Of a stretch of 64,000 nt of DNA, positions 1-64,000 are shown piece after piece. Numbering within the stretch: the first letter of the stretch is position 1; each line of letters begins with the position of its first letter. The DNA comes from an uncultured Caulobacteraceae bacterium (GTDB lineage: Bacteria; Pseudomonadota; Alphaproteobacteria; Caulobacterales; Caulobacteraceae). The notes under the pieces are model-generated. The model worked only from the letters and a program-made list of their open reading frames with translations. It was not told where the DNA came from and searched no databases. The stretch covers positions 1-64,000 of the forward strand of contig CAIQJF010000043.1 of NCBI GenBank assembly GCA_903872075.1, given 5' to 3'. Both the position numbers and the translations under genes were made by a program.

Positions 1-1
1 G

Positions 2-61
2 ACCCGAGATCTACGCCCGGAAACCCTCAACACCGGCCGCATCGAGACCATCGGCGGCTGA
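2..61 (+). CDS. possible 3' end of an upstream gene (partial)
   Basis: Nineteen sense codons are open from the left edge to a TGA at 59-61, ending in residues GRIETIGG. The codons are GC-rich at third positions like the neighbouring genes. No family can be recognised from so short a tail, and the other two forward frames are also open at first, so this may not be a gene. The following 120 bases, up to the convergent peptidase gene, show no clear terminator. Confidence 0.25.
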   Translation, partial: TRDLRPETLNTGRIETIGG

Positions 62-181
62 AAACAGGGCTAAATCACCCTCAACCGATCATCACACGCA
101 AATAAGCACCCGATGCTCCGGGATTTTCCTCAGCCTGCTAGCGGCGGCCCGGTCACAAGCGCGGCGAACGAAACAGGCGTC

Positions 182-2116
182 TCACGCGGCGGGCAGGTTC
201 TCGATTTCGATCTTCGGCAGCTCGTCAGCGGGTGTGAAGCCGAACACCCGACCATAGAAATACAGCTCCGCCTCCTTGGAGGCGATGAGCGTCTCCGCTT
301 TGCGGAACCCATGGCTCTCGCCGGCGAATTCAAGATAGGCGACCGGCAGACCCCGCGCGCGCAGGGCGTCAAGAATCATGTGCGCCTGGTTCGGCGGCAC
401 GATCGGATCGTCAGCGCCCTGGAAGATGATCAGCGGGGCTGAAAAGCCGTCGAGTTGGCTGAGCGGCGACCGCTCGTCATAGACCGCCCGGGCCTCCGGA
501 TACGGTCCGACGAGATTGTCGAGATAGCGGCTCTCGAACTTGTGGGTGTCGCGGGCCAGCGCCCCCAGATCAGCGACGCCATAGAAGCTGGCTCCAGCCT
601 TGAACACCTCACTGCCGGCCAACGCAGCCAGAACGGTGAACCCCCCGGCGCTGCCGCCATGAATAGCGACGCGCGCCGGATCGACGAGCCCGGCGCCGGT
701 CAGATAGCGGACCGCCGAGACGACATCCTCCACGTCGACCACGCCCCACCGGCCATTCAAGCGCTGGCGGTAGGCGCGTCCGTAGCCAGAGGAGCCTCCA
801 TAGTCGACATCGACGATCGCGAAGCCCCGGCTGGTCCAGAACTGATTGGCGAGGCTGAATGCTGGCGAAGCCTGCCCGGTCGGACCGCCGTGGACCTGCA
901 CGATGAGCGGAGGTTTCTCGCCCGTTGGCGCAACAAATCCAGTGTTGGTCGGGGTGTAGAAGAGCGCGTGGACCGGCCGGCCGCCTGCTCCGGGGAACGT
1001 GATGGCGCTGGCGCGTGAAACCTGGTCCTTCGGCAGGGCCTCAGACGAAGGACGGCGCACCAATGTCGTCTCGTCGCTTTCCAGATCGATCTTGATGACT
1101 GCGCCACCAACGTCCGCGGAACCGGCCAGCAGCGTGATGGTCCGACCCGCCACAACTTTAAGGGCGCTCAGCGTGGTGAATGGCGTGGCGATTTCCCGCA
1201 CGCCGCCGGACCTCGGTTCGATCACGATCAGGTGGCGGCCTGACGAATCCGAACAGATTGCAACCAAGCCGCCGTCGGCCAACAGGGCGTAGTTGGACTG
1301 CCCCAGTCCCCAGAGCGGCCCGGCGAACTCCGCACCGCGTGGTGCGATTGCCGTGTTCGTCTCGTCGCGCCGCACGTACAGGTTCCAGAAGCCGGACCGG
1401 TCGGAAATGAAGAAGAGCGAACCGTTGGCGCCCCACTGCGGCTCCATGACCGACTCGCCAGCCCCGCCCGCAACCTGGCGGACCGACTTCAGACCGTCGC
1501 TCGTCAAATCCGCGACATAGAGCGCGGTGTCGTCCCAGGGCATATTCGGATGGTTCCAAGCCATCCAGGCCAGCTGCTTTCCATCGAGGCTGACGCGCGG
1601 ATAGGCGACGAAATCGCTCTCCCCGAACAGAACCTGTCCGCCGTCGCCAGGCTGGCCGGTCAAATGGACGATGGCGTTCTTCACGTCCGCCGGGTCCGTG
1701 TGGTCCTCGCGCACCGCGATCAGCCCGCCCCCAGGCGCGGCGACCAGATCGGCATAGCGATATCCGGACGGCGTCACGGGCTGAGGGTCGCCGTCCGCGA
1801 CCTGGGCGTGCAGCCGCTGATCGGCGAAGTTGGCGAACAGCACGCGTCCATCGATCACGGCGTAAGCCGCGCCGCCGTACTCGTGCACGCGCGTTCGGAC
1901 ATTGAACCCCGCGGGGGTCAGAACGCGATGAGCCGTCTCATCGCCGGTGACGATAGCGAGCCGCCCGCCTTCGTCCGGCCTGTTCTCCAGCCAGTAAATC
2001 CGTCCATCCGCGACCTTGAGATCGGAAACGCCGACGGCCCCCTGGGCCAGTTTCATCGCCGAAATCGATGACGCCCAGGATCCGTAAGGCGCCTCGATGG
2101 GTCCGGTCACGTCCAT
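182..2116 (-). CDS. S9 family serine peptidase (prolyl oligopeptidase-like)
   Basis: This protein of about 644 residues has the two-part layout of S9 peptidases (acylaminoacyl peptidase/DPP type). An N-terminal beta-propeller region of about 380 residues is followed by an alpha/beta-hydrolase domain. The nucleophile is the serine of GGSAGG, the catalytic aspartate lies in QGADDPIVP and the histidine in GESHGF, so the triad is complete. The family cleaves short peptides or acyl-amino acids. I chose the ATG at 2116 because GAGG precedes it at normal spacing; an upstream in-frame GTG at 2152 would add 12 residues. No signal peptide is visible, so it is probably cytoplasmic. It lies downstream of, and probably with, the HAD and DUF1272 genes. 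Confidence 0.88.
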   Translation of the reverse strand: MDVTGPIEAPYGSWASSISAMKLAQGAVGVSDLKVADGRIYWLENRPDEGGRLAIVTGDETAHRVLTPAGFNVRTRVHEYGGAAYAVIDGRVLFANFADQRLHAQVADGDPQPVTPSGYRYADLVAAPGGGLIAVREDHTDPADVKNAIVHLTGQPGDGGQVLFGESDFVAYPRVSLDGKQLAWMAWNHPNMPWDDTALYVADLTSDGLKSVRQVAGGAGESVMEPQWGANGSLFFISDRSGFWNLYVRRDETNTAIAPRGAEFAGPLWGLGQSNYALLADGGLVAICSDSSGRHLIVIEPRSGGVREIATPFTTLSALKVVAGRTITLLAGSADVGGAVIKIDLESDETTLVRRPSSEALPKDQVSRASAITFPGAGGRPVHALFYTPTNTGFVAPTGEKPPLIVQVHGGPTGQASPAFSLANQFWTSRGFAIVDVDYGGSSGYGRAYRQRLNGRWGVVDVEDVVSAVRYLTGAGLVDPARVAIHGGSAGGFTVLAALAGSEVFKAGASFYGVADLGALARDTHKFESRYLDNLVGPYPEARAVYDERSPLSQLDGFSAPLIIFQGADDPIVPPNQAHMILDALRARGLPVAYLEFAGESHGFRKAETLIASKEAELYFYGRVFGFTPADELPKIEIENLPAA

Positions 2117-2203
2117 TATATGCCTCGACAAGAAAGCTGGGACACCGACCAAGCCCAGCCGCCGCCGGCGGTCAAGCCGCTGTGTCGTCAGGCCGCGCGG
2201 CGG

Positions 2204-2899
2204 TCAGTCGGCACAACGTTGCAACCATGCGGGAACGTCGGAGATTGACGTCAGTTCGGCGAAACGCGGGCGCCCCAACGGGGCCTCGGCCATCTCATGG
2301 GCCCAGGTCAGGGCGTAAGGAATGTGTGCGGCGTAGGCCCCGGCCTCCAACGCGGGCAGGACATCCGATTTGAGGGAATTACCGATCATGGCCGCCTGTT
2401 CGGCCCCGGTCCCGTGCCGGGAAAAAATGGTGCGATAGGTGTCGGCCGACTTTTCGCTGACAATCTCCACCGCGGCGAACAGGTCGCCCAGGCCCGAAGC
2501 CGCGACCTTACGCTCCTGGTCCAGAAGATCGCCCTTCGTGATGACCACCAGCCGATATCGCTCCGACAGCAACGTCAGAGTGGCCTCGACCCCGGGCAAA
2601 GGCTCGATCGGATGGCTGAGCATCTCTCGCCCCGCGGCCAGGACCTCCCGGATGACACCCACGGCCTGATCGCCCGCGAACTCCATCGCCGTCTCGATCA
2701 TCGACAGGGTGAAACCCTTGATGCCGTAGCCGTAGAGCCGGAGGTTCCGCGCCTCGGTCGCTGCCAGCCGCGCCTCGAGATCGCCTCTGTCGGCATAGGG
2801 CGAGAGAAGCGCCGCGAAGCGATCCTGGGTCAGGCGAAAGATCGTCTCATTGTGCCAGAGCGTATCGTCGGCATCGACACCGACCGTCGTCAGGCGCAC
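2204..2899 (-). CDS. HAD family hydrolase
   Basis: A haloacid dehalogenase-superfamily phosphatase of about 231 residues. Motif I is DADDTLWHNE near the N-terminus, where the first Asp is the nucleophile and the second the acid/base. Motif II (VITKGD) and a late IGNSLKSD motif IV with metal-binding acidic residues are also present. The GTG start at 2899 is inferred because family members begin almost directly with the DxDDT motif. The longer open frame upstream only overlaps the DUF1272 gene. The start overlaps the DUF1272 stop by 10 bases (GTGCGCCTGA), which suggests translational coupling. The substrate cannot be read from sequence. Confidence 0.85.
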   Translation of the reverse strand: MRLTTVGVDADDTLWHNETIFRLTQDRFAALLSPYADRGDLEARLAATEARNLRLYGYGIKGFTLSMIETAMEFAGDQAVGVIREVLAAGREMLSHPIEPLPGVEATLTLLSERYRLVVITKGDLLDQERKVAASGLGDLFAAVEIVSEKSADTYRTIFSRHGTGAEQAAMIGNSLKSDVLPALEAGAYAAHIPYALTWAHEMAEAPLGRPRFAELTSISDVPAWLQRCAD

Positions 2900-3132
2900 G
2901 GGGTGTGCCCCTTGAGCACCCGCTCTGTGGCGGCTGGCCAGCGCGCCAGCGCCGCGGCTGGTCGGATTGGCCGGCGCACCAGTTCGCCCCAGCAATTCGG
3001 ACAGAGCCCCTCGAATCGTTGTCCGGCGCAGTCGGCGCAAAAGGTGCACTCGAACGTGCAGATGCGTGCGTCGACGCTGTCGGGCGCGAGATCGCGGTCA
3101 CAACACTCGCAGTTTGGACGAAGTTGGAGCAT
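2890..3132 (-). CDS. DUF1272 domain protein, small Cys-rich
   Basis: This 80-residue protein starts MLQLRPNCECCDRDL. It carries several CxxC pairs (CECC, CTFECTFCADC, CPNCWG) typical of DUF1272, a small family presumed to bind zinc. Its biochemical role is not established. The length fits the family. It is the first gene of a short leftward run and its stop overlaps the start of the HAD gene. It diverges from carA across about 120 bases. Confidence 0.85.
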   Translation of the reverse strand: MLQLRPNCECCDRDLAPDSVDARICTFECTFCADCAGQRFEGLCPNCWGELVRRPIRPAAALARWPAATERVLKGHTPCA

Positions 3133-3253
3133 GAAGAGCCTCCCCGGGACTTAAGATTTCGCGGCGGCCTGCGTTGACCCCCGCGGCCGTCGAGACTACC
3201 ACCGCCGCCGCCCCACCCACAGCCCTCCCCGCGGCCCCCATTCGGAGACGCCG

Positions 3254-4450
3254 ATGTCGACTGACCTGCAACCCGGCGTGACCGGCGTCCTGGCCCTGGC
3301 CGACGGCACAGTGTTCCAGGGCTTGGGCTGTGGACATGTGGGCGAAGCCGTTGGCGAAGTGTGCTTCAACACAGCCATGACCGGCTATCAGGAAATCCTG
3401 ACCGATCCCTCCTACATGGCTCAGATCATCACCTTCACCTTCCCCCACATTGGCAATGTCGGGACGAATGTCGAAGATGTGGAGCAGATCGCCGGAACCG
3501 TCGAAGCGGCCAGAGGCGCCGTGTTCCGGGACGTCCCCACCGCGCCCGCCAACTGGCGCTCCGACGCTGACCTGAACGGCTGGCTTCAGCGCCGCGGCGT
3601 GGTCGGCCTGTCCGGTATCGACACCCGGGCCCTCACGCGTCGCATCCGCGAGACGGGCATGCCACACGCCGTTATCGCCCACGCCCCGGACGGTCTTTTT
3701 GACCTGGCGGCGCTGACCGCCAGAGCGGCGGCCTGGTCAGGCCTCAACGGACTCGACCTCGCCCTGCCCGCCTCATGCACCCAGGCATTCGACTGGACCG
3801 AAGGTCTCTGGTCCTGGCCGGATGGCTATCTCTCGGCCGGCGCGGCCGAGTACCATGTGGTGGTTATCGACTACGGCGTTAAGCGCAACATTCTGCGGGC
3901 GCTGGTGTCAGCGGGCGCTCGTGTGACGGTGGTGCCGGCAAAGACGACCGCCGCGGAGATTCTGGCGCGCGAACCGGACGGCGTGGTGCTGTCGAACGGC
4001 CCAGGCGATCCCGCTGCCACCGCCGTCTATGCCGCGCCGCAAATCCGCGCGCTGGTGGACAGCGGCGTGCCTGTGATGGGAATCTGCCTCGGCCATCAGA
4101 TGCTGGCCCTGGCCATGGGGGCGAAAACCATAAAGATGGATCAGGGCCACCACGGCGCCAACCATCCCGTGAAGGACCTGGCCACCGGCAAGGTTGAGAT
4201 CGTGTCGATGAACCACGGCTTCACGGTCGACCGGGCCGGAATGCCGGACACGCTCGAGGAAACGCATGTGTCGCTTTTCGACGGGAGCAACGCCGGCCTC
4301 GCGCTTAAGGGTCGGCCCGTATTCTCTGTTCAGCATCACCCGGAGGCCTCGCCTGGCCCGACGGACTCCCTGCCGCTCTTCGACAGGTTCGTAGGCCTGA
4401 TGGCGAAAGAACGCGGCCGGCCGCGCTCACTGCCGGTTTCCGCGATCTGA
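3254..4450 (+). CDS. carA: carbamoyl-phosphate synthase small subunit
   Basis: CarA supplies ammonia by hydrolysing glutamine for carbamoyl phosphate synthesis in the pyrimidine and arginine pathways. The 398-residue protein has the N-terminal small-chain domain (residues 10-140) and a C-terminal class I glutamine amidotransferase domain. The nucleophile is Cys278 in MGICLGHQ. The catalytic His362 and Glu364 are in [11 protein letters not shown]. Length is normal. Its partner carB lies 2.3 kb downstream on the same strand, separated by a hypothetical gene, a cold-shock gene and two fasciclin genes, so the two subunits are not in a tight operon here. Confidence 0.97.
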
Positions 4451-4467
4451 CGTCAGCCTCCGAAGCC

Positions 4468-4728
4468 TCAGGCCTCGACGGCGGCTTTCGCCTTTGAGGC
4501 GCGAGGCGCACGCGGCGCGGCCGGCTTCTTGTTGGCGCTACGCTTTTCAGCGGCCGCCTCAAGTTTCACGGCTTTGCGCGCCGCAACCGCGGCTTCCAGG
4601 GCCGGCAGGAGCTCGGCGGCGTCGGCCTGCTGCTTGACGCTGCCCGAGGTCTCCAGCCGACGCGCGTTGTCCAAAAGATTTTTGAGCGCGCTATCGTCCA
4701 ACAGCGGGATTTTATCGAGAAGACTCAT
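4468..4728 (-). CDS. conserved small hypothetical protein, Lys/Ala-rich C-terminus
   Basis: An 86-residue soluble protein. Residues 1-50 look helical (MSLLDKIPLLDDSALKNLLD...) and the tail is rich in Lys, Ala, Pro and Arg, possibly disordered or nucleic-acid binding. I do not recognise a named family. It converges on carA with only 17 bases between the stops, and shares a 265-base divergent intergenic region with the cold-shock gene. Steady GC-rich third positions and the clean start support it as a real gene. Confidence 0.6.
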   Translation of the reverse strand: MSLLDKIPLLDDSALKNLLDNARRLETSGSVKQQADAAELLPALEAAVAARKAVKLEAAAEKRSANKKPAAPRAPRASKAKAAVEA

Positions 4729-4949
4729 GATCGGCGCACTCCGGCGTTCGGGAAATCACGCCAGTATATCGCGCTCAACAGCGTCATAAAAAGGGCTTTA
4801 TGACGTTTTGATATTCGCCTTGCCCTGGCGAGATATTCGCGATAGATATGCGATATCGAATTCGCTTGGGTTCGGCCGCTCTTCCGCGCTCTGTAAAGGC
4901 GCCTCCGGACCCGCCTACCGATCCTCACCGAACAAGATAGACCAAACGG

Positions 4950-4983
4950 ATCCCGCCTCCTGCGGGATTCTAAATTCTAAGGA
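4950..4983 (+). promoter_or_regulatory. hairpin in cold-shock gene leader, loop complementary to its SD
   Basis: ATCCCGC and GCGGGAT (4950-4956, 4962-4968) form a perfect 7-bp stem around a CTCCT loop. The loop can pair with the Shine-Dalgarno-like AGGA at 4980-4983, 10 bases before the ATG. This is seen in the sequence; a role in temperature-dependent translation is inference. Confidence 0.45.
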
Positions 4984-4993
4984 CTAAATCTAA

Positions 4994-5200
4994 ATGGCTA
5001 CCGGTACTGTTAAATGGTTCAACGGCCAAAAAGGCTTCGGCTTCATCCAACCGGATGCGGGCGGCGCCGACGTGTTCGTGCACATCTCCGCGGTTGAACG
5101 CGCGGGCCTCGGCTCGCTGCGCGAAGGCCAGAAGATCACGTACGAACTGGAACGCGACGCGAAGAACGGCAAGATGTCCGCTGGCCAACTCCAGGCCTAG
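4994..5200 (+). CDS. cold-shock protein (CspA family)
   Basis: A 68-residue single cold-shock domain with both RNA-binding motifs: KGFGFI (RNP1) and VFVHIS (RNP2). The start [10 protein letters not shown] is typical of the family. These proteins bind single-stranded RNA or DNA and melt secondary structure. A long AT-richer leader precedes it, and a strong rho-independent terminator follows 45 bases after the stop, so it is a monocistronic unit. Which of several paralogues it corresponds to cannot be told from the sequence. Confidence 0.97.
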
Positions 5201-5244
5201 AGCGGCCGGGTCCGCTCGCGGGCCCCTGCCTTCTAAAGATGATC

Positions 5245-5279
5245 ATGGGCCGGCGCCTCGCGCCGGCCCATTTTTCTTT
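5245..5279 (+). terminator. rho-independent terminator of the cold-shock gene
   Basis: A 12-bp perfect GC-rich stem (left arm ATGGGCCGGCGC) with a 3-base CTC loop is followed directly by TTTTCTTT. It acts on the plus strand; no T-tract exists on the other strand. Confidence 0.93.
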
Positions 5280-5298
5280 GGCGAAGGCGCACGCCTCG

Positions 5299-5868
5299 TC
5301 AGGGTATGAGCACGGCATCGACCACATGGATAAGTCCGTTGGACTGAATCACGTTGGCGATGGTGATTGTTGCGGTCCCGCCCTTTGAGTCCGTCAGGAC
5401 AATCCTATCGTCATAGAGGATCGCGAAAAGCGCTTCCCCCTCGACAGTGGTCAGGGTCGCGGCGCCTCCGCCGGCCTTGATCGCCGAACGAATGCGAGCG
5501 GCGGTCACTTTGCCCGGCACCACGTGGTAGGTGAGCATCTTTACCAGAGCGGCCCTGTTCTCTGTCCTCACCAGGGCCTCGACAGTCCCCGGCGGGAGTT
5601 TCTCGAACGCCTCATTGGTGGGCGCGAACACGGTAAACGGCCCTGGTCCTTGCAAGGTTTCGAGCAGACCAGCGGCCTTCAGCGCCTCGGCCAGCGTGGT
5701 GTGGTCGCTTGAGCTCTGGGCGTTCTGAACGATCGACCGGTAGGGAAAGGTCGGCGGGCCGCCGACCATGGTACCGGGAAGCTGTGGCTCATCAGCATGC
5801 GATATGCGGGCACTGAGCAGCGCCATCCCCAGGATGACGGCTAGCCGGGCAGTTTTTACGAACGACAT
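5299..5868 (-). CDS. secreted fasciclin (FAS1) domain protein
   Basis: A 189-residue protein with an N-terminal signal peptide (cleavage probably after SHA, about residue 25) and one FAS1 domain. FAS1 landmarks are TVFAPTNEAFEKLP (H1), YHVVPG and the C-terminal NGLIHVVDAVLIP. FAS1 proteins are exported adhesion or surface-associated proteins; the bacterial ligand is unknown. It is a paralogue of the equally long gene just upstream on the same strand, with near-identical C-terminal halves. Both have the same promoter-like element at the same distance from the ATG. Confidence 0.92.
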   Translation of the reverse strand: MSFVKTARLAVILGMALLSARISHADEPQLPGTMVGGPPTFPYRSIVQNAQSSSDHTTLAEALKAAGLLETLQGPGPFTVFAPTNEAFEKLPPGTVEALVRTENRAALVKMLTYHVVPGKVTAARIRSAIKAGGGAATLTTVEGEALFAILYDDRIVLTDSKGGTATITIANVIQSNGLIHVVDAVLIP

Positions 5869-5911
5869 GGGGTACTCTGAACGCGTGACCTACGACCTAG
5901 GCGACACTGAC

Positions 5912-5943
5912 GTTAGAAAACCTACCCGCCTTCAGGCTCAACC
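5912..5943 (-). promoter_or_regulatory. putative ECF-type promoter of fasciclin gene A
   Basis: On the minus strand GGTTGAGCC is followed after exactly 18 bases by CTAAC, 44 bases upstream of the ATG at 5868. The same layout precedes the paralogous gene, while the bases between are largely different. The sigma factor is not known. Confidence 0.45.
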
Positions 5944-6015
5944 TCGTAAAATCCCAGGGGTCCGCGGCTTCCACCGAACGCGGCGCACCGCGCCGCGATG
6001 GAAGCCGCCGGCCCT

Positions 6016-6585
6016 TCAGGGGACCAGCACGGCGTCGACGACGTGGATGAGGCCGTTGGACTGGATCACATTGCCGATGGTGATCGTCGCCGTTCCGCCC
6101 TTAGAGTCCGTCAGAACGATCTTGTCGTCATAGAGGCTCGCGGTGAGTGTTTCACCCTGGACAGTCGTCAAGGTTGCAACGCCGCCACCGGCCTTGATGG
6201 CAGATCGGATGCGGGCGACGGTCTGCTTTCCAGGCACCACGTGATAGGTCAGGATCTTCACCAGAGCGGCTTTGTTCTCCGGCTTGCTCAGTGCTTCCAA
6301 GACGCCGACGGGCAGTTTGTCGAACGCCTCATTCGTCGGCGCGAAGACTGTGAGCGGACCCGCTCCCTGCAGGGTCTCGACAAGGCCCGCCGCCTTCACG
6401 GCCGCAACCAACGTGGTGTGGTCCTTCGAGTTCAAGGCATTCTGGACGATGGTCCGGTAGGGAAACATGGGCGCCCCACCAACCATCGGATTGGGAACCG
6501 GCGGGTCCTCGGCGTGGGCCAACGGCGCTCCTGCCAGAGCCACGGCGATGGCGACGGCCAATCGCGTTAAAAGTGCGAACGACAT
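6016..6585 (-). CDS. secreted fasciclin (FAS1) domain protein, paralogue
   Basis: A second 189-residue signal peptide plus FAS1 protein, with cleavage probably after AHA near residue 25. It carries the same FAS1 landmarks (TVFAPTNEAFDKLP, YHVVPG, NGLIHVVDAVLVP) as its neighbour. The pair clearly arose by tandem duplication. The two genes are about 150 bases apart and each has its own upstream element, so they are probably transcribed separately. It diverges from carB. Confidence 0.92.
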   Translation of the reverse strand: MSFALLTRLAVAIAVALAGAPLAHAEDPPVPNPMVGGAPMFPYRTIVQNALNSKDHTTLVAAVKAAGLVETLQGAGPLTVFAPTNEAFDKLPVGVLEALSKPENKAALVKILTYHVVPGKQTVARIRSAIKAGGGVATLTTVQGETLTASLYDDKIVLTDSKGGTATITIGNVIQSNGLIHVVDAVLVP

Positions 6586-6628
6586 TGGGGACTCCGGAAT
6601 CTACGCTTACAGGTCTGACGACGCTCCG

Positions 6629-6660
6629 GTTAACGCGCCTCCCGGACTTTTGGTTCAACC
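6629..6660 (-). promoter_or_regulatory. putative ECF-type promoter of fasciclin gene B
   Basis: On the minus strand GGTTGAACC, 18 bases, then TTAAC, 44 bases before the ATG at 6585. Spacing and distance are identical to the element before the other fasciclin gene. Confidence 0.45.
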
Positions 6661-6788
6661 CCGGCAAAGTCCGAGCCCGGCGCGGCTTGCGCCGAACGCC
6701 GCGCGCCTCTAAACGCGCCGCTTAGCCCATTCCCCAGACACGTGTCGGACGCGCAGACTTCGCGGCCGCCCGCGCGCGCGAGACCTAC

Positions 6789-10082
<3,294 letters not shown>

Positions 10083-10172
10083 GACGCGCCCAGCCAACCT
10101 TGACAGGGGCGGCGCTCTCCGCCGTCCTGGCCTCAGGGGCTGCCGCATGGGCTTGTTGGGAGGCGATGGGGC

Positions 10173-11819
10173 ATGAAGGCTTCTCTGCGGACGTCAGGCG
10201 CAGCGGCCCTGAGCGTTGTGCTCATGCTTGGCGTCTCCGCGTGCAGCGGCGGGGGATCGGGCGGTTCGACACCCGGAACGGGCGGCGGAGGGTCTCCCTC
10301 CACTCCCCCTCCCCCGCTGATCCAGGATCTGAAGAACCAGCCCCCGAGCGTCGGCGCTCTCGCAATTCTGTTGACCGATGGCAGCGTGATCATCCAGGCC
10401 GCCGCAACCTCGGGTACGGACTCCTCCGGGCGGACCGGCGCCGGGGTCTTCTATCGGCTGACCCCTGACGCCAATGGCGATTATGTCAACGGAACCTGGA
10501 GCCGTATCGCCTCACCGCCCGCCGGCTATTCGCCCTATGCCGGCGCCTCCGCCGTCCTCGCCGACGGGCGCGTTCTGCTGGTGGGCGGCGAGTACAATCA
10601 GAACAACTACGACATCCCCTTCGCGCCCTCGGCCCTGACCGACATGTCGGCCATCTACGACCCGAAAGCGGACAGCTGGACCATGATCCCCGCGCCGCCT
10701 GGTCTGCCCTATATTGGCGATGTCGCATCGGTCGTGCTGCCTGACGGCCGGTTCGTTTTCGGCACGAAGCTCGGCAAGCAGATGTGGGCGCTGGACCCCG
10801 GGAGCCTGACCTGGTCCCAACTGCCAGCTGCGGGTAAGGCCGACGATTTTGCCGAGGAGGGCATGACCCTGTTACCCAGCGGCGGCCTGCTGGTCGTCGA
10901 CATGGCCAACACGCCCCATGCCGAGCACTACGACCCCAGCCTTGGCCACTGGATTGCCGAGCCCGCCACGCCGGTGGGCCTGACCTCGCCCACCGACTTT
11001 CCCGCCGGCATCACCTATGGCCCCGCTCCGCAGCAAACGGTTGGCGGCGTGACCTATGGCCCGGGTCCGCCGGGAACCTACATGCCCCCCGGCGAAATCG
11101 GCCCGGCTATCCTGCGGCCCGACGGCTCGGTGTTCGCGACCGGTTCGGCGGCATCCGGCCAGACAGGACACACCGCGATCTATCGGCCAGGCGCCGCAAT
11201 CGGGGACCCCGGAACGTGGACCGCGGGGCCGGACTTGGCGTCGGGCGACAACGCCGGCGACACCAGCGCCGACCTGCTTCCGAGCGGACATGTGCTTGTC
11301 GCCGGTGTCTCGGGCGCGCTGTACGAGTTCGACGGAACGACCCTGACCAAGACGGTCTCGGGCCCCGGCGGAAGCAACCCGCCGCCAGCATTCCTGCTCC
11401 CCCTACCCTCCGGCGAGTCCCTGGTGTTGGTGGCGGGCGCTGTCGTGCGACTCTATTCCCCGACCGGCACGCCTCAGGCACAGTGGGCGCCAACCATCAC
11501 CAGCGCCCCTGCCGTCGTCAGTCGTGGCGGGACCTATGTCATCTCCGGAACCCAGTTCAACGGCCTGTCGCAGGCCGCCGCCTATGGCGATGAACTCAAC
11601 AGTTCGACAAATTTCCCACTGGTGCGGATCACCAACAAGGCCTCCGGCCACGTAGTCTATGCGCGAACCCACAACCACTCGACCATGGCCGTGGCGACCG
11701 GCGCCGCGACGGTGTCAACACAGTTCGATGCGCCGCAATCCGCGGAAACCGGCGCGAGCACTCTGGTCGTCGTGGCCAACGGCATCTCCTCGGCGCCCGC
11801 GAACCTCACTGTCAACTGA
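10173..11819 (+). CDS. kelch-repeat beta-propeller lipoprotein (galactose oxidase-like fold)
   Basis: A 548-residue lipoprotein with a lipobox ending at Cys24 (GVSAC) followed by a Gly/Ser/Pro linker. Kelch-type blades repeat as DGRVLLVGGEYN, DGRFVFGTK, SGGLLVVDMANT, DGSVFATGSA and SGHVLVAGVSG. The last 110 residues form an IPT/DUF1929-like beta-sandwich, as at the end of galactose/glyoxal oxidases. I do not see the oxidase copper-site Cys-Tyr residues clearly, so enzymatic activity should not be assumed. It begins 90 bases after carB with GGGAGG before the start, and converges on the dehalogenase gene. Confidence 0.8.
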   Translation: MKASLRTSGAAALSVVLMLGVSACSGGGSGGSTPGTGGGGSPSTPPPPLIQDLKNQPPSVGALAILLTDGSVIIQAAATSGTDSSGRTGAGVFYRLTPDANGDYVNGTWSRIASPPAGYSPYAGASAVLADGRVLLVGGEYNQNNYDIPFAPSALTDMSAIYDPKADSWTMIPAPPGLPYIGDVASVVLPDGRFVFGTKLGKQMWALDPGSLTWSQLPAAGKADDFAEEGMTLLPSGGLLVVDMANTPHAEHYDPSLGHWIAEPATPVGLTSPTDFPAGITYGPAPQQTVGGVTYGPGPPGTYMPPGEIGPAILRPDGSVFATGSAASGQTGHTAIYRPGAAIGDPGTWTAGPDLASGDNAGDTSADLLPSGHVLVAGVSGALYEFDGTTLTKTVSGPGGSNPPPAFLLPLPSGESLVLVAGAVVRLYSPTGTPQAQWAPTITSAPAVVSRGGTYVISGTQFNGLSQAAAYGDELNSSTNFPLVRITNKASGHVVYARTHNHSTMAVATGAATVSTQFDAPQSAETGASTLVVVANGISSAPANLTVN

Positions 11820-11835
11820 AGCGCCAGCCCCGGCG

Positions 11836-12549
11836 TCAGCTGTCGAGGCCAAGCCGGTCAGCGAGTTCGAAGAAGCTTGAGACGCGATAGTCGAAAGCGT
11901 CCGATGGCCAGGGCCGGTCGGCCTGCGAGGGCCCGAACTCGTCAGCCCGGTGCACATAGGCGGTGTGGAAGCCGCGACCGGCGGCGGCCCGCAGGTCTTG
12001 GGCATGAGCGGCGACCATCAGGCACTCACAGGGCTCGAGTTGAAGCATGGACGCGGTTCGATCGTAGGCCTCCGCCGCGGGCTTGTAGGCGCGCGCGACC
12101 TCGGCCCCCAGGATCACGTCCCAGGGCAGTCCGGCGCGTTTTGCCAAATTGACCATCAGGGCGACGTTACCGTTCGACAGGCTTGAGAGGATGAAACCGC
12201 GTTTCAGGCGCGCCAGACCGTCGACGACATCCGGCGAGGGATCGAGCCGATGCCAGACCCGGTTAAGCCCGTCGACCTCCACGGGATCGAGGTTGGTGAC
12301 GCCCGACTCCGCGAGAAGCTCCAGCAGGTTCTCCCGGTGCAGGTCGTCGAGAATGACAAAGGGCCTCTCGCCGCGCCGGACCCTGGCCATGGAGGGGACA
12401 TAGCGCGCGCGCCATCGATCGGCGAAACCGGCCCAATCCAGCCGATGCCCTTTCGGACCAAGCACGGCCTCGGCCTCGCGGGCGACGGATGAACGCCAAT
12501 CGACGACGGTGCCGAAGACATCGAAGGTCAGGGCCTTGATCTGGCTCAT
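11836..12549 (-). CDS. haloacid dehalogenase, type II
   Basis: A 237-residue HAD-superfamily enzyme close to (S)-2-haloacid dehalogenases. The nucleophile is Asp10 in FDVFGTVVDW. SNGN, a KP-containing motif III and VAAHAQDL (the usual VAAHxxDL of this subgroup) follow in order. Type II enzymes displace halide from 2-haloalkanoates with inversion of configuration, although many annotated members act on other substrates. It diverges from the SDR gene. Confidence 0.87.
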   Translation of the reverse strand: MSQIKALTFDVFGTVVDWRSSVAREAEAVLGPKGHRLDWAGFADRWRARYVPSMARVRRGERPFVILDDLHRENLLELLAESGVTNLDPVEVDGLNRVWHRLDPSPDVVDGLARLKRGFILSSLSNGNVALMVNLAKRAGLPWDVILGAEVARAYKPAAEAYDRTASMLQLEPCECLMVAAHAQDLRAAAGRGFHTAYVHRADEFGPSQADRPWPSDAFDYRVSSFFELADRLGLDS

Positions 12550-12640
12550 GGACGGGCGCCTCGCGCACTGCGACGACCTTGGCGGCGTCTACCGGCAGTG
12601 TAGAACGGCGGCAGACAACGACAAACTGCGGAGGACGGCG

Positions 12641-13429
12641 ATGGGTCAGGTCGAGGGCAAGGTCGCGCTAGTGACGGGTGGCGCGAGTGGTATCGGCGCG
12701 GCGTGCGCGGAGCGTCTGGCGGCGGAAGGCGCCGCTGTCGTGATAACCGACGTCCAGGATGAGAAGGGCCGCGCCCTAGCCGGCGCGATCGCGAAATCGG
12801 GCGGTCGCGCCCGTTACTTCCACCATGACGTGACCAGCGAGGAAGCCTGGGTTGTGATCATCGCCGACGTAAAGGCGGCGTTCGGGCGGTTGGACATCCT
12901 GGTGAACAACGCCGGTATCGGCCTGGGCAGCCCAAGCATCACCACCATGACTCTGGCCGACTTCCGCCGCCAGCAGGCTGTGAACGTCGAGGGCGTGTTC
13001 CTGGGCATCAAGCACGGGCTGCTCTTCATGCGGGAGGCCGGGAACGGCGGCTCGATCATCAACATCTCCTCGGTCGCCGGTATCAAAGGCTCCCCCACGC
13101 TGGCGGCCTATTCGGCCACCAAAGGGGCGGTGAGGTTGCTGTCCAAGGCCGTGGCCTTGGAATGCGCGAACGCCCGGGACGGGGTGCGGGTGAATTCGGT
13201 TCATCCCGGAATCATCGAAACGCCGATCTGGCTCACCGTCGTGAATCCGAGCGATCCCACCTCCAACGCGCCCCCGGATCTGGACGCCATGTCGGCCATG
13301 GCGGTGCCCGTGGGCGTCAAGGGCCTCCCGGAGGACATCGCCAAGGGTGTTCTTTGGCTGGCCTCGGAGGAGTCCCGCTACGTGACGGGAACCGAACTCG
13401 TTATCGACGGAGGAATGACGGCGAGGTGA
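12641..13429 (+). CDS. SDR family oxidoreductase
   Basis: A 262-residue classical short-chain dehydrogenase. TGGASGIG is the Rossmann glycine motif, NNAG follows strand 4, and the catalytic Ser, Tyr and Lys lie in NISSVAG and YSATK. The aspartate after the second strand (ITDVQD) suggests NAD(H) preference. The ATG at 12641 is supported by GGAGG 6 bases before it and by the motif starting at the usual distance; the open frame further upstream is not needed. Substrate unknown. Confidence 0.9.
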   Translation: MGQVEGKVALVTGGASGIGAACAERLAAEGAAVVITDVQDEKGRALAGAIAKSGGRARYFHHDVTSEEAWVVIIADVKAAFGRLDILVNNAGIGLGSPSITTMTLADFRRQQAVNVEGVFLGIKHGLLFMREAGNGGSIINISSVAGIKGSPTLAAYSATKGAVRLLSKAVALECANARDGVRVNSVHPGIIETPIWLTVVNPSDPTSNAPPDLDAMSAMAVPVGVKGLPEDIAKGVLWLASEESRYVTGTELVIDGGMTAR

Positions 13430-13555
13430 CGCAGGGTGCGCTTCCGCCTTGAATCCGACGTCTCCGCCCCTTACTCTCTCTTGCCCTCCCATGGACGGAT
13501 CAGTCCAGGGCCGGCCATTTCAATCCCAATAAGGGCGAGCTGAGCTTTACCTGCG

Positions 13556-14029
13556 ATGGAAAAAGTACCGATGACCGGCGAGGGCTTTCACGCCCTCGAC
13601 GAGGAACTGAGGCATTTGAAGCTGAAGGAACGGCCGGCGGTTACCGCCGCCATCGGAGAGGCGCGCCAACACGGCGACCTGTCCGAGAACGCCGAATACC
13701 ATGCAGCGAAGGAGCGTCAGGGCTGGATCGAGAGCCGCATCGCCGAGATCGAGGATCGAATGGCGCGCGCCCAGATCATCGACGTCTCGAAGCTCTCGGG
13801 GTCCCAGGTGAAGTTCGGCGCGACGGTCAGCGTGATCGACGAGGACACCGAACTGCAGGCCCGCTACCAGATTGTCGGCGAACACGAAGCCGACGTGCGC
13901 TCCGGCAAGATCTCCATCGCCTCGCCCATCGCTAGGGCGATGATCGGCAAGGAGACTGGCGACGTCGTCGAGGTCAACACGCCCGGTGGCGTCAAGGCCT
14001 ACGAGATCGTCAAGGTCGAGTGGGTCTAG
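13556..14029 (+). CDS. greA: transcription elongation factor GreA
   Basis: This 157-residue protein has an N-terminal coiled coil with the acidic tip DLSEN (Asp41, Glu44), followed by the C-terminal FKBP-like domain ([11 protein letters not shown] near the end). GreA enters the RNA polymerase secondary channel and stimulates cleavage of backtracked transcripts. The trxB gene follows at once and probably shares its transcript. Confidence 0.95.
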
Positions 14030-14037
14030 GCTCCCTC

Positions 14038-15036
14038 GTGTCTGACAACCGTTCGGTTCGCTGCCTCATCGTCGGGGCCGGTCCTGCCGGCTACACCGCA
14101 GCGATCTACGCAGCGCGCGCGCTATTGAACCCTGTCATGATCCGCGGGCTGACTCCCGGCGGCCAGCTGACGATCACCGCCGACGTAGAAAACTACCCGG
14201 GCTTCGCGGACGTGATTCAAGGGCCCTGGCTCATGGATCAGATGCAGGCCCAGGCCGAACATGTGGGAGCCGAACTTGTCGACGACATCGTCGTCTCCGC
14301 CGACCTGTCGTCGCGGCCGTTTCGACTGGTCTGCGACTCCGGCCAGGAATGGCTGGCCGAGACACTGATTATCGCCACTGGGGCGCAGGCGAAGTGGCTG
14401 GGCCTCGAAAGCGAGCGCGCCTACCAGGGGTTCGGCGTCTCGGCCTGCGCAACCTGCGACGGCTTTTTCTATCGGGGCAAGGACGTGATTGTGGTCGGCG
14501 GCGGCAACACCGCCGTTGAGGAGGCCTTATTCCTCACCAAGTTCGCCTCCAGTGTGACGGTGGTTCACCGGCGCGATTCCTTCCGCGCGGAGCGGATACT
14601 GCAGGAACGGCTGTTCGCTCATCCGAAAATCAAGGTGATCTGGAACCACGCCGTCGATGAGGTGCTCGGATCGACAGATCCGATGGGTGTGACAGGCGCG
14701 AGGCTTCGCGATGTCGATTCCGGCAACACCATTGTCGTCCCGTGCGACGGCGTCTTTGTCGCCATCGGTCACGCGCCCTCGTCGGAAGTCTTCGCAGGTC
14801 AGCTGGAGACCAAGGCCGGCGGCTATCTGGCCGTGAAGCCGGGGACCGTCTCGACAGCGATCCAGGGCGTGTTCGCCGCCGGAGACGTGACGGACGACGT
14901 CTACCGCCAGGCCGTCACCGCGGCGGGAATGGGCTGTATGGCGGCGCTCGAAGTCGCACGACTGCTGGCGGAAGAGGATCACGAGCGCGCCACGACCGGC
15001 GGCCATGCCCACGATCCGGCGGCGATCGTCGCTTGA
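14038..15036 (+). CDS. trxB: thioredoxin-disulfide reductase
   Basis: This FAD enzyme of about 332 residues moves electrons from NADPH to thioredoxin. The FAD motif is IVGAGPAGYTAAIYAARA, the redox pair is C137-A-T-C140 in ACATCDGFF, and the NADPH motif is VVGGGNTAVEEA. The C-terminal GVFAAGDV completes the FAD site. The start is uncertain: GTG at 14038 lies just after greA, while GTG at 14020, inside the end of greA, has an AAGG before it. The stop overlaps the TTG start of the next gene (TTGA). Confidence 0.95.
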   Translation: MSDNRSVRCLIVGAGPAGYTAAIYAARALLNPVMIRGLTPGGQLTITADVENYPGFADVIQGPWLMDQMQAQAEHVGAELVDDIVVSADLSSRPFRLVCDSGQEWLAETLIIATGAQAKWLGLESERAYQGFGVSACATCDGFFYRGKDVIVVGGGNTAVEEALFLTKFASSVTVVHRRDSFRAERILQERLFAHPKIKVIWNHAVDEVLGSTDPMGVTGARLRDVDSGNTIVVPCDGVFVAIGHAPSSEVFAGQLETKAGGYLAVKPGTVSTAIQGVFAAGDVTDDVYRQAVTAAGMGCMAALEVARLLAEEDHERATTGGHAHDPAAIVA

Positions 15037-15539
15037 CGCGTCTGCGGCCGGTCCAGCCGGCCGATCATTCCGCCATCGCTGCTCTGACCACCCAGGCCTT
15101 CAATCAAGCCTTCCCAAACGGCCCGGGCAGTGAAGCCCGCATCACTGAGGACGTGCGAGCCGAAGGGGCCGCCTGGATCGAGTTGGTCGCAGAGATCGAC
15201 GGCGAGATCGTCGGACATATCCTGTTCAGTCGGATGACCTGCGACCCGCCGCGCAAGGTCGCCGGCCTGGGTCCGGTGTCGGTGCGCCCGGACAAGCAGC
15301 GAAATGGTCTTGGCGCGGCGCTGTGCGCTGAAGGCCTCGCCCGTTGCCGGGCCGATGGCGCTGTCGCCGCCGTCGTCCTGGGTCATCCCGGCTACTATCC
15401 GCGCTTCGGCTTCACTGCCGCCGCCGCGACCCCCCTCTCATCGCCCTACGCGGGCTCTCCGGCATTCATGGCCATGGCCCTGCAACCCGGCGGTCTCGAG
15501 GGACTACGCATCGTGTCCTATGCTGCCGCCTTCGGCTGA
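15033..15539 (+). CDS. GNAT family N-acetyltransferase
   Basis: A 168-residue acetyltransferase with a central GLGPVSVRPDKQRNGLGAAL, the V/I-x-P-x-x-Q-x-x-G-x-G/A acetyl-CoA motif, and HPGYYPRFGF downstream. This arrangement matches the putative N-acetyltransferases often annotated near YhbS. The start is TTG at 15033, overlapping the trxB stop as TTGA, which implies coupled translation. An in-frame ATG far upstream lies within trxB and is not credible. Substrate unknown. Confidence 0.85.
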   Translation: MTRLRPVQPADHSAIAALTTQAFNQAFPNGPGSEARITEDVRAEGAAWIELVAEIDGEIVGHILFSRMTCDPPRKVAGLGPVSVRPDKQRNGLGAALCAEGLARCRADGAVAAVVLGHPGYYPRFGFTAAAATPLSSPYAGSPAFMAMALQPGGLEGLRIVSYAAAFG

Positions 15540-15619
15540 AAGCCGGTCGATCACAATTTCTACAGTTTTGTAACGCCCCCCTTTCCCTCGCCCTGACCGA
15601 GGTCTATATCCGAAGGCGA

Positions 15620-15642
15620 CTTATGCTCAATTGTAGCATAAG
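15620..15642 (+). promoter_or_regulatory. operator 1 of the nad operon (NadQ-like palindrome)
   Basis: A perfect inverted repeat CTTATGCT-N7-AGCATAAG, about 80-100 bases before nadA. It is related to a second palindrome 72 bases downstream (centre to centre). Alphaproteobacterial nad operons are known targets of the NadQ repressor, as I recall it, with a motif of this ATGCTCA/TGAGCAT type. Confidence 0.6.
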
Positions 15643-15694
15643 TCTTGACCGACGGTGCGGTGCAACGGGCCGTCGGTTTTTCTGGGGACAGGAA

Positions 15695-15711
15695 ATGCTC
15701 ACTTTGAGCAT
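15695..15711 (+). promoter_or_regulatory. operator 2 of the nad operon
   Basis: A perfect inverted repeat ATGCTCA-N3-TGAGCAT, ending 12 bases before the nadA ATG, where it would block initiation or elongation. It shares its half-site with operator 1. Confidence 0.65.
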
Positions 15712-15723
15712 AAGGGACAAAAG

Positions 15724-16809
15724 ATGGCTGACGGTTCCACAGACTTCGCCTTCACCTCCGCGGTCGAGACTGCCACTGCGGCGGTCTGGAACAAGGTGCG
15801 CAGCCGCATCACGCCTCTCGAATGGCGTCTGCAGGCGCCTCTGATCGCCGAGATCAATCGCCTCAAGGCGGAGAAGAATGCGGTCATTCTGGCCCACAAC
15901 TACATGACCCCGGAAATCTTCCATGGCGTCGGAGACTTCGTTGGTGACAGCCTCGGCTTGGCCCGCGAAGCCGCCCGATGTGAGGCGAAGATCATCGTTC
16001 AGGCCGGCGTGCACTTCATGGCCGAAACGTCGAAGGTGCTGTGCCCGGACAAGCGCGTGCTCATCCCCGACCTTCTCGCCGGTTGCTCCCTCGCCGCCTC
16101 CATCACGGCCGAGGACGTGCGCCTGATCAAGCAGCGCTACCCCGGCCTGCCGGTGGTCACCTATGTCAATACGACCGCGGCGGTGAAGGCCGAGACGGAT
16201 GTGTGCTGCACAAGCGCCAACGCCGTGCAGGTGGTCGAGGAAGTGGCCCGCCAGTTCGGCGTCGATCGTGTGATCCTGCTGCCCGACGAGTTCCTGGCCC
16301 GCAATGTCGCCCGCCAGACCGAGATCGGCATCATCGCCTGGCAGGGCCGCTGCGAGGTGCACGAACGTTTCACGGCCGCCGATATCGCCGAACTCCGCGA
16401 AGCCTGGCCGGGCGCGGAAATCCTGGCTCACCCGGAGTGCCCGACCGAGGTTCTTGAGGCCGCCGATTTCGCGGGGTCGACCGCCGCGATGAACGACTAC
16501 GTCATTCAGCGCAAACCGCGCCAGGTCGTGCTGATCACAGAATGCTCTATGGCCGATAACGTAGCCTGCGACGCGCCTGACACCGAATTCGTCCGCCCCT
16601 GCAATCTCTGCCCGCACATGAAGCGCATCAGCCTCGAGAACATCTACGAGGCCCTGCTCCATGACCGCTACGAGGTGACGATCGATCCCGCGATCGCGGT
16701 CCGCGCCCGCGCGGCGGTGCAGCGGATGATCGACCTGCCGCCGCCCGCGTCGCCGGCGCGGTACGACCTCGTTAAGGCGCGTCACCACGTCGACGTGGAA
16801 CTGATCTGA
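15724..16809 (+). CDS. nadA: quinolinate synthase A
   Basis: The 361-residue NadA condenses iminoaspartate with dihydroxyacetone phosphate to quinolinate using an oxygen-sensitive [4Fe-4S] cluster. Likely cluster ligands are Cys121 (AGCSLA), Cys210 (WQGRCEVH) and Cys296 (CNLCPHMK), matching the three conserved cysteines of the family. The ATG at 15724 has GGGACAAA before it and lies just after operator 2; the longer open frame would run through that operator. It is the first gene of nadA-nadB-nadC. Confidence 0.96.
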   Translation: MADGSTDFAFTSAVETATAAVWNKVRSRITPLEWRLQAPLIAEINRLKAEKNAVILAHNYMTPEIFHGVGDFVGDSLGLAREAARCEAKIIVQAGVHFMAETSKVLCPDKRVLIPDLLAGCSLAASITAEDVRLIKQRYPGLPVVTYVNTTAAVKAETDVCCTSANAVQVVEEVARQFGVDRVILLPDEFLARNVARQTEIGIIAWQGRCEVHERFTAADIAELREAWPGAEILAHPECPTEVLEAADFAGSTAAMNDYVIQRKPRQVVLITECSMADNVACDAPDTEFVRPCNLCPHMKRISLENIYEALLHDRYEVTIDPAIAVRARAAVQRMIDLPPPASPARYDLVKARHHVDVELI

Positions 16810-16846
16810 TCCCCCGCGGCAGGACAAAGGACGAGGCTTGAACGCG

Positions 16847-18364
16847 ATGGACCGGGTCAACTTCGACGGCGTGCTGGTGATCGGCGCAGGCCTAGCCGGT
16901 TTCACGGCCGCCCTGGCCGCGGCGCCGCGGCGGGTCATGGTGCTGAGCGCCTGCGCGCTTGGCGAGGGTTCCGCCTCGGCTTGGGCGCAAGGTGGCGTCG
17001 CCGCAGCCCTCCACGCCGACGATCACCCTGATCTTCACGCCGCCGACACCCTCGCCGCAGGGGCGGGACTGTGCGATGCGGAGGCAGTGCGCATACTCAC
17101 GCAGGAGGGTCCCGAGGCGGTTCGCTGGCTCGCGGGCCTGGGAGCGCCGTTCGATCGCCATGCCGATGGCGGCTTCTCCCAGAGCCTGGAAGCAGCCCAC
17201 TCCCGTCCGCGCGTGGCGCGGGTTGGCGGCGATGGGGCCGGACGCGCGATTATGGACGCTGTCATGCAGACCGCACGGGACGCGAGCCACATCGAGATCC
17301 ACGAACATGTGCGCGCTCGGGCGTTGATCCAGGACGCGGGCGGGCGGGTGCGCGGCGCCGTGGTCGAAACCCGCATCGGACTCTGCGAGATCATCGCGCC
17401 CATCACCCTGCTGGCCACCGGCGGGCTCGGCGGCCTCTACGCCGTCACCACGGATCCGGCGGCGGTGCGGGGTGACGGTCTGGCCATGGCGGCGCTGGCC
17501 GGGGCGCGGATCGATGACGCCGAGTTTGTGCAGTTCCACCCCACGGCGATCGATATCGGCGCGGATCCGGCGCCGCTGGCGACCGAAGCGCTTCGTGGCG
17601 AAGGGGCTCGACTGATCAACCGCGACGGCGCCACCTTCATGGTCCGCTACCATCCGTCAGGCGACCTGGCGCCGCGTGACGTCGTGGCTCGGGCCATCGC
17701 GTTGGAGCGCCGGGCAGGGCGCGGGGCGTTCCTCGATGCGCGCGAGGCCGTCGGCGATGGCTTTCCCGCGCACTTCCCCTTCGTCTTCAATGCCTGCCGA
17801 GGCGCCGGCCTCGACCCGCGCCATGATCCGATCCCGGTCCTGCCGGCCGCGCACTATCACATGGGCGGCATTGCCACCGACTTGCGCGGGGCGGCCTCCC
17901 TGGCTGGACTCTACGCCGCCGGCGAATGCGCGGCGGTGGGTGTTCACGGCGCGAACCGGCTCGCGTCGAACTCGCTTCTCGAAGCCGCCGTGTTTGGCCG
18001 CCGGGCTGGACTGGCGGCGCGCGACGCAAGCGGCGGCTGGTCCCGGCCCGATCGAGCCCCCCTGCCTGCGGACTTGCCGGCGGACGTTCTGGCGGCGCTT
18101 CGCCAGCGCATGGCGGACGACGCGGGCGTGGCGCGGGACGCGAAGGGGCTGAGCGGCCTTATCGCATGGCTCGATCGGACGGAATCGGAGCATGGCCGCG
18201 CTCTCGCGCTCGTGACCGCCCGTCTTGTCGCCGAGGCGGCGCTGGAGCGACGCGAGAGCCTCGGCGCGCACTGTCGGATGGACCACCCCGACGCCAGCTC
18301 TGTTCCGACCCACTCGCGTCGGACGCTGGGCCCAACACCCGCGTACCGGCAACAGGCCGCCTGA
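16847..18364 (+). CDS. nadB: L-aspartate oxidase
   Basis: NadB, about 505 residues, oxidises L-aspartate to iminoaspartate with FAD, feeding NadA. It has the FAD-binding VIGAGLAGFTAALAA at its N-terminus, the succinate dehydrogenase/fumarate reductase-type EFVQFHPTAI, and HYHMGGIATD and GANRLASNSLLEA near the substrate site. I chose the ATG at 16847, 10 bases after GAGG; a TTG at 16838 is an alternative. Its stop overlaps the nadC start (TGATG). Confidence 0.95.
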   Translation: MDRVNFDGVLVIGAGLAGFTAALAAAPRRVMVLSACALGEGSASAWAQGGVAAALHADDHPDLHAADTLAAGAGLCDAEAVRILTQEGPEAVRWLAGLGAPFDRHADGGFSQSLEAAHSRPRVARVGGDGAGRAIMDAVMQTARDASHIEIHEHVRARALIQDAGGRVRGAVVETRIGLCEIIAPITLLATGGLGGLYAVTTDPAAVRGDGLAMAALAGARIDDAEFVQFHPTAIDIGADPAPLATEALRGEGARLINRDGATFMVRYHPSGDLAPRDVVARAIALERRAGRGAFLDAREAVGDGFPAHFPFVFNACRGAGLDPRHDPIPVLPAAHYHMGGIATDLRGAASLAGLYAAGECAAVGVHGANRLASNSLLEAAVFGRRAGLAARDASGGWSRPDRAPLPADLPADVLAALRQRMADDAGVARDAKGLSGLIAWLDRTESEHGRALALVTARLVAEAALERRESLGAHCRMDHPDASSVPTHSRRTLGPTPAYRQQAA

Positions 18365-19230
18365 TGGGAGCCGGTGAACGTGCGGCTCCCGCGCCGCTGC
18401 CAGATCTGACCCTCGATCCGATCATCCGCGCGGCCCTGGCCGAGGACCTTGGGCGCGCGGGCGACATCACAGCGCAGGCTTGCATTCCCCCCGACGCCAG
18501 ACTGACGGCAGCCTACGTGGCGCGCGGCCAGGGCGTCGTCGCCGGGCTGGCCTGCGCACGGCTGGCCCTCCACGCCCTGGACCCCCAGGCGACATTCACC
18601 CTCAAGGCCGCCGACGGAGACGCGGTCGGTCCAGGGCGCGTACTGGCGATCATCGACGCCAACGCCCGGGCGGCGCTATCGGCGGAGCGCGTGGGGCTTA
18701 ACCTGTTGGGCCGGCTCTCCGGCGTCGCGACCCTGACAGCGAGCTACGTGGCCCGGACCAAAGGCACACACGCCAGGATCATCGACACCCGCAAGACGAC
18801 GCCGCTGCTGCGCTCGCTTGAGAAGTACGCTGTGCGATGCGGCGGCGGCGCCAATCACCGCTTCGGTCTCGACGACGCAATTTTGATCAAGGACAACCAT
18901 GTCGCGGCCTGCGGCGGCGTCGGGGCGGCCCTGCAGCGCGTGCGCGAGCATGCCGGACATATGGTCAAGATCGAGGTCGAGGTCGACAGCCTCGCGCAAC
19001 TCGCCGAGGCGCTGGAGCATAGGCCCGATGTGATCATGCTCGACAATTTCACCCTGGACGACCTCAAGTCCGCGGTCGCCCTGGCCGCCGGGCGGGTGAC
19101 TCTGGAAGCCTCCGGGGGCGTCAATCTGGACACCGTCGCCGCCATCGCCCGGACCGGGGTGGACTATATCAGCGTCGGCGCCCTGACCCACTCCGCGCCC
19201 AATTTCGACATCGGGCTGGACGCGATCTAG
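18364..19230 (+). CDS. nadC: nicotinate-nucleotide pyrophosphorylase (quinolinate phosphoribosyltransferase)
   Basis: The 288-residue NadC converts quinolinate and PRPP to nicotinate mononucleotide, finishing the de novo branch. Diagnostic segments are LAEDLGRAGDIT, NLLGRLSGVATLT, DTRKTTPLLR, HRFGLDDAILIKDNH and the late EASGGVNLDTVAAIARTGVD. The ATG at 18364 overlaps the nadB stop by one base. The stop codon TAG shares the palindrome CTAG with the stop of the convergent oxidoreductase. Confidence 0.96.
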   Translation: MGAGERAAPAPLPDLTLDPIIRAALAEDLGRAGDITAQACIPPDARLTAAYVARGQGVVAGLACARLALHALDPQATFTLKAADGDAVGPGRVLAIIDANARAALSAERVGLNLLGRLSGVATLTASYVARTKGTHARIIDTRKTTPLLRSLEKYAVRCGGGANHRFGLDDAILIKDNHVAACGGVGAALQRVREHAGHMVKIEVEVDSLAQLAEALEHRPDVIMLDNFTLDDLKSAVALAAGRVTLEASGGVNLDTVAAIARTGVDYISVGALTHSAPNFDIGLDAI

Positions 19231-20843
19231 CGCCCGCCGCCTCGACGCAAATCCTTCAGGATTTCCCGGGCTGCGTTGTGCCCGGGCGCGCCGGTCACGC
19301 CGCCGCCCGGGTGCGAGCCGGCGCCGCACAGATAGAGACCCGCAAGAGGCCCGCGGTACGCACCGTGACCCAGCACAGGCCGCGCTGAGAACAACTGATC
19401 GAGTTCCAGCTTGCCATGGAAGATGTCGCCGCCGATGAGGCCGAAGGTCCGCTCCAGGTCCAGCGGCGAGTTGATCTGACGGCCGAGCACCGAAGCCTTG
19501 AACCCCGGCGCGTGGCTTTCCACAGTATCGATCATCAGGTCCGCGACCTCCTCGCGGTGATCGTCCCATGACCGCCCCCCTGAAAGCACGGGCGAGACGT
19601 GCTGACAGAACAGGCTGGCCACATGCCGTCGCTCGGGCGCGAGGCTGTCGTCGAGTGTGGAGGGAATGAGCATTTCAACGATGGGCGCCTTCGACCAACC
19701 GTGGGTCCGGGCGTCGATGAACGCCCGTTCCATATAGGCCAGCGAAGGCGCCATGATGATGCCAGCCGTCATGTGATCGCCGGCTTCAGGCAGAGAGGTG
19801 AAGCGGGGCAACTCCGAGAGCGCGACATTCATCCGGAACGTGCCCGAGCCGCTGCGGTAGCGATCGATGCGCTCCTTGAAGTCGGACGGCAGAACGGCGC
19901 CATCCATGAGCCCCGAGAACAGCAATTTCGGATGTAGATTGGAGACCACCGTGCGGGCCCGGATCACCTTGCCGCTCGCTGTTACCGCCCCCGTTGCACG
20001 GCCCTTCTCGGTGAGCACTTCCGTAACCGCGCAATCGGTCAGAATCTCCACACCCTGCTCGGCGCAGGCCCTGGCCATGGCCTGGGTGATGGCTCCCATG
20101 CCGCCAATCGCATGGCCCCAGGCGCCCTTCTTGCCGTTAACCTCTCCGAACACGTGGTGGAGCAGCACATAGGCCGACCCCGGCGTGTAGGGGCTGGCGA
20201 AGTTGCCGACAACACCGTCGAAACCGAACACCGCCTTGATCGGCTCGCTCTCGAACCATCCGTCCAGATAGTCTCCCGCCGATTGGGAGAATAGCGCCAG
20301 CAGGTCCCGGCGGCCTGTGGTGGACAAGCCTGCCAGTCGCCGGCCAAGGCTCAGGCTCTTGATCAGTTCCGGGATGGCCGCGCGGAGTCCGCCTTCGACC
20401 ACATTGGGCGGCGTCTCCAGGATCAGCGCCCGCAACACATCCGCGATGGCGTCCAGGCGCTCGCCGTAGGCGTCGAGGCGAGCGGCGTCGCGTGCGGAAA
20501 AGCGAGCCACCTCGGCGGCGGTCCTGCCCTCCCCCGTCAACAGATAGTCGCCATCGGGCAGGGGCAGGAAGTTGGCGACCTTACGCTCGACGACGCGGAG
20601 ACCGTGGCGCGGCAGCTCCATGTCCGAGACGACCTTCGGATTGAGCAGGCTGACCGTGTAGCTGGCGACGGAGTTCCGGAAGCCCGGATGAAACTCCTCC
20701 GTGACCGCCGCGCCGCCGACCACGCCGCGACGTTCCAGCATGGTCACTTTCAAGCCGGCCCGTGCCAGATAGTAGGCGCAGACGAGGCCATTATGGCCCG
20801 CGCCGAGGATCAAGACGTCGGTATCGTGCGCGCGTGTCGTCAT
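19227..20843 (-). CDS. FAD-dependent oxidoreductase, phytoene-desaturase-like (CrtI/PYROXD2 type)
   Basis: A 538-residue flavoprotein with the dinucleotide-binding DVLILGAGHNGLVCAYYLA at its N-terminus, followed by LERRGVVGGAAVTEE. The C-terminal GLYLCGAGSHPGGGVTGAPG is typical of the CrtI/amine-oxidase fold. Overall it resembles PYROXD2-like proteins more than true carotenoid desaturases, and no other carotenoid genes are nearby, so the substrate is open. It overlaps the nadC stop by three bases in a convergent arrangement. Confidence 0.85.
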   Translation of the reverse strand: MTTRAHDTDVLILGAGHNGLVCAYYLARAGLKVTMLERRGVVGGAAVTEEFHPGFRNSVASYTVSLLNPKVVSDMELPRHGLRVVERKVANFLPLPDGDYLLTGEGRTAAEVARFSARDAARLDAYGERLDAIADVLRALILETPPNVVEGGLRAAIPELIKSLSLGRRLAGLSTTGRRDLLALFSQSAGDYLDGWFESEPIKAVFGFDGVVGNFASPYTPGSAYVLLHHVFGEVNGKKGAWGHAIGGMGAITQAMARACAEQGVEILTDCAVTEVLTEKGRATGAVTASGKVIRARTVVSNLHPKLLFSGLMDGAVLPSDFKERIDRYRSGSGTFRMNVALSELPRFTSLPEAGDHMTAGIIMAPSLAYMERAFIDARTHGWSKAPIVEMLIPSTLDDSLAPERRHVASLFCQHVSPVLSGGRSWDDHREEVADLMIDTVESHAPGFKASVLGRQINSPLDLERTFGLIGGDIFHGKLELDQLFSARPVLGHGAYRGPLAGLYLCGAGSHPGGGVTGAPGHNAAREILKDLRRGGGR

Positions 20844-20867
20844 CGCGCGGTCTTAGTTAGTCGCGGG

Positions 20868-21200
20868 TCAGGCGTCCAGAAGCTGGATCCGCAGTTCCAT
20901 ATTGGCCTCGGTCATCACCTTGCGCGCGAGGGCGTAAAAATCGTGCGCCATGCCCGAAAGCCGACAATGGGCAATGAACTCGACGCGCACGGGCCGACCG
21001 TCGAACTTCGGCCAGACGGTTTTGATCTGTCCAGTCTCGATGAAGGCGATCTGGGCGTTCAGCTTGTCACGCAGCATATCTAGGTGACGCTGGTCTTCAG
21101 GGGGTCGCCAGGTCAGCGGGTCGGACACCACCAGGACCGGCGTTTCGTCGCTGTCGTCCAGGTAGATGTAGTCGATGAGGTCGGTCTCGAGCACGGACAT
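20868..21200 (-). CDS. DUF6572 domain protein
   Basis: A 110-residue cytoplasmic protein matching the DUF6572 pattern: an N-terminal D-x-I-D-x-I segment, a strand LVVSDPLTWRPP, and a helix ending in LNAQIAFIETGQI. The second half (VRVEFIAHCRLSGMAHDFY) continues as an alpha/beta fold. The family is uncharacterised. GAGGAGG stands 8 bases before the ATG at 21200, which decides the start over an upstream in-frame codon. It lies 24 bases upstream of the oxidoreductase gene on the same strand, so the two may be cotranscribed. Confidence 0.75.
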   Translation of the reverse strand: MSVLETDLIDYIYLDDSDETPVLVVSDPLTWRPPEDQRHLDMLRDKLNAQIAFIETGQIKTVWPKFDGRPVRVEFIAHCRLSGMAHDFYALARKVMTEANMELRIQLLDA

Positions 21201-21582
21201 CAACGGGCCTCCTCTGCTTGCCGTCGAGTCGGAGGCTAGACCGGGATCGCCGGATCGCCTCGCTGGCACAGATCGCCAGTGGCTGCCAAATGGGCCGCAC
21301 GGGCGCGCCCGGGGCCGCGCGCACGGTTTTCAGGCGCCGGAACGCGAATTCGGCCTAACGGCCGATCAAACGGACGCGAACCCTACCACTTCCGCCGGCG
21401 CCGGCCCGCGAAGTGTCGGCCCGCCCGGCGCGCGCACCAACGTCAGCAGGGCCATCAGGGGACACCGCCGCAAGGGCGCGATCCGGCGTTTCACGTTGGG
21501 GTGTCGTTCGGCTTGAACTGGCGACGGTGGGCAGCCTTGCGTTATGCTGCCCAACCGCATAACGCGGCAGCGAAGAAATCCC
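21201..21582. other. intergenic region between DUF6572 gene and modA (382 bases)
   Basis: A divergent promoter region. No ORF in it has a convincing start or family. The only structured element I can see is the 27-base palindrome immediately before modA, listed separately. Confidence 0.6.
21539..21565 (+). promoter_or_regulatory. ModE-like palindrome upstream of modA
   Basis: A perfect 9-bp inverted repeat GCGTTATGC-N9-GCATAACGC, ending 17 bases before the modA start. The CGTTAT...ATAACG core resembles molybdate-responsive ModE boxes, and its position next to a molybdate-binding protein gene supports that reading. No modE gene is in the window. Confidence 0.5.
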
Positions 21583-22380
21583 ATGGCCCCCTTGCAGTCG
21601 ACGCTCCGTCGGGCACTCTTGCCCATCCTCGCCGTCGTCGTCTGTCTGGCGCCGCTGGCGGCCAACGCACAGCCTGACACAAAGCCGGTTACGGTGTTCG
21701 CGGCGTCGTCGCTGAAGAACGCCATGGACGAGGTCCTGGCTGCGTTCGCGGCGAGAACACACGTGGCGGCCCGCGCCTCCTACGGCGGCTCCCCGGCCAT
21801 CGCCCGCCAGATCGAACAGGGCGCCCCCGCCGATCTGTTCATATCCGCCGATCCCGACTGGATGGACTATCTGGCTAGGAAGGACCTGATCCTGCCCTCG
21901 AGTCGTGTCGAACTGCTCAGCAATCATCTGGCCTTGATCGCGCCCGCCGGCGCCACGTCCTCGATCAGGATCACCAAGGGCATGCGCCTGGCCGCAGCGC
22001 TGGGAAAGGATCGCCTGGCTATCGCCAGCCCGGAAGTGCCCGCGGGCAGGTATGCCGAAGCCGCGCTGACCGCCTTGGGCGTGTGGCCGGCGCTTCGAGA
22101 TCGCCTGGCGCGAGCCGAAAACGTCCGCGCGGCGCTCGGCTTCGTCGCGCGCGGCGAAACCCCCTTCGGGATCGTCTACGACACAGACGCAAAGGTCGAG
22201 CCCAGGGTGCGAATCGTCGGCCTGTTCCCCGACTCAACCCACCCGCCGATCCGCTATCCGGTCGCCATCGTCGCCGCCTCGCGCAATTCAAACGCCCGGG
22301 CGCTGCTGGCTTTTTTGACAGGACAGGAGGCGGGCGCGATCTTCCGGCGCTACCAGTTCAGGACGCTGCCAAGTCAATGA
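21583..22380 (+). CDS. modA: molybdate ABC transporter substrate-binding protein
   Basis: A 265-residue periplasmic binding protein with a signal peptide (cleavage after ANAQ) and the ModA start VFAASSLKNAMDEV. YGGSPAIARQIEQGAPADLFISAD follows in the order expected for the two-lobed oxyanion-binding fold. The start at 21583 is preferred because an earlier in-frame ATG (21544) lies within the palindrome. The usual modB permease and modC ATPase are not adjacent. Instead a TonB receptor follows after 74 bases on the same strand. Confidence 0.88.
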   Translation: MAPLQSTLRRALLPILAVVVCLAPLAANAQPDTKPVTVFAASSLKNAMDEVLAAFAARTHVAARASYGGSPAIARQIEQGAPADLFISADPDWMDYLARKDLILPSSRVELLSNHLALIAPAGATSSIRITKGMRLAAALGKDRLAIASPEVPAGRYAEAALTALGVWPALRDRLARAENVRAALGFVARGETPFGIVYDTDAKVEPRVRIVGLFPDSTHPPIRYPVAIVAASRNSNARALLAFLTGQEAGAIFRRYQFRTLPSQ

Positions 22381-22454
22381 GAGCCACGAACTGTGGCGGC
22401 TACAACAACGTCGCGTCAGTATAGGATGAGGACAGCTCAACGGAGGGATTCGAT

Positions 22455-24551
22455 ATGCGACGCGGCGCCACCTTAGCGGCATGCGGGGCGCTCTTCGCCG
22501 CCGGCGGCGCAGCTATCGCGGCAGAGCCGGATGAATCCGGGCAAGCTGTGCGTCTCAGTCCCCTGGAAGTGACAGCCACCCGCGTGCCGGAACCGACGGA
22601 CCGTGTGCCGGCGTTCATCACCGTGATCAGCGGCGATCAACTCCGGGCGCGGCATGTGACCGACCTTCGCGGCGCCCTGGCCACGGTCGCCGGCGTCGAA
22701 GCGCCAGAGGGCGGTGACGCAGGACCAGGCAGCGCTGTCCCTTCGCTCTGGGGACTGCACGAATTCGACGCCTTCCTTCTGGTCGTGGACGGCGTGCCGC
22801 TCGGCGGGGCCTTCAACCCGGCAATCCCCGACCTCGACCTGACGAATGTGGAGCGGGTCGAAGTGCTGAAGGGCGCGGCGGCGGTGCTTTACGGCGCCAC
22901 AGCTTTCGTCGGGGTGATCCAGGTTATCCACTATCCGGCCGGCATGTCGGCGCGGCAGGCGTCAGCCGGCTTTGGAACGAACGGCTCGTGGCGGGGGGAT
23001 GTGTCGCTGGCCTTGCCGGCCTTAGGCGTCTTGCAGCAGTCGCTGGCCCTCGACGCCAAGCGTCAGGGATACGCGGACGGTCGTGAACATGTCTACGACG
23101 GCCGTGTCCTCTACCGCGCGGCGGGCGCCGTCGCCGGCGGCGCGCTGCGACTGGACCTCGACTACAGCGCTGTACGCTCGGCGCCGCCCACGCCGACACC
23201 CCGGATCGGCGCCGTCCTCACCGACCTGATCTCACCGGACGCCAACTTCAATCCGACCGATGCGAGACTCGACGAAGGCCGGGTTCATGGTGTGCTCGCC
23301 TTTACGCACGACACGCCGCTCGGCGCCTGGGAGACCACCCTGTCGCTCTCCTCCTCCCGGATTCGCGATATTCGCGCGTTCCTGCAAACGAACCTTGAGG
23401 TTGCGGACAGCCAGAACCAGACCCGCACCATCGTCGACGACTATGCCGACAGCCACATCACCAGCGTTCTCGGACGCGGAGCGACGTTGATCTGGGGCGT
23501 CGACCTGCTTTACGGGCGCGCCAGCCAGGCGAGCGTCAACGGCGCCTACGATACGGTCGTGGACGGGTCGATTCCCCTGCCCGCGACCTCCGACCTGCAT
23601 GTGGACGAGATCAATCGTCTCTACGATCGCCGTGTCTTTGTCGGGCAATACGCTCAGTTGGACTGGAAACCCGCGTCCCGCTGGGACATCAACGGCGGCC
23701 TCAGGCTCAACGAAACCGATGAGCACAAGCGCTCGACGCACATCGATGGGTTCGACCCGGCGGCCAACACCTTCGACGACCGTCATCGGAGTGTCACCCG
23801 CCTCTCGGGCATGGCTGGCCTGACTTACACGGCCTGGACCGCCGGCGCCGAAGAGATCGTCCTCTACGGAGACTACCGCAACACCTTCAAGCCGGCGGCG
23901 GTGGACTTCGGCCCCGACAACACGCCCGACATTCTCAGGCCCGAGACCGCGCAAAGTTACGAGGCCGGCCTCAAGGGGCGCCTCGCCGAGGGTTGCGTGG
24001 ACTTCCAGGTAGGCGTTTTTCTGATGAATTTCAGTAACCTCGTCGTGGCGACGACCAACGATCAGGGCGATGCGATTCTTGAGAACGCAGGCGGAGAACG
24101 ACTGCAAGGTGTCGAGGCCGAGGCCCATTGGAACGTGAACCGCGATCTCGCCTTATCGGCGGCGGCCAGCTGGCACGATGCGAAATTCACCCGCTATGTG
24201 GCGACCGAGGGCGGCGCCAATGTCGACGTTTCCGGGAACCAGCTAACTCTGTCGCCGCATTGGCTCGCCTCGATCGGACTCGTCTATGCGCCACCGACCG
24301 GCGTCTTCGGCTCGGCAACGGTGACTTACGTTGGTCGTCGCTACCTCGACCTGACCAATCAAGCTCCAACCGGCGCCTACGCCACGGTCGACGCGAGCCT
24401 CGGCTATCGGTGGGGGCGCTACAGCCTCTCGGTGACCGCCACGAACCTGTCCGACGCCCGCGCGCCAGTCACGGCCAGCGAATTCGGGGATCAATCGTTC
24501 TACCGCCTTGCGGGCCGGCGGGTGTTCGTCGACATCGCAGCCAGGTTTTGA
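22455..24551 (+). CDS. TonB-dependent outer-membrane receptor
   Basis: A 698-residue receptor with a signal peptide (cleavage near AIAAEPDE), a plug domain (VTATRVPEPTDRVPAFITVI, then VERVEVLKGAAAVLYG) and a 22-strand-type barrel ending in a terminal aromatic (VFVDIAARF). It imports a substrate across the outer membrane using TonB energy. There is no N-terminal STN signalling domain. The substrate is unknown; position directly after modA makes a metal or oxyanion complex plausible, but this is inference only. Confidence 0.93.
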   Translation: MRRGATLAACGALFAAGGAAIAAEPDESGQAVRLSPLEVTATRVPEPTDRVPAFITVISGDQLRARHVTDLRGALATVAGVEAPEGGDAGPGSAVPSLWGLHEFDAFLLVVDGVPLGGAFNPAIPDLDLTNVERVEVLKGAAAVLYGATAFVGVIQVIHYPAGMSARQASAGFGTNGSWRGDVSLALPALGVLQQSLALDAKRQGYADGREHVYDGRVLYRAAGAVAGGALRLDLDYSAVRSAPPTPTPRIGAVLTDLISPDANFNPTDARLDEGRVHGVLAFTHDTPLGAWETTLSLSSSRIRDIRAFLQTNLEVADSQNQTRTIVDDYADSHITSVLGRGATLIWGVDLLYGRASQASVNGAYDTVVDGSIPLPATSDLHVDEINRLYDRRVFVGQYAQLDWKPASRWDINGGLRLNETDEHKRSTHIDGFDPAANTFDDRHRSVTRLSGMAGLTYTAWTAGAEEIVLYGDYRNTFKPAAVDFGPDNTPDILRPETAQSYEAGLKGRLAEGCVDFQVGVFLMNFSNLVVATTNDQGDAILENAGGERLQGVEAEAHWNVNRDLALSAAASWHDAKFTRYVATEGGANVDVSGNQLTLSPHWLASIGLVYAPPTGVFGSATVTYVGRRYLDLTNQAPTGAYATVDASLGYRWGRYSLSVTATNLSDARAPVTASEFGDQSFYRLAGRRVFVDIAARF

Positions 24552-24554
24552 TCC

Positions 24555-25193
24555 TTACCAACGCAGCAAGCGCGGACCGGCCAGAGCACCCGCGGCGGCG
24601 GGCAAGAGTATGCCGAGAGTGTACCAAATGGCGACGAACGGCGCGCCGGATTCTGGGCAGTGCAGGCTGTAGATCGCGGCGGCCAGGCCACCGGCGGCCA
24701 GACCCGCAGCCGCCCCTGCGAGCCGCAGACGGACCGGCGCCAGCCCGCGAAGGGCCCAGATCAGCATCAGGCAGACCGGCAAGGACGTCGCGGCGATGTA
24801 GCCGGGGCACACCATGGCCGAGCCGCCCATGACGAGGTGACGCCCACCACCGGGAGCCACATCCAGGAGTTGAATAACGGCGGCCCCGACCAGCGACGCC
24901 AAAGGCAAACCGAGCCACGCCAGCCGCAGACCGACTTTCCCGGCCGGTCGGGACAAGCGTTCGATGCAGAGAAACCCGGCTGTCGCCGCCGCGCCCGTGT
25001 AGGCCAACTTGGCCCAGAACATGCCTGACGATACCGCGCGCGCCATGTCCGGTCGCAGGCCCAGCAGCCACGCGACGCCAATGAACGCGACGGCGCCACC
25101 GGCCGATAGAGCCAGGCCCAGCCGCACAACGACACCGCCGGTGCGGACGGGGCGAAGATCGCTGGAGAGGCGATCGATGAGGTCGTCAGTCAT
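24555..25193 (-). CDS. nrsF: NrsF-type (DUF1109) transmembrane anti-sigma factor
   Basis: A 212-residue membrane protein with a short cytoplasmic N-terminus and about six hydrophobic helices, matching DUF1109/NrsF. It is thought to hold its sigma factor at the inner membrane. Cys129 (MVCPGY) and Cys179 (SLHCPESG) correspond in place to the conserved cysteine pair needed for heavy-metal sensing in Caulobacter NrsF (as I recall, 131 and 181). The gene starts 8 bases inside the end of the sigma factor gene, the usual sigma-anti-sigma coupling. Confidence 0.88.
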   Translation of the reverse strand: MTDDLIDRLSSDLRPVRTGGVVVRLGLALSAGGAVAFIGVAWLLGLRPDMARAVSSGMFWAKLAYTGAAATAGFLCIERLSRPAGKVGLRLAWLGLPLASLVGAAVIQLLDVAPGGGRHLVMGGSAMVCPGYIAATSLPVCLMLIWALRGLAPVRLRLAGAAAGLAAGGLAAAIYSLHCPESGAPFVAIWYTLGILLPAAAGALAGPRLLRW

Positions 25194-25737
25194 CGTTCGC
25201 TCCTGCCCCGAACCGATCCATGAGACCGCGTAGCCCGCGATGAGCCGCCACCTTGACCGCGCCTTCCGACATCCCGAGGCTCGCCGCCGTTTCGGCCACC
25301 GATCTTTCCTCGATCTTCAGACTATGCAGGAGTCGACGGGTTCGCTCCGGCAATTCCGCCAGCACGCGCTCAATATCCCGGCGGGCGTCGACGGCTGCGC
25401 TTTCATCCTCCACACGAAGTTCGCTGGCGGCGTCATCCAGCGGCACGAAGACCCGGCGCCCAGCGCGTCGATAATTGTCAATGAGCTTGTACCGTGCGAT
25501 CGCGTAGACCCATGGCGTCAAAGCCTGAGCCTTGTCGAAGGTTTCGCGGCGTTTGTGGATGGCGATCAATGTCTCCTGCACCAGATCCTCGACGTCGTCC
25601 GGGTCACGCCTCAGACGTCGTTGAAAATAGCCCCCCAGCCTCAGACGCAAATCGCCCAGCATAGCGCGGTAAGCGCGCGCGTCGCCGTCAAGCGCCGCGA
25701 GCATCAGAATCTTGAGGTCCGCCTCAGAGGTCTCCAT
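25186..25737 (-). CDS. sigF: SigF-like ECF sigma factor
   Basis: A 183-residue ECF sigma factor. Region 2 includes DPDDVEDLVQETLIAIHKRRETFD and PWVYAIARYKLIDNYRR; region 4 has the helix-turn-helix VAETAASLGMSEGAVKVAAHRGL. With the overlapping nrsF it matches the Caulobacter SigF-NrsF pair, which responds to chromium and cadmium stress. The ATG at 25737 is preferred to a TTG at 25746. A perfect SigF-type promoter lies just upstream on the same strand, suggesting autoregulation with a very short leader. Confidence 0.88.
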   Translation of the reverse strand: METSEADLKILMLAALDGDARAYRAMLGDLRLRLGGYFQRRLRRDPDDVEDLVQETLIAIHKRRETFDKAQALTPWVYAIARYKLIDNYRRAGRRVFVPLDDAASELRVEDESAAVDARRDIERVLAELPERTRRLLHSLKIEERSVAETAASLGMSEGAVKVAAHRGLRGLMDRFGAGANDD

Positions 25738-25754
25738 GGATCCCAATCAACAGG

Positions 25755-25780
25755 TTCGCGCCATGCCAAGCGAAGGTTAC
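25755..25780 (-). promoter_or_regulatory. SigF-type promoter of sigF-nrsF
   Basis: On the minus strand GTAACC, 16 bases, CGAA: an exact match to the SigF promoter described for Caulobacter. The -10 lies 18 bases before the sigF ATG. Confidence 0.75.
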
Positions 25781-25840
25781 AGCAAACACGAGTCAGCCCA
25801 CCTCGCACTAAGATTTTTTGGTCCGGCGACAGGACGCGAT

Positions 25841-25866
25841 GTAACCTCCATGCCATGGTTGCCGGA
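25841..25866 (+). promoter_or_regulatory. SigF-type promoter of the cytochrome b-molybdoenzyme operon
   Basis: On the plus strand GTAACC, 16 bases, CGGA: one mismatch from CGAA in the -10. It faces the cytochrome b gene, with about 85 bases of leader, and is back to back with the sigF promoter. Confidence 0.65.
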
Positions 25867-25925
25867 CTGACGGTGAGCGCCCCCGACGCCGATCCTGGCA
25901 TGGCGAGGCGCAGGGGAGAGTCCTG

Positions 25926-25961
25926 ATGACGCACGCGACCTTGAAGCAGGCGGCCAGATGA
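25926..25961 (+). CDS. possible 11-codon leader ORF
   Basis: ATG plus ten codons (MTHATLKQAAR) ending in TGA, with GGGGAGAG upstream at proper distance. Its stop overlaps the cytochrome b start as ATGA. It could couple translation to the cytochrome gene or be chance. No attenuator hairpin is obvious. Confidence 0.3.
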   Translation: MTHATLKQAAR

Positions 25962-26815
25962 CCGCGACAGCTGACGCACCTGCGGCCGCTGATGGCGCGG
26001 CGCGACGTCCGCCCCGGCGAGAGGTCATCTATCGCCATACGGTGCTTGTGCGGCTGACGCACTGGCTGAACGTTCTGGCCATCGTGGTGATGCTCGGCAG
26101 CGGCCTGAACATCTTCAACGCTCACCCCCACCTGTACTGGGGCCAGAAAGGCAGTGAACTCGACCGGCCATTCCTGTCGATTGACGCTGTCGAAGCGGCA
26201 AGCGGACCGCGTGGCGTCACGACGGTCGCTGGCGCCAAGTTCGATACGACCGGTTTTCTCGGCGTCGCCGTGGACAAGGGCCAGACCCTCCAGAAAGCCT
26301 GGCCGTCGTGGATGACTATCCCGAGCTATCAGGACCTGGCGAATGCCCGTCATTGGCATTTCCTATTTGCCTGGGTTCTGGCGGTTAACGGCGCGGCCTA
26401 TCTCATCTGGGGCGTGGTCAGCCGCCACCTGAAACGAGACATCTGGCCAACCGGTCGCGATCTCGCCAGCCTGCCGCAATCGATCCTGGACCATATCCGC
26501 CTGCGCCATCCGACCGGCGAGGCCGCGAAGCGCTACAACATCCTTCAGCGTCTCGCCTATCTCGGCGTCATCATCTTGATCAGTCTGATGGTGCTCACGG
26601 GCCTCACCATGTCTCCGGGATTCGACGCCTTTGCGCCCTGGTTGCTTGATCTGTTCGGCGGCAGGCAGTCTGCCCGGTCGATCCACTTCCTGTGCGCCTC
26701 AGGCATCGTCGCCTTCGTCACCGTTCACCTGATTGAGGTGGTTCTCGCCGGACCGATCAACGAAGTGATGAGCATGATCACTGGCCGCTACGCCGTCCCC
26801 CCCGACCATTCCTGA
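25958..26815 (+). CDS. membrane cytochrome b561-type subunit
   Basis: A 285-residue integral membrane protein of the cytochrome b/b6 (b561, Ni-hydrogenase-type) superfamily. The hydrophobic segments carry candidate haem ligands: YRHTVLVRLTHWLNVL (His27, His35), ARHWHFLFAW, and SIHFLCASGIVAFVTVHLIEV. Between the first two helices is a periplasmic loop of about 70 residues. It probably exchanges electrons between quinone and the periplasmic molybdoenzyme encoded 15 bases downstream. Both genes lie behind the SigF-type promoter. Confidence 0.87.
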   Translation: MTATADAPAAADGAARRPPRREVIYRHTVLVRLTHWLNVLAIVVMLGSGLNIFNAHPHLYWGQKGSELDRPFLSIDAVEAASGPRGVTTVAGAKFDTTGFLGVAVDKGQTLQKAWPSWMTIPSYQDLANARHWHFLFAWVLAVNGAAYLIWGVVSRHLKRDIWPTGRDLASLPQSILDHIRLRHPTGEAAKRYNILQRLAYLGVIILISLMVLTGLTMSPGFDAFAPWLLDLFGGRQSARSIHFLCASGIVAFVTVHLIEVVLAGPINEVMSMITGRYAVPPDHS

Positions 26816-26829
26816 GTGGAAAGAGCGTC

Positions 26830-27633
26830 ATGACCCTCATCACGCGCCGCAACGCGCTCATCACCGCCGCCACCGGCTCCGGCCTGCTGCTGGCGGGCTG
26901 CACAAAGGTGCGCTTCGGCGACACCCTGACCGGCAGCGCCGGCTTCCAACGCGTGCTCGCCCAGGCCGAGGCCTGGACGCTCTCCAGCCAACGCTTCCTG
27001 CTGTCCGGCGGGGCCATGGCGCGCGAATACAGCGTCGCCGACATCTCCCCAAAGTTTAAAGCCAACGGCACGCTCTATCCGTCCGGCGAGGACTATGAGG
27101 ATGCGGTCAACGAGGAATTCGCCAGGTGGCGTCTGACCATCGACGGAATGGTCTCTCATCCCTTGAGCCTGTCCGTGGCGGAGATCCGTAGCCTGCCGGC
27201 TCGCACCCAGATCACGCGCCACGACTGCGTCGAGGGCTGGAGCGCCATTGGCCAGTGGACCGGGGTGCCGCTGGGCCTGTTGTTGAAGACCGCCGGGGTG
27301 TTACCGCAGGCGAAATACGCCGTCTTTCATTGCGCCGACAATCTTGAGGGCGAGCCGGAAAAGGGTGGCATGCAGGCGCCCGGCCAATACTACGAGAGCA
27401 TAGCCGTCGTGGACGCTCTCCACCCCCAGACCCTCATCGCCCACAGCATGAACGGCAAGCCGCTGGACGTCGGCCACGGCGCGCCGCTTCGCCTGAGGGT
27501 CGAACGTCAACTCGGCTACAAACAGGCCAAGTACGTGCAGCGCATTCAACTCACCGATCGTTTGTCGGGCCTCTACGGCGGAAAGGGCGGCTACTGGGAA
27601 GACCGCGGCTATGAGTGGTACGCGGGCATCTGA
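26830..27633 (+). CDS. molybdopterin-dependent oxidoreductase (sulfite oxidase-like), exported
   Basis: This 267-residue protein has the sulfite-oxidase/MsrP-like molybdopterin fold. Cys133 in HDCVEGWS is the expected molybdenum ligand, followed by QWTGVPLGLLL and a late HGAPLRLRVERQLGYKQAK. The N-terminus has a twin-arginine motif (TRRNAL) and a lipobox ending at Cys24 (LLAGC), so it is probably a Tat-exported lipoprotein. Its redox partner is the cytochrome b gene upstream. The substrate (sulfite, methionine sulfoxide or another oxide) is not decided by sequence. Confidence 0.88.
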   Translation: MTLITRRNALITAATGSGLLLAGCTKVRFGDTLTGSAGFQRVLAQAEAWTLSSQRFLLSGGAMAREYSVADISPKFKANGTLYPSGEDYEDAVNEEFARWRLTIDGMVSHPLSLSVAEIRSLPARTQITRHDCVEGWSAIGQWTGVPLGLLLKTAGVLPQAKYAVFHCADNLEGEPEKGGMQAPGQYYESIAVVDALHPQTLIAHSMNGKPLDVGHGAPLRLRVERQLGYKQAKYVQRIQLTDRLSGLYGGKGGYWEDRGYEWYAGI

Positions 27634-27635
27634 CC

Positions 27636-27665
27636 CTGCGGCCTGGGCGCAAGCTCAGGCCGCAG
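27636..27665. terminator. inverted repeat between convergent genes
   Basis: CTGCGGCCTG and CAGGCCGCAG form a perfect 10-bp stem with a 10-base loop, overlapping the end of the convergent transporter gene. No T-tract is present, so terminator function is only likely. Confidence 0.4.
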
Positions 27666-29073
27666 CCGCGGCTTCCGCGTCCAACCGCGCAAGGTCGCGC
27701 CGCACGCGCGCATGTTCGGCAGTGTCCAGGCGATAGCCAACGATCGCCGCGAGGCCGACGGCGGTCGAAAGCGCCGGCGCGCCGACATAGACCAAGGTCA
27801 AAACCGTCAGGGCGGCCGGCCCATTGGCCTCCCCGAGGGCGGGCTTGAACCCAATCCTGTCCATGATTGCGAAGGCGACGCCGACAGCCAGGGCTGAGCC
27901 CACTTTGGCGGTGGAAGAGAGCAGGCCGTAGATTTGACCGAGCCGGTCGACTCCCGTCTCGAGACGCGCCTCGTCAGCGGCGTCCGCCGCCATGGCGCGG
28001 ATCAGAAATGTCGAGGCCGAGAAGGTCAGCCCCAGGAGGCACATGGCCGGAACCACGATCTCAAGCCGATGGCGGGGCAGGAAGGCCATCATCGGCATGA
28101 TCACGACGAAGCCCATGCCCGAGGCCATGAGGGCGATGCGTTTGCCGGTCCGGTGAACCACCTTCAACCAGGCCGGCACGCTGATCAGGGACGCCAGATA
28201 GTACATGAAGATGATGAAACTGGTTTCAGGCCCGGAGTACCCGCGCGCCGCGTGCCAGAAGAACAGAAACAGGGTCGATGATGTCGCCGTCCCCAGATTG
28301 ACGAACAGATCGCTGATAACCAGCCGCAAGACGTTCGGCCGCGCCAGCAGGCGCGCGTAGTCGCGCAGGCGCACGACCTTATCCGCGCCGAGGTGCGCGG
28401 CTGGCACGGCGGGCTCAGGCGTCCGCCAAAGCGCAATGGCCAGCGTCACCGGCAGAACACTCGCCAGACCCAGGCCCATCAGATGCAGCTCGTCGCCGGG
28501 CTTCGGCTTTCCGAGCGCGCCGATGATCATCGGAAGTCCCAGAAGCAGCAGGGTGCCCGAGGACGCGGCAATCTGCATCCAGGCGTAGAGCCTGGAGCGA
28601 TCATCGTAGTCCGGCGCCAGCCGGGCCGCCCACGCAGGCTGGGCGACGCCCAGGATCGACATGCCGGCATAGATCAGCAGCAGGCCGAAAATCAGCATCG
28701 ACGCCGTGGTCCCTGGCCTGGCGAGGAAAAGCAGCAGGATCGCGACCACGGTCAGCGACGCCCCGGCCACCATCCACGGCCGGCATTGCCCCCATCTTGT
28801 CCGCGTCCGGTCAACAACCCAGCCAAGAACCGGGTCGAGCCCGATATCCAAGGTCCGGACCAGAAAGAAACAGAAACCCACCACGCCAAGGCTCAGTCCG
28901 ACGTAGCTGCCGTAGTAGGCCGGAAGGTAGAGCGTCAGCGGCAGGACGACCGCCCCGATGGGCAGCACCGGCGAGACAAAGGCCAGTGTTCGACCGACGG
29001 AAAGCCGGCTTGAGACCGCCGCGGGGAGGCTTGCGCCGTCATCGGCGCGACCGTCAGCATGGCCGGTTGGCAC
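27655..29073 (-). CDS. MFS transporter, glycoside-pentoside-hexuronide (GPH) type
   Basis: A 472-residue inner-membrane carrier with about 12 hydrophobic helices. The segment TLDIGLDPVLGWVVDRTRTRWGQCRPWM is the hallmark of the GPH:cation symporters (MelB type), which carry sugars or glycosides with H+ or Na+. The GTG start is preceded by AGGAGGAG at suitable spacing. It lies downstream of the patatin gene on the same strand. The substrate is not evident, and there are no sugar-catabolic genes beside it. Confidence 0.88.
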   Translation of the reverse strand: MPTGHADGRADDGASLPAAVSSRLSVGRTLAFVSPVLPIGAVVLPLTLYLPAYYGSYVGLSLGVVGFCFFLVRTLDIGLDPVLGWVVDRTRTRWGQCRPWMVAGASLTVVAILLLFLARPGTTASMLIFGLLLIYAGMSILGVAQPAWAARLAPDYDDRSRLYAWMQIAASSGTLLLLGLPMIIGALGKPKPGDELHLMGLGLASVLPVTLAIALWRTPEPAVPAAHLGADKVVRLRDYARLLARPNVLRLVISDLFVNLGTATSSTLFLFFWHAARGYSGPETSFIIFMYYLASLISVPAWLKVVHRTGKRIALMASGMGFVVIMPMMAFLPRHRLEIVVPAMCLLGLTFSASTFLIRAMAADAADEARLETGVDRLGQIYGLLSSTAKVGSALAVGVAFAIMDRIGFKPALGEANGPAALTVLTLVYVGAPALSTAVGLAAIVGYRLDTAEHARVRRDLARLDAEAAAAA

Positions 29074-29181
29074 CCCCTGATCTCCTCCTGCGATCCATCG
29101 GTGTCCGCCCGCGAGGGTTCGCCCGACCGAGGTCGCAGTCTTGCCTGGATATTCCGCACGGGGAAGCAGAATTCCGCCGGG

Positions 29182-30864
29182 TTAAACCGCCAGCGCGCGC
29201 AGCCGGTCGGCTTGGGCCATGGTCGCGGCGTAGCCCGCGCGGACCGCCGGCGCATAGGCCTTCCAGTCCTGCAGGCCCACGCCGGTCACGTCGGGGACAA
29301 TCTCGACGGACAGCGCGTCGCGTTCGAGGGCGTGCGCCCGGGCGCTGGGCAGGGTGGCTGACCGGATCAGCACGGACACGATCGGTGGCCCTTTTCGCCA
29401 AGCGCCCGACAGCAGCCACCTAAGGCCGCCCGGATGCAGGCGAAGGTCGTCGGGACGCAAGCCGTGCGTCGAGGCCGCGACATCAACGCCGATCGTAACG
29501 CCATCATGCTGTTCACGGACCATATCCACCGGCAGATTGCGCGTCAGCGCACCGTCCACCAGCACATGCCCATCCTCCACCACCGGCGGCAAAACACCCG
29601 GCAGGGACAGTGAAGCGCGCAGAGCCGCCCGTAGGAGCCCGCGCCTGTGCGGATGCGCTTCTCCAAGAGTCAGGTCGGTGGAGACGCAGAGAAAGGGTCG
29701 CCAAAGGTCACTGATCTGAATATCGCCGAAATGCGCTTTCAGGCGCGCCTCGACGAGGTGTCCGCGCGTCATTGCAACCAGGGGAAAAGCGATATCGGAC
29801 AGCGGACTCGACTCGACGAACGCCGCCTGAATTCGGCGGTCGAGTTCGTCGATGCCCCATCCCATGGCCATGCCAGCGGCGACGACAGCGCCCATGGATG
29901 CCCCGCCGAGAAAGTCCACAGGCACGCCCAGTTCGGCCAGGGCCTTGGCCGCACCCACATGGGCATAGGCGCGGGCGCCGCCGCCGGAAAGCACCAGCGC
30001 CACGGACCGGCCGGTGTAGACCCGGGCGAGACGGTCGATGTCAGCCCGATCGCCTTTGCGAATATTGAACAGCCGCGAGACCGGGGCCGCCGACAGCCAC
30101 CGCGTGGAATTGGCGGCATGGCCCGCATTCGGCGGCTGCACGAGGATGACGTCGACCAGCCGGTGACGCTGGATCGCCGCGGCTGCGAGCGTAAACGGCC
30201 CTTCCGGAAGAGGCGTATCCGCCGCGCCGACGAGAATCAGACGGTCGATCTGCCGGCTACAGAAGGACGTAAACTCCGTCTCCTTTCGCTCGGCGGCGAG
30301 CAAGACGTAGTCGTTCGCCGCCTCCAGCATGGAGAGGGTCGACGGCGGGCTGTCGTCGGCCTCCACACCGAGCAGAGCCACCTTCAACCCCATGCCTCGC
30401 ATGGCCGCGGCGACGCGGTCGGCAAGATCCCTCACAGAGACGGAGTCGCAGACCCCGACAAACCCGAGAATGGACGTCTTGCGCCTTTCCGCGGGCTCTC
30501 CCGCGCCCATCCGGGTGAGCGCTGCGCGAGCGATCTCGGCAAGAAGGGCCGGATCCTCACGCAGCAGCGCCTCAAGACGATCGACAGGGACAGCCAAGAG
30601 TTCAGAATCTCGCAGCGCCGTGATCGTGGTCGAATAGACGCTCGCGCCGAGAATTTGCGCCGGTCCAATCAAGGCCCCGGGCCGGTGGATGGCGACGACG
30701 CGGTTGCCGTCGCCGGAAATGTGCTCAATCTCCGCCAAGCGGCCCGCCACGAGCCGGTAGAGCGCGTCGGGCTTCTCGCTCGCTTTCACAAGCGCTTCCC
30801 CGCCGGGCAACGCCAGAGCAATCGCTTCGGTGTCGAGGACATCGTCGAGAGCGGAGGTCGTCAT
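29182..30864 (-). CDS. patatin-like phospholipase with cyclic nucleotide-binding domain (NTE/RssA family)
   Basis: A 560-residue protein in three parts. Residues 10-120 form a cNMP-binding (CAP-ED) domain, about 130-260 a Rossmann-like linker domain, and about 285-460 the patatin domain. In the last, GGGARA (294-299) is the oxyanion hole, Ser323 in GASMG the nucleophile, and Asp437 in DGA completes the dyad. Family members resemble neuropathy target esterase and hydrolyse phospholipids or lysophospholipids. Cyclic nucleotide control is suggested by the architecture but not shown. No signal peptide. Confidence 0.9.
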   Translation of the reverse strand: MTTSALDDVLDTEAIALALPGGEALVKASEKPDALYRLVAGRLAEIEHISGDGNRVVAIHRPGALIGPAQILGASVYSTTITALRDSELLAVPVDRLEALLREDPALLAEIARAALTRMGAGEPAERRKTSILGFVGVCDSVSVRDLADRVAAAMRGMGLKVALLGVEADDSPPSTLSMLEAANDYVLLAAERKETEFTSFCSRQIDRLILVGAADTPLPEGPFTLAAAAIQRHRLVDVILVQPPNAGHAANSTRWLSAAPVSRLFNIRKGDRADIDRLARVYTGRSVALVLSGGGARAYAHVGAAKALAELGVPVDFLGGASMGAVVAAGMAMGWGIDELDRRIQAAFVESSPLSDIAFPLVAMTRGHLVEARLKAHFGDIQISDLWRPFLCVSTDLTLGEAHPHRRGLLRAALRASLSLPGVLPPVVEDGHVLVDGALTRNLPVDMVREQHDGVTIGVDVAASTHGLRPDDLRLHPGGLRWLLSGAWRKGPPIVSVLIRSATLPSARAHALERDALSVEIVPDVTGVGLQDWKAYAPAVRAGYAATMAQADRLRALAV

Positions 30865-30893
30865 GGGCTCGATAGGTCCAGTCCACGAAATGC

Positions 30894-30919
30894 GGGCGCG
30901 CCTGCCTTAAGACGCGCCC
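30894..30919 (-). terminator. inverted repeat after the Met-rich gene
   Basis: GGGCGCG and CGCGCCC flank a 12-base loop, 10 bases after the stop of the leftward Met-rich gene. Only a short ATTTC follows on that strand, so this is a weak terminator candidate. Confidence 0.35.
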
Positions 30920-30928
30920 GTCATGGCA

Positions 30929-31237
30929 TCAATGTTTGGCGGGAGCCATTCCGCCGGCGGACATGCCGCCCGTGGACATCGCGCCGGACGTCATGGCGTC
31001 CTTCTTATGGGCCTTGGCCATGGGTTTCTTGGCTGTGGTCTTGTGGGTAGCCATCTTGTCGCCGGTCGCCATGGCGCCGGTGGACATATGGTCGCCAGAC
31101 GACATCGCGCCGGTCGACATGCCTCCGGTGGACATGTGGTCGCCCGAGGCCATCGCCCCTGTCGTCTGGGCGGGCGCGGCGCCGGCGAACAGGACGCAGG
31201 AAAGGAGAGCGGCGATCGCGGTGGTGGTCTTGATCAT
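30929..31237 (-). CDS. secreted Met-rich short-repeat protein (MXKDX-like)
   Basis: A 102-residue protein with a clear signal peptide (cleavage after APAQ). The mature part is almost entirely degenerate five- to seven-residue repeats such as HMSTGGMSTGAMSSGD and AMTSGAMSTGGMSAGG, with a Lys/Ala stretch in the middle. About every fifth to seventh residue is Met, with scattered His and Asp. This resembles the pentapeptide MXKDX repeat proteins, whose role is unknown; Met/His richness could suit soft-metal binding in the periplasm. The DUF1223 gene lies 110 bases upstream on the same strand. Confidence 0.75.
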   Translation of the reverse strand: MIKTTTAIAALLSCVLFAGAAPAQTTGAMASGDHMSTGGMSTGAMSSGDHMSTGAMATGDKMATHKTTAKKPMAKAHKKDAMTSGAMSTGGMSAGGMAPAKH

Positions 31238-31347
31238 GGTCAGGTTCCTTGAGGTTGAAGCGCGGCCTTGCGGACACGCGGGGGCAATCCCGCCGAGGCG
31301 GGAGAGTGGGACGGCGCAATGCCGGAACGGTTTGGTTTAGGAGCGGG

Positions 31348-32034
31348 TCAGACTCGGGCGGCGGCGAGAATCGGACCGCCACGACCGGTCTGGACCAGGA
31401 TCGCGGTCTTGAGGCGCCCCTCGGAGGCAGGCGGAAGAGCGTAGGCTTGAGCCGCGCCGGTCCAAGAGCCCAACAACGTCAGTGAGCGGACGACATTCTT
31501 GTGCGGCAGCGTACGCCCGCCGTTTTCACCTCGGCCGATGGGCACCTGAACGATGTCGGGATCATAACGGACCAGCCAAACCTCGGCAGGATGAGACGGC
31601 GCCGAACCGGTGATCGTCACGCGGTCGCCGCGAAGGGAAATGACGGGGCCGGCGACCCCGCGATCGGCGCCAGCCAAGGCCCGCTCGATCTCTCCGTCGC
31701 GCACCCCGACCACATCCGTGCGGCCATTGATCACGACCTGTGGCGTCCAGACATCGCTGTGACGCAGGGCGCGGGCGTAGTCCCATTGCCGGGCGGAATT
31801 GCGCGGAGAACCGAACGTGTCCTTCCAGCCCAGTTGATCCCAGTAGGTCACCTGGAAACTGAGCGCGAGAATATCCGGCCGCCCACTCAAGGCGATGACA
31901 TGGGCGTTGGCCGGCGGACAGGACGAGCAGCCCTGGCTCTGGAACAGCTCGATCACGGTCGGATGTGCAGCGTCTGCAGCGACGGCGGATCCGGCGAGCG
32001 ATAGTGTCACGGCGGCGAGAACAGCGCGGATCAT
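31348..32034 (-). CDS. DUF1223 protein, secreted thioredoxin-like fold
   Basis: A 228-residue exported protein (signal peptide cleaved after AVAA) of the DUF1223 family. VIELFQSQGCSSCPPANAHV gives a thioredoxin-like first strand and a redox CxxC (Cys36, Cys39). YWDQLGWKDTFGSP and TPQVVINGRTDVVG are further family landmarks. It is probably a periplasmic thiol-disulfide protein, but no activity has been assigned to the family. It is upstream of the Met-rich gene. Confidence 0.88.
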   Translation of the reverse strand: MIRAVLAAVTLSLAGSAVAADAAHPTVIELFQSQGCSSCPPANAHVIALSGRPDILALSFQVTYWDQLGWKDTFGSPRNSARQWDYARALRHSDVWTPQVVINGRTDVVGVRDGEIERALAGADRGVAGPVISLRGDRVTITGSAPSHPAEVWLVRYDPDIVQVPIGRGENGGRTLPHKNVVRSLTLLGSWTGAAQAYALPPASEGRLKTAILVQTGRGGPILAAARV

Positions 32035-32139
32035 GAAGCCTCTCCCTCGACCGCGCCACGTGCGCCGGTCGAGGGGCTATCCGCTCAAGGCCCGGCGACG
32101 GTTACAACGGGGCCAGGAATTTGTTGAGGCGGCGGTCCC

Positions 32140-32544
32140 CTAGCCCGGCAATCGTTCGAAGCAGGGGATGCCTTCCGGAATCCGATGGAACGACTGTTTG
32201 TCGACCGTGTAGATTGCGATGTCGGGCCCACCGTACTGGCTGGGATCGTCCAGCGCGCCAATCTTGACGATCACCGCCGGGAAGCCCTGAGGGCGGGTGA
32301 CCAGATGGGTCCCGCAGTTGGGGCAGAACTCCCGGGTCACCGGCCGTTCAAGGTCCGACCGCGCGAAGCCCTTAGGCTCGCCCTTTGTGTAGGCGAAACC
32401 AGGAATCGGCATGGCGATGAAGACATTGGGCGAGCCGCCCGTCAGGTACTGGCACTCCCGGCAATGGCACTGCGCCTTCATCATCGGATCGCCCTCGGCG
32501 ACGAAGCGCACCGCCCCACAATAGCATCCGCCTTCAAGCTTCAT
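32140..32544 (-). CDS. GFA family protein
   Basis: A 134-residue protein of the glutathione-dependent formaldehyde-activating (Gfa/CENP-V) fold. Zinc-binding cysteines are visible in [16 protein letters not shown] and FCPNCGTHL. Most members are small zinc proteins of unproven activity; a true S-hydroxymethylglutathione synthase role should not be assumed. It diverges from uvrB. Confidence 0.9.
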
Positions 32545-32688
32545 TGTCGTCTCCGCCCGGCTTGCCCGACGCGTGCAGCGCCGGGTTCATAAGGAACTTG
32601 TCCGGCGCCGCGCGGCCCCTGACAAGGGGCGCCGCGCCTCTTTGGACCGCCCCCTCTGGCCTTCGGGCGCGACCTCCCCTACCTTGGT

Positions 32689-32703
32689 GTTCATGTCTCG
32701 TTC
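32689..32703 (+). promoter_or_regulatory. LexA (SOS) box at uvrB
   Basis: GTTC-ATGTCTC-GTTC is an exact match to the alphaproteobacterial LexA operator GTTC-N7-GTTC. Its spacer contains the most upstream plausible uvrB ATG (32693). Confidence 0.7.
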
Positions 32704-34936
32704 CGCTTCCGGTCCCGGCGTCTCGGACGTCTCAGGCGCCTTCGTCCACGACCTGGCGACCTCGCCCATGTTGTGGACGCCGCACAGGCCGGCGCGGCCG
32801 GAGAAGAGCGAAGGCGGCCGGCGCTTCCAGATCGTCAGCGACTACGAGCCGGCAGGGGACCAGCCCCATGCCATCGCCGAGATTGTCGCGGGGATCGAGT
32901 CCGGCGAGCGTGACCAGGTGCTGCTCGGCGTCACGGGTTCCGGCAAGACCTTCACCATGGCGAAGGTCATTGAGGCTACCCAGCGGCCGGCTCTGATTCT
33001 GGCGCACAACAAAACGCTCGCGGCGCAGCTCTACAGCGAGTTCAAAAGCTTCTTTCCGCACAACGCGGTCGAGTATTTCGTCTCCTACTACGACTACTAT
33101 CAGCCTGAAGCCTATGTGGCGAAGACCGACACCTATATCGAGAAGGACTCCTCTCGGAACGAACAGATCGATCGCATGCGCCATTCGGCGACCCGCGCAA
33201 TCCTGGAGCGTGACGATGTGATCGTCGTCGCCTCTGTCTCCTGCATCTACGGCATCGGCTCGGTAGAAACCTACACGGCGATGACGTTCACCGTGTCTCT
33301 GGGCGATACGGTCGACGAAAAACGGCTGATGGGCGACCTGGTCGCCCTGCAATACAGGCGCAACGATCAGGCGTTTGAGCGCGGGACGTTCAGGCGCCGC
33401 GGGGACACCCTGGAGATCTTCCCGGCCCACTACGAGGATAGGGCCTGGCGGATCATGCTTTGGGGCGACCAGGTCGAGGCGATCGCCGAGTTCGATCCGC
33501 TGACCGGGCGCAAGACCGCCGACCTGCCGAGCGTGAAAATCTATGCCAACAGCCACTATGTGACGCCGAGACCGACTCTTCGTCAGGCCGTGAACGCCAT
33601 TAAGGACGAACTGCGGACCCGCCTCGACTGGCTGATCGCGAACGGAAAGCTATTGGAAGCCCAGCGCCTCGAGCAGCGCACCACCTTCGACATCGAGATG
33701 ATGGAAGCCACCGGTAGCTGCGCGGGCATCGAGAACTATTCCCGCTATCTGACCGGCCGCAGGCCGGGCGAGCCGCCGCCCACGTTCTTCGAATACATTC
33801 CCGACAACGCGCTGCTGTTCGTGGATGAGAGCCACCAGACGGTGCCGCAGATCGGGGCAATGTACCGAGGTGACTTCAGCCGGAAGTTCAACCTGGCCGA
33901 GTACGGCTTCCGCCTCCCTTCCTGCCTGGATAACCGCCCGCTCAAGTTCGAGGAATGGGAGGCCATGCGGCCCGACAGCCTGTTCGTCTCGGCGACGCCG
34001 GCGAAGTGGGAGATGGAGAAGGCGGGCGGCGTGTTTGTTGAACAGGTGATCCGTCCCACGGGTCTGATCGATCCGCCAGTCGAGATCCGGCCGGTGTCGA
34101 AGAACGGCTTTTCCCAGGTCGATGACACCATTGCCGAGTGTCGCGAGTACGCCAAACGCGGCTACCGCAGCCTGGTCACGGTCCTCACCAAGAAGATGGC
34201 GGAGGATTTGACGGAGTACATGCATGAACAGGGTCTTCGGGTCCGGTACATGCACAGCGACGTCGACACCCTGGAGCGGATCGAGATCATCCGCGATCTT
34301 CGCCTGGGCGCCTTCGACGTCCTCGTCGGGATCAACCTGTTGCGCGAGGGCCTGGACATCCCGGAGTGCGGCCTGGTGGCCATCCTGGACGCGGACAAGG
34401 AAGGCTTCCTGAGGTCTGAGACCTCATTGATCCAGACCATTGGCCGCGCGGCGCGAAACGTCGACGGCCGGGTGATCCTCTACGCCGACAGCATGACCGG
34501 CTCCATGGAACGGGCGATCAGCGAAACCAATCGCCGGCGCGAAAAACAGACGGCCTACAACCTCGAACACGGCATCACGCCGGAGAGCATCCGCAGCCAG
34601 ATCAAGGACATCCTCGCCAGCCCCTATGAACGTGGAGACCGGGTCACTGTGGACGTGGGCGTGGCGGAGGACTCCAAACCGTTCCTCGGTTCGAACTTCC
34701 AGGCCACCCTGCGCGACCTTGAGGCCAAGATGAGGGCCGCCGCCGGCAATCTCGAATTCGAGGAGGCTGCGCGCGTACGCGACGAAATCAAGCGGCTTAA
34801 GATGCTGGATCTGGAGTTCGCGAACGAGGCCCTGACTCCCGCTGGCGAAACCGCTGACAAGCAGGCGGTGACCCGGATGAAGGCCGAGGCGCGGGCAGAG
34901 TCCGCGGCGAGATTCAAAAAGGGCGGCCGCCGCTAG
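32693..34936 (+). CDS. uvrB: excinuclease ABC subunit B
   Basis: UvrB, up to 747 residues, is the damage-verifying helicase of nucleotide excision repair. Walker A is GVTGSGKTF, the DNA-clamping beta-hairpin includes [11 protein letters not shown], the DExH box is VDESHQ, and the C-terminal UVR motif (about the last 100 residues) binds UvrC. An N-terminal extension of about 50 residues precedes the usual start of the fold. Because the SOS box covers the ATG at 32693, translation may really begin at the in-frame ATG at 32768 ([10 protein letters not shown]). Both give a complete enzyme. Confidence 0.96.
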
Positions 34937-35022
34937 CCACCGCCGGTTTCCGCCTTTGCAAGCATCCTTTGTGACGACGGCGCGTTAGGTCTCCTGGAGG
35001 GGGACCTCACGGAGATCACAAA

Positions 35023-35412
35023 ATGAAACTGCCCCCCCTTGCGCGCGCCGGCTTCGCCGCCGCGACGCTGCTGACACTTTCGTCCTGGGGCGTCTCGCAC
35101 GCTCAGAATGCGATCGTCGTCGCCCCAACGCTTACGCCGGCCGTCGTGCGCGCCGACTGGACCCTCCGGCAACGCCAGGACTGGCTCAGCCACAAACTGG
35201 AGACCGCGGTCGCCGACGGGGCGATGACGGACTCGTCCTTCAATCAGGCCAGACTCGAAATGCGCAACCTGGCCAACGAAGAAAGTCGCATGCGTCATGA
35301 CGCGGACGGTCAGCTGACGCCCAACCAAACGTCGGAACTCGAAGCTCGACTGGATGTGATCTCGGCCAAAATCCGGTGGGCCAACATGACGAACGAAAAG
35401 CGCCCCTGGTAG
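35023..35412 (+). CDS. secreted hypothetical protein
   Basis: A 129-residue protein with a signal peptide cleaved after SHAQ. The mature part, from WTLRQRQDWLSHKLE onward, is helical and charged, with an N-x-Q/heptad pattern that may form a coiled-coil hairpin. I do not recognise a characterised family, though similar small periplasmic proteins occur in Caulobacterales. GGAG stands 9 bases before the ATG, after a small hairpin (34987-35007). A GC-rich terminator-like repeat follows. Confidence 0.7.
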   Translation: MKLPPLARAGFAAATLLTLSSWGVSHAQNAIVVAPTLTPAVVRADWTLRQRQDWLSHKLETAVADGAMTDSSFNQARLEMRNLANEESRMRHDADGQLTPNQTSELEARLDVISAKIRWANMTNEKRPW

Positions 35413-35423
35413 CAGAGGCTCCG

Positions 35424-35455
35424 CCCCGCGCCGCCGGTTTGACCGGCGCGGGGTT
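35424..35455 (+). terminator. terminator-like hairpin
   Basis: CCCCGCGCCG and CGGCGCGGGG form a 10-bp stem with a 10-base loop, 12 bases after the secreted protein gene. Only TT follows, so termination would be weak or factor-assisted. Confidence 0.5.
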
Positions 35456-35527
35456 GCGTCCCGCGCCGTTGTGCGGAAAACACGCGCTCTGACGGGGGCG
35501 TCAAATTGGGATTTCACGGCTCGCCAC

Positions 35528-36052
35528 GTGGACGACAGCGCTGACGACCCGTTGATGGCCGCCTATCTGGAGCGGCGCGAGGAGCTGATCCGCTATTTCA
35601 GGGCGCGCCTGCGCTCACCCGAGGCGGCTCAGGACATCGTGCAGGACATCTATCTGAAGATCGCCCGTCGGCCGGCGGAAGAGATCACGAATCCGGCCGC
35701 CTACCTCTACAGGCTCGGCTCCAACCTCATGTTGGATCACATCAAGCGCGAGCGCCGTGTGCAACGGCGTGCGTCCGCCTGGCGCGAGGCGACCGTCGAC
35801 ACCGAGAGCGGCATACAGTTCGCCGATGAGGATCCCGCAGCCGACAGGACTGTTGCGGCCCGGGAGCGGCTTCGGCTGATTATAGAAACAGTCAACGAGA
35901 TGCCCCCTGCGGTTCGGGAAGCCTTCAGGCTGCACAAACTCGAGGGCCTCAGCCACGCCGAAACGGCCGCAGCCATGGGCGTATCGCGCTCAAGCGTCGA
36001 GAAATACATCATGGCCAGCCTTCAACGCATCGTGAAGAAGGTCGGACGATGA
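35528..36052 (+). CDS. FecI-type ECF sigma factor
   Basis: This ECF sigma factor of about 174 residues has region 2 (SPEAAQDIVQDIYLKIARR, PAAYLYRLGSNLMLDHIKRE) and region 4 (HAETAAAMGVSRSSVEKYIMASLQRI), as in iron-starvation FecI sigma factors. The start is unclear: GTG at 35528 (VDDSADDP) fits relatives, while GTG at 35471 would add 19 residues. With the FecR-like gene and STN-containing TonB receptor downstream it forms a cell-surface signalling cassette. The sigma factor should drive the receptor gene when ligand is bound. Confidence 0.9.
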   Translation: MDDSADDPLMAAYLERREELIRYFRARLRSPEAAQDIVQDIYLKIARRPAEEITNPAAYLYRLGSNLMLDHIKRERRVQRRASAWREATVDTESGIQFADEDPAADRTVAARERLRLIIETVNEMPPAVREAFRLHKLEGLSHAETAAAMGVSRSSVEKYIMASLQRIVKKVGR

Positions 36053-36140
36053 AAGGTTCAAATTTTTACTGGAGGGATTCAGGAAATCGTGGCGTCCGCC
36101 TTGGTAGCAACACCAGGATGGCGGGCGACCGCCAAAGCGT

Positions 36141-37139
36141 ATGACCGGCGAGACCCACATCCCCCTGAATGATGACGTGCGCGAGGCGGCCGCCGCCTGG
36201 CATATGCGCATGCAGTCGGATGGGGCCACGGGCGAAGACTGGACGGCGCTGACGATCTGGCTGGAGGAATCGCCTCAACACCGCGCAGCATTCGACGAGA
36301 TCGACCTTTTGGCCGATGAGATCGCTATCAACGCCAGCGAGATTCTGGCCGGCGTAACCCGACCTTCGGCGGAAATCGTCCCTTTTCCGGCTCGCAAGCC
36401 GCCGCCGCAGAGGAAGGCGGAACGCCCGCCGGCTGCAGCCATCGCCGCCGCGGCGGCCGCGGTTTTTGTGGCGGTGGGGTTCGGCGGCTGGCAGGCGTCT
36501 GGTGGTCCGGTTCAGACCTTTCAGACCGGGCGCGGCGAAACCCGCGCCATCACCCTGGCCGACGGCAGCCGGATCAATCTCGACGCTGCGTCGCGCATGA
36601 CCGTTCGGTTGGGGTGGTTCTCGCGTCAGGTGACGATGAGCGAGGGCGAGGCGACGTTCGATGTCGCCAGGAACCCGAAGAAGCCGTTCGAGATCGCAGT
36701 CGGCGATCAAAGGGTTCGCGTGATCGGGACGGAGTTCAACATACGCCATTATGACGGCTCGACCGACGTGACCGTCAGGCGCGGCATCGTGGCGATCTAC
36801 CAGAGTTCGCTTGGCGACACGCCCGTGGCGCGGCTGACCAAGGGCATGGCGCTGAACCACGTCGACGGCTCGCCTGCATCAATGGTGCGAGCGGTCAATC
36901 CGGATCGGGCGTTTGCCTGGACCGAGGGTCGTATCATCTGCGACTCTCAGCCCCTGGCTGAACTGATTCCGTATTTGAACCGACGCTACGGCGTGTCCAT
37001 CCGGCTGGCCCCTTATCTGGCTTCGCGGAGGTTCTCCGGCGTGCTTGAGCTGGGGGACGAGAAGGATGTCGTTCGCCGGTTGGCAGACTATCTATCCATA
37101 AGGTTGAGTGGATCGGAGCGCGAATATTCCCTAAGCTGA
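36141..37139 (+). CDS. FecR-type anti-sigma/transmembrane sensor
   Basis: A 332-residue FecR homologue. Its cytoplasmic N-terminal domain (DUF4880: AAAWHMRMQSD...W..WL.....H..AF.....L) binds the sigma factor. One transmembrane helix follows at about residues 90-115. The periplasmic FecR domain contains TGRGETRAITLADGSRINLDAASRM, and the C-terminal STN-like part begins near RIICDSQPLAELIPYLN. It relays the receptor signal to FecI. It lies 88 bases after the sigma gene and 4 bases before the receptor gene. Confidence 0.92.
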   Translation: MTGETHIPLNDDVREAAAAWHMRMQSDGATGEDWTALTIWLEESPQHRAAFDEIDLLADEIAINASEILAGVTRPSAEIVPFPARKPPPQRKAERPPAAAIAAAAAAVFVAVGFGGWQASGGPVQTFQTGRGETRAITLADGSRINLDAASRMTVRLGWFSRQVTMSEGEATFDVARNPKKPFEIAVGDQRVRVIGTEFNIRHYDGSTDVTVRRGIVAIYQSSLGDTPVARLTKGMALNHVDGSPASMVRAVNPDRAFAWTEGRIICDSQPLAELIPYLNRRYGVSIRLAPYLASRRFSGVLELGDEKDVVRRLADYLSIRLSGSEREYSLS

Positions 37140-37143
37140 CCCA

Positions 37144-39588
37144 ATGAGAGCCGCACTGTGGGGTAAGACCGATCAGAGTCGCCGGTCGCGCTTGTGTCTA
37201 TCGGGCGGCGTTCTGCTGTCTGCGATTTTGGCCGCCGGCAGCGCCGACGCGGCCGCAAAAGTTGATTTCAGGGTTGCGGCGGCTCCCCTTGCGGCCCAGC
37301 TGACGAATCTTGCGCTTCAAGCCAGGATTTCTTTGAGTCCTCAGGGCGTCGGGGACTGCGGACCAGCCGGCAACGTCCTTTCCGGCGCCTACACGGTCGA
37401 GGCGGCCCTAACTCATATCCTCAGGGGCACAGGCTGCGGCTACCGGCGCCTTGACGCCGGCGCGTTTGAGATTCGCACCCTTCCCCACGCCAATCCGTTC
37501 ATCGCGTCGACCCCTCCGCCCGCGAAGATTCAGACCGCGCTGTCAGAGCTTGTGGTGGTCGCGACGCGTCGCGCGACCCCGGCAGACCGGTTGGCCTATT
37601 CCGTCAAGTCGACCAACCGCGCAAGCCTTCAGGCGCATGGATTGCACGACCTCGGCGACGTCTCCCTCGTCAGCCCGGCCATGACCCTGACCAATCTCGG
37701 CATGGGTCGCAACAAAGTGCTACTCCGCGGCGTCTCCGACGGTCCCTTGACGGGCCAGACCCAGTCCCTGGTGAGCCTTTACCTCGACGACACACGTCTG
37801 ACCGTGAACGCACCCGATCCGGACCTGCGGCTTACGGATATGGAACAGGTCGAGGTGCTTCAGGGCCCGCAGGGCACACTCTATGGCGCGGGGTCCCTCG
37901 GCGGCGTGATCCACATGGTCTCGGCCCAACCGGACCTGACGCGCTACGCGGCCATGGCCTCGGGCAGCTATGGCTTCGCCGCCAGTGGCGGCCCCTCGAA
38001 CGCCGAGGACGCCATGATCAACGTGCCGTTCCTGAACGGCCACGCGGCAGCCAGGCTCGTCGGCTATCACGAAGCCGAGGGCGGCTTCATCAACAACACC
38101 TTTCTCAAGATCAAGAATATCAACCGTTCGGAACGGAACGGCGGCCGCTTCAATCTGAAAGTCGAGCCGGGCGGCGTGTGGACGGTGACCGTCGGCGCGA
38201 TCTACCAGGTGATCAATCTCGCAGACACCCAATATGCCTCCTTCCCTGGGCCTCCGCCCACGCGGATCAACCGGGTTCGCGAACCTCACAGGAACGAATT
38301 CAAAGAAGGCCATGGGTCGGTTACGGGGAACCTTGGGTGGAGCGACTTCCACGGGTCCATCGCCTATATCGGCCACGACATCTTCAGCCGGTACGACGCC
38401 ACGAACCAACCTCCGGTTCCGGTCGGGAGGCCCGGGACCCCCGCTGCCTTCAATGAGACCGATCACATCGAAAGCGTCGTCACCGAGGCTAACCTCTCCT
38501 CCCGCCCGGCGGCCCGCATCCAGTGGCTCCTGGGCGGTTTCTACGCCCACACGAAGCAGTCGATTCTCTCGACACTGACGATCGAGACCACGACGCCATC
38601 GCTGCGATACGAGGAACTGCGACACGACGCCTTGGATGAGGCAGCGGTTTACGGCGAGGCGACAACCCCGATCTACCTTGGCGTGAATCTGACCGCCGGT
38701 GGGCGCTTCTTCTGGTCGCGCGACCATGTCACGAGCCTCAACACCTCGTTCGTGGGTCTGCAGTCCGCCACGTTCGACGGTGTGTCGAGCGAGACCGGCT
38801 TCGCGCCGAAGATCGTCATCTCCGGCCGACCGCGCCCGTGGCTTCTGATCTACGCTCAGGCCGAGGAAGGCTATCGTGCCCCAGGGATCAACACAGCCGC
38901 GGCGCCCGGCGAGAAGCTCGCCGCACCCGGCGGACGCGAGCCACTCCGCGCCTTCAAGGGCGACGAACTCTGGAGCATCGAGGCTGGCGCCAAACTTACG
39001 GCGCTCAACGGACGCCTACGGCTGGATGTAGCGGGCTACGAAACGGAGTGGCGAGACATCCAGAGCGACCAACTTCTGGCGTCAGGTCTGCCGTACACGG
39101 CGAACGTCGGACGAGCGCGTAATCTCGGGCTCGAAGTCGAGGCCGCCTTCATGAACGGCCCGCTGGAAGTGCGCGCGGAAATGCTTCTGGATAGTCCGGT
39201 CCTGGCGCGGGCCAATCCGGCGTTCCCAGTCCTTGCAAACACCGGTCTGGGCGCTGTGCCCGATGAATCCTTCGGCGTGTCCGCACGATACTCATGGGCG
39301 CTTGGTCGCCACCGCTCCGTGGAGCTTGATGGCCGCTGGGCCTACATCGGTGAGTCGCACCTGATGCTGGACGTCGCGTCCCTGCCACAAATGGGGAACT
39401 ACTCGACGGGTCGGCTGGCTGCGAGCCTCGTCGACCCGCATTGGCGCGCGACGCTCGCGGTCGATAATCCTGTGAATACGGTCGGCGACACCTTCGCCTA
39501 CGGCAACCCGTTCACCGTGCGGACAAAGGCTCAGACCACGCCGCTTCGACCGCGAACGATCACCCTCACGGTAGAGGCCTCGTTCTAA
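37144..39588 (+). CDS. TonB-dependent transducer (receptor with STN signalling domain)
   Basis: An 814-residue FecA-like receptor with a signal peptide (cleavage near DAAAK) and an STN domain (residues 40-115: FRVAAAPLAAQLTNLALQA). The TonB box region includes LVVVATRR, and the plug has MEQVEVLQGPQGTLYGAGSLGG. The barrel ends in a terminal Phe (LTVEASF). The STN domain contacts FecR, so this receptor both imports and signals. The ligand is unknown; many relatives in this order take up siderophores, haem or plant-derived compounds. Confidence 0.94.
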   Translation: MRAALWGKTDQSRRSRLCLSGGVLLSAILAAGSADAAAKVDFRVAAAPLAAQLTNLALQARISLSPQGVGDCGPAGNVLSGAYTVEAALTHILRGTGCGYRRLDAGAFEIRTLPHANPFIASTPPPAKIQTALSELVVVATRRATPADRLAYSVKSTNRASLQAHGLHDLGDVSLVSPAMTLTNLGMGRNKVLLRGVSDGPLTGQTQSLVSLYLDDTRLTVNAPDPDLRLTDMEQVEVLQGPQGTLYGAGSLGGVIHMVSAQPDLTRYAAMASGSYGFAASGGPSNAEDAMINVPFLNGHAAARLVGYHEAEGGFINNTFLKIKNINRSERNGGRFNLKVEPGGVWTVTVGAIYQVINLADTQYASFPGPPPTRINRVREPHRNEFKEGHGSVTGNLGWSDFHGSIAYIGHDIFSRYDATNQPPVPVGRPGTPAAFNETDHIESVVTEANLSSRPAARIQWLLGGFYAHTKQSILSTLTIETTTPSLRYEELRHDALDEAAVYGEATTPIYLGVNLTAGGRFFWSRDHVTSLNTSFVGLQSATFDGVSSETGFAPKIVISGRPRPWLLIYAQAEEGYRAPGINTAAAPGEKLAAPGGREPLRAFKGDELWSIEAGAKLTALNGRLRLDVAGYETEWRDIQSDQLLASGLPYTANVGRARNLGLEVEAAFMNGPLEVRAEMLLDSPVLARANPAFPVLANTGLGAVPDESFGVSARYSWALGRHRSVELDGRWAYIGESHLMLDVASLPQMGNYSTGRLAASLVDPHWRATLAVDNPVNTVGDTFAYGNPFTVRTKAQTTPLRPRTITLTVEASF

Positions 39589-39810
39589 GCGCGCCCGCCC
39601 TCTCGAGATGGCGGGTTTTCGACCGCCGACAGCCTTCATCGGATGAATCCGGTCGCGGTGCAGGCCCAGGTGGTGAGCGCCGGTTTCGTCTTCAACGGCG
39701 ACAGCCATCCGCCGGCCAATGAGGCCGAGCCCCACACGATCAATGTGTTCGATCCCGCGATTGGCGGACGGACCGATTCGTTCGTCTGCCTATTCAAGAC
39801 ACCCAACTGA
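39589..39810 (+). pseudogene. 3' remnant of a SAM-dependent methyltransferase gene
   Basis: The frame after the TonB receptor stop reads SLHRMNPVAVQAQVVSAGF, then DPAIGGRTDSFVCLFKTPN and TGA. This matches the C-terminal end of COG4798-type methyltransferases (LHRIDPA..V..EV.AAGF and F.P...G.TD.FVL.F.KP). The catalytic SAM-binding part is absent: the frame meets the end of the receptor gene at its 5' side. It could start at ATG 39643 (55 residues), but with no active domain it is best called a fragment left by deletion or rearrangement. Confidence 0.6.
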
Positions 39811-39849
39811 GTGCGGCGCCCGGGCGTCTCCGCCCGGGACCACCCGGCC

Positions 39850-41097
39850 TCAGCGCTTGGCGCCGAGTCCCGGACCGCCCGTTCCGGCGAACTCCGGACC
39901 CGCGTCGTGGCCGAGCAGGATCTTGCCGAGGTCGGTGTAGAGCGGGTGCGCCACCCAGCGATGGGTTGCGGCTCCGTGTGCGTCACGCAGTTTGCGCTCA
40001 AGCGGGCTGGCCATCTGCATCCCGCTGGTGCCGGCGGTGTTATGCAGGACATCCACCACTTCCATGCAGGCGTTGGCGCCGTAGGTGCAGGCGAGACGAG
40101 CGTTCTGGGTGGTGAGGGCCGAGGGAGCCTCGGCGCCGGCCCGAAGTTCCTCCTCGACCTCATGCATGGCTTCCATGACGTAGGCGCGGGCGGCGCGGTA
40201 CTTCGCCTCCATCTCGCCCATCCGATGCTGAGCGATCGGACGGTCGGCGAGCTTCGACGCCGACAGGAAAGGAATCTTGTTGTTGGCGATCTGGGCGAAG
40301 GCCTCCAGGGACCCGCGGGCGACCCCCAGCGCAATGGCCACCTTGTTGTAGGACAGACGCAGCGGGATCGGGATGCGGAAGACCGGATTGTCATACAGCG
40401 CCGGCATCGCGACGAGCTGCACCTCGGCGAACTTCGCGGGAACCACGCCCCCCACGGCCCGAACATTGTGGCTGCCGGAGCCGCGCAGGCCGGCCATGTC
40501 CCAGGTGTCGAGGATCTCGAATTGCGACTTGTGCAGGAACCACATCCGCGCGGCGAGTGGATTAGCGGTGTGCTCCTGCCCCTCCTCGACGACCGGCGCG
40601 CCCATGAAACACCATTCGGAGTTGTGGCAACCGCTGATGAAAGTGGTTTCACCCCAGACCTTCACGCTGCCGTCCTTCTGGACGATGGCGTGAGAGGGCG
40701 TTGACCCCGGCCCACCGCCGCCACACATGACCACACGCGGGTTATCGAGGAAGACCTCCTTGGCGAGAGTCTTGTCCATGCCGCCGGCGGCCATGGCGTT
40801 GATCTCCGAGCCAAGCATCACATTCCAGCCGACGGAAGCGTCGATGGCTGCGATGGCTTCAAGAATGGCGACGGTTTCCACGGCGCTGGCGTCTTCGCCG
40901 CCCAGTTCCTTAGGTATGGCGAAGCGGAAGAGGCCTTCTTCGATCAGGGCGTCAACGGTGTCCGCAGGCAGCTTACGGAGCTTCTGCGCCTCGTCGCCGC
41001 CTTTGGCGATCACATCGCGGAGGCGTTCGATCCGCTCAAGTGGCGTGCCCACCAGCGGTTTCGCCGCCGCCGTACCGCCAATTCCACCGTCAGCCAT
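39850..41097 (-). CDS. acyl-CoA dehydrogenase family flavoprotein (monooxygenase-like subgroup)
   Basis: A 415-residue protein with the three-domain acyl-CoA dehydrogenase fold: helical N-terminal domain (PKELGGEDASAVETVAILEAIA), beta middle domain (KVWGETTFISGCHNSEW) and helical C-terminal domain. It resembles the group D flavin monooxygenase and desulfurisation-type members (HsaA/DszC-like) more than true fatty-acid dehydrogenases. The ATG at 41097 follows GGAGGA at ideal spacing; an upstream in-frame ATG (41121) has none. The DUF885 gene ends 75 bases upstream on the same strand. Confidence 0.82.
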   Translation of the reverse strand: MADGGIGGTAAAKPLVGTPLERIERLRDVIAKGGDEAQKLRKLPADTVDALIEEGLFRFAIPKELGGEDASAVETVAILEAIAAIDASVGWNVMLGSEINAMAAGGMDKTLAKEVFLDNPRVVMCGGGGPGSTPSHAIVQKDGSVKVWGETTFISGCHNSEWCFMGAPVVEEGQEHTANPLAARMWFLHKSQFEILDTWDMAGLRGSGSHNVRAVGGVVPAKFAEVQLVAMPALYDNPVFRIPIPLRLSYNKVAIALGVARGSLEAFAQIANNKIPFLSASKLADRPIAQHRMGEMEAKYRAARAYVMEAMHEVEEELRAGAEAPSALTTQNARLACTYGANACMEVVDVLHNTAGTSGMQMASPLERKLRDAHGAATHRWVAHPLYTDLGKILLGHDAGPEFAGTGGPGLGAKR

Positions 41098-41172
41098 GGT
41101 CGTCTCCTCCAATTTCGACACACGTTACATATGCGCACGGTCGGAGGCCAACCCAAAAATCCGTTTAACTAC

Positions 41173-42996
41173 CTAGGCCTTGGCGCGGCCGATGTAGCGG
41201 TCGATGAGCTGCGGCAACACATCGAGCGGCACGGCGCCGCCGGTCAGTCCGGCGTCATGGAAGGCCCGGATGTCGAAGCGCGCACCCATGGCCCCCTTAG
41301 CGCGCTCCCGCTCCCGCAGCCAGGTAAGCTTTCCGAGCATGTAGCCACAGGCCTGCCCGGGCGCGACGCAGTAACGCTCAACCTCGGTGGCCGCGGCGGC
41401 GTCCTTGTCGCCGAGCACCTGCACATAGTAGGCGATCGCCTGTTCCCGGCTCCATCGCTTGGCGTGCAGGCCGCTGTCGACCACCATTCGCACCGCCCTG
41501 AACAGTGCGTCGTGGAGATAGCCGATCCGCCCCGGCGCATCGGCATCGTACATGCCCATCTCATCGGCAAGTTGTTCGGCGTAGAGCGCCCATCCCTCGA
41601 TATAGGCGGAAAAGAACGAGAGCTTTCGGATCAACGGCAGCGAGGTTTCCTGGGCGATCGACCCCTGAAGATGATGTCCGGGAATCGCCTCATGGAATGT
41701 GAGCGTCGGCAGGGTCCAGCTTGGCACCTCGCTCGTGTCCCGCAGGTTGATGTAGTAGGCGCCCGGCCGCGAGCCGTCGAGCGAAGCGCCCTCATAGTAG
41801 CCGCCCGGCGCACCCGCCTCGGTGTAGGGGGGGATTCGCCGGATTTCGACCTTCGCCTTGGGCAGCACCCCGAAATAGGCCGGCAGGCGCGTCTGCACCT
41901 GAGCGACCTTCACATTGAGATCGGCGAGAAGTTTGGCTTTGCCTTCGTCTGTGTTCGGATAGCGGTAGCGGGGATCGTCATACATGGCCCGGTAGCGCGC
42001 GCCCACGCTGCCCTGGGTAAGTCCCTGCGCTCGCATCGCCGCGTCGGCCTTCGCGGACAGGGTCTCGACCAGCGCGAGGCCCTGACGATGGATTTCGTCA
42101 CCTGAAAGAGTCGTCGTGGTCCAGGCGGCCACCGAGGCCGTGTAGTAGGCGTCCCCATCCGGCAGCCGCCAAACACCTGCGTCGTGTGTGGCGACGGCCC
42201 GCAGTTTGCTGACGAGGTCAAGCTGGCGGTCCAGCGCCGGCAGGACTTTGTCCAGGTAGAGCCGGCTCGCCCTGGCCTCCCAGTCTCCATCGAGCTTCTT
42301 CTCCGCAGCGCGGCGCGCCAGAGATTGCACCAGCACCGACTTATCAGCCGGCGTGGCGCGCAGGCCCTTGAGCTGGATCTGCGTGTTGTCGAGCACGAAG
42401 TCCGGCGGAACCACGCCGAGCGACTGATCGTGCCGCACCGACTCCGCGTCCTGGTCCATCGCCGTGGCGAAGGCGTCGAGCCGAGCGAGATAGGCCTCGG
42501 CGTCATCGCGATCCTCTATCCGATGCTGGGCGTCGAGAAAATCGGGCAGGTCGTGGTAGGCCGATCCTTGAAACTGATTGATCACATAGGGCGAGCCGGC
42601 GCCGCCGCCAGCGTAGTTGAACCGCCGCGCGTTATCGACCTGCTGGCGAAGCCCGTAGAGGACAACTTCCCGGTTAAGCGCGTCCGGCGCGGCGAGTGCC
42701 TTCGTGTCAAAAGCCTCCAGCCGACGGAGCTGGTCCGAGGCAAGCGCCTGCTGCGCTCTCGCGCCGGCCGGCGAGCGGTCCGAAAGGCGCGCCTTCTGCG
42801 CCTTGCGAGGTCCGACATCGAGACCGAGCGACGTGGCGCCTTCCGGCTGCAGGTCCAACGCCTCCGAAACGAAGGCATCGAACAGAGCGTTCAGAGCCGC
42901 CGATCCGTCCCCCACCGCCGCCCTGGCGCCGGTGGCCGTGAGGCCAGCGGTGAGCAACGTCGCCGCCGCGGTGGCGAGCATGTCTCGACGGTTCAT
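41173..42996 (-). CDS. DUF885 family protein, metallopeptidase-like, Tat-exported
   Basis: A 607-residue DUF885 protein. The motif TFHEAIPGHHLQ (HExxxGHH) is the expected metal-binding and catalytic site, and YYINLRDTSEVPSWTLPTLTFHE precedes it in the usual order. The N-terminus MNRRDMLATAAATLL... ending in ARA looks like a Tat signal. DUF885 proteins are thought to be carboxypeptidase-like zinc enzymes, poorly characterised. It lies upstream of the flavoprotein on the same strand, possibly in one transcript, and diverges from the SDR gene. Confidence 0.88.
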   Translation of the reverse strand: MNRRDMLATAAATLLTAGLTATGARAAVGDGSAALNALFDAFVSEALDLQPEGATSLGLDVGPRKAQKARLSDRSPAGARAQQALASDQLRRLEAFDTKALAAPDALNREVVLYGLRQQVDNARRFNYAGGGAGSPYVINQFQGSAYHDLPDFLDAQHRIEDRDDAEAYLARLDAFATAMDQDAESVRHDQSLGVVPPDFVLDNTQIQLKGLRATPADKSVLVQSLARRAAEKKLDGDWEARASRLYLDKVLPALDRQLDLVSKLRAVATHDAGVWRLPDGDAYYTASVAAWTTTTLSGDEIHRQGLALVETLSAKADAAMRAQGLTQGSVGARYRAMYDDPRYRYPNTDEGKAKLLADLNVKVAQVQTRLPAYFGVLPKAKVEIRRIPPYTEAGAPGGYYEGASLDGSRPGAYYINLRDTSEVPSWTLPTLTFHEAIPGHHLQGSIAQETSLPLIRKLSFFSAYIEGWALYAEQLADEMGMYDADAPGRIGYLHDALFRAVRMVVDSGLHAKRWSREQAIAYYVQVLGDKDAAAATEVERYCVAPGQACGYMLGKLTWLRERERAKGAMGARFDIRAFHDAGLTGGAVPLDVLPQLIDRYIGRAKA

Positions 42997-43096
42997 GCGA
43001 AGACCTCCAGGGTTAATTCGCCTCAGACGGTAGAGGGGGCTTGGCGTGGCGACCAGTTACCGATTGTTTAGAGGAAACGCCCCGAGGAAAACGCCC

Positions 43097-43918
43097 ATGC
43101 CCCAGCCCCGCATCAACCCTGAAGGCCCGCTGAAGGGCCGAATCGCTCTGGTCACCGGCGCCAGCCGCGGAATCGGCGAGGCGATCGCCGTCCGCCTGGC
43201 GATGGAAGGCGCGCGGGTGGCCGTGTCGGCCCGGACAGCTGAGGAGGGTGAAAGCCGCCTGCCGGGTACGCTCAACGACACCATCGCCCGAATCCGCGCC
43301 GCGGGCGGCGATGCGCTGCTGATCAAGGCCGATCTCGCCCAGGCTTCGGAGCGGGAGCGGCTGGTTGCCGAAACGCGAGATGCGCTCGGAGACATCGACA
43401 TCCTGGTGAACAACGCCGCCATCACCTACTTCGCTCCCGTGGCGGATTTCTCCGACAAACGGTTCGGCCTGATGATGGAAGTCCAGGTTCACGCGCCCTT
43501 CCATCTCTCGCAGCTGGTGCTGCCCGCGATGAAGGCTAACCATCGCGGCTGGATCGTGAACATTTCCTCGGGGGCCGGCATTCACCCCGCACAGCCCTAT
43601 GGGGGACGGGCGATCGGGGGCACTGTCTATGGCATGTGCAAGGCGGCGCTGGAGCGGTTCTCCACCGGACTGGCGTCGGAGGTCTATGCGGACGGGATCG
43701 CAGTGAACGCGGTGTCGCCGGGCCTGGTCGCCACACCCGGCGTGGCGGTGCATGGCCTGATCACCGAGGCGACCAAGGACCGGGTCCAGCCCATCGAATT
43801 TATCGCCGAGGCGGTCTATCGCCTGGCGTCAGGCGATCCCGCTACACTGACCGGGCGGGTCGCCTATGCAGAACCTCTTTTGAAGGAGCTTGGCCTGACG
43901 CCATCGGCGCTGGTGTGA
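43097..43918 (+). CDS. SDR family NAD(P)-dependent oxidoreductase
   Basis: A 273-residue short-chain dehydrogenase with TGASRGIG, an Arg-containing second strand (VSARTAEE) that suggests NADPH, NNAAIT, and the catalytic Ser, Tyr and Lys in NISSGAG and VYGMCKAAL. GAGGAAAA before the ATG at 43097 supports the start. Substrate unknown. A second, unrelated SDR lies at 12.6 kb. Confidence 0.9.
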   Translation: MPQPRINPEGPLKGRIALVTGASRGIGEAIAVRLAMEGARVAVSARTAEEGESRLPGTLNDTIARIRAAGGDALLIKADLAQASERERLVAETRDALGDIDILVNNAAITYFAPVADFSDKRFGLMMEVQVHAPFHLSQLVLPAMKANHRGWIVNISSGAGIHPAQPYGGRAIGGTVYGMCKAALERFSTGLASEVYADGIAVNAVSPGLVATPGVAVHGLITEATKDRVQPIEFIAEAVYRLASGDPATLTGRVAYAEPLLKELGLTPSALV

Positions 43919-43949
43919 ACAGCAGCCGGCGCGCGCCGCTCCCCCAGGA

Positions 43950-44231
43950 TCAGGCCAGCAGGTCTCGGTAAGTGGGGTGGCGGCGCAGCCAGGTCGCCGC
44001 ATAGCCGCAGACGGGTACGATTCTCTCCCCAGCGTCCCGGGCGTCCAGCGCCAGGGCGTCCATGAAGCGGCCCGCTGCGCCCGACCCGCGCAGTGACGGC
44101 GGTGACTCGACGTGCAGGATCACCAGCCGGCCGCCCTCGCGCCGGTAGGTGGCGAACACCACCTGACCGGCCTCGATCATCTCCAGCCGTCCGGTCGCTT
44201 CATTATCGCGCAGTCGCGTCATCACACTCAC
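43950..44231 (-). CDS. small GNAT acetyltransferase (YjdJ/COG2388 type)
   Basis: A 93-residue single-domain protein with ILHVESPPSLRGSGAAGRFMDALALDAR, the shortened acetyl-CoA-binding motif of the NATD1/YjdJ group, and VPVCGYAATWLRRHPTYRDLL at its end. Members of this group are compact GNAT-like proteins of unknown acceptor. It diverges from the DUF3617 gene. Confidence 0.85.
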   Translation of the reverse strand: MSVMTRLRDNEATGRLEMIEAGQVVFATYRREGGRLVILHVESPPSLRGSGAAGRFMDALALDARDAGERIVPVCGYAATWLRRHPTYRDLLA

Positions 44232-44343
44232 CTCCGATGGCCTCTCTTGGCGCCCTGCGGCGATCTCACTATTTCAGTTCTGAAAAACCGGCGCTAGGTT
44301 CTCGCCACGCACGAAGACTCGGCGGGGCGGCGGAGATGACTGC

Positions 44344-44901
44344 ATGCGGTTGGTGACGGTCGCGCACCTCGGAGGGCTCGCCGCCCTGGCGGCGCTCGCG
44401 GGCTGCGGCAAGCCGTCCGACGGCGACGCAGCCGCCAGCCCCCCGGTGCGCAAGGCAGGTCTTTGGGAACAGGTGATCACGCGGGACGGCAAGCCAGGCC
44501 GCTTTGGGGTGTTGAAGGTCTGCCTGGACGCGGACGCGGATCACAAGCTCGGCGTATTTGGACGGCACTTCGCCAAGAGCGATTGCCAGAAGTCCGTGAC
44601 CAAAGACGCCACCGGCCTCTATCACTTCACGTCCAGCTGCGCCCTGCCGAACGGGGGCTCGGTGAAGTCCATGGGAACCGCCTCGGGCGATTTTGACTCG
44701 AACTACAGCGTTCATTCCGAGGTCAATGTCACCGGTGCGCCCCTGGAACCCGTCAACGGCATGCATGTCGTCGACCTGACCGGAACCTACAAGGGCCCCT
44801 GCCCGTCCGGTATGCGCCCCGGCGACGTCAACCTCGGATCCGGTCTGACGGTCAATATCGACCGCCTGCAGCAGCTCGCCGGGGTACTGGGCGGCGGCTA
44901 A
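44344..44901 (+). CDS. DUF3617 family lipoprotein
   Basis: A 185-residue lipoprotein with a lipobox ending at Cys21 (ALAGC). GLWEQVI near the start of the mature part and a later pair of Cys-containing strands (KVCLD..., SDCQKSV, SSCALPNGG) are typical of DUF3617 periplasmic proteins. The function of the family is unknown. Its stop overlaps the thiolase stop by three bases in a convergent arrangement. Confidence 0.82.
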   Translation: MRLVTVAHLGGLAALAALAGCGKPSDGDAAASPPVRKAGLWEQVITRDGKPGRFGVLKVCLDADADHKLGVFGRHFAKSDCQKSVTKDATGLYHFTSSCALPNGGSVKSMGTASGDFDSNYSVHSEVNVTGAPLEPVNGMHVVDLTGTYKGPCPSGMRPGDVNLGSGLTVNIDRLQQLAGVLGGG

Positions 44902-46082
44902 AGCCGCTCAACCGCCATGGCGATGGCCTCGCCGCCGCCGATGCACAGCGACGCCAGCCCGCGCTTTTCCCCGCGCGCCTCAAGAGCCGATAGCAGAGTT
45001 GCGAGGATTCGCGCGCCCGACGCGCCGATAGGATGGCCAAGCGCGCAAGCGCCGCCGTTCACGTTCAGCACCTCGCGCGGAATGGCCAGTTCGCGCATGG
45101 CGATCATCGAAACGACGGCGAACGCTTCATTGACCTCGAAAAGATCGACATCGTCCACGGACCAGCCGGAGCGGGCCAGGGCCTGACGCATTGCCGGCAC
45201 CGGCGCGGTCGTGAACAGGCCGGGTGCGTGTGCGTGCGCGCCGTGGCCGGTGATCCGCGCCACAGGATTGAGCCCAAGGCGTTCCGCCGTTGAGGCCCGC
45301 ATCAACACAAGGGCGGCGGCGCCGTCCGAAATCGAGGAGGCGTTGGCGGCGGTGATCGCCCCGTCCTTGGCGAAGGCGGGCTTCAGGGTCGGAATCTTCG
45401 CGGGATCGGCTTTCAGGGGTTGCTCGTCGTCGCTCACTGTCTCGACACCCCGCCGGCCGGCGATATCAACCGGGACGATCTCGCGCCGGAACGCTCCGCT
45501 TTCGACGGCGGCCCTGGCGCGGGCAAGGCTCTCAATGGCGTAGGCGTCCATGTCGCCGCGGGTAAACTGATAGGCCGCCGCCGTTTCCTCGGCGAAAGCC
45601 CCCATCAGCTTGCCTGAGTCATAAGCGTCCTCAAGCCCGTCGAGGTACATGGAATCCATCACTCTATCGTGGCCGATACGGGCGCCTGATCGGTGTTTGG
45701 TCAGGAGATAGGGAGCGTTGGACATGCTCTCCATGCCGCCGGCGACAACGATATCCGCGGAGCCTTCGGCCAGAGCGCCGTGGGCCAGGACCGCCGCCTG
45801 CATGCCGGACCCGCACATCTTGTTGATCGTCGTGGCCTGCACATGCTGCGGCAAACCGGCGCCCAAGGCGGCCTGGCGCGCCGGCGCCTGCCCGAGACCG
45901 CCGGGCAGCACGCAGCCCATGATGATCTGGTTGACCGCCTCGCCGCTCACGCCCGCCCGCTCAACCGCCGCGCGCACCGCCGCCGCCCCCAGTGCGGTGG
46001 CCGACGCCCCGGCAAGGCTGCCCTGAAACCCGCCCATGGGCGTGCGGGCATAGGAGGCGATGACGATGGGATCAGAAAGCAT
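44898..46082 (-). CDS. acetyl-CoA C-acyltransferase (thiolase)
   Basis: A 394-residue thiolase. The acyl-accepting Cys90 lies in NKMCGSGMQA; the catalytic His is in GHPIGASG and the second Cys in SLCIGGGEA. It catalyses Claisen condensation or thiolysis of acyl-CoA. The closest-looking group is acetyl-CoA acetyltransferase (AtoB/PhaA type), but no PHB or butyrate genes adjoin, so the direction is open. GGAAGGA precedes the ATG. It follows mnmA after 23 bases on the same strand. Confidence 0.93.
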   Translation of the reverse strand: MLSDPIVIASYARTPMGGFQGSLAGASATALGAAAVRAAVERAGVSGEAVNQIIMGCVLPGGLGQAPARQAALGAGLPQHVQATTINKMCGSGMQAAVLAHGALAEGSADIVVAGGMESMSNAPYLLTKHRSGARIGHDRVMDSMYLDGLEDAYDSGKLMGAFAEETAAAYQFTRGDMDAYAIESLARARAAVESGAFRREIVPVDIAGRRGVETVSDDEQPLKADPAKIPTLKPAFAKDGAITAANASSISDGAAALVLMRASTAERLGLNPVARITGHGAHAHAPGLFTTAPVPAMRQALARSGWSVDDVDLFEVNEAFAVVSMIAMRELAIPREVLNVNGGACALGHPIGASGARILATLLSALEARGEKRGLASLCIGGGEAIAMAVERL

Positions 46083-46105
46083 GAGGTCGGGTCCTTCCAG
46101 CGCGG

Positions 46106-47305
46106 TCAGATGGCAGAAGCGTGAGTCATGGAGACTTCGGCGGAGTTGGCGGCGGCAATGAACCCTCCCCCAAGAACACGATCTGGATCCTCGCCATCAT
46201 AGAGAACACAGGCCTGACCGGGGCTCACGGCCTCCTCGGCCGTGTCGAAGACCACCGCCACGCCGCCGTCGTCTGTCGATCGGAGGCGAGCCGGCGCCGG
46301 CGGCTTTGTCGACCGGACCCGCGCCAGAACTCTGTGACCCTCTGCGGCGGCCTCGGCCATCGACGTCTGATCGCCGAGCCAGTTGGTCTCTTTGAGCGTC
46401 AGACCGGACGACAGCAGGGCCTCCCGCGGTCCCACAATCACGCGACGTCCAGGCGCATCCAGTCGGACGACAAACAGCGGATCTCCGACCGCGATATTCA
46501 GCCCGCGCCTCTGACCGACGGTATAGCGTGAGACGCCGTCGTGACCGCCGAGCACCCGGCCGTCCAGGTGCACGATCTCGCCTCTGGCGGCGGCGGCGGG
46601 CCTGAGCTTGTCGATAACCGTGGTGTAGCGCCCCTCGGGTACGAAACAGATGTCCTGACTGTCCGGCTTGTCGGCGATCGAAAGCCCGAGCTCCGCGGCC
46701 ACGGCGCGCACCTGGCCCTTTTCAAGGTCGCCGAGCGGGAAGCGCAGGTAGTCCAGTTGATCCTGCGTAGTGGCGAACAGGAAGTAGCTTTGATCGCGCG
46801 CCGGATCGACCGCTCGGCGCAATTCCGCACCTCGGCCTGCTACGGCGCGACGCACATAGTGCCCTGTCGCCAGGGCCGAGGCGTCCAGATCGCGCGCCAC
46901 TTGCAGCAAGTCGCGGAACTTGACGGTCTGATTGCAGCGAACGCAGGGGATCGGCGTCTCACCGCGCTCATAGGCGGCGGCGAAATCTTCGATGACGGAC
47001 TCGCGGAAGCGGGTTTCGTAGTCGAGGACATAGTGTGGAATGCCGATGGCGTCGGCCGCCGCACGGGCGTCGAGAATGTCCTGGCCCGCGCAGCAGGCGC
47101 CTTTTCGTCCGACGGCGGCGCCGTGGTCGTAGAGTTGCAGAGTCACGCCGACAACGTCGTAACCCGCCCGCTTCAGCAACGCGGCCGTGACGGTGGAGTC
47201 GACCCCCCCCGACATGGCTGCGACCACGCGCGCGCCCGCCGGCAGCGCTGTCGCCGTCCTGACGGCCGCCTCCGCGGCGCCGAGCGTAGAGATGTGAAGG
47301 GTCAT
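46106..47305 (-). CDS. mnmA: tRNA-specific 2-thiouridylase
   Basis: A 399-residue MnmA that sulfurates U34 of Lys, Glu and Gln tRNAs. It has the ATP-pyrophosphatase P-loop MSGGVDSTV, the catalytic cysteine in PCVRCNQ, and DSQDICF(VP) with [10 protein letters not shown] downstream. The C-terminal beta-barrel is complete. The second active-site cysteine lies in the late [13 protein letters not shown] segment. The enzyme takes sulfur from IscS relay proteins. Confidence 0.96.
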
Positions 47306-47461
47306 GTGAGGCGTGTCGGTCGGGGCGTCCGGTATTGGAGCGCGTTATTTAGGGACTGCGCGGCAGTTTGGCGAGGGCGCGCGCCGGTCACAGCCGGCAT
47401 TGCTCCGGCGGCGCTGCGCTGGTAGCCGTCTCTCCTCACAGGCTTTAAGGCGACGCGAGGA

Positions 47462-47818
47462 ATGACGGTCATGGCTCCGAGCAAAGGCGACCAGGCGCAC
47501 GCCTCGCGCCAGGGGCGGGTTTGGTCCTGGCTGACGTTCGAGCGGCTGATCACCGGCCAAGTGATTCATCTCGTCTATTGGGCGGGCCTGAGCGTCATCG
47601 TGATCGCGGCCTTCTCCGTGATTGGCGCCAGCATCGGCGTTGCATCACGTGAAGCCGGGTGGGTGTCGCTGCTGCTCGCCGTGCCCGTATTGGTGGTTGG
47701 CCTGCTGGTGGTCGGGGTAATGGGGCTGTTGTGGCGCGCATTCTGCGAATTCTACGTGGCAATCTTTCGGATCAGCGACGACCTGGCCGCCCTCCGAAAG
47801 GCCGCCGAGCGCGAATAG
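47462..47818 (+). CDS. DUF4282 membrane protein
   Basis: A 118-residue protein with a short soluble start (W-x-x-LTFERLIT) and two transmembrane helices, around residues 38-62 and 68-95. This is the usual layout of DUF4282, and RAFCEFYVAIFRISDDL at the end is a family signature. The function is unknown. It lies upstream of ctrA on the same strand but is separated by 173 bases with their own regulatory sites. Confidence 0.85.
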   Translation: MTVMAPSKGDQAHASRQGRVWSWLTFERLITGQVIHLVYWAGLSVIVIAAFSVIGASIGVASREAGWVSLLLAVPVLVVGLLVVGVMGLLWRAFCEFYVAIFRISDDLAALRKAAERE

Positions 47819-47858
47819 AACCCCTGACACGCACTGTCGCCTGCGCCATCGACTTTCC

Positions 47859-47930
47859 GAATCACGAAAGATTCATCGAAAAAATCGTCGAGACATCTTG
47901 GCTTGACTCGCCAAATCACCCTACCGATTC
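47859..47930 (+). promoter_or_regulatory. cluster of four GANTC (CcrM) sites upstream of ctrA
   Basis: GAATC at 47859, GATTC at 47870, GACTC at 47905 and GATTC at 47926 fall within 72 bases. GANTC is the CcrM methylation site of Alphaproteobacteria, and methylation state is known to control the ctrA promoter in Caulobacter. Confidence 0.75.
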
Positions 47931-47941
47931 GCTATCGACCG

Positions 47942-47949
47942 TTAACCAT
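47942..47949 (+). promoter_or_regulatory. CtrA-type half-site upstream of ctrA
   Basis: TTAACCAT, the preferred CtrA half-site, 43 bases before the ATG. The second TTAA at the usual 7-base distance is missing (ACGG instead), so it would be a half-site only. Confidence 0.45.
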
Positions 47950-47991
47950 TTGACGGTCTGATGCCCGCCTTGGGCGATCAAAGGGTGACGC

Positions 47992-48684
47992 ATGCGCGTT
48001 CTATTGATTGAAGATGACGCCGCGGTGGCCCGCGGTATTGAACTCATCCTTCGCGGTGAGGGCTTCAACGTCTATTCGACCGACCTGGGCGAAGAAGGCG
48101 TCAATCTGGGCAAGGTATATGAACAGGACATTATCCTGCTCGACCTCAATCTTCCGGACATGAGCGGTCTGGACGTGGTGCGCACTCTGCGCGCGGCCAA
48201 GGTGGAAACGCCGATCATGATCCTGTCGGGCTCGGCTGAGATTGAGACCAAGGTGAAAAGTCTGGGCGTGGGCGCCGACGACTATGTCACCAAGCCCTTC
48301 CACCGCCAGGAGCTGGTCGCCCGCATTCACGCTGTCGTGCGCCGCTCACGAGGCCATGCCCAGTCGGTCATCAAGACCGGCGAAATCGTCGTCAATCTCG
48401 ATGGCAAGACCGTCGAGGTGAACGGCGCCCGCGTTCACCTGACCGGCAAGGAGTACCAGATGCTGGAACTCCTCTCGCTTCGAAAGGGCACGACCCTCAC
48501 CAAGGAGATGTTCCTCAACCACCTCTATGGCGGGATGGACGAACCCGAGGTGAAGATCATCGATGTGTTCATTTGCAAGCTTCGCAAGAAGCTGAACGCG
48601 CACGCCAAGGCCGACTATATCGAAACCGTCTGGGGTCGCGGCTACATGCTGCGCGATCCGCAGCCGATGCGGGAAGTCGCCTGA
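47992..48684 (+). CDS. ctrA: cell-cycle response regulator CtrA
   Basis: A 230-residue OmpR/PhoB-family regulator. The receiver has acidic pocket residues EDD (7-9), phosphoacceptor Asp51 in [12 protein letters not shown] and a Lys in VTKPFH. The winged helix is almost identical to Caulobacter CtrA ([42 protein letters not shown]). CtrA blocks replication initiation and drives division, flagellar and pilus genes. The C-terminus differs from the Caulobacter degradation tail (ends REVA rather than VNAA, as I recall it) but still finishes in Ala. The receiver is more divergent than the DNA-binding domain. Confidence 0.95.
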
Positions 48685-48726
48685 CCCCCCACTGACGGCC
48701 TCGGCGCGCGGCCCGTCCCCGACACC

Positions 48727-48754
48727 GCGCAACGCGCAACGCGCAACGCGCAAC
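48727..48754 (+). repeat. 7-bp tandem repeat (GCGCAAC x4)
   Basis: Four perfect head-to-tail copies of GCGCAAC, 43 bases after the ctrA stop, in the ctrA-padR intergenic region. Repeats like this can change copy number by slippage. Confidence 0.9.
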
Positions 48755-48852
48755 GCGCCGACCGTTCTGGGGCGACGCAGCGGAGCCACAACCGCGCGCG
48801 CCCTTCACTTTCAAAAAATTCCCGGCGCCCCTTGCCATTTCCGATGCAACTT

Positions 48853-48879
48853 AGATATATCGTGATGTTCGATATATCT
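48853..48879 (+). promoter_or_regulatory. perfect palindrome, probable PadR operator
   Basis: AGATATATCG-N7-CGATATATCT: ten matching bases on each side, AT-rich in a GC-rich genome, 27 bases before the padR start. Autoregulation is expected for PadR repressors. Confidence 0.75.
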
Positions 48880-48905
48880 CGGACGTTACGGAGTTACACA
48901 ATTTG

Positions 48906-49469
48906 ATGTTCCATCACAGACACGGCGACCGGGCTCATTCTCATCCTCGCGGCGGCGGACGCCTGGGCCGCATGCTCCACGAGAGGGTCCGCCACGGTCG
49001 TCACGGCGGCGGCCGCGTGTTCGACCAGGGTGACCTTCGCTGGGTGATCCTGAAACTGATCTCTGAGAAGCCAAGCCACGGCTATGAACTAATCAAAGCG
49101 ATCGAAGATCGTCTCGGCGGCGCCTACACCCCTAGCCCCGGCGTGATCTATCCGACGCTGACACTCCTTGAAGAACTCGGCTACATCGCCGGGGCGCAGG
49201 CCGAAGGCGCCAAGAAGGCGTATGCCATCACGCCTGAGGGTGAAGCGGCTCTGACCGAGAACGCCCCGGCGGTGGACGGACTCTTCAGGCGTATCGCCGA
49301 AATCGCCGAACGCGCCGGAGGCGGGCCGGCGCCGCAGATCGTGCGCGCCATGGAAAACCTGCGCCTGGCTCTCCGCCTGCGCCTTGAGCGCGGCAGACTC
49401 ACTGACGAACAGATCGGGCGAATCACCGACGCGCTCGACAGCGCCGCCCGCGCCGTCGAAGAGGGCTGA
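48906..49469 (+). CDS. PadR family regulator with His-rich N-terminus (NfeR/YqjI-like)
   Basis: A 187-residue PadR regulator. The winged helix reads GDLRWVILKLISEKPSHGYEL, then YTPSPGVIYPTLTLLEELGYI, and a C-terminal helical dimerisation domain follows. The first 40 residues are rich in His, Arg and Gly (FHHRHGDRAHSHPRGGG), as in E. coli NfeR/YqjI, where that tail binds metal and the regulator controls a ferric-siderophore reductase. Here the downstream partner is a ferredoxin gene 5 bases away. The ATG at 48906 directly follows a TTG that could also start. Confidence 0.9.
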   Translation: MFHHRHGDRAHSHPRGGGRLGRMLHERVRHGRHGGGRVFDQGDLRWVILKLISEKPSHGYELIKAIEDRLGGAYTPSPGVIYPTLTLLEELGYIAGAQAEGAKKAYAITPEGEAALTENAPAVDGLFRRIAEIAERAGGGPAPQIVRAMENLRLALRLRLERGRLTDEQIGRITDALDSAARAVEEG

Positions 49470-49474
49470 CTGTC

Positions 49475-49756
49475 ATGACGTCGACGTCGGAAACCGGTCT
49501 CGGGCGCGTGACGCCCGTGGTTGATCCACGCCGCTGCGAAGGAAAGACCGACTGCGCGCAGGTCTGCCCGTATGACGTTTTCGATGTCAGACGCCTGACC
49601 GACGCTGAACGCCAGGCGCTCCCGCTACTCTCCCGCGTCAAGCTGGCTGTCCACGGCGGGCGACAGGCCTTTGTCGCGCGACCTGAGCAGTGCCACGCTT
49701 GCGGCCTCTGCGTGAACGCCTGTCCGGAACGCGCCATACGGTTGCTGCGCGTCTGA
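49475..49756 (+). CDS. 2[4Fe-4S] ferredoxin
   Basis: A 93-residue iron-sulfur protein with two cluster motifs. The first is CEGKTDCAQVCPYDVF, near residue 21, with an extended gap between its first two cysteines. The second is CHACGLCVNACPERAI, near residue 72. The 35-residue insertion between them is unusual for bacterial-type ferredoxins and resembles 4Fe-4S domain proteins of unknown partner. It is the second gene of the padR operon. Confidence 0.88.
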   Translation: MTSTSETGLGRVTPVVDPRRCEGKTDCAQVCPYDVFDVRRLTDAERQALPLLSRVKLAVHGGRQAFVARPEQCHACGLCVNACPERAIRLLRV

Positions 49757-49870
49757 TCCCGAACGGTTGCTGTGGGGGTTGTCTCACCCCCATGGCGCTG
49801 TGACACTCTCCAATCGGCAAACGCGCCCCAGCGAGACGCGCCGGCGATCTGGACAAGGGAAGAGACAGTC

Positions 49871-51376
49871 ATGAGCGACATCGTTGTCACCTCGAACGGA
49901 CCCGTGCGCGGCTCCGGCGACGGCGGCGTGAAGATCTTCAAGGGCCTTCGTTACGGAGCCGCCCCGATCGGGGCGTTGAGATTCAGGCCCCCGGCCCGCC
50001 CCGCGGCCTGGACGGAACCGGCCGATAGCCTGGAACTTGGAGCCCCCGCGCTGCAGGCGGGGCTCAAACCCGGTGAAAAGAGCGGAGGCCGCAGCGCCGG
50101 CGATCCCCCGGCGCCGGGTGAGCCTGGAACCAGCGAGGATTGCCTGTTCCTGAATGTCTGGACGCCGGGGCTCGACCACAAAGCCCGCCCGGTCATGGTC
50201 TGGCTGCACGGCGGAGGTTTCGCCAACGGATCCGGCGGCGCGGCCATGTACGACGGAGCCGCGCTCGCGCGACGCGGGGACACCGTGATTGTCACCGTCA
50301 ATCATCGCCTGAACCTATTCGGATACCTGCATCTGGGGGACCTGGGAGGCCACCCCTCTTCCGGTCAGGCAGGCATGCTCGATATCGTCCTGGCCCTGGA
50401 GTGGGTCCGCGACAACATCGCCGCCTTCGGCGGTGACCCAGGGAACGTCACCATCTTCGGCGAAAGCGGCGGCGGCTGGAAGGTCTGCCTTCTACAGGCC
50501 ATGCCGGCCGCGCGCGGTCTGTTCCACAAGGCCATCGTCCAAAGCGGCCCGGGGCTGCGGGCCGTGCCGAAAGCCGCCGCCACCGCGACGGCTCGAGCGC
50601 TGCTCGATGCCCTGGGTATCCCGCCAGGCGACCTCTCCGCCCTGGAAACACTCCCCGCCGAAACGCTCCAGGCGGCGGCGGACCCCATAGCCGGCGACAG
50701 GCTGATGAGCGCCTTTGCTCCCTGCCTCGACGGCGTGGCCCTGCCTCGAGACCCGTTCGAGCCGGATGCGCCGGCGCTTTCCGCAGACATCCCGGTGATG
50801 ATCGGCACCAACAAGGATGAAACGACGCTCTTCAACCTCGCCGCGCCAGGTTTCGGCCAGTGGAGCGACGCAGATCTGGCGAAGCGCGCCCACGCCGCCG
50901 TGGGCGACAAGGCGGACACTCTCGTCGCGGCGCTACGGGCGGCCTATCCGGACTATTCGCCGACGCATCTGATCTGCGCGGTCCAGACCGTCGCGATGAT
51001 GTGGGCCAATTCCGTCGTCCTGGCTGAGCGCAAGGCGACGCAGGGCGGCGCGCCTGTCTACATGTACATGCTGACCTGGGAGACGCCGGTGGCGCGGGGC
51101 GGCCTGAAGTCCCCCCATGCCGTCGAGATTCCGCTCGTCTTCGACAACGTCGAGGCGGCGCGCAATTTCGTGGGCCGGGGCGATGGTCCGCAGGCGATGG
51201 CAAATCAGATGGCGCCGGCATGGCTGGCCTTCGCCCGGACAGGCGACCCGAACACGGCCGAAATCCCGGCGTGGCCACCCTATGAGAGGACGCGCCGAGC
51301 CACGATGCTTTTCGATCTGGACAGTCGCATTGAGGCGGACCCCCTCAAGGAGGTCCGCCTCATCATGCAGGGCTAG
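49871..51376 (+). CDS. carboxylesterase (type B, alpha/beta hydrolase)
   Basis: A 501-residue type B carboxylesterase. The oxyanion hole is HGGGF, the nucleophile Ser199 lies in GESGGG, and SEDCLFLNVWTP is the second family signature. The acidic residue and histidine are expected around TNKDETTLF and SPHAVEIPLVF. No signal peptide is seen, so it is probably cytoplasmic. The ATG at 49871 follows AAGGGAAGAG, which decides the start. It hydrolyses carboxylic esters of unknown identity. Confidence 0.92.
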   Translation: MSDIVVTSNGPVRGSGDGGVKIFKGLRYGAAPIGALRFRPPARPAAWTEPADSLELGAPALQAGLKPGEKSGGRSAGDPPAPGEPGTSEDCLFLNVWTPGLDHKARPVMVWLHGGGFANGSGGAAMYDGAALARRGDTVIVTVNHRLNLFGYLHLGDLGGHPSSGQAGMLDIVLALEWVRDNIAAFGGDPGNVTIFGESGGGWKVCLLQAMPAARGLFHKAIVQSGPGLRAVPKAAATATARALLDALGIPPGDLSALETLPAETLQAAADPIAGDRLMSAFAPCLDGVALPRDPFEPDAPALSADIPVMIGTNKDETTLFNLAAPGFGQWSDADLAKRAHAAVGDKADTLVAALRAAYPDYSPTHLICAVQTVAMMWANSVVLAERKATQGGAPVYMYMLTWETPVARGGLKSPHAVEIPLVFDNVEAARNFVGRGDGPQAMANQMAPAWLAFARTGDPNTAEIPAWPPYERTRRATMLFDLDSRIEADPLKEVRLIMQG

Positions 51377-51383
51377 ATTGTCT

Positions 51384-51403
51384 CCGCGCCCCGAAAGGCG
51401 CGG
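51384..51403. terminator. hairpin between convergent genes
   Basis: CCGCGCC and GGCGCGG form a 7-bp stem with a 6-base loop (CCGAAA), between the convergent esterase and alcohol dehydrogenase genes. A short CGTTT lies downstream on the plus strand. Confidence 0.5.
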
Positions 51404-51414
51404 CGTACGTTTGC

Positions 51415-52500
51415 CTAGTGGTCGAAGACGATGACCGAACGGGCGATCTGGCCCGTCTTCATCTCGGCGAAGGCGTCGTTGACATCTTCAAGCTTGATGC
51501 GGCGCGAGATCATCTCGTCGAGCTTCAGCCGACCGTCGAGGTACATGTCCACCAGACGGGGCATGTCGACCGGGAAGTGGTTCGAACCCATCAGAGAGCC
51601 CTGAATCTTCTTCTCGCCGAGGAAAGCCCAGCCGGGGATTTCCAGGGTCTGACCGAACGGAATCATGCCGATGATGTTCGCGGTGCCGCCGCGGCCGATC
51701 ATGCCGAAGGCCTGTTCGGCGGTCTTCTTCAGGCCGATGGCCTCGAAGCTATGTTGGACACCGCCCTTGGTCATCTCAAGCACTTCCTTCACCGGATCGG
51801 TGTCGGCGGCGCAAATGAAGTCGGTGGCCCCAAAATGGCGGGCCATATTGTCCTTCGACGCCGACAGGTCGATGGCGATGATCCGGCTGGCGCCGGCGAT
51901 CGCCGCCCCGTTGATGGCCGCGAGGCCGACGCCGCCGCAGCCGATCACCGCGACGGTGTCGCCCGGACGGACCATGGAGGTGTGGAACACGGCGCCGACG
52001 CCGGTCATCACGCCGCAGCCGATCAGAGCCGCGCGGTCGAGGGGCATATCCTTGCGGATCGCGACACAGGCGTGCTCGTGAATGAGCATCTGCTCGGCGA
52101 AAGACGACAGGTTCAGATATTGCAGCATCGGTCCATTGGGCTGCGTCAGTCGCGGCTCGTCTTCGGGGCCGCGCTTGGTGTCGGAACTGACGCACAGGCT
52201 CATGTGGCCGGTGAGGCAATGGGCGCAGTGACCGCAGTAGGCCGAGAGGCAGGTGATAACGTGATCGCCGACCTTCACGGTGCGCACTTCCGAGCCAATC
52301 TGCTCAACGATACCGGCGCTCTCGTGGCCGAGGACCGCGGGCAACGGATGCGTGTAGAGGCCCTCGATGAAGTGAAGGTCGGAGTGGCACACGCCAGCGG
52401 CGGCGGTGCGGATCAGCACCTCGTGCGGGCCGGGCTTGCCGATCTTCACGTCTTCGATCTGCAGGGGTTGCCTGACTTCGCGCAGTACGGCGGCCTTCAT
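51415..52500 (-). CDS. Zn-dependent alcohol dehydrogenase (MDR family)
   Basis: A 361-residue medium-chain dehydrogenase. Catalytic zinc residues lie in AGVCHSDLHF and GHESAGIVEQIG; four structural-zinc cysteines lie in CLSAYCGHCAHCLTGHMSLC. The cofactor motif is VIGCGGVGLAAINGA with an Asp at the end of the second strand (IAIDLS), which implies NAD. It looks close to class III-like and aryl-alcohol dehydrogenases. GAGAGGGA before the ATG at 52500 decides the start. Confidence 0.92.
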   Translation of the reverse strand: MKAAVLREVRQPLQIEDVKIGKPGPHEVLIRTAAAGVCHSDLHFIEGLYTHPLPAVLGHESAGIVEQIGSEVRTVKVGDHVITCLSAYCGHCAHCLTGHMSLCVSSDTKRGPEDEPRLTQPNGPMLQYLNLSSFAEQMLIHEHACVAIRKDMPLDRAALIGCGVMTGVGAVFHTSMVRPGDTVAVIGCGGVGLAAINGAAIAGASRIIAIDLSASKDNMARHFGATDFICAADTDPVKEVLEMTKGGVQHSFEAIGLKKTAEQAFGMIGRGGTANIIGMIPFGQTLEIPGWAFLGEKKIQGSLMGSNHFPVDMPRLVDMYLDGRLKLDEMISRRIKLEDVNDAFAEMKTGQIARSVIVFDH

Positions 52501-52672
52501 CGTTCCCTCTCCCGGGTTTGGTCGATTGATCTTGACGGTGCTTATCGCCGCTTCGTTTGGGGTCGCCAAGGGGAAATCGGCGCGCGCAAACCTGGGCCCG
52601 TGGAATCTCCTGCACGAGGTGGACAGAGATGGAGCGTTGCCCGCGCCGCGGCGGCGTCATAGGTTATCGGCC

Positions 52673-53212
52673 ATGCGCCGCATCGTTTTACCCGTCGTCA
52701 CCGCTCTTACCCTGGCCTCCTGCGCTGAAGGACCCATGGGATCCGGCGGACCGTCCATGACGTCGGTCGAGCCCGTTGGGCCATCGGCGGCGGCGTTCGA
52801 CGCACGGGACTTCGCCTGGTCGACCGCTTCTGGAACCGGGGCTATTTCCGGAAGTCTAACCTATCGACACGAGGGCTTCCGCTACACCTGTCAGGGCAGC
52901 GACGTTCGGCTGTCACCTGAGACGGCCTGGAGCCGACGCCGTATGGTCATACTCTACGGTTCGGCGAACGCGGCGGCGGCGCCGGTTTCGATCGTTCGCG
53001 CCAGGACTCCAACGGGTGACACTGGCGACTACGCCCGGTTCGTCCGCCGAACGACATGTGATGAATCCAACCGCTTCGCGTTCCGAAATCTCCCGGACGG
53101 AGCCTGGTTTGTTATCACCGTGGCTAAACCTGTGGGCGGCGGCGGTGAACCTGTTGCGGTGACGCGGCGGGTTGAAACTCATGGCGGCATGACCACCATC
53201 TCGCTCTCCTGA
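52673..53212 (+). CDS. lipoprotein of unknown function
   Basis: A 179-residue lipoprotein with a short signal and lipobox ending at Cys17 (LTLASC). The mature part is beta-rich; segments TASGTGAISGSLTYRHEGF and NRFAFRNLPDGAWFVITV resemble carboxypeptidase-regulatory-like or transthyretin-like strands. I do not recognise a named family. The ATG at 52673 starts the signal sequence; the open frame upstream has no support. It diverges from the alcohol dehydrogenase gene. Confidence 0.72.
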   Translation: MRRIVLPVVTALTLASCAEGPMGSGGPSMTSVEPVGPSAAAFDARDFAWSTASGTGAISGSLTYRHEGFRYTCQGSDVRLSPETAWSRRRMVILYGSANAAAAPVSIVRARTPTGDTGDYARFVRRTTCDESNRFAFRNLPDGAWFVITVAKPVGGGGEPVAVTRRVETHGGMTTISLS

Positions 53213-53300
53213 GGTTTTCAGTCAGCGGCCGGCGTCTTCCGGTCATCGTTTGCGGTTTCCTCTTCCCACCTGTAGGGAGAACAGCCGAAAGGATGTTGAT

Positions 53301-53936
53301 TTGCCGCGACCAAAGGGCGCCCGCGATGCGGGCTACGAAACCAGGCGCAGTGAACTACTTCGCGGTATGGCGGCGCATATGATGCGGCGGGAAACGCCGC
53401 GACCCAGCCTCCGGGAACTTGCGGCGTCGGCTGGCGTCAGCGTGCCGACCCTTCGGCATTACTTCGGCGCGCGGCCGCAGGTCGTGGACGCGATTTTTGA
53501 GGATTGCCTTCTGACCGGCCGCCCGGGGCTCGACGCGCAGCGCGAGTCCGAGAAGCCGTTCGCGGAATCGATCGTGGACTATGTCCAGGCCCTCGTGCGC
53601 GCCCTGGAGACCCAGCGCGAGGTTCGTCTTGGCGACCTGTTCGCCGTCGGGCTCGGCGAAGGACTGCTCGATCCCGCCATGGGCCCCTCGGCCCTGCGAC
53701 ACATCATCGACCCGACGGTGGAAACGCTCGAGATTCGCCTGCGCGGACACATCGCGCGCGGCGAAATGATCGACACCGACGCCCGCGCAGCCGCGCTGAT
53801 GTTGATTTCTCCGTTGCTGCTTGGGGTCCTGCATCAGCGTCAGATGGGCGGAGCCAGTTGTACGCCGCTTGACCTCACCGCGGTGTCGGAGACGATCACG
53901 GCCGCGTTTGTGCGCGCCTTTCAGGCTCCCGCCTAA
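53301..53936 (+). CDS. TetR family transcriptional regulator
   Basis: A regulator of about 211 residues with a TetR helix-turn-helix (PSLRELAASAGVSVPTLRHYFGARPQVVDAIFE). A C-terminal all-helical ligand domain has the YVQALVRALE... and GHIARGEMIDTDARAAALMLISPLLLG segments often seen in this family. The TTG at 53301 with GAAAGGA before it is the likely start; the earlier in-frame ATG (53250) lacks a Shine-Dalgarno sequence. The target is not evident; its neighbours are a lipoprotein gene and folE. Confidence 0.85.
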   Translation: MPRPKGARDAGYETRRSELLRGMAAHMMRRETPRPSLRELAASAGVSVPTLRHYFGARPQVVDAIFEDCLLTGRPGLDAQRESEKPFAESIVDYVQALVRALETQREVRLGDLFAVGLGEGLLDPAMGPSALRHIIDPTVETLEIRLRGHIARGEMIDTDARAAALMLISPLLLGVLHQRQMGGASCTPLDLTAVSETITAAFVRAFQAPA

Positions 53937-54080
53937 GCCGCCCGCCACCGCGGTTCCGCCGAACGCGACACCCACCGTGAGAATTCGCGCCTTGTGACGG
54001 CGCTCAGGCGTTATATATACGATGTGAGATAGTTAATCAGGACCCCGGACGTTCGTCGTCGGGCGGGCGCAGGAGGGCCG

Positions 54081-54710
54081 ATGTCCAATATCAAAACACT
54101 GCCAGGTCGGCCGATCACGCCGCACGCGCCATCCTCGCCGCGGCGGCCAAGCCGGGAAGAGGCGGAGGCCGCGGTGCGGACCCTGATCTCCTGGGCCGGC
54201 GATGACCCCACCCGCGAAGGCCTTCTCGATACGCCGGCCCGGGTGGCGAAGTCCTACAGTGAACTTTTCGCCGGATACGACGAGGACCCGCGCCAATTCC
54301 TGGCCCGGACCTTTGAGGAGGTCGGCGGCTACGACGACATGATCGTCCTGACGGGAATCCGGATTGTCAGCGTCTGCGAGCACCACATGCTGCCGGTGAT
54401 CGGAACGGCCCATGTCGGCTATCTGCCGCGCAATCGCGTCGTTGGAATCTCCAAACTGGCCCGCGTGGTCCAGGGCTTCGCCCGGCGCCTGCAGATTCAG
54501 GAAAAGCTGACCGCGGAAATTGCAGAGGCGATTCAGGAGGTTCTGAATCCCCACGGCGTCGGGGTCGTCATCCGCGCCGAGCATAGCTGCATGACACTCA
54601 GAGGGGTCAACACGCCCGGATCCAGCCTTTCAACCAGCCGCTTGCTGGGCGTGATCCGCGACGACCCGCGCAGCCGCGACGAGTTTCTGCGCACCGCCCA
54701 ACAGGGCTGA
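54081..54710 (+). CDS. folE: GTP cyclohydrolase I
   Basis: The 209-residue FolE opens the GTP ring to make 7,8-dihydroneopterin triphosphate, the first step of folate and tetrahydrobiopterin synthesis. Zinc ligands are Cys99 and His102 in CEHHMLPV and Cys170 in [27 protein letters not shown] is the N-terminal signature and [10 protein letters not shown] follows the zinc site. AGGAGGG stands before the ATG. A strong terminator follows at once. Confidence 0.97.
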
Positions 54711-54715
54711 TGGCC

Positions 54716-54749
54716 AGGGCTCCGGGCCTGCGCCCGGAGCCCTGCTTTT
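54716..54749 (+). terminator. rho-independent terminator of folE
   Basis: A 12-bp perfect stem (left arm AGGGCTCCGGGC) with a 4-base loop is followed by TGCTTTT, directly after the folE stop and before the end of the convergent clpB. Confidence 0.9.
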
Positions 54750-57331
54750 CAGTGGACAGCGGCGCGACCGATCTCGAGGCCCTTCTCGTCGGCGCTGACC
54801 TGTATCACCGACCCGTCGATCAACTGACCGGCCAGGAGTTTCTTGGCGATCGGATCGACAAGCTCCTTCTGGATGACCCGTTTGAGCGGGCGCGCGCCGT
54901 ACACAGGATCGTAGCCGCGATCGCCCAGCCAATGCAGGGCGGCGGTGTCGAGATCGAGCGTCATCCGCCGGCTGTCGAGCAGCTTTTCCACGCGCTTCAG
55001 TTGGATCCGGACGATTGAGTCCATCTGGTCGCGGCCGAGGCGCTTGAACAGAATGATCTCGTCAATCCGGTTCAGGAACTCCGGTCGGAAGTGACGGCGG
55101 ACAACGTCCATGACCATCGGCCGTACGGCCTCGGTCTCGTCACCCTCGCCCTGCCCTGCCAGGAACTCCGAGCCGAGGTTCGAGGTCATGATGATCAAGG
55201 TGTTGCGGAAATCGACGGTACGGCCTTGCCCGTCGGTCAGACGCCCGTCGTCGAGCACCTGCAGCAGCACGTTGAACACATCCGGATGAGCCTTCTCGAC
55301 CTCGTCGAACAAGACCACCTGGTAGGGCCGGCGGCGAACGGCTTCCGTCAGAGCGCCGCCCTCATCATAGCCGACGTAGCCCGGAGGCGCGCCGATCATC
55401 CGGCTGACGGAGTGCTTCTCCATGTACTCGCTCATATCGAGGCGGGTGATCGCCGCCTCGTCATCGAACAGGAATTCGGCGAGAGCCTTGGTGAGTTCGG
55501 TCTTGCCAACACCGGTGGGACCCAGAAACAGGAAAGAGCCGATCGGCTTGCCGGCGTCCTGTAGCCCGGCCCGCGCCCGGCGCACCGCGTCGGAGACCGC
55601 TTCAAGGGCCTCCTCCTGGCCGACCACCCGGCCGCGCAGGGAGTCTTCCATGCGCAGCAATTTCTCGCGTTCGCCTTCCAGCATCTTTTCCACCGGTACG
55701 CCTGTCCAGCGTGACACGACCCCGGCGATCTGTTCGGCGTCGACCACTTCGGGCGTCAGGGCGTCCTTGTCCGCCTCGGCATCCTCTTCAGCGAGCCTGC
55801 GCTCCAGACTCGGGATTTCGCCGTAGGCGATCTCGGACGCCCGCTGCAGATCGCCCCGGCGCTGGGCGGCGGCCAGTTCGGCGCGAAGCCGCTCCAGCGC
55901 TTCGCGCGCCTGCGCCGCTTGTCCGACCTTTTCCTTTTCCGAGCGCCAACGGGCGGTCATCTCGGTCGACCGGCCTTCAAGGTCGTCCAACTCCTCCTCA
56001 AGCTTCTCAAGCCGCAGCTTCGAGGCGGAGTCGGTTTCCTTGGTGAGCGCTTCGCGTTCAATCTTCAGCTGGATCACACGACGATCGATCTCATCGAGTT
56101 CCTCCGGCTTCGAGTCCACGGCCATTCGCACCCGGCTGGCCGCCTCGTCGATCAGGTCAATCGCCTTGTCCGGCAAAAACCGGTCGGCGATGTAGCGGTT
56201 GGAGAGGGTCGCCGCGGCGACGATCGCGGCGTCTGAGATCCGGACCCCGTGGTGGGTTTCGTAACGCTCCTTCAGGCCGCGGAGGATCGAGACCGTGTCC
56301 TCGACGGTGGGCTCGCCCACGAACACGGGCTGGAATCGGCGGGCCAGGGCCGCGTCCTTCTCCACGTGTTTACGATACTCATCGAGCGTCGTGGCGCCGA
56401 CACAATGCAGTTCGCCACGCGCCAGAGCGGGCTTTAGCAGGTTGGAGGCGTCCATGGCCCCGTCCGACTTCCCTGCCCCGACGAGGGTGTGCATCTCGTC
56501 GATGAACAGGATGATGGAGCCCTCTGCGGCGGTAACCTCGTTGAGAACCGCCTTCAGTCGCTCCTCGAACTCACCCCGATATTTCGCGCCGGCGATCAGG
56601 GAGCCCATGTCGAGCGACAACAGCTTCTTGTCCTTCAGGCTTTCCGGAACGTCGCCATTGATGATGCGGATCGCCAGGCCCTCGACAATGGCGGTCTTGC
56701 CGACCCCGGGTTCGCCGATCAGAACCGGATTGTTCTTCGTCCGGCGCGCCAGGACCTGGATGGTGCGGCGAATTTCCTCGTCCCGGCCGATGACCGGGTC
56801 CAGTTTCTGGTCTCGCGCCGCTTGGGTGAGGTCGCGGGCGTAGCGCTTGAGCGCGTCATAGCCCTCTTCCGCCGAGGCGCTGTCCGCGGTACGGCCCTTG
56901 CGCAGGTTCTTGGCGGCGTCTTCGAGAGCGCCGACCTTGGCGCCGGCGGCGTTCAGCGCCTTGGCCGCGTCGCCGCCTTCGCTGGCCACGGCGATCAGCA
57001 GACGCTCGGTGGTGACGAAAGCATCCGACGCAGCCTTGGCGTCGGCCTCGGCTTTGGCGAAGACACTGGCCAGTTCTGGCTTCATGAACAGCTGGCCGCT
57101 GCCGCCTTCCACCTTGGCGATCTTGCCCAGCAGAGTTTCGACTGCCTGATCCGCGGCGTCCGGCCGGCCCCCGGCCGCCTGGATCAGCGCCCGGGCCTGC
57201 CCGTCCTTTTCTTCCAGCAGCACCTTCAACAGGTGCTCAGGACCAAGTTGCTGGTGGCGGCGCGCCAGCGCCAGGGATTGCGCCGACTGGATCGCCTGCT
57301 TGGCGCGGTCGGAGTAGAGATCGATGTTCAT
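54749..57331 (-). CDS. clpB: ATP-dependent chaperone ClpB
   Basis: The 860-residue ClpB is a hexameric disaggregase working with DnaK. It has the N-terminal Clp repeat domain (1-145), a first AAA+ module (Walker [10 protein letters not shown], Walker [10 protein letters not shown]) and a coiled-coil middle domain (about 400-520). The second AAA+ module follows ([19 protein letters not shown]). The start [12 protein letters not shown] at 57331 matches the family; an upstream in-frame codon at 57361 only adds ten residues. Upstream is a palindrome at 57365-57384. DUF4167 lies further upstream on the same strand. Confidence 0.97.
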
Positions 57332-57364
57332 GTGACCCTCGGAGAAGCTACTGAAGCGCATGTA

Positions 57365-57384
57365 GTGTTGCGGGAATGCAACAC
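57365..57384. promoter_or_regulatory. inverted repeat upstream of clpB
   Basis: GTGTTGC-N6-GCAACAC, a perfect 7-bp inverted repeat 34 bases before the clpB start. It is not the CIRCE element. It may be a regulator site or a leader hairpin. Confidence 0.4.
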
Positions 57385-57593
57385 AACCCCCCTTCCCCCG
57401 ACAACGCCCGCTCTGTCAGCCACCGTTCAGGACGGACCAGTTAGGGTCGCTATCGCGCCGAGGTCACCTCAGGGCATGTCCCTATGGGGCCCGGAATGGA
57501 GGGTTGACGCCACGGCCGCGCGCCGCCGAATTCCCGGAGCGCGTCGCCAAGCGAGTCACAATTGAAGCCGGCTCAAGCCTGGCCTGCCGGCTC

Positions 57594-57732
57594 TCAGCGT
57601 AGATCGCACCGGTTAACGATCAAGGGCGACGGGCCGGCGACGCGCATGGTCACAGCGCCGGACGCCGTTGCGCCGACGCGCGCCGCAGATTGGCCGTCGC
57701 GGATGAAGCCACGAATCTCAGTCGCGCAGGAA
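57594..57732 (-). pseudogene. possible coding remnant or small ORF
   Basis: The minus strand reads SCATEIRGFIRDGQSAA... through MRVAGPSPLIVNRCDLR and TGA, with most third positions G or C. Upstream the frame runs into the DUF4167 terminator and gene, and no start with a ribosome site is visible. It could be the 3' end of a decayed gene or chance. No family recognised. Confidence 0.25.
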
Positions 57733-57753
57733 CCCGCCTGAGACTCAGGCGGG
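57733..57753 (-). terminator. terminator hairpin of the DUF4167 gene
   Basis: CCCGCCTGAG and CTCAGGCGGG around a single base form a long hairpin 9 bases after the stop of the leftward DUF4167 gene. TTCCT follows on that strand, so the U-tract is weak. Confidence 0.6.
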
Positions 57754-57762
57754 CTGGAAGAC

Positions 57763-58743
57763 TCAGCCCTCGTCGACGACCGGTGCTTCGTCGGCCGTGA
57801 ATGTGGCCGGCGCACGACGGCGGCGGGGACGGCGGGGCTCCTCGGCGCCTTCGGCGCGAGCCTCGGAAGGCCGAACCTGCAGGAAAGCCGGCGCGTGGCT
57901 GAACTCTCCGTCGTCGGCGCGGAGCACGGGCCCGTCGTTGGGCAGGCCGTTGGTTGCCGTCAGCGGCGTCGCCTCAGGTTCGATCACACCGAGCGGATCG
58001 CGCTCGGCCCGTTCCGGCCGCTCGGCGCGGACCGGTCGATCATCACGATTGAACCGCGGCCGGTCTTCCCGGTTCTGACGCGGCGCGCGCTCATCCCGCG
58101 GGCGCTCTTCCCTCGGACGCTCGTCCCGGGGACGATCATCGCGCACGCGCTCTGTTTGCTGGCGATCCGATTGATACCGGTCGGCCTGCGGCCGATCAGA
58201 CTGTTGGCGATCCGACTGCTGGCGATCGGATTGATAGCGATCGGCTCGCGGTTGGTCATCGCGCGCCCGCGGATCGTTCGGACGGTAGTCGTCACGGCGT
58301 CCTTCGAAGCGAGGCTGACGGTCACCGCCGCTCTCGGCTTCCATGGGCTGAGCCTCGGTTTCCTGTTCACCCTCGCCGCCCTCGCCGCCGCTCTCGTCCT
58401 CAAAGTCGATGTCATAACCGGACACGAACTGATCGCGGCCGATGATTTCCGACAGGGGCCGCAAGGGCTGCATGGCGCGCATCAGGCGGAAGTAGTGCTC
58501 GGCATGCTGGAGGTAATTTTCAGCCAGCACCCGGTCGCCGGCGGTCTGGGCGTCGCGGGCGAGCTGCTGGTACTTTTCGTAAACGTGCTGCGCGGCGCCG
58601 CGGACCTTCACGCCCTCGGGGCCGTTGGAATCGAAGGCGCGGTTGGTGTTGTGCTGTGGCTTGCCGCCACCCCCGCCGCCGCCGCCGCCACCGCCGCTGC
58701 GGTTTCGGCTGCGCTGCCGCTTCATTCCCTTGAAATCTCTCAT
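57763..58743 (-). CDS. DUF4167 domain protein with long disordered Arg/Asp/Gln-rich tail
   Basis: A 326-residue protein starting MRDFKGMKRQRSRNR, then a run of about 11 Gly. The DUF4167 domain (about 35-100: GVKVRGAAQHVYEKYQQLA, NYLQHAEHYFRLMRA) is restricted to Alphaproteobacteria, where its role is uncertain, probably RNA- or ribosome-related. The remaining 200 residues are low-complexity, with repeats of DRYQSDRQQ and DRPRDERPREE. The gene usually sits beside prmC and clpB, as here. An in-frame ATG at 58725 is an alternative start. Confidence 0.88.
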   Translation of the reverse strand: MRDFKGMKRQRSRNRSGGGGGGGGGGGKPQHNTNRAFDSNGPEGVKVRGAAQHVYEKYQQLARDAQTAGDRVLAENYLQHAEHYFRLMRAMQPLRPLSEIIGRDQFVSGYDIDFEDESGGEGGEGEQETEAQPMEAESGGDRQPRFEGRRDDYRPNDPRARDDQPRADRYQSDRQQSDRQQSDRPQADRYQSDRQQTERVRDDRPRDERPREERPRDERAPRQNREDRPRFNRDDRPVRAERPERAERDPLGVIEPEATPLTATNGLPNDGPVLRADDGEFSHAPAFLQVRPSEARAEGAEEPRRPRRRRAPATFTADEAPVVDEG

Positions 58744-59000
58744 GCGTTCGACCTGTTGACCGCGCTCGGGGCGCCGTGATCGCCTGACGTCAAGATGGCT
58801 TGCCGTCTCGTGGCTCGGGACCCGCCGCCCGTGGATAATCCTAAAACCTCTGGTTCAGTCTCCGCCTCGGGACCTTGGGCGACCCGCCGTAGCGGACCTC
58901 CCGGGCCGTGCTCCCGGCGGGGCCATGCGTTGGTCCCGATCGGACCTTTACGCCAACCCCAGGCTCCGGCGAATTCAAAGGAGACGCATGCGCTTTAGCG

Positions 59001-59870
59001 TCAGTCGGAGGTTTGTCCAAGAGTTTTCTTGAGACCGGTGACCACCCGGTCCCGGTCTCCAAGATCTCGGACAACGCGAACGTCGGTGGTTCCCGCCTGT
59101 TGGAACAGCGCCAGAACCGACGGGCCCTGATCGTGGCCGATCTCCACGGCGAAACGTCCCCCCGGCTTGAGCACACGCGGGATCTCCACGGCTAGCCGCC
59201 GATAGGCGTCGAGACCGTCCACGCCGCCATCCAGCGCCAACCGCGGCTCGAAATCCCTGACCTCGGGATCGAGGCCCACGATCTCGTCGCCACGAATGTA
59301 GGGAGGATTGGACACCACAAGGTCGAAGCTCTCGCTCTCAAGTCCCGCCGTCCAGTCTCCCCTGAGAAGCACCATCCGGCCCGCCAGTCCGAGATTGGCG
59401 GCGTTCTCCCGCGCCACGGCGAGCGCGGCCTCGGACACGTCAACGCCAAGCCCAACCGCCGCCGGCCGCTCGGTCAGAATCGCCAGCAGGATCGCGCCCG
59501 ATCCGACGCCGAGATCGAGCACCCGCCGACGCTGGCCTTCCGGCCAATCGGGCAGGACCACATCCAGAATGGTCTCGGTTTCCGGCCGCGGCGTGAGAAC
59601 GTCCGGCGTCACCCGCACCAGGATTTTCCAGAAGCCCTTGACCCCCAGGATGTGGCTGATCGGCTCACGGCGCTCGCGGCGCCGGACGAGAGCTTCCAAT
59701 TCGTCGACCTGGACATCGCTGAGAGGGCGGTGCGGGTCGCTGATGATGTCCGTGCGCGTTGCGCCTGCGGCGGCCTCCAGCAGCAGCCGCGCGTCGATCA
59801 CCGGACTGTCGATTCCCACAGCCTCAAGACGCCGCCGCGCCGCGGTCCAGGCAGACACGAGGGTCTTCAT
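59001..59870 (-). CDS. prmC: peptide chain release factor N5-glutamine methyltransferase
   Basis: The 289-residue PrmC methylates the GGQ glutamine of release factors RF1 and RF2. It has an N-terminal helical domain with RREPISHILGVKGFW, the SAM motif VLDLGVGSGAILLAIL, and the catalytic NPPY in VVSNPPYIRGDE. The ATG at 59870 begins the fold; a longer frame upstream only reads across ispG. In many proteobacteria prfA is the immediate upstream gene, but here ispG ends 20 bases away and prfA is absent. Confidence 0.95.
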   Translation of the reverse strand: MKTLVSAWTAARRRLEAVGIDSPVIDARLLLEAAAGATRTDIISDPHRPLSDVQVDELEALVRRRERREPISHILGVKGFWKILVRVTPDVLTPRPETETILDVVLPDWPEGQRRRVLDLGVGSGAILLAILTERPAAVGLGVDVSEAALAVARENAANLGLAGRMVLLRGDWTAGLESESFDLVVSNPPYIRGDEIVGLDPEVRDFEPRLALDGGVDGLDAYRRLAVEIPRVLKPGGRFAVEIGHDQGPSVLALFQQAGTTDVRVVRDLGDRDRVVTGLKKTLGQTSD

Positions 59871-59890
59871 GGGGCGGACTCCCGCGGCCG

Positions 59891-61042
59891 CTATTCGGCC
59901 GCCGCGAGTTCTCCGGACTTGGCCCTCTCGGCCGCGTCGATCTCGGCCGCCCGGGCCTGAACGAGCGATACGATATGCTCGACCATGCCCTCGTTGCCCT
60001 GCTTGTGGTCGGGCTTGCCCGCAACATAGACCATGCCAGCGCCCTTGCCGCCGCCGGTGAAACCGACGTCGGTCATCAGCGCTTCGCCCGGACCGTTCAC
60101 AACACAGCCGATGATCGACAGGCTCATGGGGGTGGAGATGTGCTTCAGCCGCTCCTCGAGCTGGTTCACGGTCTCGATGACATTGAAACCCTGACGGGCA
60201 CATGAGGGACAGGCAATGATGTTCACGCCGCGATGGCGGAGCCCCAGCGACTTGAGGATATCGAAGCCGACCTTGATTTCCTCGACAGGATCGGCCGCCA
60301 GCGACACGCGAATGGTGTCGCCTATGCCGGCCCAGAGCAGATTGCCCATGCCGATGGAGGATTTGATGGTGCCCGAGCGAAGGGCCCCGGCTTCAGTGAT
60401 GCCAAGATGCAGCGGGCAGTCGATCGCCTCGGACAGCATCTGATAGGCCGCGACGGTCATGAACACGTCCGAGGCCTTCACGCTGATCTTGAATTCGTGA
60501 AAATCATGGTCCTGGAGGATACGGGCGTGGCTGAGGGCGCTGTCGACCATCGCCTGCGGACAGGGCTCGCCGTACTTTTCCAGAAGTTCCCGCTCAAGGG
60601 ATCCGGCGTTCACACCGATGCGCATGGAGCAGCCATGGTCGCGGGCCGCCTGAATGACGTCCCGGACACGCGCCGCCGATCCGATGTTGCCGGGATTGAT
60701 CCGCAGGCACGCGGCGCCAGCCTTGGCCGCCTCGATCCCACGCTTGTAGTGAAAATGGATGTCCGCGACCAAGGGCACCTTCGACTCACGGGCGATGGTC
60801 TTGAACGCCGCGGTGGCGTCCTCGTCCGGGCAGGACACCCGAACGATGTCGGCGCCGGCTTCCTCGAGCTGCCGAATCTGTTCGATCGTCGCCTTGGCGT
60901 CGCCCGTGATCGTGTTGGTCATCGACTGCACGGTAATCGGCGCATCACCACCGACGGGGACGGATCCCACATGGATTTGACGCGACTTGCGGCGGTCGAT
61001 GGCCCGCCAGGGGCGAACGTGAGTGTGATCTTGTGTGTTCAT
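59891..61042 (-). CDS. ispG: 4-hydroxy-3-methylbut-2-enyl diphosphate synthase
   Basis: The 383-residue IspG carries out the penultimate step of the MEP isoprenoid pathway with a [4Fe-4S] cluster. Two cluster cysteines lie in [10 protein letters not shown], the third in [13 protein letters not shown]. The TIM barrel begins with [15 protein letters not shown]. The ATG at 61042 gives normal length; the longer open frame upstream covers the rodZ gene in another frame and is not credible. It is downstream of the RodZ-like gene. Confidence 0.96.
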
Positions 61043-61098
61043 GACATCTTCAGAATAGGGCCGATGGCCCGAAAGCCCAAGTCCGAGGGTCGGAAAAT

Positions 61099-62034
61099 CT
61101 AGGGTTGGATGAGATTGTTCAGCGGAACCTGGGCCTGAGGCATGACTCCCTTCGCCAGACCGCCGACGTAGACATCGACCGCGCGCGGATCGTCCGCCTC
61201 GACCGTCAGCCCGGCCGGATCGCCGGCCCGCCAGGACTCGCCGGGGGCAAGGACCCGGGCGAATCGGACGCCGCCGCCGGGGCCGCGCACGATGAGGGAT
61301 GTGGACCGGCGGGCCTGAAGAATCACGCCGCCTCCCGAGGCTGGCGCGCCATACACCTGGCCCGCCGCCACGAAGCGTGCGCCAGCGGTCCGCGCCTCTT
61401 CCGCACCGGCGCCCTCGACGGGCGGCGAAGCGAGCCCCGGCGTTTGGTAGACCGGCGGGGTGGTGGCTTCGGGCGGGGTCGGCAGGGGCGCTCCGATCTG
61501 TGACGGCCCCGCGGCCGGAACGGCCCGGGCGATTGCCCGAAGAGGCGACATGGCCGGCGCCGCGGCGCGAAGCTCGGCGCGGCGGGCGACGTTCCACACC
61601 ACCACCGCAGCAGCCACGACCGCGCCAACGATCAACAGCCAGCGAATGCTGCGGAACGCATCGTGACTGACGCCGCCGGGCGGCCGGAGCTTGGCGTCGA
61701 CCTTGGGGGCTTCCCGATGGAAGCGGGCCACCACGGCTTCCGACTCGAGACCCAGCGCCTGGGCGTAGGCGCGCACATAGCCCACCACGAAAGGCCGTGC
61801 CGGCAGGGCCTCGAAATCGAAGTCCTCGATGGCCGCGATGTAAGCAGCCCTCACACGGGTGAACTGAGCGATATCGTCTTCGGCGAGACCGAGACCTTCT
61901 CGCGCCAACCGCAGAGCCGCGCCGACATGGCCTGTCGTGTCCAGAACGATCTTGACGGGGCGCAAAGCGGCGATCTGATCGGCAGCGCGATCAGCGGTTC
62001 GCCCGGCCTCGATTTCGCTCGCGTCCAACGCCAT
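61099..62034 (-). CDS. RodZ-like protein (HTH_25, TM helix, DUF4115)
   Basis: A bitopic membrane protein of about 311 residues. The N-terminal helix-turn-helix ([21 protein letters not shown], then [27 protein letters not shown]) is the Cro-like domain of RodZ that binds MreB. One transmembrane helix follows near 145-165, then a Pro/Ala linker and a periplasmic DUF4115 beta domain. RodZ helps shape rod cells. The ATG at 62034 is preferred, though one at 62061 is possible. It sits in the ptsP-rodZ-ispG run. Confidence 0.85.
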
Positions 62035-62159
62035 GCCCGGCCCGATTCCTCGCAACGCCAACCGCGTGTCCGCGACGCCAATACCCTGCTGTGACGGGCC
62101 TTTGGATGGCGGAAAAAGCCCGACCGTCGATAGCAGTCTACCGTCGTATTTTCAACGGC

Positions 62160-64000
62160 CTAGACGGAAACCCCAAGCTTACGCGCCAGGGCCTCCACCT
62201 CGCCGCGCACGGACCCCGCCGAACTGGTCACAAGGTTGGAGATTCCCCGAGCGGCGGCGCCACGGTCGCATGACAATACCATTTTCTTGACCGGCCCGAC
62301 GCCGGCCGGCGGCATTGAGAGCCGGTCAAACCCCAGACCGATCAGCGCGAAGGCTTCCAGGGGCCGCCCGGCGATCTCGCCGCACACGGACACCGGCGTG
62401 CCACTGTCCGCGCAGGCGTCGCGGATGGTCTTCAGGGCCCGCAGCGCCGGCGGGGACAGCGGGTCATATCGCTCCGACACCCGCGGATTCCCCCGGTCGG
62501 CGGCAAAAAGATATTGCATCAGATCGTTCGTCCCGACAGAGACGAAATCCGTCAAGGGCAGAAGCGCGTCGAGGTGCCAGATCAGAGACGGCGCCTCGAT
62601 CATGGCCCCGACCTCCAGACGACTTGGCGCGGTGCGGCCGCGCCGCACAGCCCAAGCGACCTCCCGATCCACCAGGGCGCGCGCGGCGCGGAATTCATCG
62701 ACACTGGCCACAAGCGGAAACATGACCCGAAGCGGACGGCCGGCCACGGCGGCGATCAGGGCCCGAAGTTGCATGCGCAGAAGGGCCGGCCTGTCGAGTC
62801 CCATGCGAACGGCGCGCCAGCCGAGCGCCGGGTTCTCCTCCCGCTCGGCTTGTAGATAGGGCAGCACCTTGTCACCGCCGAGATCGAGCGTTCGGAAGGT
62901 GACCGGACGGTCGCCGGCGGATTCCATCACCCGGGCGTAAAGATCAGTCTGGGCGGAAAGCCGCGGAAGGTCCTCCGCCACCATGAACTGAAACTCGGTG
63001 CGAAACAGGCCGATTCCCTCGGCGCCAGTCTCCGGAAGGATATCGAGATCGACCGCCAGGCCGGCGTTCATCAACAGCGCGATCTTGGCGCCATCGCGGG
63101 TAAACGCAGGCGTGTCCTTCAGCCGCGCGAACTCGGCCCGGCGTTCCGCACGGACGCCGATCCGGGCGGTCACCGCGGTGACCACATCCGGGCGGGGACG
63201 CAGATAGGCTTCGCCGGTCTCGGCGTCGACGATCACGGGATCACCTTCGCTCACCCGGTCGCGCAGGCCGTCCAGCCGGCCCACACACGGTATGTCCATG
63301 GCCCGGGCGACGATCGCCGCGTGGCTCGCGGACGACCCTTCCTCGAGAAGCAGGCCTTTGAGCTTGGTCCGGTCGTACTCCAGAAGTTCCGCCGGACCGA
63401 GGTTCCGGGCGATGAGGATGGCGTTGTCGGGGAGCACCCGCCCTTTTTCGCCGTCGCCGCTGAGGTGGCGCAGCAGGCGGTCGTTGAGATCTTCCAGGTC
63501 GTGCAGCCGTTCGCGCAGATAGGGATCACGCGCCTGACCGATGCCGGCGCGATGCTCCGATCGGACCCTCTCCACCGCGGCCTCAGCGGTCAGTCCGGAA
63601 TGGACCGCATCGTGCAGGGAGTGGTTCCAGCTCCGGCTGTGCGCCAGCATCCGGTAGGTTTCCAGAACGTCATAGGAGGCGCCAAGAATTCCCTCGTGAC
63701 CCTCCAGCATCCCGTCGATCTGACTTTTGAGGCCTTCGATCGCGGTCGTCAGGCGCTCTTCCTCGGCATTCACATCGTCCGAGAGCAGCCGACCCACGGC
63801 GACCGGGGCCTCGTGCAGAACCGCTACGCCGAACGCGAGGCCGTCGGCGAAGCGCGCGCCCTTCAGCCGTTCAGAGCGCCGCGGCGCGATTTCGACGTCT
63901 TTCAGTTCCTCACGCGAAAGAAGATCGCCGGCGGCCACCATCTCCGCCAGAACCATGGCGATGATCTGCAGATCCTCAATGTCGTCTTCGGCGTAGATGC
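62160..64000 (-). CDS. ptsP: phosphoenolpyruvate-protein phosphotransferase PtsP (EI-Ntr), 5' end outside window
   Basis: At least 613 residues are visible. The right edge starts inside the N-terminal GAF domain (IYAEDDIEDLQIIAMVLAEM). The EI part follows: the phosphorylated His lies in SSASHAAIVARA, the PEP-binding domain has FRTEFQFM, DLGGDKVLPYL and GTNDLMQYLFA, and CGEIAGRP lies near the end. EI-Ntr phosphorylates NPr in the nitrogen PTS, linking nitrogen state to (p)ppGpp and potassium control. It is complete at its C-terminus. Confidence 0.95.
   Translation of the reverse strand, partial: IYAEDDIEDLQIIAMVLAEMVAAGDLLSREELKDVEIAPRRSERLKGARFADGLAFGVAVLHEAPVAVGRLLSDDVNAEEERLTTAIEGLKSQIDGMLEGHEGILGASYDVLETYRMLAHSRSWNHSLHDAVHSGLTAEAAVERVRSEHRAGIGQARDPYLRERLHDLEDLNDRLLRHLSGDGEKGRVLPDNAILIARNLGPAELLEYDRTKLKGLLLEEGSSASHAAIVARAMDIPCVGRLDGLRDRVSEGDPVIVDAETGEAYLRPRPDVVTAVTARIGVRAERRAEFARLKDTPAFTRDGAKIALLMNAGLAVDLDILPETGAEGIGLFRTEFQFMVAEDLPRLSAQTDLYARVMESAGDRPVTFRTLDLGGDKVLPYLQAEREENPALGWRAVRMGLDRPALLRMQLRALIAAVAGRPLRVMFPLVASVDEFRAARALVDREVAWAVRRGRTAPSRLEVGAMIEAPSLIWHLDALLPLTDFVSVGTNDLMQYLFAADRGNPRVSERYDPLSPPALRALKTIRDACADSGTPVSVCGEIAGRPLEAFALIGLGFDRLSMPPAGVGPVKKMVLSCDRGAAARGISNLVTSSAGSVRGEVEALARKLGVSV

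Follow-up and report, generated by a model that had tools for sequence, protein, structure and literature searches.

The stretch of DNA analyzed here (the window) covers the first 64,000 nucleotides of contig CAIQJF010000043.1, which belongs to the genome of an uncultured Caulobacteraceae bacterium (GCA_903872075.1; G000 hereafter). An ECF sigma factor gene (sigF) and the adjacent anti-sigma gene nrsF are divergent from a gene pair that encodes a cytochrome b and a molybdoenzyme, and a separate unit further along encodes a DUF1223 protein and a methionine-rich peptide (Table 1). The sigma factor has regions 2 and 4, the neighboring NrsF has Cys129 and Cys179, and the associated sites are of the GTAACC-N15/16-CGAA type, all of which are features of ECF16 membership. 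Both cysteines are conserved in all 22 NrsF sequences aligned, a set of closer relatives picked by tblastn. Against AntiSigF_NrsF, a narrower equivalog model of NCBIfam, the window NrsF reaches 157.7 bits, short of the cut-off of 300. In SigF/NrsF systems, the anti-sigma factor is described as having six transmembrane helices (PMC3511200, PMC8315932). A second ECF-type sigma gene is located about 10 kb from sigF (35471-36052, plus strand; 29% identity over part of its length). Just past nrsF and near the molybdoenzyme gene, the plus-strand segment 21544-24551 contains genes for a molybdate-binding ModA (TIGR01256) and a TonB-dependent receptor; the window scan found no exact SigF site before either gene.

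Table 1. Genes and predicted SigF-type promoters of the window.
Feature	Position	Strand	Sequence or supporting match
nrsF, NrsF-family anti-sigma factor	24555..25193	-	PF06532 (DUF1109), E 1.6e-63, above cut-off
sigF, ECF sigma factor, 183 aa from ATG	25186..25737	-	Sigma70_r2 and Sigma70_r4_2 matches
Predicted SigF-type promoter of sigF-nrsF	25755..25780	-	GTAACC-TTCGCTTGGCATGGCG-CGAA; -35 GTAACC 25775-25780; -10 CGAA 25755-25758
Predicted SigF-type promoter of cytochrome b-molybdoenzyme operon	25841..25866	+	GTAACC-TCCATGCCATGGTTGC-CGGA; -35 GTAACC 25841-25846; -10 CGGA 25863-25866
b561-type cytochrome b (Ni_hydr_CYTB)	25958..26815	+	PF01292, E 1.4e-23, sole Pfam match
MsrP/YedY-like molybdoenzyme, lipoprotein-like N-terminus	26830..27633	+	PF00174 (Oxidored_molyb), E 1e-34
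Met-rich peptide, MrpX/MXKDX-like, 102 aa, 13 Met, secreted-looking	30929..31237	-	TIGR02953, E 5e-7
DUF1223 protein, signal-like N-terminus, thioredoxin-like fold	31348..32034	-	PF06764, E 1.2e-56
Third predicted SigF-type promoter, before DUF1223	32080..32105	-	exact GTAACC-N16-CGGA; absent from the preliminary description

A preliminary description of this DNA placed two divergent SigF-type promoters in the gap between sigF and the cytochrome b gene. Both sites are found exactly at those positions and on those strands, each with a spacer of 16 bases, and they agree, as had been proposed, with the Caulobacter crescentus SigF site, given as GTAACC-N16-CGAA in PMC3511200. The consensus proposed for ECF group 16 is tGTAACc-N16-CGAA (quoted in PMC3420878). 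At two of the three window sites, those of the cytochrome b and DUF1223 genes, the -10 element is CGGA and not CGAA. Dinucleotide shuffling of the 220-bp gap (100,000 replicates) produced one or more strict sites in 24 cases and a site on each strand in none. For the window as a whole, three exact GTAACC-N16-CGRA sites were found, compared with a mean of 0.14 in shuffled sequences and no shuffle of 100 with three or more. Furthermore, both sites are retained in a gap alignment with L043 and L046, two close relatives whose genes are arranged in the same way.

A genome-wide search for GTAACC-N16-CGAA had been suggested as a check. The exact pattern is only modestly enriched in G000 (13 sites versus six for the reversed control). 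When one mismatch is allowed, the motif (312 sites) is less frequent than its control (390 sites). In whole-genome counts that include 60 relatives, the numbers are mostly small and often do not exceed those of the control; G000 has six versus one in that comparison. Because the control equals or exceeds many of these counts, whole-genome enrichment was rejected as uninformative, and the evidence used here is the position and conservation of the sites. The modest excess in G000, together with the location of seven of the 13 exact sites within ORFs of at least 335 aa (one of which, in L006, was compared with Pfam), speaks for chance or non-functional matches. This explanation is highly improbable, given that no gap shuffle produced the pair and that the sites persist in the L043 and L046 gaps and across 57 loci. 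One further exact site, near gltX, lies within a competence ORF of the opposite strand and is not claimed as a promoter.

With the transcript start placed 6 nt after the -10 element, as at the mapped start of Bradyrhizobium japonicum ecfF (PMC3420878), transcription would begin near 25749 (minus strand) for sigF and near 25872 (plus strand) for the cytochrome b operon. The sigF leader would then be about 12 nt to the ATG at 25737, in line with the dozen bases predicted before. An in-frame TTG at 25746 is an alternative sigF start that would make this leader even shorter. The same placement predicts leaders of about 86 nt for the cytochrome b gene and about 40 nt for the DUF1223 gene, whose transcript would begin near 32074 (minus strand). 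The plus strand of the cytochrome b leader contains tandem micro-ORFs of 8 codons (25900-25926) and 11 codons (25926-25961). These overlap one another (TGATG), and the second, which has GGGGAG ahead of it, also overlaps the cytochrome b ATG (ATGA). The corresponding leader in L046 is far shorter, with 34 nt from the -10 element to the ATG.

For comparison of sigF promoters, 57 sigF loci with linked nrsF were collected: that of the window, 27 in relatives, and 29 in named genomes. In 49 of these loci, a relaxed site precedes sigF on its own strand at a distance of up to about 260 bp; the eight loci that lack it count against the regulon reading given below. The spacer has 15 bases in 25 loci and 16 bases in 24, and the reversed control gave none at either length. 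The exact 16-base spacer emphasized in the preliminary description therefore holds for both sites of the gap and is not strict before sigF in general. On the opposite strand of the same upstream stretch, N16 sites occur in 34 and N15 sites in seven of the 57 loci. These patterns support the assignment of the two sites in the gap as putative promoters for SigF, the adjacent ECF sigma factor. Autoregulation of sigF, as had been predicted, is likely, and it may be weak.

Accounts of related systems differ on this point. Autoregulation is described for Brucella bcrS (PMC8315932), B. japonicum ecfF (PMC3420878), and, under overexpression, Sinorhizobium meliloti rpoE7, whereas the authors of the C. 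crescentus study lean to sigF not being strongly autoregulated (PMC3511200). If their proposal also applied here, the cytochrome b-molybdoenzyme operon would be a genuine SigF target and sigF itself would be transcribed mostly from a constitutive promoter with weak autoregulation. This possibility deserves consideration but is the less probable one, because a simple scan of the gap found no sigma-70-like match, the site upstream of sigF is conserved as described above, the ecfF transcript of B. japonicum is reported only after H2O2 (PMC3420878), and bcrS is among the autoregulated genes. A different arrangement is seen in L041 (9504-9707, plus strand), where nrsF follows a SigF-type site directly and no sigF match intervenes; another sigF-nrsF pair of the same genome (G025) is located at L068.

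The cytochrome b is the probable membrane electron donor to the molybdoenzyme. The two genes are on the same strand and within 300 bp of each other in all 80 named loci compared, which are the best 80 of at least 583 and include many from Rhizobium and its relatives. No solved structure matched the cytochrome b at E 0.1. For the molybdoenzyme profile, the best match among solved structures is 1xdq (Bacterial Sulfite Oxidase; E 6.7e-22), which we take to be E. coli YedY/MsrP. Cys133 (RHDCVEGW) is invariant in an alignment of five sequences, in a stretch that aligns to CVEAWS of 1xdq, and is presumably the Mo ligand. MsrP scores best against this profile and SoxC, SorA, and SorT score lower, all of them below cut-off. 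Since the score against the NCBIfam MsrP equivalog model (98 of 207 bits) misses its cut-off, the enzyme is referred to as MsrP-like and is not filed as MsrP. Its partner differs from the YedZ-type haem partner MsrQ, as the only Pfam match is PF01292 and the protein is of the b561 type; MsrQ presumably belongs to another Pfam family.

Among 60 genomes, a relaxed site is present upstream of this operon in 16 of the 28 assessable homologous loci, the window included, and the reversed control has none in 28. L270 was left out of this count because of too little upstream DNA, and L269 has only 1038 bp upstream. The sites occur in 14 of 23 loci in genomes with NrsF and in two of five in genomes without detected NrsF, a difference that is not significant (p 0.62), and the nine loci without a site in NrsF genomes count against the regulon reading. 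The genomes compared include G013 from the genus and G026 from the family of the window. In G026, a single contig carries both sigF-nrsF and the operon, some 680 kb apart, and the operon has the site. In the drafts G002, G003, G007, G010, G011, and G027, the operon is on a different contig from sigF-nrsF, and the site is present in all. Retention of the site at operons away from sigF, which a shared gap alone would not explain, supports the earlier proposal that the molybdoenzyme is under direct SigF control.

The DUF1223 protein has a CSSC motif that is invariant in all nine sequences aligned, and it matches the structure 2axo both in sequence (E 1.2e-45) and in fold; this structure is classed as thioredoxin-like (PMC3091736). 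The Met-rich peptide gene starts 110 bp after the DUF1223 gene, and site 32080-32105 is ahead of the unit that they form. Between the two genes, neither an exact SigF site nor a sigma-70-like match was found, and they are likely co-transcribed, judging from this arrangement. One terminator-like hairpin was found on the minus strand within the DUF1223 gene. A gene of the GFA family (32140-32544, minus strand) ends 34 bp before the third SigF-type site, and read-through from it into DUF1223 is possible.

The Met-rich peptide has the context of MrpX/MXKDX peptides, being short, rich in methionine, secreted-looking (with an N-terminus that is signal-like by a crude hydropathy rule), and encoded close to an Msr operon in a unit that has a SigF-type site ahead of it. 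Its TIGR02953 score of 29.6 bits is below the curated cut-off of 41 bits; among three relatives, L050 exceeds this value (48.6) and L046 (33.1) and L048 (36.7) are below it. A Met-rich ORF also follows DUF1223 in L046, L048, L050, and L052. In addition, relatives have SigF-type sites before DUF1223. A site within 400 bp of this gene was found in seven of 19 genomes with NrsF versus none of 11 without it (p 0.03), a weak contrast based on the best-scoring gene per genome (one paralogue each, 30 genomes).

Two of the 13 exact sites in G000 lie outside the window and precede MsrA genes. One is located on another contig and is intergenic, 40 bp ahead of an MsrA gene with a signal-like N-terminus. 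The other (G000:C43:89998-90023, minus strand) is 101 bp before an MsrA gene of the non-exported, cytosolic type. It falls within the 3' end of a TPR gene and is the only site among the 20 non-exported MsrA loci, and is therefore treated as doubtful. The MsrA set comprises 40 loci, eight from four other genomes and 32 from the genus of the window, where a 33rd match, a contig-edge fragment in G008, was left out. They were divided into exported and non-exported types by eye from their N-termini, and L220, which is too near a contig start to be assessed, was then set aside. A relaxed site (spacer of 15-17 bases, CG[AGT]A) precedes 14 of 19 assessable exported MsrA genes versus one of 20 non-exported ones (Fisher p 1e-5), and the reversed control is found at one of 40. 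By kinship, the exported MsrA genes with a site are 13 of 15 in the genus of the window and one of four outside. The gene divergent from sigF is the exported MsrA gene itself in G003 and G005, and the same probably holds for G014, which has an nrsF fragment on the far side.

Relatives have these genes in single arrays. The order in L048 is site, DUF1223, Met-rich gene, cytochrome b, molybdoenzyme, site, sigF, and nrsF, all on one strand, and L117 has the same order with a single site, ahead of DUF1223. In Rhizobium loci such as L101 of Rhizobium johnstonii 3841, nrsF-sigF is divergent from a unit of site, Met-rich gene, cytochrome b, and molybdoenzyme, without DUF1223. In the 80 named loci, a Met-rich ORF lies no more than 700 bp from these genes in 25 of the 29 where sigF and nrsF are linked, compared with nine of the 51 without such a pair (Fisher p 2e-9), counts in which the filter retains clear false matches (L116 and a plus-strand ORF of L048). 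The genomes and loci compared throughout are related, such that the p-values overstate their independence.

Taken together, the conserved sites and the content and linkage of the genes very probably reflect a SigF/NrsF regulon of the ECF16 type, directed at methionine oxidation in the periplasm by HOCl and similar oxidants. Published homologues are the source for SigF dependence, transcript starts, sensing by NrsF, sulfoxide reduction, and scavenging in the mechanism proposed. By analogy with OsrA and AbcS, HOCl, peroxide, or similar oxidants on the outer side of the inner membrane would act on Cys179, inactivating NrsF and freeing SigF. The free sigma factor would transcribe its own sigF-nrsF operon, as well as the genes for the cytochrome b and the MsrP-like molybdoenzyme, which may reduce methionine sulfoxide with membrane electrons. 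It would also direct expression of the DUF1223 thioredoxin-fold protein with the secreted, sacrificial Met-rich peptide, and of the exported MsrA, whose gene lies on a different contig of G000. The peptide may soak up oxidant, and the two reductases would regenerate methionine. Two reports on homologous systems count against this reading: S. meliloti RpoE7 fusions gave no response to H2O2, Cd, or chromate, and two C. crescentus msrA homologues were unchanged in the microarrays described in PMC3511200.

A SigF-dependent regulon could also serve metal (Cr, Cd, or Cu) or sulfite stress, with the molybdoenzyme acting as a sulfite oxidase. The C. crescentus system provides precedents for both parts, as dichromate and cadmium trigger a SigF response in that species and the YedY-like target there carries the name of a sulfite oxidase subunit (PMC3511200). 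This alternative appears unlikely for the window, where the Met-rich peptide and the exported MsrA are probable co-targets and the molybdoenzyme profile favors MsrP over SoxC, SorA, and SorT, all below cut-off. Moreover, no PF05114 (DUF692) gene like the targets in C. crescentus was found in the genome, which is 93% complete. Under the preferred reading of periplasmic methionine oxidation, the genes for cytochrome b561, the molybdoenzyme, DUF1223, the Met-rich peptide, and exported MsrA, which are usually annotated apart, form one predicted stress regulon that is present in several alphaproteobacterial groups.

This kind of system is already known from Azospira and Brucella; the DUF1223 protein, the exported MsrA target, and the b561-type partner are its less-described components. 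The closest match is BcrS/AbcS-bcrXQP of Brucella melitensis, which has an ECF16 sigma factor with an NrsF-family anti-sigma factor and, as in the window, a divergent pair of promoters with N16 spacers, in Brucella GTAACC-N16-CGAA (spacers counted from Table 1 of PMC8315932). Its transcript starts were located by 5'-RACE, it is induced by HOCl, and the target operon encodes a Met-rich MXKDX peptide and MsrQP-like proteins (PMC8315932). Unlike in Brucella, the Met-rich peptide of the window is encoded in the separate DUF1223 unit, about 3.3 kb past the molybdoenzyme gene, and an exported MsrA also has a site. The partner cytochrome in the window is of the b561 type (PF01292), and this comparison covers genes other than the type of BcrQ. 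In Azospira suillum, SigF/NrsF likewise controls a methionine-rich scavenger (MrpX) and a YedY-type methionine sulfoxide reductase (YedY1/YedZ1); the likeness is by description and not by sequence, and DUF1223 and exported MsrA are unmentioned in the descriptions cited (PMC4623255, PMC5748585).

The C. crescentus SigF/NrsF system, the source of the consensus, has a sigF promoter of the same type and a YedY-type molybdoenzyme target, CC2748, whose induction is only partly SigF-dependent (PMC3511200). It differs in its main targets, which are operons with DUF2282, DUF692, DUF2063, and DoxX genes (PMC3511200). EcfF/OsrA of B. japonicum uses the same promoter type, with a consensus that differs in detail, GTAAC(g,a)-N14-15-(c,t)CG(t,a), and Cys129 and Cys179 of OsrA, which have the same positions in the window NrsF, were tested and matter for its function (PMC3420878). 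The EcfF regulon contains three MetSO reductases, one of which is predicted to be periplasmic, and the passages cited name no Met-rich peptide or molybdoenzyme in it (PMC3420878).

More tentatively, the peptide and two unrelated repair enzymes, the quinol-fed MsrP-like enzyme and the exported MsrA, may form a closed periplasmic methionine redox cycle under SigF. In it, DUF1223 with its thioredoxin fold would be the dedicated electron carrier for recycling of MsrA or the peptide. This possibility is a concrete hypothesis for DUF1223 and, if true, would give this widespread family a function. A search of full-text literature, a scope that leaves most subscription papers outside, found no report that pairs DUF1223 with 'sigma factor' and two that mention DUF1223, one of which assigns the fold (PMC3091736). 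In G024, a genome without detected NrsF, a DUF1223 gene is located immediately ahead of a co-oriented MsrA gene (G024:C1:104275-105452), an adjacency that hints that the pair may work together.
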